Of a DNA stretch of 57,538 nt, positions 1 to 57,538 are shown one piece after another. Made by a program: the position numbers and the translations under genes. This DNA comes from Cochliopodium minus. Lineage: Eukaryota; Discosea; Himatismenida; Cochliopodiidae. The stretch is taken from contig JAMYWO010000156.1 of the NCBI GenBank assembly GCA_024220525.1, positions 19,899-77,436 of the forward strand, read 5' to 3'. Each line of letters starts with the position of its first letter. The first letter of the stretch is position 1. The notes under the pieces are model-generated. The model saw only the letters and a program-made list of their open reading frames with translations. It made no database searches and was not told the origin of the DNA.

Positions 1-78
1 TTTTATTTTTTATTTTTTATTTTTTATTTTTTATTTTTTATTTTTTATTTTTTATTTTTTATTTTTTATTTTTTTTAA
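1..78 (+). repeat. ATTTTTT 7-mer microsatellite (intronic)
   Basis: Tandem seven-base unit (one A, six T) running from the first base of the window to just before the first GH27 exon. The same unit, in the same orientation, fills 10590–10663 at the broken end of the GH27 5' half. It lies on the sense strand of the gene, directly upstream of a 3' splice site. Confidence 0.9.
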
Positions 79-102
79 TGTTTCTTGGTTATTTTTTAAA
101 AG

Positions 103-1173
103 TGGGCACCTACTGTCGGGAACTCTTGGAGAACTACCCGTGATATTCGTCCGACATGGGAATCCATCATTTACAACATCGATAAAAACAATGAATGGGC
201 AAGTTATGCTGCAGCAGGTGGATGGAATGGTTGAAAAATTTTTTGTTTTGTTTTATTTTTTTATATTCAAATTTCATTAATTTTTATTTATTTTTAAATT
301 AATTAATTATTTTTATTTTTTTTATTTATTTATTTTTTTTTTTTTTTTAAGATCCTGATATGTTGGAAGTTGGAAATGGTGATTTGACAGAGAACGAACA
401 AATTGCTCACTTTTCTCTTTGGTGTTTGACCAAGGCACCATTGATCATCGGAACCAACCTTTTGAACATCAGTAAAAAAAAAGAATAAAATAAGAAAAAT
501 TAAATTTTATTTTTTTTAATATTTTCTTTCAAAGAAATAATTTATTTATTAATATTTTTATTTTCAAAATATTTTCATTCAAATAAATAATTTATTAAAA
601 AAAAAAAAAATTTTTTTTTTCCAATTTTTCTAATAAAAAAAAAAAATAGCTCAACAGTCTATCAACATTTTGACAAACTCAGAGGCTATTGCGGTCAGTC
701 AAGATTCTTTGGGTTTTTTTTTATGTTTTTTGTTTTTTTTCAAAATGTTTTTTATATTTTTGTTAAAGGAATACAAGGAAAGAAAATTGTGTCGGGATTC
801 TTAGAGGTATGGGGAGGTGAACTTTCAAACAACACATACGCACTTCTTTTGTAAAAAAAAACTTTAATAATTTTTAATTTTAATTTTTTAATTTTAATTT
901 TGTTTTTATTTTATTTTATTTTATTTTTTTTAATTTTAATTTTAATTTTTTTTATTGTTTTTTATTTTTTTTATTATAAATGTTTTTAGGTTAAACAAAT
1001 TTCCGATTGGATTTGACATCACCGCAACCTGGAAGCATTTGGGGTTGCCTGCTGGCTCCAAGTACGTAGTTAGAGATTTGTGGAAACATACCGACTTGGG
1101 AACTTTTTCAGACTCCTTCTCCACTCACGTGTTGTCACACTCTGTCTTTTTTGGAACTTTGACTCCTGCATAA
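103..1173 (+). CDS. GH27 alpha-galactosidase, 3' half (five exons)
   Basis: Carboxy-terminal half of a glycoside hydrolase family 27 alpha-galactosidase, which removes terminal alpha-galactose from glycans and glycolipids. Exons read 103–229, 352–471, 650–712, 769–850 and 990–1173. All junctions are GT–AG and in frame, giving 191 residues to the stop. The first exon holds the family signature [11 protein letters not shown], whose Asp is the expected acid/base. [15 protein letters not shown] and [15 protein letters not shown] follow, and then the C-terminal beta domain. No start or catalytic nucleophile is present. Exon 103 opens in phase 0, and the phase-0 end at 10586 supplies exactly the missing half. 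The combined length is 376 residues, normal for the family. The family call is firm; its physical separation is probably an assembly matter. Confidence 0.92.
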
Positions 1174-1466
1174 ATTAAAGATTTTCAAAATAATTTTCTT
1201 TAGTGATTTTTAAATTGAAAATTAAAGTTTTTTTTTTTTTTGATTCTTCTTTTTTTATCTTTAATTTTTTAATTAATTTATTATTTATTCATAAATATTT
1301 AATTAGAGGAAAGATTGTCATGGATTTTGTTTCTTTTCATAATCTTTCAATTATTTAAAATTCTTAAATCAAGATTAGTTTTCAAACAGATTTAAGAATT
1401 TATTTTTTGTTTTAAAATTGAGATAATTTACAAAAAAAGAATTTTAAAGAAAAAATCAAGAAGAAA

Positions 1467-2785
1467 ATGAATTTCAATGAGATTTATCTCCAATATTACC
1501 AAATTAGAAACAATAACATCACCCTGAAAGAATTTATAGAATTATTTGAGAGGAAGGATCCAAACATAGAATTGATTGATTTGTTGTTGAATAAATCAGA
1601 ATTCGTCTATTCATTCTTGGTTCTCTTGATGCAACATGGCAAAAAAAAATTCTATTGACATTATTGAATGATACTTTCAAATTTTAAAAGAATATTGTGG
1701 AATGTGAAAAGTATTTAGAAAATATTTTAAATTCTTTTTGCCTTAATTTAATAAGTTATATTTAATATTATTACGTTCTTTATGCATGATATATAGCATC
1801 TGATGAGATAATGAATTTCATATATGATCTGTTGGATAAAGATGAAGAGGCAATCGAGAGGATATTGAAATTAAATTTTGATTCAACATTGATTTATGCA
1901 TTGGCATGCGGAATGAGATGGGAATACTGGATAAAGAAGGGAATGAAGATATGGGATGAGGATAATCCACAAGATATCAGCAGATTGGTGAATGAGACAA
2001 TGAACAACACGAATCTGAAAGAATTGCTTGAATATATCCAACAAAAAGAAGGGAATCTGATTGATTACATGTTGGGCTACATCTACAGCACTGTCTCATC
2101 ATATTCCTTTGAGATCTTTTCAAATAGCATGAAAATAGACTTTGAAAAACCTATAGTTGACATCAAAACAAAAGAAAAACATCCAGTAATGTACTATTTA
2201 GCAAACACCAATTTTTCTCGCTCAAGTAATCTTTTTCAATTTTTTTTCTCAGTTTTTTTCCTAAAAGTTTGTTTTATTTTTTTTTTATTTTTTTTATTTT
2301 TTATTTTTTTACTTTTAAAGTTTTTTTTATTTTAAAATTCAAAAAACTTTCAAAATTTTTACTTTTTAATTTTTTTTTTTCAAATCATTTTATTTTAAAG
2401 TTTTTTTTAATTGTTTTTAATTTCTTTGATAAATTAATTTTTGATAAAATAGCCAAATTACTGGAAAAGATGGAAGAAAAAGGATTCGAGATCAAAAAAA
2501 TGGGGAAAAAAGTGGTAGAAACAGGAAACTTGCCTCTTCATCTCATTTTCAACAATGTTATTTTCAGTAAGGAGCTTTCAACATGTTTCGATCAAGCCAT
2601 CAAGTACGGATTCATTGACTTAGAGATATTAGAAACAACAAACGATGAGGGATCCTTGCCATTGCATATTCTCATTAAAACAAACCCGGAGAATTTAAAT
2701 GATCTTTATTCCGTTTGCAAAAATTATGGATTCAAGATTAATCAGGTTGACAAAAGGGGAAATAATTTGTTTCACATTGCAAACA
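1467..2785 (+). CDS. ankyrin-repeat-like protein, 3' end missing
   Basis: The start is MNFNEIYLQYYQIRNN. Likely exons are 1467–1638, 1797–2225 and 2453 to the N at 2786, where the frame is cut. The last exon shows three ankyrin-like motifs, each with a [L/N]-P/F-[L]H core (NLPLHLIF, SLPLHILI, NLFHIAN) spaced about 40–60 residues apart. The first part is helical and unrecognised. The first intron only fits as GC–AG (GC at 1639–1640, AG at 1795–1796), because no GT donor restores the frame. The protein is probably a cytoplasmic protein-binding scaffold. Function unknown. Confidence 0.55.
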
Positions 2786-2786
2786 N
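2786..2786. other. single N (assembly gap)
   Basis: An ambiguous base interrupts the ankyrin-like reading frame. The sequence to its right is intronic DNA of an unrelated gene (SSRP1/Pob3), so the N marks a join between unlinked pieces. Confidence 0.85.
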
Positions 2787-2982
2787 TATTTTTATTTTTA
2801 AATTCTTTTTTAGATTCTGTTTATTATTATTTTGTATTTATTTTTATATTTATTTGATTATTTGATTATTTTATATTTTATTATATTTTTATTTTTATTA
2901 ATGAATATTTTATTTTTTTTTTTATTTTTTTTTTTATTTTTCCATTTTTATTTTAATTTATTTTATTTCTTTTTTTTTTTAG

Positions 2983-4744
2983 AAAGACAACTCTTCGGAG
3001 GAGGAAGGAGAGGAAAGAGAAGAGGGAGAAAGAAAAGAGAAAGATCTCAAAAACCTCCCCTCTGCCGCAGAAGATTTCTACAAGTCAAGTAAAAAAAAAA
3101 ATTTTTTTGATTAATTCGTTTTATTTTCCAAATTTTTTCATTTTTTTATTTTTTACCCATTATTTTCAAGAAATAATCACTTTTATATTTCTTAAATTTT
3201 ATTTTTTTAATAGATGCATTCACATTTATTATTTTTTAAATCATTTTGGATGTATTTTTTTATTTAATACATTTATTAATTTTTTTGTCGAACATCATTT
3301 TATTTTTTTATAAAATTTTTAAATTTTTAAATTCATTTCAATTTTTTCTCATTTATTTTCAAAATTTTGGTTTATTTTTTTTTTTTAATAAGTTTGTGAA
3401 TTTATTTGTCAATCAACTTTTAATTTTTTGAATTTTTTAAAATTTTTTTCTCGTTCATTTATTAATTTTTTTTTTTTTTATAGTCATGGAATTGGCAGGT
3501 ATAGATTCATCATCAGGAACAGGAATTACAACATTGAAGGGAATAAAAGCGGTGATTCCAAGAAGTAAGTTTGACGTGGAGCTTTTCAAAAACCATTTAA
3601 AGTTTGAAGGAAAAACTTACAACTACAAAATCGCTCACAAAATGATTTCCAAAATCTACCAGCTTCCCATCCCTGGTCAACAGAAAGTCTACATTGTTGT
3701 AAGCCCAACAAAAATTATTTTTATTTTATTTTTTATTTTTTTATTTTAAATTGTAACCATTTTTATTTTATTTTTTAAATTTTATTTTAAATTTTTTTTT
3801 TAAAATTTTTTTTTAAATATTTTACTTTGTTTTTTTATTTTTATTTTATCTTGGTTTATTATTTTATTTCATTTTTTATTTTTTATTTTTAAATTTTGTT
3901 TTATTTTTATTTTTATTTTTATTTTTTATTTTTTATTTTATTTTTTTATTTTTTTATTTTTTTTTCATTTTTTTATTTTTTCATTTTTTATTTTTTATTT
4001 TTTTATTTTTTTCGAAATATTTTTTTATTTTTTGTTTAATTAATAGATGACTTTGGATCCTCCAATTAGGTAAAATTTTCATTTTTTTTGAATAAAGATT
4101 TTCAATTTTAATTTAAACAACACTTACAATATTTTGAAGACACGGCCAAACAAAGTATCCTCACTTCGTTTTGCAATTTCCAATAGAAGACAAAATAACA
4201 GTAGAACTAAACATGGATGAGTAAATAAATTTTTTTTTGTATCAATCAAATATTTTTTATTAAAATGTGGTTTATTTTTTAAAAAAATTTCATTGATATT
4301 TTTATTTTTTATTGTTTATTACTAATTTTTTCATTTTTACATTTTTTTTTTAATTTTTGTTCATTTTTATTTGAATCTTTTTTTATTTTAAAATTATTTG
4401 ATTATTTAAAGAGTTTTGAAAAAAAAAAAATAAAAAAAATTATTTGATTATTTATTATTTTATCACTTTATTTTTATTTTTTTATTTACTTTATTTTTAC
4501 TTTTATTTTTTTATTTTTTGATTTTTTATTTTATTTAGTTATTGGGTTTTTTTCGATTCATTATTTGTTTTTTGATTTTTTATTTTTTTCAAAGGGAAGA
4601 AATAAAGTCAAAGTATGAAGGAAAGTTGTCATCGAAAATGACAGGGAAGAGTAATGCCATTTTCCTGAGAATTCTCAAAACTTTCACCAACAAAACAGTT
4701 GTCCAACCTGGTACCTTCTCTTCTATCAAGAGCGAGAAAGCTTT
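2983..4744 (+). CDS. FACT complex subunit SSRP1/Pob3, internal fragment
   Basis: Exons 2983–3088, 3484–3698, 4047–4069, 4140–4220 and 4595–4744 encode about 190 residues of the middle (PH-like) region of the histone chaperone subunit SSRP1/Pob3. With Spt16 this subunit reorganises nucleosomes during transcription and replication. Diagnostic stretches are FEGKTYNYKI, LDPPIRHGQTKYPHFVLQFP, ELNMDEEEI and KYEGKLSSKMTG. An acidic/basic linker precedes the domain. The N-terminal domain and everything after KSEKAL (second PH half, acidic tail, any HMG box) are absent. The last exon ends with two spare bases, while the next acceptor (4837) opens an exon needing one base, so it cannot be spliced in frame to the RasGEF exons that follow. 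This is an orphan piece between two bad joins, not a fusion. Confidence 0.85.
3699..4046 (+). repeat. T-rich low-complexity intron
   Basis: Intron of the SSRP1 fragment, almost entirely (T)n-A units of five to seven bases on the sense strand. No coding signal is visible in it. Confidence 0.8.
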
Positions 4745-4837
4745 GTAAAAACCTTTTTTTTTATTATTTTATTATTATTTTTATTTATTATTATTTATTT
4801 TTAATTTATTTCAAAATAAAATTTCATCTTTTTTTAG

Positions 4838-6370
4838 AAACGAAAAAAGAGAAAGAACTTTCGGAAAACATACAAAAAATTAAATTGAAAGAACTGAGCG
4901 ACGAGGAGATCGTGGAGGGTCTCACCAGAATCGACGCCTCCTACTTCAGAAGCATTCCTAGAGAAGAGTTCTTGTGTAAAAATTTTGAGGGTTTGAGAGA
5001 TGAAAAGCCAAACGCTGCTTATGTTAAATTTGCAGATAGAATACAGAATGTAAAAAAATAAATTTATAATTTTTTTATTTTCTTATTTTTATTTTTTGTA
5101 TTCTTTATTTTATTTTTAATATTTTTCATTTTTTTTAAATTTTTAATATTTTTTATTTTTTATTTTATTTATTTTTTCTCATTATTTTTAAATTTTTTCT
5201 CATTTTTTCTTATTATTTTATTTTTTATTTTTTATTAATATTTTTCATTTTTTCTTATTATTTTTAAATTTTTATCTTTATTTTATTTTTAATATTTTTC
5301 ATTTTTTCTTATTATTTTTTTTTTATTTTTTATTATTATTATTTAAATTTTTTTTCTTATATTAATTTTATTTATTCGTAGTTTTTACTTTTTTTTATTT
5401 TAATTTTTTTTCTTATATTAATTTTATTTATTCGTAGTTTTTACTTTTTTCAATTTTTTTTATATGTACTTATTTTATTTTCTATCAGTTGTCGCAATGG
5501 ATCTCTTCTCTTGTTTTGAACGAAAAGAATAAAAAGAAAAGAGTCTTAATTTACACCAGGTTGGTTGAAATTGCCATTTTGTGCGAAAAATCAATTAACA
5601 TTTCTTCTCTCCGTGCAATCTTAGTGGGTTTAGGTATTTTAATATTTTTATTTTTATTTTTTATGTATTTTTTTATTTTTTTATTTTTTATTTTTTTTAT
5701 TTTTTAATTTTTATTTTTTATTTTTTTATTTTTTTATTTTTTATTTTTAAAGATGCGCCTTCCATTAGAAGACTCACACAAACACTTAAAGATGTTTCTG
5801 GTGAAACCAAAGAGAAGTTGAAGGGTCTGCACGAAGATTACATGGGCTTCTCTGACTCCATCGCAAGAAACAAAATCAAAGAATGCATCGAAAAGAAACT
5901 TCCTTGCATTCCCAATATAGACATCATAAGAACTGATTTATTAAAAATTGATGAAGGATCAAAAGGTTAAAAAATCTATTTCAATTTATTTTTTATTATT
6001 TTATTTTTTTATATCTTTTATTATCTTTTATTTTTTATTTTTTATTTTTTAATTTATATTATTTTATTTTTATTATTTTATTTTTTTTAATTTTTGTTAT
6101 TCATTTTTTAATTTAGGTGATCTTACACAAGAAAAAACACATATTAAATTCTTTAAGATTGTATCTTTTGGAAAAGCCATCAAATTTTTGGAGAACGCTT
6201 TCCTACCTTTCCCTTTCGAGTACAAAAACAATCAAAGAGCATTAATTGTAGATAAATATTTGAGGGAATTGCCTGGCTCCTTTGAAAAAAGTGAACTTCT
6301 TGAAGCTTCATATAAAATTGAAAGTAAAACTTCAGCTGAATTAGAAAAGGAAAAAAGAAAAGCAAAATGA
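4838..6370 (+). CDS. RasGEF catalytic (CDC25) domain, 3' half
   Basis: Exons 4838–5049, 5489–5633, 5753–5965 and 6117–6370 encode the C-terminal 274 residues of a Ras guanine-nucleotide exchange factor, which opens the nucleotide site of a Ras-type GTPase at the membrane. Family signs are the opening ELSDEEIVEGLTRID, a Trp-containing helix (SQWISSLVL), the SSLRAILVGLGDAPSIRRL helix pair and CIPNIDIIRTDLLKIDEG. The piece has no start. Its first exon needs one base from an upstream exon, and the exon ending at 55040, after a REM domain, supplies exactly that. Joined, they give about 796 residues with the usual REM-then-CDC25 order. Confidence 0.85.
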
Positions 6371-6446
6371 TCAAATTTTAAAGAAACGATTAAAAAAAAA
6401 AAAAGAATTTTGTTTTTAATTTTGTTTTTTTTCTTTTTTTTTTTAA

Positions 6447-7994
6447 TTAAAAAAATTTGTTTATTATTTCATTTTCTATTTCAGAGTATCCATGTTCAGA
6501 GTTTGTTAGAATGATATAACCTAGTTTTGATTTGGGAAAGTATTTTATGATTGTCCTTACACCGTCCATATAACCACCATGAGACCAACAACCGGCAGAT
6601 CCGTACCTTTTATTTGTTAACAAAAAAGAAATCAGATGGAATAAAATTTTATTACCAAGTTGTTGATCCCCACCAAATAAGCCCAAATTTACAATCATTA
6701 TCAGGAAGCATCAATTTTATTGATTCATTTGTCAAAATCTATTTTATATTAAAAAAATAATGTAAAAAATAAATAAAAAAAAATTTTTACCTTTTCGTCA
6801 TTTGACATAAACAATAATAACATTTTGTTGAGATCATTTAATGAAATCCTCAACTGGCAAGCAGGATACTCTTCCACCTGATAGTGCCCATATTTTTCAC
6901 TCTTAAAATTGTAAGTCATTGCCAGAATCTCTTTATTTACTTTCTCCACCCTCCATCCAGCTGTTTTAATATCCAAAGGATCAAATATTTTTGTTTGTAC
7001 AAATTCTTCAAAACTCATTTTAGAAATAGCTTCAACCAAAAATCCTAAATTAAAATAAATTTTAAAAAATGTAAATTAAAAAAATTAAAAATAAGTAATA
7101 AAATAAAAATTAAAAATAATGTAAACAAAAATCTTTCAAAAATGAATTTTAATTTTTCAAAAAAATAATTTAAAATTAAAAATAAGTAATAAATAAAGAT
7201 TTATTTACCAAGTAAAGTAATTCCGGCATTAGAATAATGATATTTTACAGGCAAACCCCAATCATTAAAGAGTTCTCCTTTTTCAGTAAGACATTTGACA
7301 ACGTACTTTTCCAAATCATATTGATCTCCTTCTTTGACATTGTGGAAGATTTCTTCATCCTTCAACCCTGACATGTGTTCCATCAGTTGTCTGATTGTAA
7401 TGGGTTTGTTGGTTTCTATCTTTCTTTTAAGTTTGATTGAAGTGTATTTGTTGATATCATCTTCAAGAGATTCTATTTTCTTTTCTTAAATGATTTTTTT
7501 TTTTAAATTTTTTTTATTTTTTTTTGAATTTATTTTTCTCTGAAAATGGAAAATTAATATACAAAATATATTCAAAGAGATTTTAGATTTTTAAGAGATG
7601 GGGAGGAGTTCAATGAAAATTTCTATTAAATTTATAAATATATTTTTTTTTATTTCACCTATAATTAATTATATTTTTTTTGATTAAGGAAAGGATAGAT
7701 GCCATTTTGGTTGATGAATGAAAATTATCTTTTTCTATCAATTAAATTCTTTGGAATCAGCCAAATATATATTTATATTGATTCTTTTTTCTTTTTTTTT
7801 TTACCTTGAAACAATATCATTATAGCCATCCCTGTGATTATCTTAGATATTGATGCCACTGGAAATAATGTATCCTTTGTCACCTTTCTTTCATTCTCCA
7901 GATCGTAATACCCGAAAGTATGTTCTAATATAACTTTATCCTCTTTAATAACCGAACAAGCATAGCCAACTTTGTGTTTGGTTTGTAAATTCAT
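6447..7994 (-). CDS. beta-lactamase/penicillin-binding-like serine hydrolase (class C fold)
   Basis: Five exons (7994–7805, 7484–7209, 7044–6791, 6738–6656, 6606–6447) give 320 residues. The three active-site motifs of the class C beta-lactamase/LACTB/esterase family are present: SxxK as S48-I-S-K51, YxN as Y-S-N in YHYSNAG, and an H-G-G in place of KTG (CWSHGGY). The MEHMSGL segment matches the usual HLLTHTSGL. No signal peptide is evident, so it is probably intracellular. Eukaryotic members are esterases, peptidases or mitochondrial LACTB. The substrate cannot be told from sequence. It converges on the RasGEF 3' half, with 76 bp between the two stops. Confidence 0.85.
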
Positions 7995-8259
7995 TTATTC
8001 AATCAATAAAAAAACCAATTTTATTTTTTTATTTTTAGTAAATTAAATTTTTTTATTTTTAATTTTACGATTTTTTTTTTATGATTCTGGATTCAAAACA
8101 TTTAAAAATTGTTTGCAAGAAAATTTTGGTGGTTGAATTTTTCCCAAATTTAAAATAAGGGATAGTTATTTTTTGATTGCAAATTGTTAGAAGTTTGATT
8201 TCAAAAAATTTAAATTTTTTTAGATTGTTAAACATTTTAAAATTTTAACACTGATTGTA

Positions 8260-8880
8260 TTAATTTCTAAATAAAATGTTTATGACTTTTTCTCCACTGA
8301 TATTATTTGTTGCATTATTCTTTGACAAGTCAAGATAAAATTCGGCTTTTTTAGGTTCCGTTGTTCTAAAATGTTCACTCAACATCTTACAAGCACTACT
8401 AAGCTTTGTCTCAATACATCCCTCTTCGAATCTCTTGAAAGATTCATCTGTTTCGATTTTTGGGTAATGTAGATTATCTAAACTTCCTTGTAATAAATCA
8501 TTGACATCTTCTGCTTTGACAAAATATATAAAAGACCTTCTAAAAAGCTTTTTTTCAAAGAAAAACTTTCCTACTCTTTCACAAGACCTGATGTCTTTCA
8601 TTTCATCACAATTCAATCTTAATACATCATTTTGCACTTCTTTGTTTGGTATAATGAGATCATGATGTTCTAATGAATCTAATGTATCTGAGAGATCTTT
8701 TCCTTTCTTTTTAGATTCAGAAACAACTTTAATAAAGATATTTTGGGTGTTTAATCTTTCAATTAAATTTCTTTCTTTAATTTCATTCACATTTTTTATT
8801 TGGTTTTCCAGAAAAAATCTTAATTGATATCCTGCAAAAGTACCAAGAGAAAATATTCCTATATTCTTAAAATTCATCAA
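8260..8880 (-). CDS. hypothetical protein, possible Sel1/COA7-like helical repeats
   Basis: Uninterrupted 206-residue frame. A short hydrophobic stretch sits near the N-terminus (residues about 8–18), followed by a charged helical body. Two Cys pairs with 9–10 residues between them (NCDEMKDIRSCE and GCIETKLSSACK) each precede an alanine/aromatic helix. That spacing resembles the Cys-bridged Sel1-like repeats of the mitochondrial protein COA7, but the overall match is weak. It lies upstream of, and on the same strand as, the serine hydrolase, 265 bp from its start. The spacer has no other gene. Confidence 0.5.
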   Translation of the reverse strand: MMNFKNIGIFSLGTFAGYQLRFFLENQIKNVNEIKERNLIERLNTQNIFIKVVSESKKKGKDLSDTLDSLEHHDLIIPNKEVQNDVLRLNCDEMKDIRSCERVGKFFFEKKLFRRSFIYFVKAEDVNDLLQGSLDNLHYPKIETDESFKRFEEGCIETKLSSACKMLSEHFRTTEPKKAEFYLDLSKNNATNNISGEKVINILFRN

Positions 8881-9054
8881 GCCAAATATTTTTTCAATTT
8901 TTTTTATTATTTAACCCAATGAAATGCTGAAAATTTTAACTCAAATATTCCAACAAGATGTGCAATATTTTAAATATTATTTTCTAAAAGCATTTCTCTA
9001 TCAATCAAAAAGTCTTTGTAGAAATTTCATAAAGGATTTTCAAATAAAAAAAAA

Positions 9055-10586
9055 ATGTTAAAAGTATTGGTTATTCTTTCTTTATTTCTTTTTTGTGCAT
9101 TTTCTTTGAACAATGGTCTTGGTAATCCTTGAATAATATGCTTTATTTTTAAATTGAATAGAAATTTGAGACCAAAAATTAATATTTCTTAATTTTAGCT
9201 AAAAAGCCTCAAATGGTATGATAATACAATTCTTATTGATTATAAAGGGTATTTTTATGTTTAGGCATGGAATTCGTAATGAAAATTTTTTTTTATAAAC
9301 ATTTTTGTTCAATCAGCCATCAATATTGATTGAATGTTATAGTTATAACATTTCAAAATTTATTAATTTTAGATGGAATGCTTTTCATTGCGGTAATGAA
9401 AATTTTTCTTGAATATACAAGGGAATTTTAAGCTCATATATTCATATTATAGATATCAATGAAACATTGATAAAACAAACTATATTGAAATTTGTTCAAT
9501 TGAACCTCCCAAAGTATGGATATGAATATATCAACATGGTAAAAAAAAAATAAAAAAATTTAAAAAAAATAAATTAAAAATTTTTGATTTGATTCTAGGA
9601 TGATTGTTGGGTAAATAATTTTTTGATTGATTTTTTCGATTTCTTAAAACTAAAATTCAATATAAAGGCTGGAATTCGTAATGGAACACAAATCTTCCCA
9701 AACACCACATCCTTTCCAAATGGAGTCAAGGTATAATCTTTCATTAACAAATTTTTTCTAATTTTACCTTGTTTTTAAAAAAAGCCTCTTGCAGATTATG
9801 CTCACCAATTTGGGTAAAAAATTAAATAAATAAAAATTTGTTAAAATAATATATTTTTATACTAAAATTGATTAAAAAAACTTATTTTTTGGAATTAAGA
9901 ATCAAGTTTGGTCTATACGTAAAATCATTTTAAAATTTCTTTACTTTATTCTTAGAATATTTTTTAATTTATAGACTGATTTGGGAAACAAAACATGTGC
10001 AGGAAGGTGAAAAAAAATAAAAAAAATAGTTAACTTTCAATTCAAAATTTAAAATTGAAATTAATTTCTTTTTTTTAAAAAAATAAAGACCAGGAAGTCT
10101 TGGTTATGAAAAACCAGATGCAGATGTAATTTTATTCAAGAAAAAATAAAAAGTCTCTTAAAAATATATTCACTTCTTTATTTTTGAATAGACTTATGCA
10201 TCTTGGGGAGTAGATTATGTCAAAGTTGACAATTGTTACAATGATCTCATTAGGTTATCCTAAATTTTATTTTTTTTGATTTTTTTTTTTATTATTTTTT
10301 ATTTTTTATTTTTTATTTTTATTTTAGTCCAAAAGTTAGATATCCTGTCATGAGAGGTAACTATTTTTACAAGATTTTTTTTAATAGTTATTTTTTTTTT
10401 TGTTTAAAGATGCGCTTAACCAAACCGGAAGACCAATTTTCTATTCGTAAATATTTGCCAAAATATTTTTTTTTCAATTTAAAAATTATTTTCTTTTACA
10501 ATAGAATGTGTGAATGGTAAATTTTTAAATTTTGGGATTTAAAATTAATATCACAATCTTCAAGGGGAGTTGACAATCCTGCTGAG
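9055..10586 (+). CDS. GH27 alpha-galactosidase, 5' half (sixteen exons)
   Basis: Starts at an ATG followed by a clear signal peptide (MLKVLVILSLFLFCAFS), so the enzyme is secreted or lysosomal. Sixteen exons, all in phase, encode 185 residues. Ends are 9055–9121, 9199–9215, 9265–9275, 9373–9392, 9453–9538, 9599–9610, 9668–9730, 9785–9813, 9900–9918, 9975–10006, 10089–10125, 10192–10253, 10328–10356, 10410–10446, 10505–10516 and 10565–10586. Motifs are MAWNSWNAFHC, YEYINMDDCW and the nucleophile strand DYVKVDNC, whose Asp is the catalytic nucleophile. The frame stops at a 7-mer repeat and an N directly after CEWGVDNPAE. The expected next residues ([12 protein letters not shown]) are at 103. 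Exons of 11, 12 and 12 nt are remarkable. Confidence 0.92.
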
Positions 10587-10589
10587 GTT

Positions 10590-10664
10590 TATTTTTTATT
10601 TTTTATTTTTTATTTTTTATTTTTTATTTTTTATTTTTTATTTTTTATTTTTTATTTTTTATTN
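10590..10664 (+). repeat. ATTTTTT microsatellite ending in an N
   Basis: Same seven-base unit and strand as at 1–78. It begins four bases into the GH27 intron and runs to the N at 10664. An assembler would be expected to break here. Confidence 0.9.
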
Positions 10665-11082
10665 TTTTCTCCTTTTCCATCTTTAACCTATTATATTCAT
10701 CCTCTTCAACTGCCCAATACATTATTTTTTATTTGATGGTAGTTCTTCATCTTTCATTTTTTTTTTATTTCTCGTTGATTTAACACGATAAAAAAAATCA
10801 TTCATCTCTATATTGGAGATATAACTTCTAATTTACAATTGATATTACATAAAGTGTGATATTCTCCTTGGACGTTTTTACCATTTGTATTAGCAAAAGT
10901 GCCTAAATCTCTACTGATGCTTTGAATATCAGATTCTGAGTTTTTTCTTGAATTTAGCATTTGATGATGGTGAAGGTAATGTAGTTATAATTGATTATAT
11001 TGGAGATCAAATCAGAATATGGGTTGTATTTCAATATTCTAAATTGTCAATTTTCGACTAATCTTTTTAATATATAAAAAAA
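10665..11082. other. gene-poor stretch with one small open frame
   Basis: No firm gene. A 50-codon frame on the minus strand (10960–10808, starting MLNSRKNSESD) has coding-like composition. On the plus strand an overlapping stretch after an AG at about 10955 reads as a possible last exon (FDDGEGNVVIIDYIGDQI, then a stop). At most one can be real, and neither has a recognisable family. Confidence 0.3.
10702..10774 (+). repeat. dispersed repeat, copy 1
   Basis: About 70 bp beginning caactgcccaatacatt and ending near ttatttctcgttga. It recurs with one substitution and small length changes in the T-run at 55291–55361. Both copies sit just to the right of an N. The repeat could be the end of an interspersed element or duplicated contig-end sequence. 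Confidence 0.8.
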
Positions 11083-14067
11083 ATGGGAATTGATAAAATG
11101 CTTAAAGGTAATAATACCTCATGTTATATTAATTATATCTATTTATAATTCTAGTTTTGTTGATAATTTTCTCATCAATAATAATGATAAATGCATGGCC
11201 GCCAAATCCGCCACCAATAGGTATAGTTTTCATTCAAATTTAAAACATCATATCAACTAATAAATGATTAATCAGGTCCTGTAGTTGGACAAGACATTCC
11301 CAATTCAGATTTGGCAGGGATGCCAATCACATTGAGCGTTGCTGATTATAATATCTGCTCCAAAATGTGTGATTTGACTCCAGGATGCAGAGCATGGTCC
11401 TACGGAATTCCTAATTGTGGTAAAATTTTCATTTGAAATATCAAAAATTTTTCTTTATATTTATTTATATTTAAAATCAAAAGGAGGAGGAAGCAAAGAT
11501 GCATTATGTTGGTTGAAATTTCATTATAACGAGCCATCAGTGTAAAAAATTATAAAAATTTATAAATAATATTTTTATATTTTTAATATTTCCCCAATAT
11601 AAATTTGTTGTATCAAAATATATAATTCTTAACTAATCTCTATATAAAAAGACCAAACAGTTGTCGTATTTACGGAGTTACATCAAAAGCATGTCAATTG
11701 GAAACACAATGGACACAAAAAGGTGACCAATCTCACAATAAAAATACAATTCTCATCCTTTTTAATTATTTTAGTCGATCCAAACAATACCCTCCCTGAA
11801 TACCCTAGACCTCAAATGGCACGTACCAGTACATCATGGAAGAACTTGAACGGGATGTGGCAATTCCAATTCGCTACACAAAATCAAAATCCACCATTCA
11901 ACACCAATCTTAATCAAAGCGTATTGGTACCATTCCCCATTGAATCATGTTTATCAGGTAAAAAAAATATTATTCGTTTGTTAAAATTTTTTACTAATAA
12001 TACTCTTTTATATTTAAGGAATCCAAAAGACAGGAATGTACTTGTTCTACAGACTTGTCACACCGTTCCCTTTCCCCAACGCAGCTTCAAGCTCTCGCGT
12101 TTTACTCCACTTTGGAGCAGTAGATTGGCAAACAACTGTCTATGTAAATGGTAAAATATTTTCAAAAATAATTACAGACATAAATGAAACTAGTCTTAAA
12201 TACAATCATTAGTTTTTGGATTTTTATTTTTTAAATTTTTTTATTATTTTATTAAAAAAAGGGATTAATGTTACAACACATACCGGTGGGTACTCTGGTT
12301 TCACAGTTGATGTGACCAATGTGTTGAATAAAAATGGAAACAACGAGATTTTCTTGTATGTGTACGATCCATCAAACTATGGTTCTCAACCATACGGTAA
12401 ACAAAGAATTGGTGCAATAGATAATCCAGGAGGAGATACGTAAAAAAAAAAATTACCTAATTTAATTCCAAAATAAATTTAAAACAATTCTTTTCTTTAG
12501 ATACACACCAAGTTCTGGAATATGGCAAACAGTCTGGTTCGAAAGCGTTCCAACAAACTACATAAGCGGACTCAAAATCACACCAGACCTCACAGGAGTC
12601 AACGTAATTGTCAACTCTCTCCCCAACTCCGGATCAAAAGTCGACTTGTTTGTGTACGATGGTAAAAACGTGGTAGCACAAGCTAATGGCGTGACTGGCT
12701 CCTCTATTCGTCTCAACATTGCAAATCCAAAGTTGTGGGACAGCAAGAGCCCTTTTCTTTATAATTTGACTGTCATTTTTAATGGTGGAGATGACCTTAT
12801 TGAATCTTATTTTGGACTTAGAACAATCACCCTTGGTCCTGATGATAAAGGTGTCACTCGTCCTTTATTGAATGGTAATTTTAATTTTTTATATTTTTTA
12901 TATTTCAACTTTATAAATTTAATAGGAAAATTCACTTTTCTTGCCGGATGGTTGGATCAAAGTTGGTAAAATAGTTTTTTTATTATAAAAATTTAATAAT
13001 TAATTTTTTAAAGGTGGCCTGATGGATTATATACTGCACCAACTGACGAAGCATTGGCTTTTGACTTGTATGCTGTTAAAAATTTCGGGTACAATTTTGT
13101 CCGTCTCCATCAAAAAGTGAACCCACAAAGATGGTATTGGTATGCTGATCGTCTTGGAATAGTTGTCCAACAAGATTCAGTTCAACATTAGTAAAAAATA
13201 AAATAAAATAATACAAAAAACCTGAAATATAAATTTATTTAAATAGTGGAGATCAACATGGAATTGTCCCAAACCCTGATTATTACATGAGTGATCTTAA
13301 ATATATGATTGACGAAAGGTAAGATTTAATTAATTTTTATTCATTTTTATTCTTTTCAATTTTTTTTTAAAAAGATATAACCACCCTTGTATTATACAAT
13401 GGACTGCTTTCAATGAAGATGATATGGTCAACCACTTCAATGCAACCAAAGTAGTAGAATGGATCAAAAACTACGATCCTTCCAGAATGGTTGATACTGA
13501 TTCCGGTGGTCCTGCTAACGACTTGCACGTTGGTGATGTTAATGATGTCCATACATACCCAGTACCTGGTATTATTTCTTTAATCATTTCTTTTTTTATT
13601 TATGAATTTTTGAACATTATTTTTAAAAGGTGACCCAAAACCTTCTAAAACTCAATATGCTGAGGTTGGAGAATATGGGGGTATTGGATATTTCGAATCT
13701 GGACATATGTGGGCTGAAGGATTATGTAATGGAATAAAATTTTTTTTTAATTTCAATTTTTATTTTAAATTTTTTTAAAAGGTTACTCTTACAAAACAGT
13801 GAACAGTAGTACTTCTCTTGCAGATACTATCATCCAATATGCAAATCTTATTTTGTGAGTTTTTTTTTTCCTTTTTAAAAACTTATTTTCATTCATTTTT
13901 TAAGATCAAACAAAAAAGACATCTCCATCAGTGTTTACACTCAAATCACTGATGTAGAGAATGAATGTGATGGATATTTCAACATGGATAGAACAAACAA
14001 ATTCAATCCTCTCGATACATCAAGATTGATTGAAGCTAATCAAAATTTAATTAACACTCCTGCTTAA
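11083..14067 (+). CDS. GH2 glycosidase with N-terminal PAN/apple-like domain
   Basis: Sixteen in-phase exons encode 681 residues. A hydrophobic signal/anchor lies at about residues 9–24. A Cys-rich PAN/apple-like domain follows (CSKMCDLTPGCRAWSYG, then CGGGSKDALCW). The GH2 sugar-binding, immunoglobulin-like and TIM-barrel domains come next. GH2 marks are EYPRPQMART..W..LNGMWQF, FVRLHQKVNPQRWYWYAD, the acid/base Glu in WTAFNED and the nucleophile Glu in VGEYGG. It is probably an extracellular or lysosomal beta-galactosidase-type enzyme; beta-mannosidase or beta-glucuronidase activity is possible. The apple-like module may bind a carbohydrate or protein target. The final exon ends at 14067. 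An apparent pairing with GH27 is not safe, because an N separates them. Confidence 0.85.
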
Positions 14068-14156
14068 AAAATTTTTTCATCAACAATAATTTCATTAAAA
14101 TTCATCATTTTTTATTTTTATTTTTTTATTTATAATTTATAATCAAAAATAATACT

Positions 14157-17100
14157 TTAATTGTATTTTATTTTTGTGTATCCTTGAATCTTTTTTCCAC
14201 AAGAACAATTAGAAGCTTGAGAGAAAAACTTTTTAGAGCAATCATGACAATAATAGAAGTGAGCACAAGGAAAAATCACAGAATCAGCCTTTTGAGTAGT
14301 GCAACCTTTACAAATGGTATCTTCCAAGCGATCATCCTTCCCATTTTCTATTTTTTCTATTTCTTTCTTTTAAAAAAAATTATTTTAATATTTTATTTTC
14401 TTAATTTAATATTTTTTCATTTTATTTTCTTATTTTAATATTTTTATTTTCTTACTTGTATATCGTAAATGTCTTCACTGAGTTTCCTCACACCCTCCAT
14501 CTCCAACAATTTAGTATTTACACTGAAAATCTCTAAGCTGTAAGGAGAACCAAAAATGTGGGTTCCCTTTAAAAAAAAAAAAATCAAAAAATGAAAATTT
14601 TAGTTAAAAAATTAAAAATGTTGTTTACCTTGTGTTTTATATTTAACAAAGAATGAGAAGAATAATTTGAACTTTCTTTCTGCAAGTTTTGAATATCCAA
14701 GGAGGAGTTGTATTTGCCGAACAACAAGTACTCGACAGCATAAGACCCATCGCCATTGTCTTTGAATTTGGGAGGCAAATCTAAAGGTGGTAAGAATGTT
14801 ATTTCAAAAGTCTCTCCTCCAGTATCAATAACCCCTAAATTTTTAAAAATTAAATAAAAAAATAAAAAAATAAAATAATGAAAAATAAAATAAAACAAAA
14901 TAAAATGTAAAATATAAAAAAATAAAAAAATAAAAAAAAATAAAAAAATAAAAATAAAAAATAAAAAAATAAAAAAATAAAAAAATAAAAAAATAAAAAA
15001 ATAAAAAAAATAAAAAAAATAAAATAAAACAAAATAAAATGTAAAATATAATATACCTCCAAACTGATTTCTTGAATATACAGTTAATTTGTTAGGAGCT
15101 GTTCCACTAGGGTGGTAAATTCCAGCTCCTTTGGTAATTAAGAAAAAAAATTAAAACAAACATTTTAAATTAAAAGAATTACCAGTAGCAAAACATTGTT
15201 TAGCAGTTAATTTAGCTTTTTAATTATTGAAATTTAATTTGAAATTTAATTTTTAAATTTTTTAAAATTTAATTTCTTTCTTACATTTTACAACTTGAAT
15301 CTCACAAGGAGAACCATTGACATGCTTTCCTTGGCAAGTAACAGAAATTTGGAACACGTCGCAGTTGGGAGGGCAAAGAAATGAACCAAAATAGGTTCCA
15401 TCCCCTAAATCAATACAGAAACCTTTCTGTGAGAAGTCTTTACTATCTATTCCCATAATAATAATTAAATATTGAAAAATAAAAAATAAAAGATAATTTG
15501 AATAAAAATTAATTTCAAAAAAATAAAAAATAAAAATAGAAATAATTTTAATTAAAAATCTTTATTATAAAAATAAAAATAAGAATAAATTAAATTTAAA
15601 AAGATTAATTTAAAAATAATTGAAAAAAAATTGAAAAATAAAATTTGCCTCTCTCCTTTCCATTTAAAACAATTTCAAAACCAAGAGAAGTGACAAGAGG
15701 TTGAGTAACAATCAAAAAAGTGGAGGTAGTTTTTTCGACAGCGAAGAGGGAGAGCTTCGAGAGGAGAAAGTTGGTGTTCTCAGGGTAATTGGTCAAACAA
15801 AGTTCCGAATTCCTCCTGAAAAGTTCCGCTTTTTTCAGTTTTTCTGTGTTTGGTAAGTTTTCTTTATTATCTTTTATATTTGGGTCCGCTTTGTGCAAAA
15901 GGAGCAAAGACATTGCCTTAATTTTATTTTTAAATAAATTTTCAATCAATTTTTTAAATTTAGTAATTTTAGTATTTTGTAATTTTTTTAAATTAATTTT
16001 TATGATTAATATTTTTAATTTAAATTTTTAATGTTAGTTAACCTCTATGTTATCGTTTTTTGATGCCAGAAGTAAAGGAGTTTCTCCACGAATACTACGG
16101 GCGTTGAGTTCTGAACCTCTTTTAATTAGTAAATCAACACACTTTTTAAAAAAAAAATAAAAAATGTAATAAAATCAAAAATATAAAAGTAAAAAATAAA
16201 AAATAAAAAATAAAAAATAAAAAATAAAAAATAAAAAATAAAAAATAAAAAATAAAAAATAAAAAATAAAATAAAAATACCTCTGTACTTCCTCTCGCTG
16301 CTGCAATGTGGATTGGCAAAAAAAATTCTCTGTCTGGAACGTCAATAGGAGTCTTTTTGTAGGACAACATCTTGTTAACAATTTTATGTCTGTTGTAGAA
16401 ACAAGCAACATGAAGGCAAGTCCAACCTAAACAAAAAATTTTGTTAAATTATAAATTGAAAAAAAAAATTTTTAACGTTATTTTTAAAAAAAATTTAGTT
16501 TTTTTACCATTGACATTTTGTATGTTGATATTTCCGTTTGCAGATAATAATAAGATCAAAAAAAGATTCTTCTGAAGGATTGAGGCCTGGTGAAGGGCAG
16601 TATTGTTGAATTGATCCTTGACATTAGGATCCGCACCTGCTTCGATCAAAAATTTAGTTACTTTGAACTGTTCTTTCTCTATAGAAACATACAATGGAGT
16701 TTTTCCGTTATTGTCTATTTTTTGGTTTTTAAAAAAAAAATTATTTTCAAAATTACTTTTAGATTTTTTTTTTGTTTGTTTGAAATTAGAGTAGAGAATA
16801 TTCAAAGTGTTAATTAATTTTTTTTTTACCTCTTTGATTTATTAAAGCTTTTTTATCTACAAGTATAGAAACTATTTCCAAAAATCCTCTCTCTGCTGCT
16901 ATGTGCAATGGTGTTGAACCTTTTTGTAAAAAGCTTTGTTTGAAAAAATAGAATATTCAACCAAATTACATACAAAAACAAAAAATTTTCTTTTTTTGAT
17001 GATGTAGAATCAAAATATCAAAATCTTGGGTAATGATTGGTATATTTTATTCATAAACAAATTTGATTGTATGATATAAATTTTTCAAATTTATGGCATG

Positions 17101-17467
17101 TGGTATTGAGAATATCAATGAATAAACAAAATATAAATTGTATTTGATCTTTATAAATTTTATATTTTTGATTATATTCAGCATATTTAAAAGAGCTATA
17201 ATATATAATCTTGTTATTAAATTTACCCATAGAATTGGGTCTATTTATTTCGGTCACGAGGGTCGATTTTCTTGAAATTTTATTTCCCCTCACAGAATTG
17301 GTCCTCTCCAATTTCTGTTTGTGCCTCACAGAGGAGGCGATGGAATTGAAATCTTTATCAGAGAGCTCGAATCCTCCCAAAAGATTGGTCACTGCATCTA
17401 ATTCTCCTTTCATACAAGCCTTGCATAAATCTGAATCTTTTTCATCAACTATTTCTTCTGATTTCAT
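14157..17467 (-). CDS. ankyrin–filamin–RING protein (predicted E3 ubiquitin ligase)
   Basis: Begins MKSEEIVDEKDSDLCKACMKG at 17467 and is read through about a dozen exons. There is a first ankyrin-like helix, a Ser/Arg-rich linker (KLERTNSVRGNKISRKST), then at least five ankyrin repeats (STPLHIAAERG, KTPLYVSIEKE, NTALHQASIL, WTCLHVACF, LPIHIAAARG, ETPLLLASKN). Two filamin-type Ig repeats follow (DLGDGTYFGSF with VNGSPCEIQV; NGDGSYAVEYL with IFGSPYSLEIF). A C-terminal C3HC4-type RING of about 45 residues ends the protein (CKGCTTQ, PCAHFYYCHDC, NCSCGKK). RING ligases transfer ubiquitin from an E2, and the ankyrin and filamin parts would select substrates. Two introns carry long T-rich sense-strand microsatellites. 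The exon set is read by eye and individual ends may shift. Confidence 0.78.
14865..15050 (-). repeat. T-rich intronic microsatellite (sense = minus strand)
   Basis: A/T units read as aaaaaata on the plus strand, i.e. T-rich on the transcribed sense strand of the RING gene, inside an intron between filamin exons. Confidence 0.8.
16187..16280 (-). repeat. TTTTTTA 7-mer in an intron (sense = minus strand)
   Basis: Perfect seven-base repeat inside the intron after the IHIAAARGSTE ankyrin exon. It has the same unit as at 1–78 but the opposite plus-strand orientation, matching the direction of the host gene. Confidence 0.85.
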
Positions 17468-17742
17468 TTTATTTTTATTTTATTTTTTTTGACAAACAAT
17501 AATCAAACAATCATAGAAAAAAGTATATCAATTCAAAAAAAAAAGGATGTAATTGTTTGATAACAATGTTAAGATCAAACTTTTTGAAATTCAAGAAATC
17601 CACTCTTCTAAAAACAACAAAGGTAAAGTAAAAATGATAATTTACAAAAATATTCAAAGAAATAATAACAATCCAAGCTAAAATACTTTTTGGAACATTT
17701 GAAGAAAAATTTTAATAGTTTAAATTAGAAATTTTTTTTTTT

Positions 17743-19139
17743 TTATAGTTTTCTGAGAGTAGGAACGAAATATTTTTGATACAAATCCCTACCAGCAAAA
17801 AAATAGGAAACCCCAAAAGCAGTACCAGCAAGATGGGCCAAGTGACCCAAATTAGTAAACTTAAAAAGCAATCCACTGATGTCAAACAAGATCATACCAT
17901 ACAATCCATAAATGATAGGGAATGAAAAAGGTAAGAAAATGATTCCTACTTGAGCATCTGGGTTGTTAAAAGCAGTAAAACCAAAAATGGCAAGAAGAGC
18001 ACCTAAATAATAATTTTTGAAGTTTAGAAAAATAGAATTAAGATTTTTTAAAAATTATTAATTTGGTGTAAATATACTCAATTTCAAATAAATTTTAAAA
18101 TAAAATTTTTTGAAATCAAATGTTAAATAAGTTTTAATAAAAATTATTGTCTTCTTACCTGAAGCTCCTAAACCGCCTAACATTGTGAGGGACTTTGTAT
18201 GGACAAGATGTGGGATCAAACTTGCAACAGTTCCAGATGTTACAAAAAAAGCCAAAAATTGTTCAATACCAACATTCATACAGAAAGGAACACCAAAGCT
18301 CAAAATACCAATACTAAAAAAAAGATTTTTATTTTTTAAAAGGTTAAATCATGATTCAATTACCTGTTGAATAGATGATGTACTAATGTTGCATGTCCGA
18401 ATGTAGATGTTAAAAGTGTGTAACTGCTTCCAGTGTATGGATAATGTACGAATAATCTGTTCATAATTGGAGCCAAGGATTTCAATTGGAATCCCAAGAA
18501 TACTTATCAAGTTAAGAGATGAAATAAATTAATATATGATTTGATATATTCAATGTTAAAGAATGTTTTATTCATATCTTTTAAATAGATTTGTATGCTG
18601 TTCTATGTTTGAGTATTATAACTTTTTCAACGAAAAATTTTTAATTTTAACATTTTACCTGCAGTATTGAATCCTATTATTGCATATATAACTTTCTCTG
18701 CCTCAGATCTGCTTGTTCTGAATGTTCCTCTCTTTGTTTTATCTTTTATATTTCGTTAATGATATTAATATCCACATAATAAAGATACATACAGATCAAT
18801 ATATATGATTTGGAAAATGTTTAAATGTTTGATTCATATGATGGAAATATTAATCATTCAAGTATGATCTTGAAATTTTTTACCTGAAGATAAAAATCCA
18901 GCAGCTGTAAATGATATAACCCCAACACCTAAAGTGAATAAAATAGGCTTCAAATAATTAACTTGATAAACCAATCTCTTTGGTTCAATTTTGAATTGTT
19001 TGATCCTTGAAGATTTGTGAAAATTTCTGATGAGAAGATTGGTTGTGTTTCTTTTGAAGGGATTGAATTTATTGCTGTTATTTTTGGTTAATGAGTTAGA
19101 TTTGAAGTAATTCTTAAATATTTTGATTTTGTTGAACAT
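17743..19139 (-). CDS. mitochondrial rhomboid protease (PARL/Rbd1 type)
   Basis: Five exons (19139–18884, 18742–18659, 18502–18364, 18313–18159, 18002–17743) encode 297 residues. A basic, Ser/Asn-rich N-terminus of about 50 residues (MFNKIKIFKNYFKSNS) looks like a mitochondrial presequence, and a membrane helix follows. The rhomboid core has TSTFGHATLVHHLFN in the second helix region, the catalytic Ser in GGLGASGA and the catalytic His in GHLAHLAG. PARL-type rhomboids cut membrane helices in the inner mitochondrial membrane, for example in PINK1/PGAM5-like or dynamin-like substrates. It starts 60 bp from the divergently transcribed hydrolase gene. Confidence 0.9.
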
Positions 19140-19199
19140 TTTCGATTTTTTTTAATATATAAATATAAAATAAAAATTGATCGTTAAAATATCTCTTCC
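19140..19199. promoter_or_regulatory. 60-bp bidirectional promoter
   Basis: The only sequence between the start codons of the rhomboid gene (minus) and the alpha/beta-hydrolase gene (plus). It is nearly pure A/T (tttttttaatatataaatat) and must hold both 5' leaders and initiation sites. No specific factor site is recognised. Confidence 0.6.
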
Positions 19200-20552
19200 A
19201 TGAAAAATATCTTCAAATCATTCAATAAAAGCAAATTATTCAATTCATTCCAATCATACAAGAATTTTTTTGCAACACAAACCAAAAAATCACCACCATC
19301 TAGAAAATCAAGATGGAAATTGATTGCAGCATTCACTGCAATGACGATAGTTGGACCAACATTCCTTTATTACATTGAAGATAGCAACAGAAAATTCAAA
19401 GGAGAAAATATAGGTAAGATGATGACCTTAAATGATGGAAGAACCGTATCTTACTGTGAATATGGATCTAATGATGGAAGAACAATCTTCTATTTTCATG
19501 AAGGAGGAAATTGTAGGTTGGAGATCTCCTCTTTCTTTTATGAGAGATTAGGGGAGAGTTTGGAATCAAAAGGAATAAGAATCATATCAATAGATAGGTA
19601 ATTCAAATATTTGGAAGGATCTTTTTATCATAATCCTTCTTTTATAAACTTTATTTCCTATTCATTTATATTATCTTGTTAATTAGACCTGGTTATGGAA
19701 GATCATCAAATAAAAATCTTCATTCAATTGAAGGTATATCCAATGATGTTATAGAAGTTGCAGAGAAGCTAAACATACCCAAATTTTCAATTATGGGAAA
19801 CAAAAGTTCAACACATCTTGTCCTATATTCTGCAGAAGAATTATCAAGGAAGTCTCCTGAAAAGTTACACAGAGTTGGGGTAAAAAAATCATTTTTAAAT
19901 ATAAAAATTTTTAATAAAAAAAAAAATTTGTTTGATTAATAGGTTATTTCTCCTGAGTATTTCATTAGAAGGGAAGAAACAGTTCCTTCTTCTTTTTTCA
20001 TTGTGAACGCAAAACTTATTGTCAAAGCAAACATGGCCTTGATGAGAAGTGCTTTATTTTCCAGACCTGGGGACTTTGGGTTGAGGATTATAGAACAAAT
20101 GTCCAAAGGTAATCATGAAATTATTATGTCCAAATCAAAAGTATCCCTAATTTCTATTAATAGAAAGTGTGAACAAGGATTATATTGAATTGTTAGAAGA
20201 GAATATCGATAAAGTGGGTGTTTCTGCTTTGGAATCTCTTTTAAATGGGACTGAAGGGATCTATCAAGACATTAAAATTAAACATTTGCCTCTTTCCTTC
20301 AACTTGAATCAAGTTTTTATTCCGGATGGGTTTTATATTTGGGCGGGAAAGAATGATGATGTTACTAATTTGTTAGATTTAAAAGAAATTTCCAAACAAA
20401 TTCCCAACAACACTCTAAAAATCATTGATAATACTGGACATACTGGTGCCATTACTTTTTGTTGGAATGAAGTTGTCGATGTATTGGCTGATGGTCTTCC
20501 AAAATCATCTGATTCATATCCTCGTGATATTTTAACTTTAGAGAAAAAATGA
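19200..20552 (+). CDS. alpha/beta-hydrolase-fold protein, likely mitochondrial, nucleophile Ser replaced
   Basis: Four exons (19200–19597, 19687–19879, 19943–20108, 20164–20552) give 381 residues. The N-terminus is basic and Ser/Phe-rich, followed by a membrane segment (KLIAAFTAMTIVGPTFLYY), suggesting an anchored mitochondrial protein. The fold is clear from the oxyanion segment FYFHEGGNCR, SIDRPGYGRSS, the acid loop IWAGKNDDV and the catalytic His in DNTGHTGAI. At the nucleophile elbow, however, the usual G-x-S-x-G reads GNKSS, placing Lys where Ser is expected. It is therefore probably a non-catalytic or atypical member. It shares a promoter region with the rhomboid protease. Confidence 0.8.
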
Positions 20553-20754
20553 AAGTAAACATTCACTATTTATTTACTAAAACTAATTGTGTAAACTTTC
20601 TAATAATTGATACATATTTATCTTAAATTTTTAACTGAAAAAATATTATTTGATCTTTTTTATAATTGTGTCAAAAAATTAAATGACAACAATTAAAAAA
20701 AAAAATTGAAGCGATACTATTTCGATTGTTTGAGATATCCAAATAAATAACAAG

Positions 20755-22229
20755 ATGAAGAACAATGGAATTTTATATCAATCATTATTAATATGCATAT
20801 TTATTTTTGTTGTGTATTGTACACCTTCCATCAACAACAATCCTCTTGCAATACAATTGGATAATCACATCTCTGTGATAATATCATGCAAGAGCAGAAA
20901 CAAAATAAATTGTGATTCATTATCAGTGGTAGCAAAGATATCCAACGATACAGTACCATATTCCAACGAATTGGTATTGAATAGAGCATTCTTGCCAACA
21001 AAGGTATCATTCAAATCCTTTGCTGCATCAAGAATCGATGCAAACAGTCTCATCATAACCACCGTTTCGAGTAGCACCCAATATTTCTTCATATTGAGCA
21101 TTCAATCTACCAGCCTGAATGTGACAAAGACATATCCATCTGTAGCTGCATCCAATGTTAGAAATGTAGATATTACTTATGCTTCAAACAACACCTTCTA
21201 TCTCGTCGCAGATCTTCAAAACAAGAGGAAGATTGCAAGATTGGCGGACAATATCTTCAATGTAAATGAGATCAGCTACACCAGTGGAAGATCATACATC
21301 ACAGGGAATGGTTTGGGAGCATTCATCACTCAAACTGGAGATTGCCAAAGGTAAATAAAAAAAATAAAAAAACCTGAAAAATAGATTTCAAAATTATGTA
21401 CATATTTGAATACAAAGATATTCTATCCTATTCCTTAATCGTTATATATATATATTTTTGACACAAAATAATGACAGATTTTTTAATTCCCTTTTTGAAA
21501 ATTAGAACACCAGTTTTATATTTGAGATATAATACTGATGGACAAGTACAAAGATGTTCACAATCACAAAGCACTTTATGTTCCCAAACAGGAAGACAAG
21601 ATATCCAATTCTTCGGAGATAACAATGCGATCTGGGGATTGGTGAATCAAGATAATATACATCTCTTGCAATTAAAATATTCCACATCCTATACAAAATC
21701 AGAGGAAGAAAAAAATAATAATTCAGAGAATATTGAAAATAATAATATTGATAAAAAAGATACTGTCCTCAAAAATTCAATCTCCTCCAAAATCAACATC
21801 ACTGTTCCTAACTGGAACACCAACTCTCCTCTTTTGAACTGTAACGCTCGTTCTAACTTAATTGGACAAGACACCATCATCAATTTGCCCGAAAAGATAA
21901 CTGACGTTCAATTAACTCTTGACTCTTCTGTAAACGAACTTGCAGTTTCCTTTCAAAAAAAAAGTGTTGGTAAAAAAAAAATTTTTTAAAAAATTTTCTT
22001 TGTTTATTGTTTTAATTTTTTTTATTTAGCTTGTCAGATTGAAGGATACTTGTATTCTGTTCTACCAAACTTTTCTTTGAAGAGAGTTGATAACATAGAC
22101 CTCCCTACTGTTAGTTGTCCTGCTCTCGGCTTTGACAGAATCATTTTTGAAAACGATTTTGTTCTTTTGCGTTATGACACCACAAAGATCAATCTTCAAT
22201 CTCTCTTGCCTAACTCGATTCCAAAATAA
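20755..22229 (+). CDS. secreted protein of unknown family
   Basis: Three exons (20755–21350, 21506–21969, 22030–22229) encode 419 residues beginning with a signal peptide (hydrophobic 10–22, ending near VVYCTPS). No transmembrane helix or GPI tail is seen at the C-terminus. The body is beta-rich, with repeated Asn-x-Ser/Thr glycosylation sites and pairs of Cys. Its alternating 'ISYTSGRSYIT' style strands hint at a propeller, but I recognise no domain. An Asn/Glu/Lys-rich insert lies at about residues 260–285. It converges on the RapGAP gene with 94 bp between stops. Confidence 0.65.
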
Positions 22230-22323
22230 AAAATAAATTTGAAACAATAAAGTTTACTTTTTTTGAAATTTCTTTTTTTTTTAATACATCTCAAATATTT
22301 TTTTAAACCAAAATTTTTTCTTT

Positions 22324-23662
22324 CTATTTTTGTTTTTTGAGCTTTATATCTCTATCACTTGATCTTTTCAAATCAATAGTCTTGTTAGAACTTCCCCTTT
22401 CAAGTTTTTTGAGGGCAGTTTTGTATTGTATCCCTTGTATGAACTGATTGATCATCACTGCAACCGTTCTTGACATTCTTGAAGAAAATTCTTTTGCGTA
22501 CATTGCGGCTCTTTCTGCATTAATAAGTTTCATATTAATCCACATGTGAAGGTCTTCTTTTTTAATAATTCCATCTTTTGGTAAGTATGGCCTATCAAAG
22601 AAAATTTTTAATTAATTTTTTTAATTTTATTTTTAAAGTAATTGTTTATTTACCTCCATGGTTTTACTCCTTGTTTAGATGCTATTGAAACTTTATAATG
22701 TGTAATGTTTTCTCCTTTAAAAGTATGAGGTTGAACAAGAATAAATACATGATTAAACTAATAAAAAAATAAGAAATGTTTAAATAATTAATTGCAAAAA
22801 TTGTTTTTTTTTACTTGGGAGGTGAATAACGAAGGATCAAGAGGTTTTAATGTATCCCCACTTTTAGCGTCTCTGAAAACTACAAGCACTAAATCATTCC
22901 CAATGAACCTTTTCTTCTGAGATTGTTGACTATCATAAGGAGAATAAGGCAAGTAAGGAGCAATGTGATAAACAATTTCGATTGTGATATTGCTATTTGA
23001 AAGAAAATAAATAAAATGAAAATTATTTTAAAAAATTATTTTTTATTTTTTATTTCATTCTTATTTTCTTCATTATTTTTTTTTTACCTATCTTTCTCCT
23101 TTTCTTCGATATCTTGTCCTTCTTGTAAGAACTCTCCATAATAAGTAAATAAGAGTTTATTGTACACTGTTTTGTCTCCTGTCAAATCTTCTTTGATATC
23201 CAAACCCCCTAATTATTAAAAAAATAATAATTGAATTTTTAAAAGATAAAAAAAAATGAAAAATAATAAAAAAATATTCAAAAAATTTTTGTTACCTCTT
23301 TCAAATTTTATTGTTCGTAAGAAATGAATTTTTTAATTAATTTTTTTTTTTTTTTACCTGAACCCCTTGAAGCCTTTCAATTCTACTTCTTCTCCTAAAA
23401 TTTCTAAAAATTCTTTGAATTGGGGAGAAGTTTCTTGGTTGGAATAAATGTCCTCCTCTACGTTTTGATCTGGCATGCAATAAAGAACTCCAAACTGATC
23501 AAAAATAAAAAATAAAAAATAAAAAATAAAAAATAAAAAATAAAAAATAAAAAATAAAAAATAAAAAATAAAAAATAAAAATAAAAATAAAAAATAAAGG
23601 TAAAAAATAAAAAATAAAAAAATAAAAAAATAAAAATAAAAAAATAAAAAAATAAAAAAATA

Positions 23663-23694
<32 letters not shown>

Positions 23695-25521
23695 TTACCT
23701 TAAAAGATCTACAATTTGACTTTATTTCAAATTCCTTGATGTTAGGAACCAAAGACTGATTGAGACCCAAATCAACGCGAAAAAAGGAGACGTTGTTCAA
23801 ACGAGGCATCTTCTTCAAGAACCACTCCATCTTCTGAGGATCCGAGTAGGGAACAGAGAAGCGGGCTGCTCCCGTCTTGGTGAGCACTAGTACGAAAGAG
23901 CCGATCCCTTCTTTTTCATCTCCGTAGCGGATTATTATCACTTGTTTTTCCCCATTTGCTTCTCCAATGAATATCTCGTGTTCTTGTCCTTTTTTTTTTT
24001 TTTTTGATAAATTTTTTTTTTGAACGAAAATTTCGTTTTTATTTTTAATCAATTCCAATTTTTCTTTTTCAAAGTTATTTCTATTTTTAATTTTAATTTA
24101 TTTTTTGAAATATTTTTGTCATTATTTTTTTATTATTTATTTCTTTCATTTTAAATTATGAGATTTTTTTTTATTAATTTTTTCTTTAATTTTTAGTTTT
24201 AAATTGTATTTTTTGATTTTTTTTTTTTTTTGAATATTCATTTCATTAATTTGTTCAATTTATTTTATTTGTTTATTTTATACTAAATCTACAAATTTCT
24301 TTTATTTTGAATCTTAATTTATTGTTGGAAAGATTTTTTTTGTTACCATAAAAATATTCACAATAAAAATGTCTGTAAACCTCGGGATCCTCTAAAGAAA
24401 AATTCTTGAAATCCTGTAAGGGACCGACAGCATATCCATTTTGCACAACAAACTCATTAGATTTTATCCAAAATGAAAATTCATCATGAATCTCCTTTTA
24501 GGTAAGAATAATTTCAAAAATTAAGTTTAAATTGGAAAATTCGATTAAAATTAATAAAAATCAAAATTAAATATTTGAAAAAAAAAATGAAACATCAAAT
24601 ATCAAATGAAATTGATTGTGTAAAGTAAAATAGATTAAAATAGCTTAAACTAAAAATATAGAATGAAATATATTAATTTTTTCTAATGTAAATAAATGTT
24701 AATTAAAAAAATTCAAATAAACTAATATTCTAAAAAAAATGAATTTAAAAATAAATAATTTAAAAAAAAAGATGAATTTCGTTTTTGAACCTTATCAAGG
24801 TCGACCCACTCCAAGTCCCCGAGCTTTGGTGCAATGGACCAATCTGTGTCCCAGTCTGATAAGATTTTCTCTTTGAGATTCTCATTGTACTCGTCCTTGT
24901 CGAAATTGACTTTTTTGGTGTGCAAATTCTTCATCACAGAAATGTTGTTGATACTTTGTTCAGAGAAGTTGTTTTTATTGTAAAATGAGTTATTATTTAC
25001 ATTGTGTAAATTTTTATTTGATTTAATATTATTATTATTATTAATATTAATATTATTATTATTAATATTATTATTTTTTTCATTTATCCTCATCTCTTCA
25101 TTGTTATTATTTTGATCATTTATTTTTTCATTCTCCTTCATATACCTTTTTCCATCTATTTTCTTGCTATAATCCTCCATCAGAAAGGAATCATCCGATC
25201 CATTGAAGATCTTGTTCTGTATATCCTCCAAATCCAATTCATATCCCATCTTCTCCACCTGATCATAACCACCCACTCTCTCATCCACTCGTCTATCTTT
25301 CAATTTAGGAGAGTTATCATTCTGCAAACTTTTGGGAAAGTAGGCATTGATCAATTGAGTATTACTTCTCGAATATCCGGCCTTGATTATTTCCTCCTTT
25401 TGTATGATATTTTTTTTAGAGTCATTTTGATCGGAATATTAAAAAAATATTTATTCTTTTCAATATTTATTCCATTTCTTACATCAGAGCTGTCAGAATC
25501 TGTTACTTCATTATCACTCAT
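22324..25521 (-). CDS. RapGAP-domain protein
   Basis: Start MSDNEVTDSDSSD at 25521. An Asn-rich, low-complexity region (about 25010–25080) and a helical region (EVYRHFYCEYFYG) lead into a complete Rap/Ran-GAP catalytic domain. Signature segments are FGVLYCMPDQNVEEDIYSN, FKEFLEILGEEVELKGFKGF, RGGLDIKEDLTGDKTVY and KRFIGNDLVLVVF. The Asn of the IGND motif is the 'Asn thumb' that completes the Rap active site; the preceding His of the usual RHIGND is Phe here. A basic C-terminal tail follows, ending LKKQK. Members stimulate GTP hydrolysis by Rap and regulate adhesion and the cytoskeleton. The first intron boundary after the opening 13 codons and exon ends near 24060 are uncertain. Confidence 0.82.
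23500..23695 (-). repeat. T-rich intronic microsatellite in the RapGAP gene
   Basis: Seven-base and related units, A-rich on plus and therefore T-rich on the sense strand. It sits between the exon ending CRSFK and the exon starting FGVLYC, and splits the GAP domain. Confidence 0.85.
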
Positions 25522-26104
25522 TATATCTTTTTCAGATGTTCAAATAAAAGTCTTTTATTTCCTTCCCCCTTTATTTTTTTTTATTTTTATTGGAAAGGAA
25601 AAAAATCAAATTGTAAATTAGTTGAAAATAAAAGAAAATGCATTCAGATCTCGTAAAGTAAAATTTTATTTATTGAAGTAAATTCAATAATATTCTTTAA
25701 TATCATCCTATATAAAACAACATTTTCTCGATTTTTAAATATATTTTTATTATCACCAAATATATCATCACATTCGTGTTTAAATCAAGTATGGAATAGG
25801 ATAAATGGGAATGATTCATTAACTCATTCCAAAACATCAAAATATATATTGAAATAATAAACAGAATGAGCATATAATTTGTATAGATAACTGAATAGAT
25901 TGCATTATATCATCTTCAAATCAATATATATCGAATGGAATTCCAATTTCTTTATCGATTGAAAATATATATATTCAAAAAATTTTGATTCAAAATAAAC
26001 TCAATAATCAATTAAAACTATATCATAAAAGATCATCGACATCATATTAATTTTAAAAAAAGTTAATCACCTTATTTAAATTAAAAACGAATTTAAGAAA
26101 AAGA
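25522..26104. other. intergenic, divergent promoters
   Basis: Upstream region of both the RapGAP gene (minus) and the SAYSD1-like gene (plus). A/T-rich with several tatata and atatat runs. The minus-strand RapGAP start at 25521 is its left edge. No gene is visible. Confidence 0.6.
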
Positions 26105-26762
26105 ATGGAAAAATGGAAACAAGAGAAACAAGATAAGAAGCAAGAAACTGAGGTAACCAAACCCCATCAAGAACCCATCGAAAGGATTTTTCCTGCATTC
26201 ATTTCTAACTACATCGATGCTTTCTGGGAGACTTCACCAGGGAAGGAAGTTGATAGATACTATCAAAAAGTATTACCTAGTAAATTAAATAATTTATAAA
26301 AAATAATTTAAAATGAAAATTAAAAAAATGAAAAAAATAAAAATAATCTTTTTAAAAAATTGATACTTTTAAAAGAAAAAATTTTTAAACAATAATACTT
26401 TTTAAAAAAAAAAAAAAAAAATTTTCAACAGGAATGACTTTAGAAAAATGATTTTTAAAAGTAAAATAATCTTTTAAAAATTAGAAAATATAAGACTTTC
26501 GATACGTAGAAGCAAAAGAAGGACATGGTACAAAATATTTTTGTTCTTGGCATTGTGGATCTTCTTCACAGCAATAGAGTTCGGTGTTTTGTTCTTCATA
26601 GCTTCATTGTTCTTTATTGTTTTCACAAACCTCAGGAAAGAAAATGATGGGAACCTTAGTGCTTATTCTGTGTTTAACCCCAACCATGAAAAGATAGGTG
26701 GAACTTTCTCTGCCAGCGATTTTGAAAGTGCTTTGAGAGGAAATAACTTGAACGATGATTAA
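26105..26762 (+). CDS. SAYSvFN-domain protein (SAYSD1-like), ER membrane
   Basis: Two exons (26105–26279 and 26485–26762) encode 150 residues. After a Lys/Glu-rich N-terminus come a strongly hydrophobic double segment (LALWIFFTAIEFGVLFFIASLFFIVF) and then the diagnostic LSAYSVFNPNHEKIGGTF motif. The protein ends DFESALRGNNLNDD. Animal SAYSD1 is an ER membrane protein reported to recognise UFMylated ribosomes at clogged translocons. The membrane hairpin and SAYSvFN order are kept here. The intron acceptor at 26483–26484 is chosen because it is the only one giving the right phase. Confidence 0.85.
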
Positions 26763-26860
26763 ATGAAAAAAAAAAAAATTATTGTTGTATTTAAAATTAT
26801 TAAAAAATATTTAAAATTTTATTTTAAAGAGCTAGACTTTTTTTTAATTTTTGTTTTTTC

Positions 26861-28169
26861 TCAATAATCCCCAAAAATATCTTCACAGTAATTCTTTTCT
26901 TCAGAAGAATAAACTTCATAGATCAAAGGTTGTGGTTTTGGTTGAATTATTTCTACTGAAAGTGAACAAACATAATACTCCAAAATGATGAGCTGAATAG
27001 GTTTTGGGAATACCAAATTATTTCTCTTCGAAAATCTCTTTGATCCCATTAAAACCAAAAGTATTCTCTCTTTCACAGTAGAAGGATATATCTCAAAATT
27101 TTCTTTTTTCCAAACAATTCCTCTTTTATAATAATCATTGAACTTTGAATGATTATCAAAAACTAATTTTTGTTGCAAAGCTATTCCTTCATAAATATCC
27201 TCTTTTATCTCCCTGGTTCCTTTAAAATCATATTGGATCATTAAAGAAATATTAATCATATTTTTGAAAGCGTTGACAATTTGATGAGGAACACTTGCAA
27301 GACAAGGTAATTCTGTTTCAAGAGAAACTGTCGCAATTCTCCTTAAACCTTAATTTAAAATAATTAAATTTAATTAAATAAAAATAAAATAAAATAAAAA
27401 AGTTTTTTTCAGTAAAATTTAAAAATAAAAAAATATTAATTAAGATACCATATGATAAATTTTCGAGTACTTCATTCCTTCCAATATTGAGTAAATTAGC
27501 ATCATAAACAAAACTGGAATCAAAAACAGCAACGCACTTTGCACAATAAAAAAAAGGCTTCATATCAAATTTTTCCAATAACAAGACTTGTGAAAGAGTT
27601 ACTTCATCCCCAATCTTGATTAAACACGTTCTATCCTTCACTAGTACTTGTCCCTTGACAATTCTAGAAGGGATATTTAAAGTTTGAAATAATTTGATAA
27701 AAGGAGGCTCGAGACCTGTTGATCCCCTTTCAATAAATACTTCTTGTGGTGCAATCTGTCCTTCTTTTGCTCGGGATATTCGTTGGAATGATTCAATTAT
27801 TCCCTTCATTTCTTTCAAATCTCCCTTTGTGAAAAATAGAGCAATATTTCCTTCCATGTAGATTGACAAACCACCAATATTTAATTTTTCTTTGTTTCCC
27901 AACAATTCACATCTTGTCACATACTCTTTTATCGTTTCATTTATAATCGTGTTTTCCTCGAAATGCAAAATTGATTGATTATCTCTTTTTGATGTTGATT
28001 TTCGAATCTTCTTTATCGAACTTGCAGATTTTAAAATTAAAAAATTTGTTGAAAAAAGATATTACTTTATATTTTCAAAATTTACAACCATAATTTTATC
28101 ATATTCGTTGAATAAACCTATTAATTTATCCATCCTATCTGCTTTCTCATTTCTCTCCTTTATTTCCAT
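26861..28169 (-). CDS. ribosomal stalk protein P0 (uL10)-like protein with unusual C-terminus
   Basis: Three exons (28169–28066, 28020–27449, 27348–26861) give 387 residues. The N-terminal uL10 domain is clear (MDKLIGLFNEYDKIMVVNFENI, SIKKIRKS). The P0-specific insertion domain follows (GSTGLEPPFIKLFQTLNIPS, KGQVLVKDRTCLIKIGDEV). The segment LRRIATVSLETELPCLASVPHQIVNAFKN matches P0 up to the last conserved helix. The expected Ala-rich P1/P2-binding helices and the acidic GFGLFD tail are then missing. About 130 other residues replace them, including a KRFSKRN...FPKPIQLIILEYY segment. It is probably a paralogue of the true P0 or an Mrt4-like assembly factor. Sequence divergence throughout argues against it being the main stalk protein. 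Confidence 0.75.
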
Positions 28170-28394
28170 CTTTAATTATATTTTTTTTGATAAAGCAGGT
28201 TCAATTTTTTATTTTTCAATAAAAATTTTTAAAAATAAAACTAACCAGGTTCAGGAGGAGAGAATTGATAAGGTTTACAATGACCAATAGAAATATTAGA
28301 CTTCTAATGAAATTCTATTTTAAAATTAAAAGAAATTTGCAAAAATAATCAAAAATTAATTTAATATTTCAATATACAGAACAAAAAACAAGGA

Positions 28395-30470
28395 TTAATT
28401 CTCGTTTTGGAAATAGTTGCCCTCAGGAGAAAACTTCCAGTCCAAAAATTCAAATTCCTCAGGATTGTTGTTGTTAGGATCCTGGTTATCAAAAAACTCA
28501 GAGAAGGAGGGAAAGGAAGTGGTGTTAGAGTTCAAATTGGGATTAAAGTTTGAGAATTGTTGTTGCTGGGAATTAAAGTTGTTAAAGTTTGGAAAAGAAT
28601 TAGAAGTAGTATTCTTAGGAGAATTGTTCAAGGGAGTATTAAAATTAGAATTAGAAATGTTGTTTCCAAAGCTGAAATGATTAGAGAATTGATTAAGATT
28701 AAAATGTTGATTTGGATTTTGGAAAGGAAAAGTGTTGGCAGAATTTACTTTGTTGTCGTGGACAATGGCGGAATTACTGTTGTAGAAATTTTGAGATCTT
28801 TCTTCGTTACTTACAGTCTTACAATCGAGTTGCTTGAGAGTTCTTATCTTGGAGAGAATTTGTAAGCGATAGGTCTTGTTTTGGAAAGGATCCCAAGGAC
28901 AAAGCTCATTACCTGTCAAACTGAGAAGCTCCAAAGAAGGGAAACAAGTGGAAAGCTTATCAACAAGCAAATCCAAATTGGTAAACTCGTTTTTACACAA
29001 ATGTAAACAACGGAGATTAGGCATGTATGGAAACTTTGTGTTGTCACCCAACTTGTTATTGTTGCAAACCACCTCCAAAAGAGTGTCAAACCCCTCCAAG
29101 AAAAGTAGATCCGAAATTTTGTTGTCGCTGATGTCCATGGAATTAAGGGACCAATGAAAGTTGCGAAGCCAGTTCGTGTCTAAACAATGCAACTTTCCAA
29201 ATGAAAGAGGCAAAGAAATCTGCTGCTTTTGAGGCAAAATAAAGAAAGCCCACTCATTAGAAACCTCACTCAAGTTCTCCCTAACACAATTCACCGAAAG
29301 GAAATAAATCCCCGTGTTGATATTGTACTCATTAGAGATTTCCACTTCCAAAGTAACCCTAGTTTTCTCTGAACAGATTTTTCTTGCGGGAAATGGAATT
29401 TCGTCGAAATTTAGATAAAATTGTTGATTGTTCTGATTGTTTTGGAGTGTTTGTACCACTATTATCATTTTGAACTTTGTTCCCAAGAATGCATGGTCTG
29501 GTGCATGTGAGTAGACTGTCGTTGTCATTGGTTGGTAACTGATCGGCTTTGTATTGGTGGAGTTTCTCTTCTTCGTTTTTTTGAAGTAATGAATCAAAAC
29601 TGGCCATTCCCTTACTTTCTTTTTTCCATTATCTTCTTCTTCCCACAGTTTATATTCATGTTTGTACCATCTAATAATTTTAATAAAAAAAGATTTGACT
29701 ATTAAATTTTTGAATTTTTTTTTTTTGAAAATGAAATTTCCTTTTATTTTTAATTATTTTATCAAAATTTAAATTAATTTTTTTTTCTTACATTACTTCA
29801 TCTTTTGATGAATGTTCATCTGACATGTCCAAACTTTCTTCTATTGCAGTTTTCCTTCTTAAGATGGGCATGAAATTCTTCTCCTTATCAGATCCATTCT
29901 TTATCTTCCATTTCCCATTCACCTTATCATACAAAATCGTCTTTATCATTTGATTTCCACTCCTCCAACTTATATTATCATCGGTATAGCTTTTATATCC
30001 AGTATAAAGAAAGATTACTCCATCTTTAAAGTTTCAAAAGGTTAAAAATGATATAATAGGCTTTATATCCTTGTTATATCGATGAAACATAACATTAAAT
30101 TAAATCTTTTTTTTTGATTATTAAACCATTCACATTATATGGATTATATTCAAATTTAACATGAATAAAATGGAAATATTTAGATGTATTTATCCTTATA
30201 TTTCGTATATTTCTGTATAATAAAATTTTCGCTTGAATTTTCTTCCTTACTATTATATTTATTGTCTATAATTGGCTTTGTGCTCGAATCCCATTCCAAT
30301 AAAGGTGATCTCAACACGGATACAATCGTAGAATAAATATCTTTTGTAAAAGGAGATCCCATTCCATGTTTTTTGAGTTTGATTTGATCACTCTCATTTG
30401 CATAAACCATTAAATCATTTAGGGTCAATGGTATCAATGGAGCTTTGCAAAATCCTTGCATAAAATTCAT
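28395..30470 (-). CDS. CG-1-like / TIG / leucine-rich-repeat protein (possible CAMTA-like factor)
   Basis: Three exons (30470–30251, 30023–29792, 29670–28395) give 575 residues in one frame. Residues about 70–190 resemble the CG-1 DNA-binding domain of CAMTA factors: a strand-rich GVIFLYTGYKSYTDDNISWR segment and a closing WPVLIHYFKK like the CAMTA HIVLVHY motif. A TIG/IPT-like Ig domain follows (YSHAPDHAFLGTKFKMIIVVQ, GIYFLSVNCVRENLSEVSNEWAF). Next come three or four leucine-rich repeats with a cap (NLRCLHLCKNEFTNLDLL, LELLSLTGNELCPWD, LKQLDCKTVSNEE), where CAMTA has ankyrin repeats. The last 120 residues are Asn/Phe/Gln-rich. LRR and TIG are fairly clear; CG-1 is tentative. Confidence 0.6.
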
Positions 30471-30790
30471 TTTTTTTAATTTCTAATAAGCTATTTTTCC
30501 TTTTGATGATGAAATTCTTTATTTATAAAAGTCCTTCTTTTTGATTTTGAAGTTATTTTTGGTTTGAAGAAAGATGTTGTATGTCCTAAATCTATTTTTT
30601 TAAAAATTAAATGGAGAGAAGTCTTGAGAAAAAGATATTATTCAAAAAAGATGAACAAAATAATTCAAAATTCTCTTTATTCTCAATTTATCTCATTTCA
30701 AAGAAAAAAAATTATATTTTTATATGTGTTTATGGAGAGATATATTTATATTTTTATTTACTTGAAAAAAAAATTTTTAATTTGGTTATA
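30471..30790. other. intergenic
   Basis: Separates the start of the CG-1/LRR gene from the stop of the NDUFA5 gene, both on the minus strand. A/T-rich. Open frames here are short, Lys/Ile/Phe-rich and not convincing. Confidence 0.6.
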
Positions 30791-31204
30791 TTAGTCTCCA
30801 ATCTCAATTATAACTTCACCATCAAATTCCCATGGTTTCCATTCGATCATTTTAGGAATGAGAATCAATTCATCCCTTCCTTCTTCAATCATCTCTTCGA
30901 TTTGCAATTCTCCCAATTCGAATTCAATTCTTCTTACATCTTCATAATTTTGGCATAATCTGATTCTTTGTTTTGCAATATGTTCAATATTGATTCTATA
31001 ATTTGCATCTTCAGGGATACCTTTCAATTTTTCGAGGATTTCAGTGTATACTTGGATGGCTTCTTCTCTTGGATAATGGCTCACTGGAAGCCCTGCAATC
31101 CCAGTGGATGTCTTGTAATTTGGGGTTCTATAATTTTGGAACAATTTGAAATTATTTTTGAATTTCAAGGGTTTTGTTTTCTTAATGAATCCAAAGTAAG
31201 ACAT
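30791..31204 (-). CDS. NDUFA5: mitochondrial complex I subunit NDUFA5 (B13)
   Basis: Single-exon frame of 137 residues. From residue 35 it matches the NDUFA5/B13 accessory subunit of respiratory complex I: TGIAGLPVSHYPREE, TEILEKLKGIPEDANYR, FELGELQIEEMIEEGRDEL and the closing MIEWKPWEFD (animal form REWKPWEP). This subunit sits on the matrix arm. The first about 30 residues are basic and Lys/Phe-rich, fitting mitochondrial import. Its presence shows aerobic mitochondria. Confidence 0.93.
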   Translation of the reverse strand: MSYFGFIKKTKPLKFKNNFKLFQNYRTPNYKTSTGIAGLPVSHYPREEAIQVYTEILEKLKGIPEDANYRINIEHIAKQRIRLCQNYEDVRRIEFELGELQIEEMIEEGRDELILIPKMIEWKPWEFDGEVIIEIGD

Positions 31205-31438
31205 TTTTTGTAAATCAATCTAACGATCCAAAAAAATAATCACAATTTTTTTTTATATTTTTTTTTTTCTGAAATAATAAATGAACAGATATCTTATAAT
31301 TAAAGACTATGATTTGGGATTGATTTGATTATCTTTTTTATTTTTGCTATTCCAAATATATATTCGAATATACTGAGACAATATAAATCAATAATCGCTT
31401 TTTTAATTTCATTTTAATCACAACTCTCTTTATTTTAT

Positions 31439-31970
31439 TTATATATTTTGCTTTCCAAGCATTTCATTCAAATCTTTTTTAGGTGGAGGTCCCTTTGGTT
31501 GTTCAGTATTGGTAACTTTTGCTTGAATACCTCCCTTTCCTCCTCCTTGCCATTTTCCTCCAACATCTTTATTGAAATTAAATAAGTTAAATGATAATGG
31601 ATCAGTTGCCAAAAAATTTGAATTTGAAAATTAAAATTATTTTTGTTGAATTTTACCTGATGAGCTTTTATGATCGTGTGTCCATCCTCCATTTGTTTCT
31701 ACAATTTCAACATCTTTTCCTTCTGCTTTTGCTTCAAACATTGTTTTGAATGCATTTGTAGTTCCCTTCTTATTTCCAATAGCAGTTACTCCACCTTTTT
31801 TTATTTGAATTTAAATTAAATTTTTTCTTAAATTGAAGATTCTAATTTTTAAAATTCTATTTACCTTTATTGTTCTCTGCTTGTTTTTTCTTGTGAATAA
31901 GATGATCATCTTTTTTCTTTAATTCTTCTTGCTCTTTTATCTTTTGTTCAAAAATACTTTTGTTACTCAT
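31439..31970 (-). CDS. small basic hydrophilic protein, unknown
   Basis: Three exons (31970–31865, 31794–31657, 31566–31439), all GT–AG and in phase, encode 123 residues. It is rich in Lys, Gly, Glu and Gln with no hydrophobic core. It has a charged first helix (EQKIKEQEELKKKDDHLIHKK), a Gly-rich middle (GGKWQGGGKGGIQ) and a PKGPPPKKDLNEMLGK tail. It is probably disordered, perhaps nucleic-acid or chaperone related. The family is not recognised. Confidence 0.6.
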
Positions 31971-32595
31971 CTCAATTTTTTTTTATTTTATTTTAAATAA
32001 ATTTGAATCATTCAACTAATGATAATATAGAAATTATCAAAGAAGTATTCCTTTCAAGTTTTCAATAATTGGGAAAGGGAAGTATAAAGTGAAAATATAT
32101 TTTCATTAAGGAATCCTAAAAAAATAAATTGAATTATAAAAAAATGAATGCCAAATACTTCTGATTATTGGAAACTTTAGGAAATCATTGTTATTCTTGA
32201 TTGGTTTTTTATTTGGAAATTTGTGTTATAGCAATAAGGTTATTTGATCGAATTTTGGGAATTCCTTCCAATATTCAAATATATTTGAGAATGTTAAAAA
32301 TGGTTGGTTATATTTGATCAATTGCATTTTATTCCATTATTTTATATTTTGATATATTGAAAAATAAAATATAAAAGGTGGATAATAGAAGATTCAAGAT
32401 CAAACATTCAGGTCTCTGATAAATAACTTTCAATTTTTTTTAAATATTTTTCTTGGTTTGTTTTATATCAAACTATCAGCGAAATATAAAATATTCGAGA
32501 AAAATAAATTTTACAAAGAAAATTCTAAACAGAAATTAAAAAAAATAATAAAAAAAATTAATAAAAAGAAAATTAAAAGAAAACAAAAAAAAAAA
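31971..32595. other. intergenic, divergent promoters
   Basis: Region between the starts of the small basic protein (minus) and the His-rich protein (plus). A/T-rich with no gene. A run of adenines directly precedes the ATG at 32596, as at several other starts here. Confidence 0.6.
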
Positions 32596-35028
32596 ATGCA
32601 AAATCAACAATATCAAGATACAATGTATAAACCACAAGACGATAATACCCCACCACCAAATTATAATCAACAACCACCACAAAATTTCGATCAAAATCAA
32701 TATAATTTACCTCCACCACAAAATTTTGATCAACAACCAATATATCAACAACCACCCCCAAATTACAATCAAAATCAAAATGTGGAACAAAATGTTCAAT
32801 ATCCACCTGTTGAAGGATATCAAACCGCATATAATCAACAACAACCTATGATGCAAGATCCTAATCAAGTGAATATCAATATCCAAATGAACATTCCTCC
32901 ACCAATGATGGGCTCTGCATTCGGCAATTTGAGCTATGAATATGTTAATTTGAATCAACCTTCCATCCTTAACAGTCAATTTAAAGTGGATATACCACAT
33001 TGCAACAAGATTTGGAATGAATGGATTGAATCTTTATGGTTTACACCAACAGGTAAAATATAATATCTTGCCAAAAAAAAATTTTATTAAATATAAACCT
33101 TTATTCAAATTACTTTCAAAAGGATTCAAGAAACAAGCAAGTGTAAAATAAAATTTATTTTTTTTTAATTTCGAATAGGATATTTACAATCCCTTTATAT
33201 TTTTTTCAATTCTTGGATGTCTTTTCAATCATTTTATTATTCCTTTTTAGACACCTATCTTTACCAAATTATACATCCCCTTTTATTTGTGGAATGCAAA
33301 GGCATGCAGTGAATATTCTGGAGAAATTGGCAAACACGTTTATCACACTACACATGGACATCATGGAGGACATGGACATCATCATGGGGGACATCACCAT
33401 CATGGAGGGCATGGACATCATCATGGAGGACATCACCATGGAGGACATGGACATCATGGTGGTAAAATGATTCAATTTAGGCAAATAATCTCTTAAAATA
33501 TCAATAAAAAATTAGGTCATACACAAACACATGTAGATACAATTTGGCATGTAACTTATAAATGATTAAATTTTCTTCATTTTAAATTCCTTTTATTTTT
33601 CGTAAATTTACCTTTTTTTTATTAGCATGGTAACGATAAGAGCGATTTTTATTACAAAGACTACTCCATTTGCGGATCTGTAGACACAAGAATCAACGAG
33701 TTGATGTCAAAGATACCAGAGCATGATTTAAACATCCCATTAGAATCCAACACACGTAAAAAAATACAAACTTTTTCTTTATGAAAAATTTTATCAAAAT
33801 TTTTTTTTTTATTAAATTTTTTAGCATATTCTTTACAAAGGTAAATATTTTTTTATTATTTTTCTCTATCGAACATTTCTAATTCGTCCTTTTTTTTTTT
33901 CCAGTCTTGGCTATGAAGTTCACATCCCCATGGATTTGACTCAATCTTGGGAAACTGCAAGAAAGGGATTGGAAGCAAAAGAATCCCATGAATGCCAACA
34001 CAAACTCAAAAAAAATCACGGAGGAGATGTAATAAGAGGGTAACAAAAATTCTTTTTTTTCATTTTTATTTTGTTTTTTTTTTTTTTATTTTTTTTATCT
34101 TTTATTTATTTTTTTTATCTTTTATTTATTTTTAAAATTAGATTCAAAATCGATACACACTTTTCAAACACTGAAACCAAACTCATCTTCTTCCCATACT
34201 ACTATGCTTCCTACTTGTACGAAGGAACATACAGAGTTTTCATCATTAATGGCCACACTGGAGAACATTATGGTGAAAGGTAAATTTTTTTTTGAATTTA
34301 TTAATCTATTATTATTCATAATATTTCATTTTCCTTTAAATTTTCCTCTTAATTCTTATTTTTCTTTTTAATTTTAACAATTAAGACCACCTGTGGGTTT
34401 GGGTAAAATTGGGGACTTTGGTAAAGGCGTCAAAAACTTCTTCAACACTATTGTTGGTAACAAAGAAGAGCACAAACATTACTCTGGTGCTGAGTTAATA
34501 AAAATGGATGAAGGTAAAAATTTTTTCCATTTTTTTGTTTTTATAAATATTGAATTAACTTTTCTTTTATTATTTATTATTATTATTTTTTTATTTCTTT
34601 AGTTAATGTTTATAACCCTAACTTGTTCTACATTACCTTTGCGAGAAGTAACAGTTATCTCTTCAGAGAGTCCATCGGTTCCATCAGAATCAAGAACGAA
34701 AACACAACTGTACTCGTTTTGGAAGGACAAAAGAGAAGAGGAACTCAAAAGTCTAACAAAGTAACAAATTCTAATAAATTTTTTTATATTTTTTATTTTT
34801 TTTTAGTATATTCAAATTAATCCCATGTCAGAATTGGAAATTCCATTTAAAGGACATTGGTGCTTGGTAATAATTTCTTTAATTTTTTTCTATTTTGTTC
34901 TCATTTTTACTTAACAATTTTTTTTAAAGGCTATTTTGAGTGGGGAACCTTCTCTTGTTAAAATTGTTGAAATAAAGACTAGAGGTATTGGTGATACCCT
35001 CAAAGATGAATATGAAATGACCTTGTGA
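32596..35028 (+). CDS. Pro/Gln-rich and His/Gly-rich protein of unknown family
   Basis: ATG at 32596 after an A-run. The first exon (to 33052) is a disordered Gln/Asn/Pro-rich leader (repeats of PPPNYNQ and PPQNFDQ), then NKIWNEWIESLWFTPTGF. Downstream exons give a conserved-looking folded region: TPIFTKLYIPFYLWNAKACSEYSGEIG, an insert of about 35 residues of only His and Gly (with one Thr), HTQTHVDTIWHVTY and SICGSVDTRINELMSKIP. The C-terminal half is beta-rich (FFPYYYASYLYEGTYRVFIINGHTGE, LVLEGQKRRGTQ, FKGHWCLAILSG). No membrane helix or signal is present. The gene ends at 35028. The His/Gly tract could bind Zn, Ni or Cu. Function unknown. Confidence 0.65.
33352..33462 (+). repeat. coding His–Gly repeat
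   Basis: Repeated catcatggagga-type units encoding His-His-Gly-Gly and His-Gly-His-His runs within the preceding gene's exon. The tract is in frame with flanking conserved sequence, so it is an expanded coding tract rather than intronic. Confidence 0.8.
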
Positions 35029-35460
35029 TTTTTTGAAACATAAATAAATTAAATATAAAGTTTGTTCATTGATGAAGTTGGATTAAAAATTTTTTATTCT
35101 TATTTTGTTTATCCAATTTAATTTATTTTTTTAAATCTTTTTTTTTTTTTGTGAATTGGAAAATATGCTTACAAATCCAAATATTTCATATTTTAGTTGA
35201 AATATTATTTTTAATCTAAAAAAAATCAAAGGATCTTGAAATCTATTTAAAAAAGTGGTTTTAATTTGTACTTGTTTGAATTTATTTTTAACTCCAACAA
35301 GTTCTTGTATTATTAATATAATTTTTTTTTTGGATCTTTGGATTCAATTTTAGATTCTATTTTTAAACACATTTTGTGATTTCAAATTTCAAAAAAAAAC
35401 AAAATAAAATAAAATTTTTTAATTTAATTTAAATATAAAAAAAAGGAACAAAAAAAAAAA
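35029..35460. other. intergenic
   Basis: A/T-rich spacer between two plus-strand genes, holding the 3' end of the His-rich gene and the promoter of the RasGAP gene. Nothing else is visible. Confidence 0.6.
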
Positions 35461-37226
35461 ATGAAGCAAACAAAGAAAAGAAGCAAAAAATTAAATAGAA
35501 AGACAAGATCTTTGGAAAAGGTAAATCAAAATGGATAATAAAAACAAAATTACTTAATATCATTTTTTATAATTCTATTAATAAAATAGTTGTTGGTTGG
35601 GAATCCTTGGATGATGGATTATATATTAGATGGCGAAGTAAATTTTGAATCAAGATTTGGATCAAGTCTTTTGATATTGTTCCATATGAATAATAAAGCT
35701 GATGAATTAATAGATATGGCCACAAAGCAATTACAAAAATGTAAGTTATAACAAGAAAAAAGCAAAATATAAAATTATTTTTCATTTTTGACAAAAATAT
35801 ATATTTTTCACTTAAAATTAATAATAATCAATCTAAAAAAAAAAAAGATAAAATAGATCTTCTCAGAACAAATGAAGCAGCATCTATGATTTTCATTGAA
35901 TATTGCAGAATCTCAAGCTTTAACTACATTAAGAAAATAGTTGGTCCTATACTTGAGAAATACATCATGTTGGACTTGCCATTCTCCCAAATAGACCACA
36001 TGGAGAATTTAAAAATAAATGAGATTTTAATATCAAGATTCATACAAGATTTGATGGATGCAATGTTCGAATCAAGAAAAGATTTTCCACAGTAAGAATT
36101 TAAAAAAAAAAATATTATTTTATTATTTTTTTAATTTGAAATTTCAACAAAAAAAATTAAAATAATAAAAAATAAATTAATTTTTTTTTAAAGATCCATG
36201 CTTTATCTATTAAAATATATCACATTAAAACTAAACATAGAGGAATCCAACAGAGGGCTCTCAAATGATTACAAATTCCAAGTAGTGAGCATGATTTTGT
36301 TCTTAAGGATCTTGGTACCTTTCATAATAGATCCAATCAAAACAGGGTTGTTGGACAAGGATCTCGAATTGAGAAGCAACACAAGAAAGACCTTGCTTGA
36401 AGTCTCAAAAATAATCCAAATAATAGCCAATGGAGTCGAAATAGAAAAGGATCATCCAATGTTCAACTGGCTCAACAGATTTCAACCATATCAAATCAAA
36501 ATGAAAGTTTTCATTTCGGAGCTAATGGTAAAAAAATAATTTTTTTTTTCTTGTTTTTGTTTTGACTAATTTCTTCTTTTTTGTTACAAATAGAAAAATG
36601 TGGATGGAGTTGATTATTCTTATCCAAAGTTCAAAAAAAGAGTTTTAAAGGAGAATTCCAAGCTCATCTTTCAAGTGATCAACAACAACTTGGACAGCAT
36701 TGTAAAAAACATGTCTAAAGTGACTCAGTTGAACAAATATGGTTTCTCTCCCAGCTCTTTCATCAAACCCTTCATCAAAGTGATCAACAAATGTCGTTTG
36801 CGTAGCAAGATGGAGCCATATTCACTCAACACAAGTCTTTTGCCGTTGAGATCACTTCACAAAAGACCTAGTTTGTCTACCATTGAAAACTTGAAGAGTC
36901 TTGAGCATGGAAATTCACACATTAATGTAAATACTATAAATAGCAAAAACAAAAACAGCATCCTTTCTGAGAAGAAACTTAGCATCAACGGATCTTGTGT
37001 TGTCTTTTCCGAGTTCAAAAAGCATCAGCAATTCGAAAGATACAGCAATGATCTTGTTGAGAAGTCCAGGATGGACACCATCAGAAAGAGATTTTCTGCT
37101 TTCACTAGGAAATCCATTATCAAAAGCAAAAACTCTGGTCTTGATCAATTTAAAGAAAGATCTAGTTTTGTTACTAACAATACCCGTAAAACGGTTGGAT
37201 TAGAATTAGATGATTGTATATTTTGA
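35461..37226 (+). CDS. RasGAP-domain protein
   Basis: Starts MKQTKKRSKKLNRKTRSLEK at 35461. Exons run 35461–35520, 35590–35740, 35848 to about 36091, about 36195–36530 and about 36597–37226. The Ras GTPase-activating domain fills most of the protein. It has a short DGEVNFESRFGSSLL lead, the arginine-finger region LLRTNEAASMIF, the long helix SMLYLLKYITLKLN, and the hallmark LFLRILVPFIIDP (family FLR..PAI..P) whose Arg stabilises the finger. LLEVSKIIQIIANG follows. The C-terminal about 150 residues are basic, Ser-rich and unstructured. It would switch off a Ras-type GTPase. It converges on the first WWE/hydroxylase gene, with 52 bp between stops. Confidence 0.85.
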
Positions 37227-37278
37227 GTTATAAAATAAAGTTTTTTATTTACTTTTAATTAATTATATTTTGATAATT

Positions 37279-40200
37279 CTAAATGCTTAAAAAATCATTG
37301 ACAGTTTCTTCATTAAAGTTAATGTTCCAAGTATGTTCATTCATGAACTCTTCTAGTTCATTGTTCTTTCTAAACTCTGTGATTCTTCTTTCATACCAAA
37401 CGATCGCTCCTTGCAAATTACAGTTTACTGCATCATGTTCAATCAAAGACTCTCCAATCTTCATGTTTCTAACAATGTTGAAAGGAATTTCCTTTTCGTT
37501 GATTAACTTTGAAATTTCAATTTGGATTTGATCAACAAGTTTTTCGTTGACAATTCCTCCAGTGATAACAATGTTGCTCAAAACAAGTTTTTGTTGTTCG
37601 GTTGTGAGTGGTTTCAAAACTTGCAAAAGTTTTTTTGCAGTGAGAGAAGGCAAGTGTGATTCATGAATCGTTTTGAGTTTTTCCTCCCAAAATAGTTGTA
37701 CATGTTCTTGATCGAAATTGAATGTTCCCTTTTGAGATTTGTCCATCAAGAAATGGAAGTTGTGTCTGTATGGAGGATCAAAAGCATGTTGGTTATGATC
37801 AAAAGGGAGTTCTGAAACAACTTTCTCATTGATAACTGCCCAAATGTTCAAGGATCTGCTATTAAAATCAATCACAATTCCACTTACTGTTTGATAACAA
37901 GAAAGACAAGCGACATGGTGAGGAACAGTGATGTAACCAACAAAACCAGCACTAATAGAGACTTGTTTGAGTTCATGTTCCATCACTTTTTTGAAAAATC
38001 CTTGGTTTGGTTCAACAAAAACGACCACTTCACTTTGAGAGTTTTTAGAAATCATATTTTCGAGGTATTTGAGTGAAGAAATCGTTCTGTTTGCCGAGAT
38101 TGGAACAAAAAACCTAAATTCATCTTTATCTGATGTATAAGCAACATCTTCTATCCCACAAGATGTAACCATCTCCCTATTTGTATGACCTCCATGAGCT
38201 AAATTGTTGAAATTAAAAATAAATTAAAAACTTTTAATAAAACTAATAAATAAAAACTTACCGTAGTATGTGTGTATTGAAAAAGAGATAATATTCTCAT
38301 TCTTTTTGAATTCATATTTCCAAGAAATAGGTTTCGAAGTTTCTTGGAGAGGATAATGAGAAGAAATATTTGCATGATCTGCACAATAAAACTTGTACAT
38401 CTTATTTTCAAAAGAGAAATAGATTGGTAATTTCGCTTTTTTTGACTCTTTTAATCTTGTATTTTCTTTTCCAAATTTTTTGTTACAAACAACACAAGAT
38501 GCACAACTTTGGCAAAATATTCCATCTAGTTCAAATAACGAAGTCATTTTAAAGTAATTGTATCCTCCGCAATTTATACAATTATATCCTAAAACAGAAT
38601 CACTTCTTTTTTTAGTTCCCACTTTGAAATAGTTTCTTCCAAGATCTATTGAATCTACTTTTTGAATCGGAGATGTTGTTTGGTTCTTCACAAACTTGAA
38701 AATGTTGTACCAGTCGTTCAAATTTGCGCTCAATCTTAGTTGATCCAAGTTTATTCCGAATGGCAAGTTGAAGATTCTTGCAAAAGGAGATCTCAAGTAA
38801 AGTTTTTGCCAGATTCTTCCATCTCTTGACATTGCATAAAAACTAAAAACGGAACAAAAGTGTAATAGATAAGTTTAAAAAAATTATGAATAAAAAACCA
38901 TTTAAGAAATAAGTAAATAAAAATTAAATTGAATAAAAATTAAATAATCAAAAGATTAAATTAATGCAAAAAAAGTTAAAATTAAGCAAAATCATAAAAT
39001 TAAAATAAAAAAAAAAAGTTACCTTTTACAAACTTGCATTGTTGAACAAACATCATTACATTCAAGTAAAAACAATATCTTGGTCCAGATCACTCTCGGA
39101 ATTCCCAATATCTGAGTTCCAATGTTCTGAGTTCTTGCATTTCTTTGAATGTTGAGAAATTGAAGGTATGTATCAGTTGATTCTCCAATATTTCCTGTTG
39201 ATTCATGGTTTAAACTTTGTTTGTACAATGTCACCATCTTTTTGTATTCAACATTTTCGTTCAAATTTTTTTCTCTGAAAATTTTTGAATCAACCCTTTT
39301 GAACATCACTTTTTCAAAGAAAAAAAAATCAAAAATTGAAGTTGATATACATAAAAATCTTTTCTTACCTTCAGATCTGATGATATACTTTGTTCCTTTC
39401 AAAAGTTTTGCTCCTTCGTGATATGATTCATGTGTGAATATCAATGCTGTTCCAACTTTTGGTGTTATTGTTGCCAAAATATCTTTTTCATCAACAAATT
39501 TGCCTCTTTTTCCTTCCAATTTCGATTGTAAAGGTTCTTTGTAAAAATTTGTTTTCCCTCCTTCATAATCGTCATTCAAGTAGATCACAACAGTAAAAAC
39601 ACTGCTTTCATCTTCTCCAGGAACCCATGGACCATCTTAAAAATCAAAAAAAAAAAATAATTGTGAAAAGAATGAAGAGATGAAATGAAAGAAAATGGGT
39701 AATTAAAATTGTGAATAAAAGTAAATGTTGAGTATTTTTACCAATATGCGGTTGAAAACAACTTCCTTCGCTGTATTTCGCAAATTTAACACATTTATTC
39801 AATCCACTTGCTTTCCATGTTCCTTCTGTTCCGAATCCCATCGGTTTTATGAACAAAAGATCTTCGTCTTTGAGAGTTTGTTGGATCCTGCTCCATATCA
39901 CCCCTGTCAAAACTTCATCAAGAACCAAAATACTTTTTTTTTAAAAAAGAAAGATGATAATAAGAATAAGATAAATTTTTTTAAAAAAAGAAAATGTAAA
40001 GTGAAAGTAAAGCTTGTTTACATTTCGTTTCCTCTGTAATCTTTTTCGTATTGTTGTGTCAAATCTTGATATCCTTCTTCGTTTGTTTTTTTGATATAAT
40101 ATTCACATTCTTCGGGAGTAAGGACATTCTCAACAGTAAAGATGGTATTATCTTCAACGACATAGTCTTTTCTTTTCAGATCAACTTGAGATTTCCCGAG

Positions 40201-41070
40201 ATCATTTGGAGGTTCGATTATCTTGTAGTTTCTTTTTGAAGTCCATAGCATTTCTTTGACATGAGCAATATATCTCCTTTTGTTATCTTTCTTTATTTCC
40301 TTCAATTCCTCTTGATTGATTCCCAACAGGCTTTCTTCTTTATCTTTTTGGATGTAGGTATTATTGGAAGAAATTGGTGCGATTCTTTTTATCTTGAACG
40401 AAAAACTTTCTTTTCCTTTCAATACTTGAAGTTGTTTTGCAAATTCGATTTGAAAGGTATAATCTTTCACCTTTATCTCTACTTTCTTTTCTTTTTTGAT
40501 GAAAGATTCTTCTATTAACTTTGAGATTTCATCATCATGCGCAATCCATTTCTTTTTCTCGTTCAAATAACACCAAACTGCTTTTTTATTGCATCTCAAA
40601 ACCTTATATTGTCTCTTGGATGAATCAATACAATTCATTTTGGAAAGATCTATTAGGAATTTCTCTTCATTCAATGTTATGCTCGATTCTTTTTTCCTAT
40701 AACCATTTTCAAGAAGAATTTGGGATTGATTTGAAAATGGAAATAATAATCCTTTGAGATCATCATAATAGAACCAAAAACAATCTTTTGTATTGGTGAG
40801 CATATCCAATTCATCTTGATCAAATCTGTTTATTTCTCCTCTTTTGATTTTCCTCTTTTTGATTGTTGTTGTATTCATTTGAGTCATTTTATTCAAATCA
40901 GCTTCATAAATCTTTCCAGCAACAAATATCGATACATTTGGGGACAATTTCTTTTGGAGATAATTTTGATAGCATAATTCAAGCTTATTAGAATTGCTAT
41001 GAGAAAATTCTTTCCAATTTATTTCATCTTCCCAAAACCATGGAACAATATCTTCTTCAATTTCGTTCAT
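37279..41070 (-). CDS. WWE×3–2OG/Fe(II) dioxygenase–F-box–LIM-like–actin-related protein, copy A
   Basis: Six exons (41070–40022, 39932–39742, 39635–39369, 39308–39023, 38842–38262, 38198–37279) encode 1,097 residues. WWE domains lie at about 10–77, 96–159 and 164–230; such domains bind (ADP-ribose) chains or ubiquitin-system partners. A prolyl-4-hydroxylase-type domain spans about 325–507. It has the H412-x-D414 iron pair (FQPHIDG), the distal His at 486 (HESYHEG) and Lys496 for 2-oxoglutarate (GTKYIIR). An F-box covers about 570–622 (IPRVIWTKILFLLECND, CKSFYAMSRDGRIWQKLY). A LIM-like zinc module has ligands at 686, 689, 708, 711, 714, 717, 751 and His754. The actin-related domain fills 792–1097 (VFVEPNQGFF, VSGIVIDFNSRS, NIVITGG, GAIVWYERRITEF) and lacks the first phosphate loop. 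It is probably an SCF substrate adaptor with its own hydroxylase. Plant ARP8 is a known F-box–actin-related fusion; I know of no precedent for this whole order. Confidence 0.82.
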
Positions 41071-41146
41071 TTTTTTTATAAAATTAAAAAAAAAAAAAAT
41101 TTTTAATTCAAAATTTTTGATTGATAAAATTTTTAGCTGAAAAGAT

Positions 41147-44100
41147 TTAAAAGGAAAATTCATTTTCAATATTCATTGTATTCCAAAAAATCTTGGGCTT
41201 CGATTCATTAAAGTTGACAGTCCAAGTATGTTCTTTCATGAACTCTTCTAGTTCATTGTTCTTTCTAAACTCTGTGATTCTTCTTTCATACCAAACGATC
41301 GCTCCTTTCACACTACAAAAAACAGGATCATGTTCAATCAAAGACTCTCCAATCTTCATGTTTCTAACAATGTTGAAAGGAATTTCCTTTTCGTTGATCA
41401 ACTTTGAAATCTCAATTTGGATTTGATCAACAAGTTTTTCGTTGACAATTCCTCCAGTGATAACAATGTTGCTCAAAACAAGTTTTTGTTGTTCGGTTGT
41501 GAGTGGTTTCAAAACTTGCAAAAGTTTTTTTGCAGTGAGAGAAGGCAAGTGTGATTCATGAATCGTTTTGAGTTTTTCCTCCCAAAATAGTTGTACATGT
41601 TCTTGATCGAAATTGAATGTTCCCTTTTGAGATTTGTCCATCAAGAAATGGAAGTTGTGTCTGTATGGAGGATCAAAAGCATGTTGGTTATGATCAAAAG
41701 GGAGTTCTGAAACAACTTTCTCATTGATAACTGCCCAAATGTTCAAGGATCTGCTATTAAAATCAATCACAATTCCACTTACTGTTTGATAACAAGAAAG
41801 ACAAGCAACATGATGAGGAACAGTGATGAATCCCATCAAATTACGTTGTTTAGCTACTTCTTGAAGTTCTTTTTTGAGCACCTTCTCATAAAAATTTTGG
41901 TATGGCTCAACAAACACGACTATTTCACCGCCCACTTTTGATTGCAAGAAATTACCAAGAAACTCAACAGAGTTGATGGTTCTGTTGCTTGAAATAGGAA
42001 TGAAGTATTTAAAGTTTCCCTGATGTCTAGCTACTGATACATCATTTAATCCAAAACAATTATTGTCGTAAGTAATGCGATCTCCATGAGCTAAATTGTG
42101 AGTTTACAAAAAAATGATTAATTAAATACAACAAAAGAAAGAAATTTAAAAAGTTACAGTAATAATAATGTTTTGATGTAGAAGCGATGTTTTCAAACTT
42201 TAATAATGTAGATTTCCACAAAATAGGTTTCGATTTTTCTGGGAGAGGATAATGAGAAGAAATATTTGCGTGATCTGCACAATAAAACTTGTATTTCCCA
42301 TTTTCAAAGGAGAAATAGATTGGTAATTTCACTTTTTCGGTCTCTTTTAATCTTGCCGATCCAAAGTTTTTGCTGCAAACAGAACAAATTGAACAATCCC
42401 CACAGAGAGATCCGTCTATCTCAAAATAATTTTTCGTGCTGTAGTGATTGTATTTGTCACAAATAGAGCATTTGTAATTAGAGGTATATGTAATTTGATT
42501 TTTTTTGGCCACTTTGAAGGAAAATCTTCCAAGATCTACTGCATCAACTCTTTGGATTGGAGATGTTGTTTGGTTCTTCACAAACTTGAAAATGTTGTAC
42601 CAGTCGTTCAAATTTGCGCTCAATCTTAGTTGATCCAAGTTTATTCCGAATGGCAAGTTGAAGATTCTTGCAAAAGGAGATCTCAAGTAAAGTTTTTGCC
42701 AGATTCTTCCATCTCTTGACATTGCATAAAAACTAAAAACGGAACAAAAGTGTAATAGATAAGTTTAAAAAAATTATGAATAAAAAACCATTTAAGAAAT
42801 AAGTAAATAAAAATTAAATTGAATAAAAATTAAATAAATAAAAGATTAAATTAATCCAAAAAAGTTAAAATAAAGAAAAATCATAAAATTAAAATAAAAA
42901 TAAAACAAAAGTTACCTTTTACAAACTTGCATTGTTGAACAAACATCGTTACATTTCAACAAAAAGAATATCTTGGTCCAGATCACTCTCGGAATTCCCA
43001 ATATGTGAGTTCCAATGTTCTGAGTTCTTGCGTTTCTTTGAATGTTGAGAGATTGAAGATATGTATCAGTTGATTCTCCAATATTTCCTGTTGATTCATG
43101 GTTTAAACTTTGTTTGTACAATGTCACCATCTTTTTGTATTCAACATTTTCGTTCAAATTTTTTTCTCTGAAAATTTTTGAATCAACCCTTTTGAACATC
43201 ACTTTTTCAAAGAAAAAAAAATCAAAAATTGAAGTTGATATACATAAAAATCTTTTCTTACCTTCAGATCTGATGATATACTTTGTTCCTTTCAAAAGTT
43301 TTGCTCCTTCGTGATATGATTCATGTGTGAATATCAATGCTGTTCCAACTTTTGGTGTTATTGTTGCCAAAATATCTTTTTCATCAACAAATTTGCCTCT
43401 TTTTCCTTCCAATTTCGATTGTAAAGGTTCTTTGTAAAAATTTGTTTTCCCTCCTTCATAATCGTCATTCAAGTAGATCACAACAGTAAAAACACTGCTT
43501 TCATCTTCTCCAGGAACCCATGGACCATCTTAAAAATCAAAAAAAAAAAATAATTGTGAAAAGAATGAAGAGATGAAATGAAAGAAAATGGGTAATTAAA
43601 ATTGTGAATAAAAGTAAATGTTGAGTATTTTTACCAATATGCGGTTGAAAACAACTTCCTTCGCTGTATTTCGCAAATTTAACACATTTATTCAATCCAC
43701 TTGCTTTCCATGTTCCTTCTGTTCCGAATCCCATCGGTTTTATGAACAAAAGATCTTCGTCTTTGAGAGTTTGTTGGATCCTGCTCCATATCACCCCTGT
43801 CAAAACTTCATCAAGAACCAAAATACTTTTTTTTTAAAAAAGAAAGATGATAATAAGAATAAGATAAATTTTTTTAAAAAAAGAAAATGTAAAGTGAAAG
43901 TAAAGCTTGTTTACATTTCGTTTCCTCTGTAATCTTTTTCGTATTGTTGTGTCAAATCTTGATATCCTTCTTCGTTTGTTTTTTTGATATAATATTCACA
44001 TTCTTCGGGAGTAAGGACATTCTCAACAGTAAAGATGGTATTATCTTCAACGACATAGTCTTTTCTTTTCAGATCAACTTGAGATTTCCCGAGATCATTT

Positions 44101-44972
44101 GGAGGTTCGATTATCTTGTAGTTTCTTTTTGAAGTCCATAGCATTTCTTTGACATGAGCAATATATCTCCTTTTGTTATCTTTCTTTATTTCCTTCAATT
44201 CCTCTTGATTGATTCCCAACAGGCTTTCTTCTTTATCTTTTTGGATGTAGGTATTATTGGAAGAAATTGGTGCGATTCTTTTTATCTTGAACGAAAAACT
44301 TTCTTTTCCTTTCAATACTTGAAGTTGTTTTGCAAATTCGATTTGAAAGGTATAATCTTTCACCTTTATCTCTACTTTCTTTTCTTTTTTGATGAAAGAT
44401 TCTTCTATTAACTTTGAGATTTCATCATCATGCGCAATCCATTTCTTTTTCTCGTTCAAATAACACCAAACTGCTTTTTTATTGCATCTCAAAACCTTAT
44501 ATTGTCTCTTGGATGAATCAATACAATTCATTTTGGAAAGATCTATTAGGAATTTCTCTTCATTCAATGTTATGCTCGATTCTTTTTTCCTATAACCATT
44601 TTCAAGAAGAATTTGGGATTGATTTGAAAATGGAAATAATAATCCTTTGAGATCATCATAATAGAACCAAAAACAATCTTTTGTATTGGTGAGCATATCC
44701 AATTCATCTTGATCAAATCTGTTTATTTCTCCTCTTTTGATTTTCCTCTTTTTCATTGTTAATGTATTCATTTGTATCATCTCTTGCATATCAACATCAT
44801 AAATCCTTCCTTCCACAAATAATGAATAATTCATTATCCCTTTGTGTTTTAGATAGTCCTGATAGCATAATTCGAGCTTATTTGAATTGCTCTCAGAAAA
44901 TTCATTAAATAGAATTGATTCAGATTCCTCTATCCAAAACCAGGGAACAAATATATCTTCAATTTCGTTCAT
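41147..44972 (-). CDS. WWE×3–2OG/Fe(II) dioxygenase–F-box–LIM-like–actin-related protein, copy B
   Basis: Six exons (44972–43915, 43825–43635, 43528–43262, 43201–42916, 42732–42158, 42090–41147) encode 1,106 residues with the same order and exon phases as copy A. The dioxygenase residues (PHID, YHEG, GTKYIIR) are identical. The first WWE differs strongly (VPWFWIEESESILFNEF, IYDVDMQEM). In the zinc module, all Cys and the final His are kept but most residues between them change. The first 80 residues of the actin-like domain, and a short patch before the last helix (PVFCSVK for AVNCNLQ), also differ. Copy A starts 76 bp downstream of this stop, leaving little room for a separate promoter. A secreted Cys-rich gene diverges 181 bp upstream. 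Confidence 0.82.
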
Positions 44973-45153
44973 TTTTTTTTTTATTATTTTAATTTTTTTT
45001 ATTTTTCTTTTTTTATATTCGAAATTTTGATCAGAAAAAATATTAACTGAAAAAAATCACATCTTTACAAAACCTCAAAAGATCAAAATATATGGCAAAG
45101 GAAAGAGAATTATTTGATTATCCAAAATTTTGATGGAAAAAAAATAAATAAAA

Positions 45154-46083
45154 ATGTTAAAATCAATAATATTCACAATTTTTTTGATCTATATGGTCAA
45201 TGGAGCATCATATTCGATTCTTACTAAATTCAAGGGAACATCATCTTGCAGTATAATAATTTTTTTAATAATGTCTATGCATTTTTTTTTTTTGATGGCT
45301 GATTTAAATTGAATTACAACAAAAGGTGGGACACCAGATTTGAGTGCCACAACCAATCTAGGAGTAAAAAAATATTTTTCCTTTTTCAAATATATTTTCT
45401 ATTTTGGATAGTTTGTATCAAATTGAGAAATAACAAATATATCAATCATATTTGATAGATGAAATTAAATTTTTTTTGAAATTTATTATTGATTTATTTT
45501 TAAGACAAATAAATGCAGCACCTCTGCTTGCGGGATTAATGGAGCTAATTATGGGCAAACAACATGTTCGGGATCACTCCCTAAATTGCCAGCATCGCTC
45601 AGTGGATATATCTCCTACTCAGATTCTGGATGCAAAAATGTAATAAGTTCATAAATCACTTATTAAACTTTAATTTCAAATCTAATTCAAAGGTAGTTGC
45701 ACAATTTGGATATCCAACAAATTGTATTGATTATTTAGGAACCACAAGGTATAAAATTTTTTATTTAATAATTTCCGGCTGATTCTCTTCGCTTGTATTA
45801 ATTTAAATTATAATTAGTTACACTGCTCAATGTCAGAATGGTCAACATCAACTCAAACATCATTTTCATTCTTTTTAATTTAATCATTTCATCAATAGGA
45901 ACACAAGTAGCTGTAAACTTTTACCAAGGAGTATCTTGTAACGGTGCTGTCAATACTACTGTTTACTTGACTAACAAATGTACTGAAATAGGAGGTTCGT
46001 ATTACAAGGGATTATGCGGATCTTCTTCTTATATCATTTCATCTGTTTTCATTTTGATTCTTTCCTTGATTTCACTCTTTTAA
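45154..46083 (+). CDS. small secreted Cys-rich protein, probably GPI-anchored
   Basis: Six short in-phase exons (45154–45250, 45326–45363, 45505–45639, 45693–45748, 45818–45840, 45899–46083) encode 177 residues. A signal peptide (MLKSIIFTIFLIYMVNGA) is followed by a Cys-rich extracellular part (CSTSACGINGANYGQTTC, GYPTNCIDYLG, YTAQCQNG, SCNGAVNTT, NKCTEIGG). A Gly-Ser-Ser-rich site then runs into a terminal hydrophobic stretch (IISSVFILILSLISLF), the layout of a GPI signal. Similar small Cys-rich surface proteins are common in amoebae. The specific family is not recognised. Confidence 0.72.
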
Positions 46084-46435
46084 AAGATTGATTTAAACTT
46101 TTTTCCGACAAATGATTATTTAATTCGTGAAATTTTGAAAACATATTGAATTTTATTTAAAATCAAAAAAAGATTTCAATTGTTTAAATCTTTTCAATTG
46201 GGTAAATTCAATTTTTGTTTGATTTTTTAATTTTTTTTTGGTGAATGTAGAATTGAAGTAAAAATTGGAATTTAAAATCTAAAGTTTGGTTTCAATTTTA
46301 TTCATTTTAAGAACAAATTTGATTTTTATTTCCACCTCCCAAAATTATTTTTGATATTTTCAACAAAAAAGAAAAAAAAATATAATAAAAAAATTTGAAA
46401 AAGGAGTTTATCTCAATAAAATAGAGAGTAATAAT
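46084..46435. other. intergenic
   Basis: A/T-rich spacer holding the 3' end of the secreted protein gene and the promoter of the formin gene. No gene is seen. Confidence 0.6.
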
Positions 46436-49400
46436 ATGGTATAATTTTATAAAGAAGTAGAATAATAAAAGAGTTTAATTTCCCATCTAATTCAATAATT
46501 TCCATATTAATTCAGGACGAAGAAAAAAAAGATAAAAAAGAAGAGAGGAAAAGACTTCAAAAAGAAAAGAGGGAGAAGAGAAAATCTGTGGGGATATCTG
46601 GAATATTCAATTTTATAGGAAAGATAAAGAAAGATTCAGATAATATTGAAAAAAATAATAACAACCCAAGTTTCCACACCATATCTTCTCCACAAGATAA
46701 AAGGGAATCTAAATCTAGTGCAACTAATTTGAAAGATTTATTCAATAATCCCAACAACACAAATGACAACAAAGATACTTCCAGAATATCATTTAGGAGC
46801 AGCGATAAAAGGGAAAAAGATCAACCAATGCCTGATGTGGAGACTATTGAAAGATTATTTAATGAGATTGTGATTGTAAGCATTATTCTTCATTCATTTT
46901 CACTATTAATTATATTTATTTAATTTTTTTTTTTGTCAAACCTTTTAATATCTCATTATTTTATGGTTCCACTCAAATTGAACAAAGTTTAATATAATAT
47001 ATGCTCACTAATTCAAAATTTACCTTTGAAAAAAAATTTATTTTTATGTTATAATTTTTATAATGAATACAAATCACATTTTAAAATATATTTTTCAAAG
47101 ATATGGCGAGTTTTTTTATTTACCCTTTATTCTATCATAAAATTTACTATTAGAAAAAAATTGGAGTTAATTTGAATCCTAATCAATTAACTACCGACAA
47201 CAAATGGATCATGATCCAACAATACAAGACAATGGATGATTCTGTTTTCAATACCACCAATAAACCAAAGAAAATTGTGAAGCAAATAGATGAAATGAGA
47301 AGCAATTCAAAGATAAATCACAATACTATCTCCAACATCAGTGTTGTAACTGGTAATAAGAAAAATATTTTTAAATTTAATCTCCTCCTAACAATATATA
47401 TTCTATTGATTCATAATTATTTGAATGAAAGCTTTATTGAATCATATTTCATATCCATCAAAGATTCTTTAAGAGGACATAATCTTGAATACGATTATAA
47501 TTTAATGTTCTTTTATTCAATTTCTTAAATATAGGATCTGCACCAAGAGAATGGCTTCTTAAATTCATAGAATTGGATGGACACACAAAAATATTCGATT
47601 TGTTGTCCTTGATAATAGGACTACAGAAGAAATCAGAAGAGGATATCTCCAATATCGTAGATCTGGCAAGATCTGTCAAAAATTTGATGAGTATATCTGA
47701 AGGTATCAGTGTGGTATCGAAATCTTCATCCAATATGAAATTGTTAGTGAGATCATTAGATTATCTCAACATTTTATCACAAGATATGATCATAAGAATA
47801 TTTCTTGGGGTCGTAATAAAGAGTGTGGATGGACATAAGTAAAAAAAGTTTATTTAAAAAAGCTTTTATTGATCTTTTAAATATTTTTATTTTTAATTCT
47901 ATAGAATGATTGTTGACTGTTTTTCTCAAGAAAACCGCCAAACAGGAAATAATTACTTTTCTAAACTCATTGATTTTATTGGGACAAAAAATAGAGATTT
48001 AAGAGTAAAAAATATTTTCAAATTATTTCATTTTTTTCTGATAAAAACTTTCTTTTTATTCATTCACAAAGTTAAATACTCTCATTTTGTTAAACACTCT
48101 TCTTTGTCCTTCGGGTTACACTTTAGAGACAGAAACAAGAAAGAAAATGGTAGAATGGCTCGAGAAATCTACGTTGGTGAATACTTTCACAGAAGTTTAC
48201 GAAGAAAACGATGAAGAGATGCAACCGCATTTGGTCAAGTTCATGGAAAACAACTCTGAGTTTAATCTCCACAAAAAGTTGGGGTTGGATACCAACTTAA
48301 AGTCTTCCATACAAACCAAAAACTGCACCAATTTAGTAAACACATTGATTTCTCAATTCAACTACCAAGAATCTTTCGATTACTTTGTCTCTCTTGTAGA
48401 AAACATGTTGTTGGTTAAAAAAACGGGTAAGAGGGGAGTAGAAACATGGAGCAAGTTGAATGATTTCGTTGGGGAGCTTACTCTCAACAATGTGGATCCT
48501 GTAGATGATGTATTTATTGCTTCTTTCAAGGCAATCATGGATTTGGATCTTGTTGGTCAAACACCTAGGGTGAATAACGACAGATCCGAAGTTGATAGTC
48601 TTTACAGTAAGATTGATGAGCTTCACAAAGAAATAGACAAACTCAAATTGATGTACAAAAACGTTGTTCAATACAAATTCCATCAAAACAGTCCTTCTGT
48701 TCAGAGCAGGAATCACACTCCTTCTATCCCTCCCAAGGTCGAGACACCAACTCTCCCTCCACAACAACACGTCCAAATTATTGAAAACAATACTCCTACA
48801 ATCACTGAAAAATCAACTGAAAATACTTCTAATCCACAAGAACAACAAATCAAAGAAAATACAATTCCAACAGAAGTATCTGGAGGTAATTTAATTTTTT
48901 TTTTTTGATTTTTTTAATATTTTAAAAAAATTGTTTTAAAACTTTTTTTTTGATAATTTTTTAACAATTATTTTTATTTTTGGTAAAGAGAATACAAGTC
49001 AACAACAAGGAGAACATCCTGTTGAAAATGTGCTCACACCCTCTCCTATGGTAGTTGGAAAGGAGCTTACCTTGACAGAAAACACCCTCACCCTGTCCCC
49101 TTCTCCAGTGGTAGAAGACAAAGAACTCCAACCATCCTCCTTAACAGAAAACACCCTCCCACCATCCCCATTAGTAGAAGACAACATCCCTCCTCCAATA
49201 ACCAACACAGAAATCATTCCTCCTCCTCAAGTTATAAGCGATAATAGTGTTGAACCAGTTCCTCAAGAAATGGGTGTGAATGGAGAGTTCATACCTCCTC
49301 CTTTGCCTCCTGGAATGGAGGGCGAAGAGTTTGTTCCTCCCCCTGGGTTTGAGGGCGGTGAATTCATTCCCCCTCCTTTGCCTCCTGGGTTCGAGGGTGG

Positions 49401-51762
49401 TGATTTCATTCCTCCGTTCCCTGGTATGGATGGTCCTCCTTTGCCTCCTGGGTTAGGAGTTCCCGTAACACTTTTTTTTTAAATTTTTTTTAAAAGAAAG
49501 TTTTATATTTTATTTTTAATTATTTTATTTTAAATAGTTCCAATTTTAATTAATTGTTTTTTAATTTCTTTATGGGTTCTTCTCTTTTATAAATTATTTT
49601 ATTAATTTATTTTTGATTATTTTTTATTAATTGTTAATTTCTTAATTTTTGAGTGGTTTTATGAGCATTTTAAAATTTATTCTTGTAGAAGAAACAATTA
49701 CCCAAAAAAAAACAACCAAAACCCAATAAAAAAATGATTGGTTTGCCTTGGGCCATCATGAAACCAGAGACAGTCTCCAACACCTTTTGGGAACAAGCCA
49801 GTGACGAGTCATTGATGGGAGAACTCGACGTCAGCGAAATTGAAAACATTTTTGGAAGAGAAGTTGTCGAAAGCACCCCCAAAGTCAGAGTCGAGACAAA
49901 ATCAGAGAAGCCTATCGAAATCACTGTCATTGATCCTAAAAAGTCTAACAACTTGGCTATCATGCTTTCCAAGTTTAGAATACCTTATTCTGATATTAGA
50001 AAAGCTATTTTGACCATTGATCCTAAAGTTTTGACTCTTGAAAGATTACATTTATTGGTAGTTTTTTTTTTATTTTTTTTTTGGTTTCTTATTTTATATT
50101 TTTATTAATTTTACGTATTTTTATTTTATTTTTTATTTTTTTTATATTATATTTCATTTTTTTTTATATTTTAATTATTTTTAAAATTAAAAATAGGAAC
50201 CATTTTTAATTTTTTATTTAATTTTTATTTTTGGTTTAAACATTTTCATTTAATTTTATTCCAATTTTTGGTTTCTTATTCTATATTTTTATTAATTTTA
50301 CTTATTTTTTTTTTATTTTTTATTTTTTATTTATTTTTTATTTTTTATTTTTTTTATATTTTATTTCATTTTTTTAATTAAAAATAGGAACCATTTTTAC
50401 CTTCATCGGAAGATATTAATGCCATTCAGTCATTTAGTGGGGAAAAAGAAATTTTGGCAAAGGCAGACAGATTCTATTTGGAAATCATGGACATTCCAAG
50501 ACTCACTCCTCGCTTTCAATGTTTGATTTTTAGGCTCACTTTCAACGAGAAATTTAATGTTTTGAACAAGAAAATCGGGAACACTTTAAAGGCTTGTAAT
50601 GTCATCAAAACAAGCAAAAATTTTGCGTCTGTTCTCGAACTTGTTTTGGCGCTCGGAAATTATTTGAATGGAGGAACTTGTAAAAATTTTTTTTTTTGGA
50701 TCAAATTATGCCAATACTATTTTAAATTTCATTTTATTTTTTTTGTAACATTTTTTTTCATTTAATTTTTTTTTGTATTATTCAAAAAACATCATTTTTT
50801 CAATTTTTTTTTAAACTTTATTTTCAAAGTACATTGACTTAATATTTTTTTTTCAAATCTAAATTTTTTTTTCTCATTTTTATTTTTAAATTTGAATTAC
50901 TTATCAACAAAAATTTCAATTAACTCAAATTTTTTTATTTTTTTTTTTTAAAACTTAATTTTTTTGTTTTTCATTAGTCAGAGGAGGTGCTTACGGATTT
51001 AAATTGGGAACGCTTGATCAACTTCCTCAAATCAAAGGTAATGATGGAACAACACTCATGACATATCTAGTAAGACAAATAAAGAAAAAGTTCAAAGACT
51101 TGGAGAAATTTTTGGAAGAGTTGGAATGTATCTCCAGTGCTGTCAGTGGTACCACCAAGTTCTTCGCTTCTGAAGTGAAGGATTTGGAGGCTGGGTTGAG
51201 GTCTGTGGAAGAGCAAGTACAGTATTCTCCTATGGACGAAAGTGACAAATTTAATTCTGTCATGGGTCCTTTCATTCAAAAAAGTAATACAATTTTTTCA
51301 TTTTTTTTCATTTATTTTTATTTTTTTTTATCCCAACATTTTTTTATCCCATTTTAAATAAATTTATTAAAATTTCTGTTTTTTTTTTAAATAATTTTTT
51401 TTTAAAAAAACCTTTTTTTTTAATTTTTAATTTTTTTATTTTTTTTTTTATTAGTTACTCCAAGAATAAACTGCCTTACTAAAGACTGCCAAGATCTTTC
51501 AGAAGCATACAAACAAATTGCAGTTCACTTTGGCGAAGATCCAATGACAGACTCTGACATCTTTTTCAACATCATTCTCCGCTTCTGCCAAAACTACAAG
51601 CAAGCTGTACAAAAAGACGAGAATTTGGAAAAGGAAAAGCTTAGGAAGGCTACTCAACCTAAAATCAATCCTATGACTCCTCAAAAAATGAATCAAATCA
51701 AAATTGAGTTGAAGGGTGAACTGGATATCATGATTTCTAAGATGAGATCTGGTGATTATTAA
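46436..51762 (+). CDS. diaphanous-related formin (GBD/FH3–FH1–FH2)
   Basis: Actin nucleator and elongator. From about 46516 the frame gives a charged N-terminus (DEEKKDKKEERKRL). A GBD/FH3 armadillo region follows (PDVETIERLFNEIV, PREWLLKFIELDG, LLVRSLDYLNILSQD, MVEWLEKSTLVNTF, NDFVGELTLNNVD). Next come a coiled helix (SEVDSLYSKIDELHKEIDK) and an FH1 region rich in PPPLPPG repeats (about 49180–49470). A complete FH2 follows (GLPWAIMKPETVSNTFWEQ, NNLAIMLSKFRIPYSDIR, VLELVLALGNYLNGGT, RGGAYGFKLGTLDQLPQIK). It ends KMRSGDY at 51762 without an obvious DAD. The only ATG that fits upstream is 46436–46438, directly followed by GT; splicing to 46516 gives M-DEEKK. That start, made of the ATG alone, is tentative. 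FH1–FH2 is certain. Confidence 0.88.
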
Positions 51763-52092
51763 CATGCACTCTTTCAACCAGATTTTATTTGTTTTTGAGA
51801 TATTGATTATATTGAATAAAAAAGTTTCTAAATTAAATTCCTTTTTGGATCTCAAGGTTTTATTTTTTAATTTCTCGAAAAAATTATTTAATTATATTTT
51901 ATGTTGGAAAGATCACCAAAATGTTTAAATTATTCAGGTTTGGTTAATCAAAGATTTAATTTCTTACTACCTTTGTTATTTTTATTTATTTTTCGGTCAA
52001 AATTGAGTAAAACGATCACTAGTTCAAAATGTAAACAAAAATAGGAAGTGAGAAATAAAGTGAAATTTACATTAAATTAAAAATTAAATAAA
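51763..52092. other. intergenic
   Basis: Spacer between the formin stop and the RasGEF start, both on the plus strand. A/T-rich with no gene. Confidence 0.6.
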
Positions 52093-55040
52093 ATGGAGCG
52101 TAATAATAGTACTTATGTTTCAAATAAAATAAGAATTATTTTGAGGGCACTACAAAATGAGATAAGGAAAAAGACAGAGAAAGGGATAGATAGGATACAT
52201 TTGAGGATTTTGGGGGATTATTTCAATAATTATAAAAATCTCAATCTGTTGAGGTAAATAAGATTGTTTAAAATCATATTGGTGAACATATTTTATTATA
52301 ATTTCAATTGAATTAGGGATATCATTGTGGAGAAAGGATTATATTCAAAAATATATCTTCTTCGTAACAATTTTGTGCTAAATATCTCTTGGAACAAGAT
52401 GAAAGATAAATATATCGAGAATAAGATTGTAGATCTCCCATATATTTCTCCCATTGAATCAAGTATCTCCACTCCTTTGAGATGGGACGATATATTCGTT
52501 TATAGACTCGATAGAGAGAATGGAAGCTATATCTTCAGGCAGTTGGTAGAAGATGATAATGGAGATGAAATAACGATAGATCTCTATAATGAAGGAGAAA
52601 AGAAAACGAAAAATAAATCAGCATCTGAAAAGAATTCATCCTCTGAAGGAGAAAATAGCATAATAAATCCACATAATAGAAAAAGAAGGTAAAATTAAAT
52701 AATTATATGCCTCTTTTAAATTATATCATTTGATTATAATGAGTTTATAAACATATTCTTTCATCATAAATATCAACAAATATCAACATGTTTTAAAAAA
52801 ATATCAGCTAAATATAAAAAAAAAGAAAAATTAAAAAGAAAATATTTTCTTTCAATACGCTTAAATATAAATTTAACATTTTTTCTCTAACCCAATTAAT
52901 AGAGTGAAGAGGATAAAGAGGGTCCCCAAATTGACACAAGAATCTCGTTCACAAAATAACAGCAAAAAATTCGATAATGAAAGCTCCGAGTAAAAATCTC
53001 TTTTACAAAAAAATTTAACAAATATATTTATTGAATCAATTAATTACCTCCAAAAGTAAATAATAAACATAATCAATCATTAAAGATATCATTCTCAATA
53101 CCAAATTGACATCTATCCATTTCATAAAAAAAAATTTATTTAAATTTAATTAAATTTATTTTAAATAAGAAAGATAATACTCATTGTGAGTATCGATAAT
53201 CTCTTTCGTTCTTAATTTTCAAATCTTTGAAATAATTTTTAATTTGTTTTTTTTTTTCTTTGAATAGACTTTCGAGAGATAGTGTGACATCAAATGGAAA
53301 ACACAAAGTGATAAGAAGAGTGAAAAGAGTGGCCAATAAAGAACTCAGCAAGGGAGGCAGTGAGAGGATTCCTGGGAGAGCAAAGATCCAAGTGAAAAGC
53401 AAAGCGAAGAGCGGCGAAGTGAAAAGGGCCAATAAAGTAACAAAGATCAGGACTGTAGAAAGTAACAAAGAAAACTCTGTGGAAAATCACACAGTTAAAG
53501 ATATTAAGGTAATAAAAAAACTGTTTTTTTTTTATTTGTTTCATTTTATTATTTCTTTAGTGTTTTTTTTTATCATTTTTTTTAAACCTTTTTACTTTAT
53601 TTTTTTATTTTGAACTAAAAATTTTAATTCATTTATTAATTTTCATTCATATTTTTTTTTTAATCTGGTTTTTCATGATTCGTTTTAAAAATCACTTGAA
53701 ATTCATCTCAATTCTTTCATTTATTTTAATTCAAAGATAAAAGTTTCTCCCACCAATGAAAACCAAAATAAGGGAATCAATAACAACAAAACAAATGATC
53801 AACTTAAACTAGATTTAGGAAAGCTTGCCTCCCACAAAAACAACAACAAGGAAAACCAAAAACCAAACCTCGTAAATATCCACGAAAACAAAGAAAATAT
53901 TATTATAGAGACGAATGTTGTTCCTGTTGAAATTAAGGAAGAGAAGCCAAAGGTTGTGTTGGAGAATGGCGACGTTTTGAGTGACGATGGCAGATTGATT
54001 TTTCGAGTCAAAGATGATAGTAAAAATTTTTTTAAATTTTTTTTTTTTTTAAAATTTTTATTTTATTTTCAAATGATTATTTTTTCCATTTTTTTTTCCA
54101 TTATATTTTTTCATTTTTTTTAATTTTCAAATTATTTTTATTTTTTTTAAAATTTTATTTTTCATTTCATTCTTGTTTATTTTCTAATCAATTTCAAATG
54201 ATTACCTTTTTCAAATTATTTTTATTTTATTTTTCAGACTGTCAGTTATTTTAAATTTTATTTTTTCATATTTATTTTTTTTCAAAAAAAAAAAAAAAAA
54301 AGCAAAAATTTTGAGGTCAGGTACCTTGGAAGGAATTTTGGATTATGTGGTCTTGTGTTTGGGTGTAAACAATCTCGAAATCAAAGAGGATCTCTCATAT
54401 TTTCTTGGTGCACATCAAAGAGTAACCACTTCTTTAGAATTGTTTGATGTCATTTCAAAAATGTAAAAAAACTATTTTTATTTTTATTTATTTTATTTTT
54501 AATATTTTTATTTTTATTTTTATTTTTATTTTTATTTGTATTTTTATTTTTATTTTTATTTTTATTTTTATTTTTATTTTTATTCATTTTTATTTATTTT
54601 TTATTTTAAATTTTATTAATTTTTTTTTATAAAAAAAGATATGAAACTAAAGTTTTGCAAGAAACAAATGAAATTTATAAAGAAGGGTAAATAAATAAAA
54701 AAATAAAAGATAAAATAAAAAAAAATTATTAAAAAAGACAAAAATCAAAAATTTAAAAATATCAAAAAAAAATAAAAAAAAAATTTTAAAAAATAAAAAT
54801 GTTTGTAATTTTTTCTTTCTTGTAGAATAAAAAAGTTTATTTCATTTTGGGTAGAGAATGATTACTACCCAGATTTTGTCTCATTCATGGGGTCACCCAA
54901 CGCAATCATCCCAAAAGTCAAGAAATTCATCCATCACTACGAGAAGCAGATGGACTACGAAGTCTTGATGAGACTTGACAAAAACCTTCCTTACTTGGAC
55001 TTTCACAAAATGAATGAGCCTGTCCAAACCAATGAAAATG
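52093..55040 (+). CDS. RasGEF, 5' half with REM domain
   Basis: Eight in-phase exons (52093–52253, 52317–52688, 52903–52989, 53268–53508, 53737–54019, 54303–54462, 54639–54686, 54826–55040) encode 522 residues. The first 350 are unrecognised, partly basic and Ser-rich (NRKRRVKRIKRVPK, KVIRRVKRVANKE). Residues about 355–500 form a RasGEF N-terminal (REM) domain: KILRSGTLEGILDYVVLCLG, FLGAHQRVTTSLELFDVISKMYE, FISFWVENDYYPDF and FIHHYEKQMDYE. The CDC25 domain is missing. The coding exon ends with one spare base before a T-rich intron that reaches an N at 55290. The exon at 4838 needs exactly one base and opens the CDC25 domain. Confidence 0.85.
54473..54610 (+). repeat. ATTTTT 6-mer in a RasGEF intron
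   Basis: Six-base unit (one A, five T) on the sense strand between two REM-domain exons, upstream of the 3' splice site at 54637–54638. Confidence 0.85.
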
Positions 55041-55210
55041 GTAATTTTTAAACATTTTTTAAAATTTTTTTTTAATTTTTTACTTTATTTTTATTTTTTT
55101 ATTTTTATTTATTTTTATTCAATTTTGATTTTTGATTTTAAATTACTTTTTTTTATTTTTATTTTTTTTTCAATTTTATTTCATTCTAATTTTTTCTTTT
55201 ATTTTTTTTT

Positions 55211-55290
55211 CAATTTTATTTTTATTTTATTTTTATTTTTATTTTTATTTTTATTTTTATTTTTATTTTTATTTTTATTTTTATTTTTAN
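55211..55290 (+). repeat. ATTTTT 6-mer microsatellite ending in an N
   Basis: Sense-strand repeat within the intron after the last RasGEF 5' exon, terminated by the N at 55290. It is the third place where a T-rich repeat or N interrupts a gene. Confidence 0.9.
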
Positions 55291-55361
55291 CAACTGCCCA
55301 ATACATTATTTTTTATTTGATGGTAATTCTTCATCTTTCATTTTTTTTTATTTCTCGTTGA
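55291..55361 (+). repeat. dispersed repeat, copy 2
   Basis: Begins at the base after the N with caactgcccaatacatt, nearly identical to 10702–10774. After ttatttctcgttga the two sites diverge completely. Confidence 0.8.
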
Positions 55362-55448
55362 AAATATCCCCTTATGATCCACCCATTGAAAAAAGATAAA
55401 GGGTTTCCCCATGATATTTGAATTTTATTAAATATATTCAATTATCTC

Positions 55449-56337
55449 TTACGATATCAACATAATGTTGCTTGATTCCATCACTTGGAAGATAACTCGA
55501 TTATCATCTATTTTGATTAGATTTTTAAAAGAATCATCCCTCAAAATAAATTTGATCCATTCATCAGCGCTATTGATTAGATCCGAAAAGTTCCAAACGA
55601 TATCTGGGACAAAGATTCATCGACAAGAAAGTTGAGGTAGAAGTGTTTGACTTGGTTGCTTTTAGTTCTTGCATAACGTGTTAACCTGGCAAAAGCTTGT
55701 TCTCCCTTTTCACAAGAAACCAACAATAGATCACAGATCGAGAAAAAATCAGTTGAATGAGCAATTACATTGTGAATGTACAGATTGTTCAGTTTCCAAT
55801 GAGGAGGGAACTGTTGTAGCACCCTTGAAAGTTGGTAAAGCTTGACTCTGAAAAGAGGTGTTCCTTTGGACAACATGGCTTTGATAACTAATTCAAAGTA
55901 CCTCGCTCCAAGTCTCGAAAAAGTTGAACATCAAAACTTGCTGAAGTTTTTTTAATTGATCGAGATGGGTTTCAACAATAAAACTTTCCCAATTCAAGAT
56001 GATGTAGCGATAGTCGGACCCCTTACAAGCAGACAAGTACAGTCTCTTGATTTGGTTTTGGAGTTGATAGTTAAACTTATCAATATCAATCCATTCTTTC
56101 AACATGTGTTCAAGAATAGTTTTGGAGAGACCCATTGAATTGTGAAGGATATCGGGACAAATAACGAACTCTTTGAGGATATTAATGAACCATTCGTCTC
56201 CTTTGAAAACGCCCAATTGTATCAATCTGGAGTGAAGATAAATAGGAAAGAGAGGAGGACCTGCGAATCCCTTTACTTGTGCTTTTGATGTTGTTTTGTT
56301 CCATTGATATTATCTTTTTATTCTTTGTTTTATCCAT
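55449..56337 (-). pseudogene. frameshifted gene of an unknown helical-repeat family
   Basis: A continuous protein-like reading exists only if the frame changes at least three times. It starts near MDKTKNKKIISMEQNNIKS (56337), shifts to QVKGFAGPPLFPIYLHSRLIQLGVFKGD, again near NFFETW/RLGARYFELVIKAM, and again near FLVDE/FVPDIVWNFSDL. It closes with FQVMESSNIMLIS and a stop at 55449. There are no introns and composition is coding-like throughout. It is helical, with Cys/Trp-containing repeats of about 60–80 residues. It is either a recent pseudogene or a gene in poorly polished sequence, and it lies in the piece right of the last N. Confidence 0.6.
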
Positions 56338-56436
56338 TATCGTTGATATAGCGATATATGGACGTAATATGATTAAATATCATGAAGAATGGTGTTTAAT
56401 TATAAATTAAAAAAAATAAATAAAAGTAAAAATAAA

Positions 56437-56697
56437 TCAAAATCTATTGTTTATTTCTCCTGATCTGTTTATATCCCTATATCCCCACGTACCATAACAA
56501 CATTGACTCCTCGCATGTGAGCTTTCCCGATCTGCATTCTTCAAATATCCTCCCAAATTAGATTTATGATTGAATGAAGGGACATATCTTTTATTGGGGG
56601 ATTCGGTAATTTTATGTTCGACTATTCTTTCGAGTAATAGCTTCTGATTTAGGTCAATTGATACAGATTTCTTCTTTCTATCGATATTATGAGACAT
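56437..56697 (-). CDS. small basic protein, unknown
   Basis: An 86-codon frame from MSHNIDRKKKSVSID. An upstream in-frame Met would add 19 residues. The part ITESPNKRYVPSFNHKSNLGGYLKN looks constrained and is rich in Asn, Arg and Ser; the tail holds a Cys-Cys-Tyr. No domain is recognised. It may be a complete small gene or a last exon. Confidence 0.4.
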   Translation of the reverse strand: MSHNIDRKKKSVSIDLNQKLLLERIVEHKITESPNKRYVPSFNHKSNLGGYLKNADRESSHARSQCCYGTWGYRDINRSGEINNRF

Positions 56698-56760
56698 AAA
56701 TGATTGGTTTTTTTTATAATAAATATATTCACGGATGCCCAAAACAAAAACCATCCTTGC

Positions 56761-57538
56761 TCAAACTGTTTTCCATTATAATTTATCTAACCATCCAAAA
56801 TATATACATTAATCATGAATAAACTGAATTTTTTTAATTTTCTCAAATTCAAAGAATATTAAAATAAAAAAATTTAAGAGAAGTCAATCAAGAAATTTAT
56901 TTCAATACAGCTTCACTTCTAGGGGATATATATAATCCTATATCATGGATATATCACATAAATCATCATCTCCCAAAGTATTCGCTCTGTTGATTTTTTT
57001 GAACCAAGCTGTAAGAATAATGATATTTATATTAATAATGCGCAATTCGTGAAAAAACGGAATTGATTGGAGAACTGGATATTGAAGGTTGATTTAAAAA
57101 TCATCATCCGACTTACTTGTGACGTGCAGAACAGAAGCCAGGGTTTCTCAGCTCGAATGTGCAAGGATATATTTTCATTTTTTTTTTTTAAGGCTTATAG
57201 AATTTTTGACTATGGCCAGATAATCTCTCATATTATCCAGATTTCTAATTTTGGAAATAGGATATTCTTAACTATCGAAATAAAAGAATATTAAATATTA
57301 TATATCCTAGCTCTGTGGATTCATTCTTAGGAAAAAAACTTATTAAAAACATTTGAAAAATAAAAAAAAATTGAATTTATGTTTGAAACTCAAAAAATTG
57401 TTCATACATCCAATAATTGTAAATATCATTTGTTCAAGTTATCTCATATCTGCTGTAGAAAATTTTTGATAGCAATTTTTTGATGTAAGAAATGAAATTG
57501 ATGCACCTAATAAAAAAATGAAGGAGAAAAATATACAA
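56761..57538. other. no firm gene
   Basis: A/T-rich. On the minus strand a stretch near 57120–57190 (HIRAEKPWLLFCTSQ, ending at a good gtaagt donor) and one at 56944–57013 (WFKKINRANTLGDDD, then a stop) have coding composition, but their phases do not join. They may be remnants of one gene. Confidence 0.35.

Follow-up and report, generated by a model that had tools for sequence, protein, structure and literature searches.

Tandem Cochliopodium minus genes predicted to join WWE, prolyl-hydroxylase-like, F-box and actin-like modules in one chain

Results

We analysed a 57,538-nucleotide stretch of Cochliopodium minus contig JAMYWO010000156.1 (the window; window position is contig position minus 19898). 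Spliced models placed two neighbouring genes, A and B, on the minus strand (Table 1); gene B starts with an ATG at 44972, and the stop codon of gene A ends at 37279. Each gene has six exons in a single frame throughout and GT-AG introns of 60–183 nt, bearing out an earlier note's claim that two tandem six-exon in-frame genes occupy 37279..44972. The note had also placed five module types in one chain. In the HMM search, WWE, 2OG-FeII_Oxy_3 (prolyl-hydroxylase-like, hereafter P4H) and F-box matches exceeded the Pfam cut-offs in A and B; LIM (PF00412) and actin gave no Pfam match in either, the actin relationship appearing in profile-profile comparison only. The proposed list and order of modules were essentially right, apart from a separate zinc module ahead of the actin domain.

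Table 1. Features of genes A and B, in window positions
Feature	Position	Strand	Evidence
Gene B, 1106 aa	41147..44972	-	spliced model
Gene B exons	44972-43915, 43825-43635, 43528-43262, 43201-42916, 42732-42158, 42090-41147	-	spliced model
B WWE1	44733..44942	-	Pfam WWE
B WWE2	44514..44672	-	Pfam WWE
B WWE3	44277..44474	-	Pfam WWE
B prolyl-hydroxylase-like 2OG-Fe(II) core, aa 402-502, spans intron 2	43272..43680	-	Pfam, residues, PDB P4H matches
B F-box, aa 572-618, spans intron 4	42681..43004	-	Pfam
B phosphate-1-like motif DxGx4K (D667, G669, K674), putative start of actin-like domain	42504..42554	-	motif; 1/4 alignment runs
B zinc module CxxC..CxxCxxCxxC..CxxH, aa 689-755	42270..42470	-	eight invariant ligands
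B putative actin-like domain, remainder, aa 776-1075, spans intron 5	41243..42209	-	hhalign to actin profile
Gene A, 1097 aa	37279..41070	-	spliced model
Gene A exons	41070-40022, 39932-39742, 39635-39369, 39308-39023, 38842-38262, 38198-37279	-	spliced model
A WWE1	40840..41040	-	Pfam WWE; PDB search with exon 1 of gene A
A WWE2	40621..40779	-	Pfam WWE
A WWE3	40384..40581	-	Pfam WWE
A prolyl-hydroxylase-like core, aa 399-499	39379..39787	-	Pfam, residues
A F-box, aa 569-615, spans intron 4	38791..39111	-	Pfam
A phosphate-1-like motif (D664, G666, K671)	38614..38664	-	residues
A zinc module, aa 686-754	38374..38580	-	eight invariant ligands
A putative actin-like domain, remainder, spans intron 5	37348..38313	-	spliced model, hhalign
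1694-bp A/B identical tract, introns 1-3 included	A 39167..40860, B 43060-44753	-	sequence comparison
279-bp A/B identical tract	A 38669..38947, B 42559-42837	-	sequence comparison
395-bp A/B identical tract	A 37517..37911, B 41412-41806	-	sequence comparison

The family search returned 56 matches, and 42 of 67 candidates were scored. Matches to gene B at four further loci (C105, C157, C114 and C63) showed the same module order, all on one strand, with identities of 71 to 39%, and spliced alignment gave open models of 1099, 961, 1122 and 1058 aa, respectively. A spurious far seventh exon was dropped from the C105 model; those of C157, C114 and C63 were guided by B and contain 11, 18 and 13 exons, respectively, among them very short ones. 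Because the same module order recurs at these four loci, they form with A and B, by sequence comparison, a gene family. Counts over six genes exclude three further relatives: C78, with family pieces in scrambled order; C375, with two P4H-like copies; and C42, where P4H and F-box are present and the upstream region reads N, so that WWE cannot be judged. A giant 14630-aa open frame at C42 was rejected as a stretch reading N.

We consider it very improbable that the apparent fusion reflects two adjacent genes per unit or an error of the models. Exon 1 carries WWE together with the start of P4H, exon 5 carries the F-box together with the phosphate-1-like motif, exons of 191, 267 and 286 nt are common to A, B and C105, and the order is kept at six loci. 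The guided models with their very short exons speak for an artefact, as does intron 3 (60 nt), which reads open in frame in both A and B, so that its removal is not demanded by the reading frame. At the corresponding position C105 has a 117-nt intron, and its match across that position contains stops.

Evolutionary rates differed between modules. Between B and C105, dN/dS was 0.07 in P4H and F-box and 0.31–0.32 in the zinc and actin-like parts. For P4H, dN/dS was 0.067 for B–C105 (dS 0.86), and 0.063 for B–C157 (dS 2.1) and 0.121 for B–C114 (dS 1.6), the last two at dS near saturation; pairs with infinite dS were unused. P4H was the slowest or equal-slowest module where dS was measurable. Low values in P4H and F-box with higher ones in the zinc and actin-like parts are expected of a constrained enzyme and dock with a diversifying receptor; the higher C-terminal values may, alternatively, reflect relaxed constraint and not receptor diversification.

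The identical tracts shared by A and B take in WWE2-3 and P4H, and not WWE1, the zinc module or the first half of the actin-like part; outside them lie diverged segments (dS 0.45–1.28). Since the 1694-bp tract sits amid old divergence, the comparison suggests gene conversion between A and B.

Three WWE stretches were found in each gene, as the note had claimed, with WWE (PF02825) at E 8.8e-26 in gene B, over the curated Pfam cut-off, and a similar result in A. The curated score was exceeded in all six proteins, five of which have three stretches; C157 has a single one and lacks WWE2-3. A PDB search with exon 1 of gene A gave that of RNF146 as the nearest solved WWE to A WWE1 (E 0.0024). The WWE1 Gln aligned with an RNF146 Gln (Gln67 in B) is kept in A, B and 5/6 paralogs overall and is Leu in C63; in WWE structures, a highly conserved Gln binds adenine, according to excerpts of PMC11269756.

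The prolyl-hydroxylase-like dioxygenase was likewise confirmed in A and B by Pfam match and intact residues. In gene B, 2OG-FeII_Oxy_3 matched over the curated cut-off (E 1.6e-10; A similar), and among the six proteins the curated score was exceeded in all but C63 (18.2 vs 27 bits). The expected residues of 2OG dioxygenases, namely the HxD motif, the distal His and the Lys for 2OG, are H415, D417, H489 and K499 in B and H412, D414, H486 and K496 in A. They are intact, with the Lys at His+10, in 5/6 proteins; C63 reads I, D, F and K. Two of its three iron ligands are lost, so not every family member needs hydroxylation. The nearest solved 2OG enzymes in the PDB search were prolyl 4-hydroxylases.

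The F-box claimed for A and B exceeded Pfam curated cut-offs, in gene B both as F-box-like (PF12937, E 5.1e-8) and as F-box (PF00646, E 2.5e-5). F-box-like was over its cut-off in 6/6 proteins and F-box at or over it in 6/6, C63 lying exactly at the threshold (20.5 vs 20.5 bits). The best PDB match of the family F-box alignment was the KDM2A F-box (E 7e-4). Skp1 and PARP matches are present in the C. minus genome. At 5/6 Skp1 loci a proline stands in the PhyA site context (NDFTPEEEE, REFTPEEEE, NDFTPEEEE, YDFSPEDDG and RDFSPEEEE); it is absent there at the sixth. The proline of FTPEEE is presumably the one numbered Pro143 or Pro154 in other Skp1 proteins. PhyA hydroxylates Skp1 at Pro143 in Dictyostelium and Pro154 in Toxoplasma, as given in the available part of PMC7864055. 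Because the PhyA-type proline is kept at 5/6 loci, Skp1 is a candidate target, and the hydroxylase could act on the Skp1 held by its own F-box, making each protein a single-chain cis PhyA–Skp1 oxygen switch. We regard this as quite unlikely, since a separate PhyA would account for the Skp1 proline and the P4H module is closer to other P4Hs; PDB 6t8m, which we take to be Dictyostelium PhyA, reached only E 0.067.

The zinc module has eight C/H ligands invariant in 7/7 rows. Its supposed LIM-like identity was not established: below the cut-off, Pfam LIM matched 2/7 members at all (best E 0.076), and PDB searches returned LIM chains only at E 3.4 and 4.6 and, in a separate search, 3.6. The two-zinc spacing of LIM domains is CxxC-16 to 23-HxxC-2-CxxC-16 to 21-CxxC/H/D; gene B reads CxxC-18-CxxC-2-CxxC-31-CxxH, with C as the third ligand and a longer last loop. 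The DxGx4K motif is invariant in 6/6 and N-terminal to the zinc module, which therefore looks inserted: in A and B it is probably nested inside the actin-like domain, not placed ahead of it as the note had it. Of four hhalign settings, one aligned DxGx4K with the phosphate-1 motif of actin, another covered the second half only, and the two global-mode runs set the motif at other positions and scored poorly.

We compared the C-terminal part with an actin profile built from 8/13 actin loci (L056–L061, L063, L064) plus L051–L055 and L069–L073. The hhalign score was 41.5 (P 8e-5, probability about 60%), whereas shuffles averaged 16.4 with a maximum of 24.2 and 0/120 reached the true score. The second half alone scored 28.7 and the first half 15.6, at background level; a first trial with a profile of four actins gave P 0.015. 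Scores against HSPA12 (18.0, P 0.2) and Hsp70 (21.5, P 0.065) were near background; as a yardstick, Hsp70 versus actin scored 39.4 and HSPA12 versus actin 24.0. Pfam actin (PF00022) matched 0/6 members at E up to 10, and the six chains listed in a PDB profile search included no actin. Thus the claim of an actin-related domain stands on profile similarity above the null and above Hsp70 and HSPA12, without a Pfam or PDB actin match, and argues with moderate strength for C-terminal kinship with actin.

An HSPA12 or Hsp70 identity of the C terminus was considered and rejected on these near-background scores; on the HSPA12 profile, the true family alignment (18.0) scored lower than its reversed version (23.4). 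The HSPA12 idea had arisen from a plus-strand stretch downstream of the C42 relative, which we take to resemble HSPA12. This stretch has no Pfam match and looks like a gene of its own, lying on the far side of an Hsp70 gene that runs on the opposite strand.

The note had further suggested that the actin-like part is a nucleotide switch, which would open and close the receptor. DxGx4K and TG(G/S), both kept in 6/6, and the hhalign match to actin are compatible with such a role, but the second phosphate loop reads D-x-N-S in 6/6, against D-x-G-D in actin. Moreover, mutants of plant ARP8/SUSA2 at predicted nucleotide-site residues still complement in Arabidopsis, according to the accessible portion of PMC7562919. 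These points weaken the proposal, which we now hold to be improbable.

The idea of a viral kinship was set aside after scans of viral contigs. The actin-domain alignment gave 97 pattern matches, none confirmed by tblastn, and the P4H alignment at least 600 pattern matches and at least 273 relatives, of which 80 (24–37% identity) were kept. A six-frame profile scan set to cover the kept loci found P4H matches, whereas the WWE, F-box and actin-part profiles gave none at E up to 1. An Hsp70 scan intended to widen the profile found nothing.

Discussion

Our leading hypothesis, to which we give slightly less than an even chance (about 0.45), is that A and B are target-reading, hydroxylating SCF adaptors, that is, SCF substrate receptors with a built-in prolyl-hydroxylase-like enzyme and a target-binding actin-like part. 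The F-box would bind Skp1 and dock the protein into an SCF ubiquitin ligase, while WWE1, and perhaps WWE2-3, would bind partners that carry ADP-ribose or another nucleotide mark. Selection of the target for ubiquitination would fall to the actin-like domain and its zinc insert, working mainly as a rigid surface for protein binding and not as a nucleotide switch. The P4H-like domain, predicted to depend on 2-oxoglutarate, would hydroxylate either the bound target or a component of the SCF, a step that would make the outcome oxygen-dependent. In favour of this receptor reading are the single frame, the module order kept down to 39% identity, the intact catalytic residues, the lower dN/dS of P4H and F-box, the extent of the A/B identical tracts, the retained WWE1 Gln, the nearest solved F-box and 2OG enzymes, and the Skp1 and PARP matches. 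The iron-ligand loss in C63, the missing WWE2-3 in C157, the moderate kinship with actin, the possible relaxed constraint in the C terminus and the oxygen effect of Dictyostelium JcdI without its F-box count against it.

An unlikely alternative is that the proteins are mainly oxygen-dependent hydroxylases, in which the F-box lets Skp1 bind the enzyme and control its level, a role also proposed for JcdI, the WWE and actin-like parts position it on its substrate, and the substrate is not ubiquitinated. The slow evolution of P4H (dN/dS 0.063–0.121) agrees with it, as do two observations on JcdI in the portion of PMC9485057 consulted: oxygen sensitisation needs catalysis and not the F-box, and JcdI levels are lower where Skp1 is modified. 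However, C63, without iron ligands, retains the F-box, zinc ligands and actin motifs, which indicates that those modules are useful without catalysis.

Returning to the SCF receptor, a stronger version appears improbable to us: an oxygen-responsive receptor whose hydroxylase acts in cis on Skp1 or on the target held by the zinc-bearing actin-type fold and whose WWE domains restrict it to ADP-ribosylated targets. If true, signals from oxygen, ADP-ribose and ubiquitin would converge on a single chain.

Two-module combinations of this kind are known from other proteins; for the whole set we found no precedent. F-box proteins usually couple the dock to a binding domain. KDM2A and KDM2B join an F-box, in KDM2A the nearest solved one to that of the family, to a 2OG dioxygenase; they are JmjC histone demethylases with leucine-rich repeats and without WWE or an actin part. 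RNF146 and Deltex are E3s of the RING type that lack an F-box, a P4H and an actin part. They resemble A and B in carrying WWE in ubiquitin ligases, with tandem WWE in DTX1/2 (PMC11269756, in excerpt). PhyA/PHD prolyl hydroxylases, as far as the text of PMC7864055 at hand describes them, are likewise 2OG enzymes tied to SCF via Skp1, but PhyA is a separate enzyme. Dictyostelium JcdI/Fbxo13 and JcdH combine an F-box with an oxygen-dependent dioxygenase in one chain, and JcdI binds Skp1, but their dioxygenase is JmjC and not 2OG-FeII_Oxy_3 (PMC9485057, in part); the main text of that paper never mentions WWE and mentions actin once. In open-licence PMC, where absence is weak evidence, no paper on the WWE, P4H, F-box and actin-like combination was found.

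Target reading, hydroxylase and ligase dock thus seem fixed in one chain, in an order kept in six genes, and the zinc module probably sits within an actin-type domain. With this family one can test whether oxygen-dependent hydroxylation is tied to SCF in a protist that has a PhyA-type proline in Skp1. The closest analogue is plant ARP8/SUSA2 (At5g56180), in which an N-terminal F-box precedes an actin domain in one chain, much as the F-box precedes the actin-like part in A and B, and which interacts with ASK1; compared by description, it differs in that the excerpts of PMC7562919 describe no WWE, P4H or zinc insert. The same excerpts report the F-box and actin pair only in the plant lineage, so that the Cochliopodium genes would place an F-box and actin-type protein outside that range.

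Tandem genes A and B and their domain content

Open-frame listing and splice inspection bore out the coordinates, six exons and single frame that an earlier note had assigned to the tandem genes A and B. All introns are GT-AG and 60 to 183 nt long, and the predicted proteins comprise 1097 aa (A) and 1106 aa (B). Exon sizes of 191, 267 and 286 nt are common to A, B and a similar gene on contig C105. Intron 3 of A and B (60 nt) is itself open in frame; C105 has a 117-nt intron at this place, and the C105 match crossing it holds stops.

Pfam analysis of B revealed WWE (8.8e-26, three stretches), 2OG-FeII_Oxy_3 (1.6e-10, aa 402-502), F-box-like (5.1e-8, aa 574-618) and F-box (2.5e-5), all above cut-off, and A carried an identical domain set. 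Neither LIM nor actin was found by Pfam in A or B. Against PDB, WWE1 in exon 1 of A resembled the RNF146 WWE (E 0.0024), the alignment of the prolyl-hydroxylase-like module (P4H) matched solved prolyl 4-hydroxylases (E 1.6e-8 and 5.3e-7), and the top match of the F-box alignment was the KDM2A F-box (E 7e-4). Across the source genome, WWE matches occurred at 28 places.

Features of the window, with strand and supporting evidence
Feature	Position	Strand	Evidence
Tandem genes A and B	37279-44972	-	open-frame listing and splice inspection
RasGAP domain end	36192-36536	+	Pfam 1e-7; gene heads toward A
Formin-like gene	48045-49482	+	weak FH3 6.1e-4, below cut-off; then proline-rich open frame
Ribosomal protein L10P insertion domain	27321-28061	-	Pfam 3e-15
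Glycosyl hydrolase family 2 domain	12466-12966	+	Pfam 2.1e-7

A paralog family with one putative pseudo-enzyme

We searched the source genome (44,654,751 bases, 598 contigs; the window lies on contig C156) with protein B in six frames, which gave at least 56 matches, with 42 of 67 candidates scored. The same segment order on one strand was present at four further loci, on contigs C105, C157, C114 and C63. Judged by sequence, A and B belong to a gene family and are not isolated oddities. Since a custom spliced-alignment script built the paralog models with A, B or a shortened B as guide, it is the match order in the six-frame search that supports the family independently. Identical aligned positions in the B-guided spliced alignments numbered 778/1098 (C105), 480/926 (C157), 502/1133 (C114) and 426/1085 (C63), and the refined models comprised 1099 aa in 6 exons, 961 aa in 11, 1122 aa in 18 and 1058 aa in 13, respectively. 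C157 retained a single WWE. Three contigs were left out of the family count: C78 (L043, L044), with a further member's pieces in scrambled order and the actin end about 50 kb off, reflecting either rearrangement or an assembly fault; C42, with P4H and F-box but upstream sequence reading N; and C375, with two P4H-like copies.

Residues H415, D417, H489 and K499 of B were conserved in five of the six paralogs, as was the WWE1 Gln. C63 (L042, C63:148500-156500) has I, D, F and K at the four P4H sites, the HxD His and distal His being gone, and falls under the Pfam cut-off for 2OG-FeII_Oxy_3; its zinc ligands and actin motifs are still present. C63 is thus, by sequence, a predicted natural pseudo-enzyme, catalytically dead.

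The C-terminal part is favoured as actin-type

The actin-related domain claimed earlier was recovered by profile comparison for its second half, but Pfam actin matched none of the six paralogs and a PDB profile search with the C-terminal family gave no actin match. The second-half match to a profile built from actin and actin-like genes scored 41.5 in hhalign (P 8.4e-5, probability 60%); none of 120 column shuffles scored as high (mean 16.4, sd 2.7, max 24.2), and the family's WWE, P4H, F-box and zinc modules reached at most 18.8. An earlier trial with a profile of four actins gave P 0.015. Scored separately, the first half reached 15.6 and the second 28.7. The C-terminal family scored 18.0 against HSPA12 and 21.5 against Hsp70 profiles of the same genome; as yardsticks, Hsp70 scored 39.4 and HSPA12 24.0 against actin. 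Hsp70 and actin are known distant kin. We therefore favour an actin-type C-terminal part, as a superfamily-level link suggested by these profiles.

The phosphate-1-like motif D-x-G-x4-K was invariant across the six-paralog C-terminal alignment, ahead of the zinc ligands, and actin has this spacing near its start (DNGSGMVK in the source-genome actin). The second phosphate loop of actin type was D-x-N-S in all six paralogs. The eight ligands of the zinc module were invariant (7/7 rows); its earlier description as LIM-like was unsupported by Pfam LIM and PDB comparisons. One full-length hhalign run aligned the paralog D, at low posterior, to that of actin. In two global-mode runs D-x-G-x4-K fell elsewhere, and a fourth run reached just the second half of the actin-like part. 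It is therefore the motif and its location, not statistics, that point to a zinc module probably nested inside the actin-like domain.

In the source genome, 83 actin-family and 34 HSPA12-like places were matched, gene pieces included. Actin-like genes with 59-91% identity to an actin of the source genome also occurred in 13 contigs labelled bacteria (L056-L068), probably because those records contain eukaryotic contaminants or transferred genes.

Uneven constraint and probable exchange between A and B

We calculated dN/dS module by module (Nei-Gojobori) for the pair B-C105. The values were 0.067 for P4H, 0.072 for the F-box region and 0.157 for the linker between them; 0.62, 0.26 and 0.20 for WWE1, WWE2 and WWE3; and 0.64 for the phosphate-1 segment (26 codons), 0.31 for zinc, and 0.31 and 0.32 for the actin parts. 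For the linker ahead of P4H dS was saturated, as in many other pairs; B-C157 and B-C114 were near saturation.

An unbroken tract of 1694 bp containing three introns is identical in A and B, as are further tracts of 395 and 279 bp; for WWE1, the phosphate-1 and zinc segments and the first half of the actin part, dS was 0.45 to 1.28. The simplest reading of this mosaic would be gene conversion that left out WWE1 and the zinc/actin segment; the identity could possibly also come from assembly collapse or a copy error.

A candidate SCF receptor with a built-in hydroxylase

In the leading model, the A/B proteins would act as an SCF receptor carrying its own hydroxylase, with hydroxylase and dock under constraint and the presumed target-meeting ends variable. 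A rival reading by analogy, that the F-box may serve to control the enzyme, is backed by the precedent of JcdI, a Dictyostelium F-box dioxygenase (PMC9485057). The plant analogue is Arabidopsis ARP8/SUSA2, an F-box and actin protein; its authors predicted substrate binding by the actin fold, and mutants of the predicted nucleotide site kept working (PMC7562919). This analogy argues for a scaffold, not a switch, as the role of the actin-type part. Combinations of F-box with dioxygenase and of F-box with actin-type part, and WWE in ubiquitin ligases, are already known; neither the union of these modules nor a zinc insert in the actin-type part surfaced in searches of open-licence papers.

A bold proposal is that the hydroxylation target would be Skp1. 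Five of the six Skp1 matches in the source genome (C60, C175, C78, C245 and C33; L164-L168) have, in the C-terminal region, a proline in FTPEEE or a near-variant context, which by site sequence would correspond to the proline hydroxylated by PhyA; the sixth (C43, L169) has no proline at this site. Pro143 of Dictyostelium Skp1 and Pro154 of Toxoplasma Skp1 are both hydroxylated by PhyA (PMC7864055). PARP catalytic matches were present at 23 places in the source genome, gene pieces counted.
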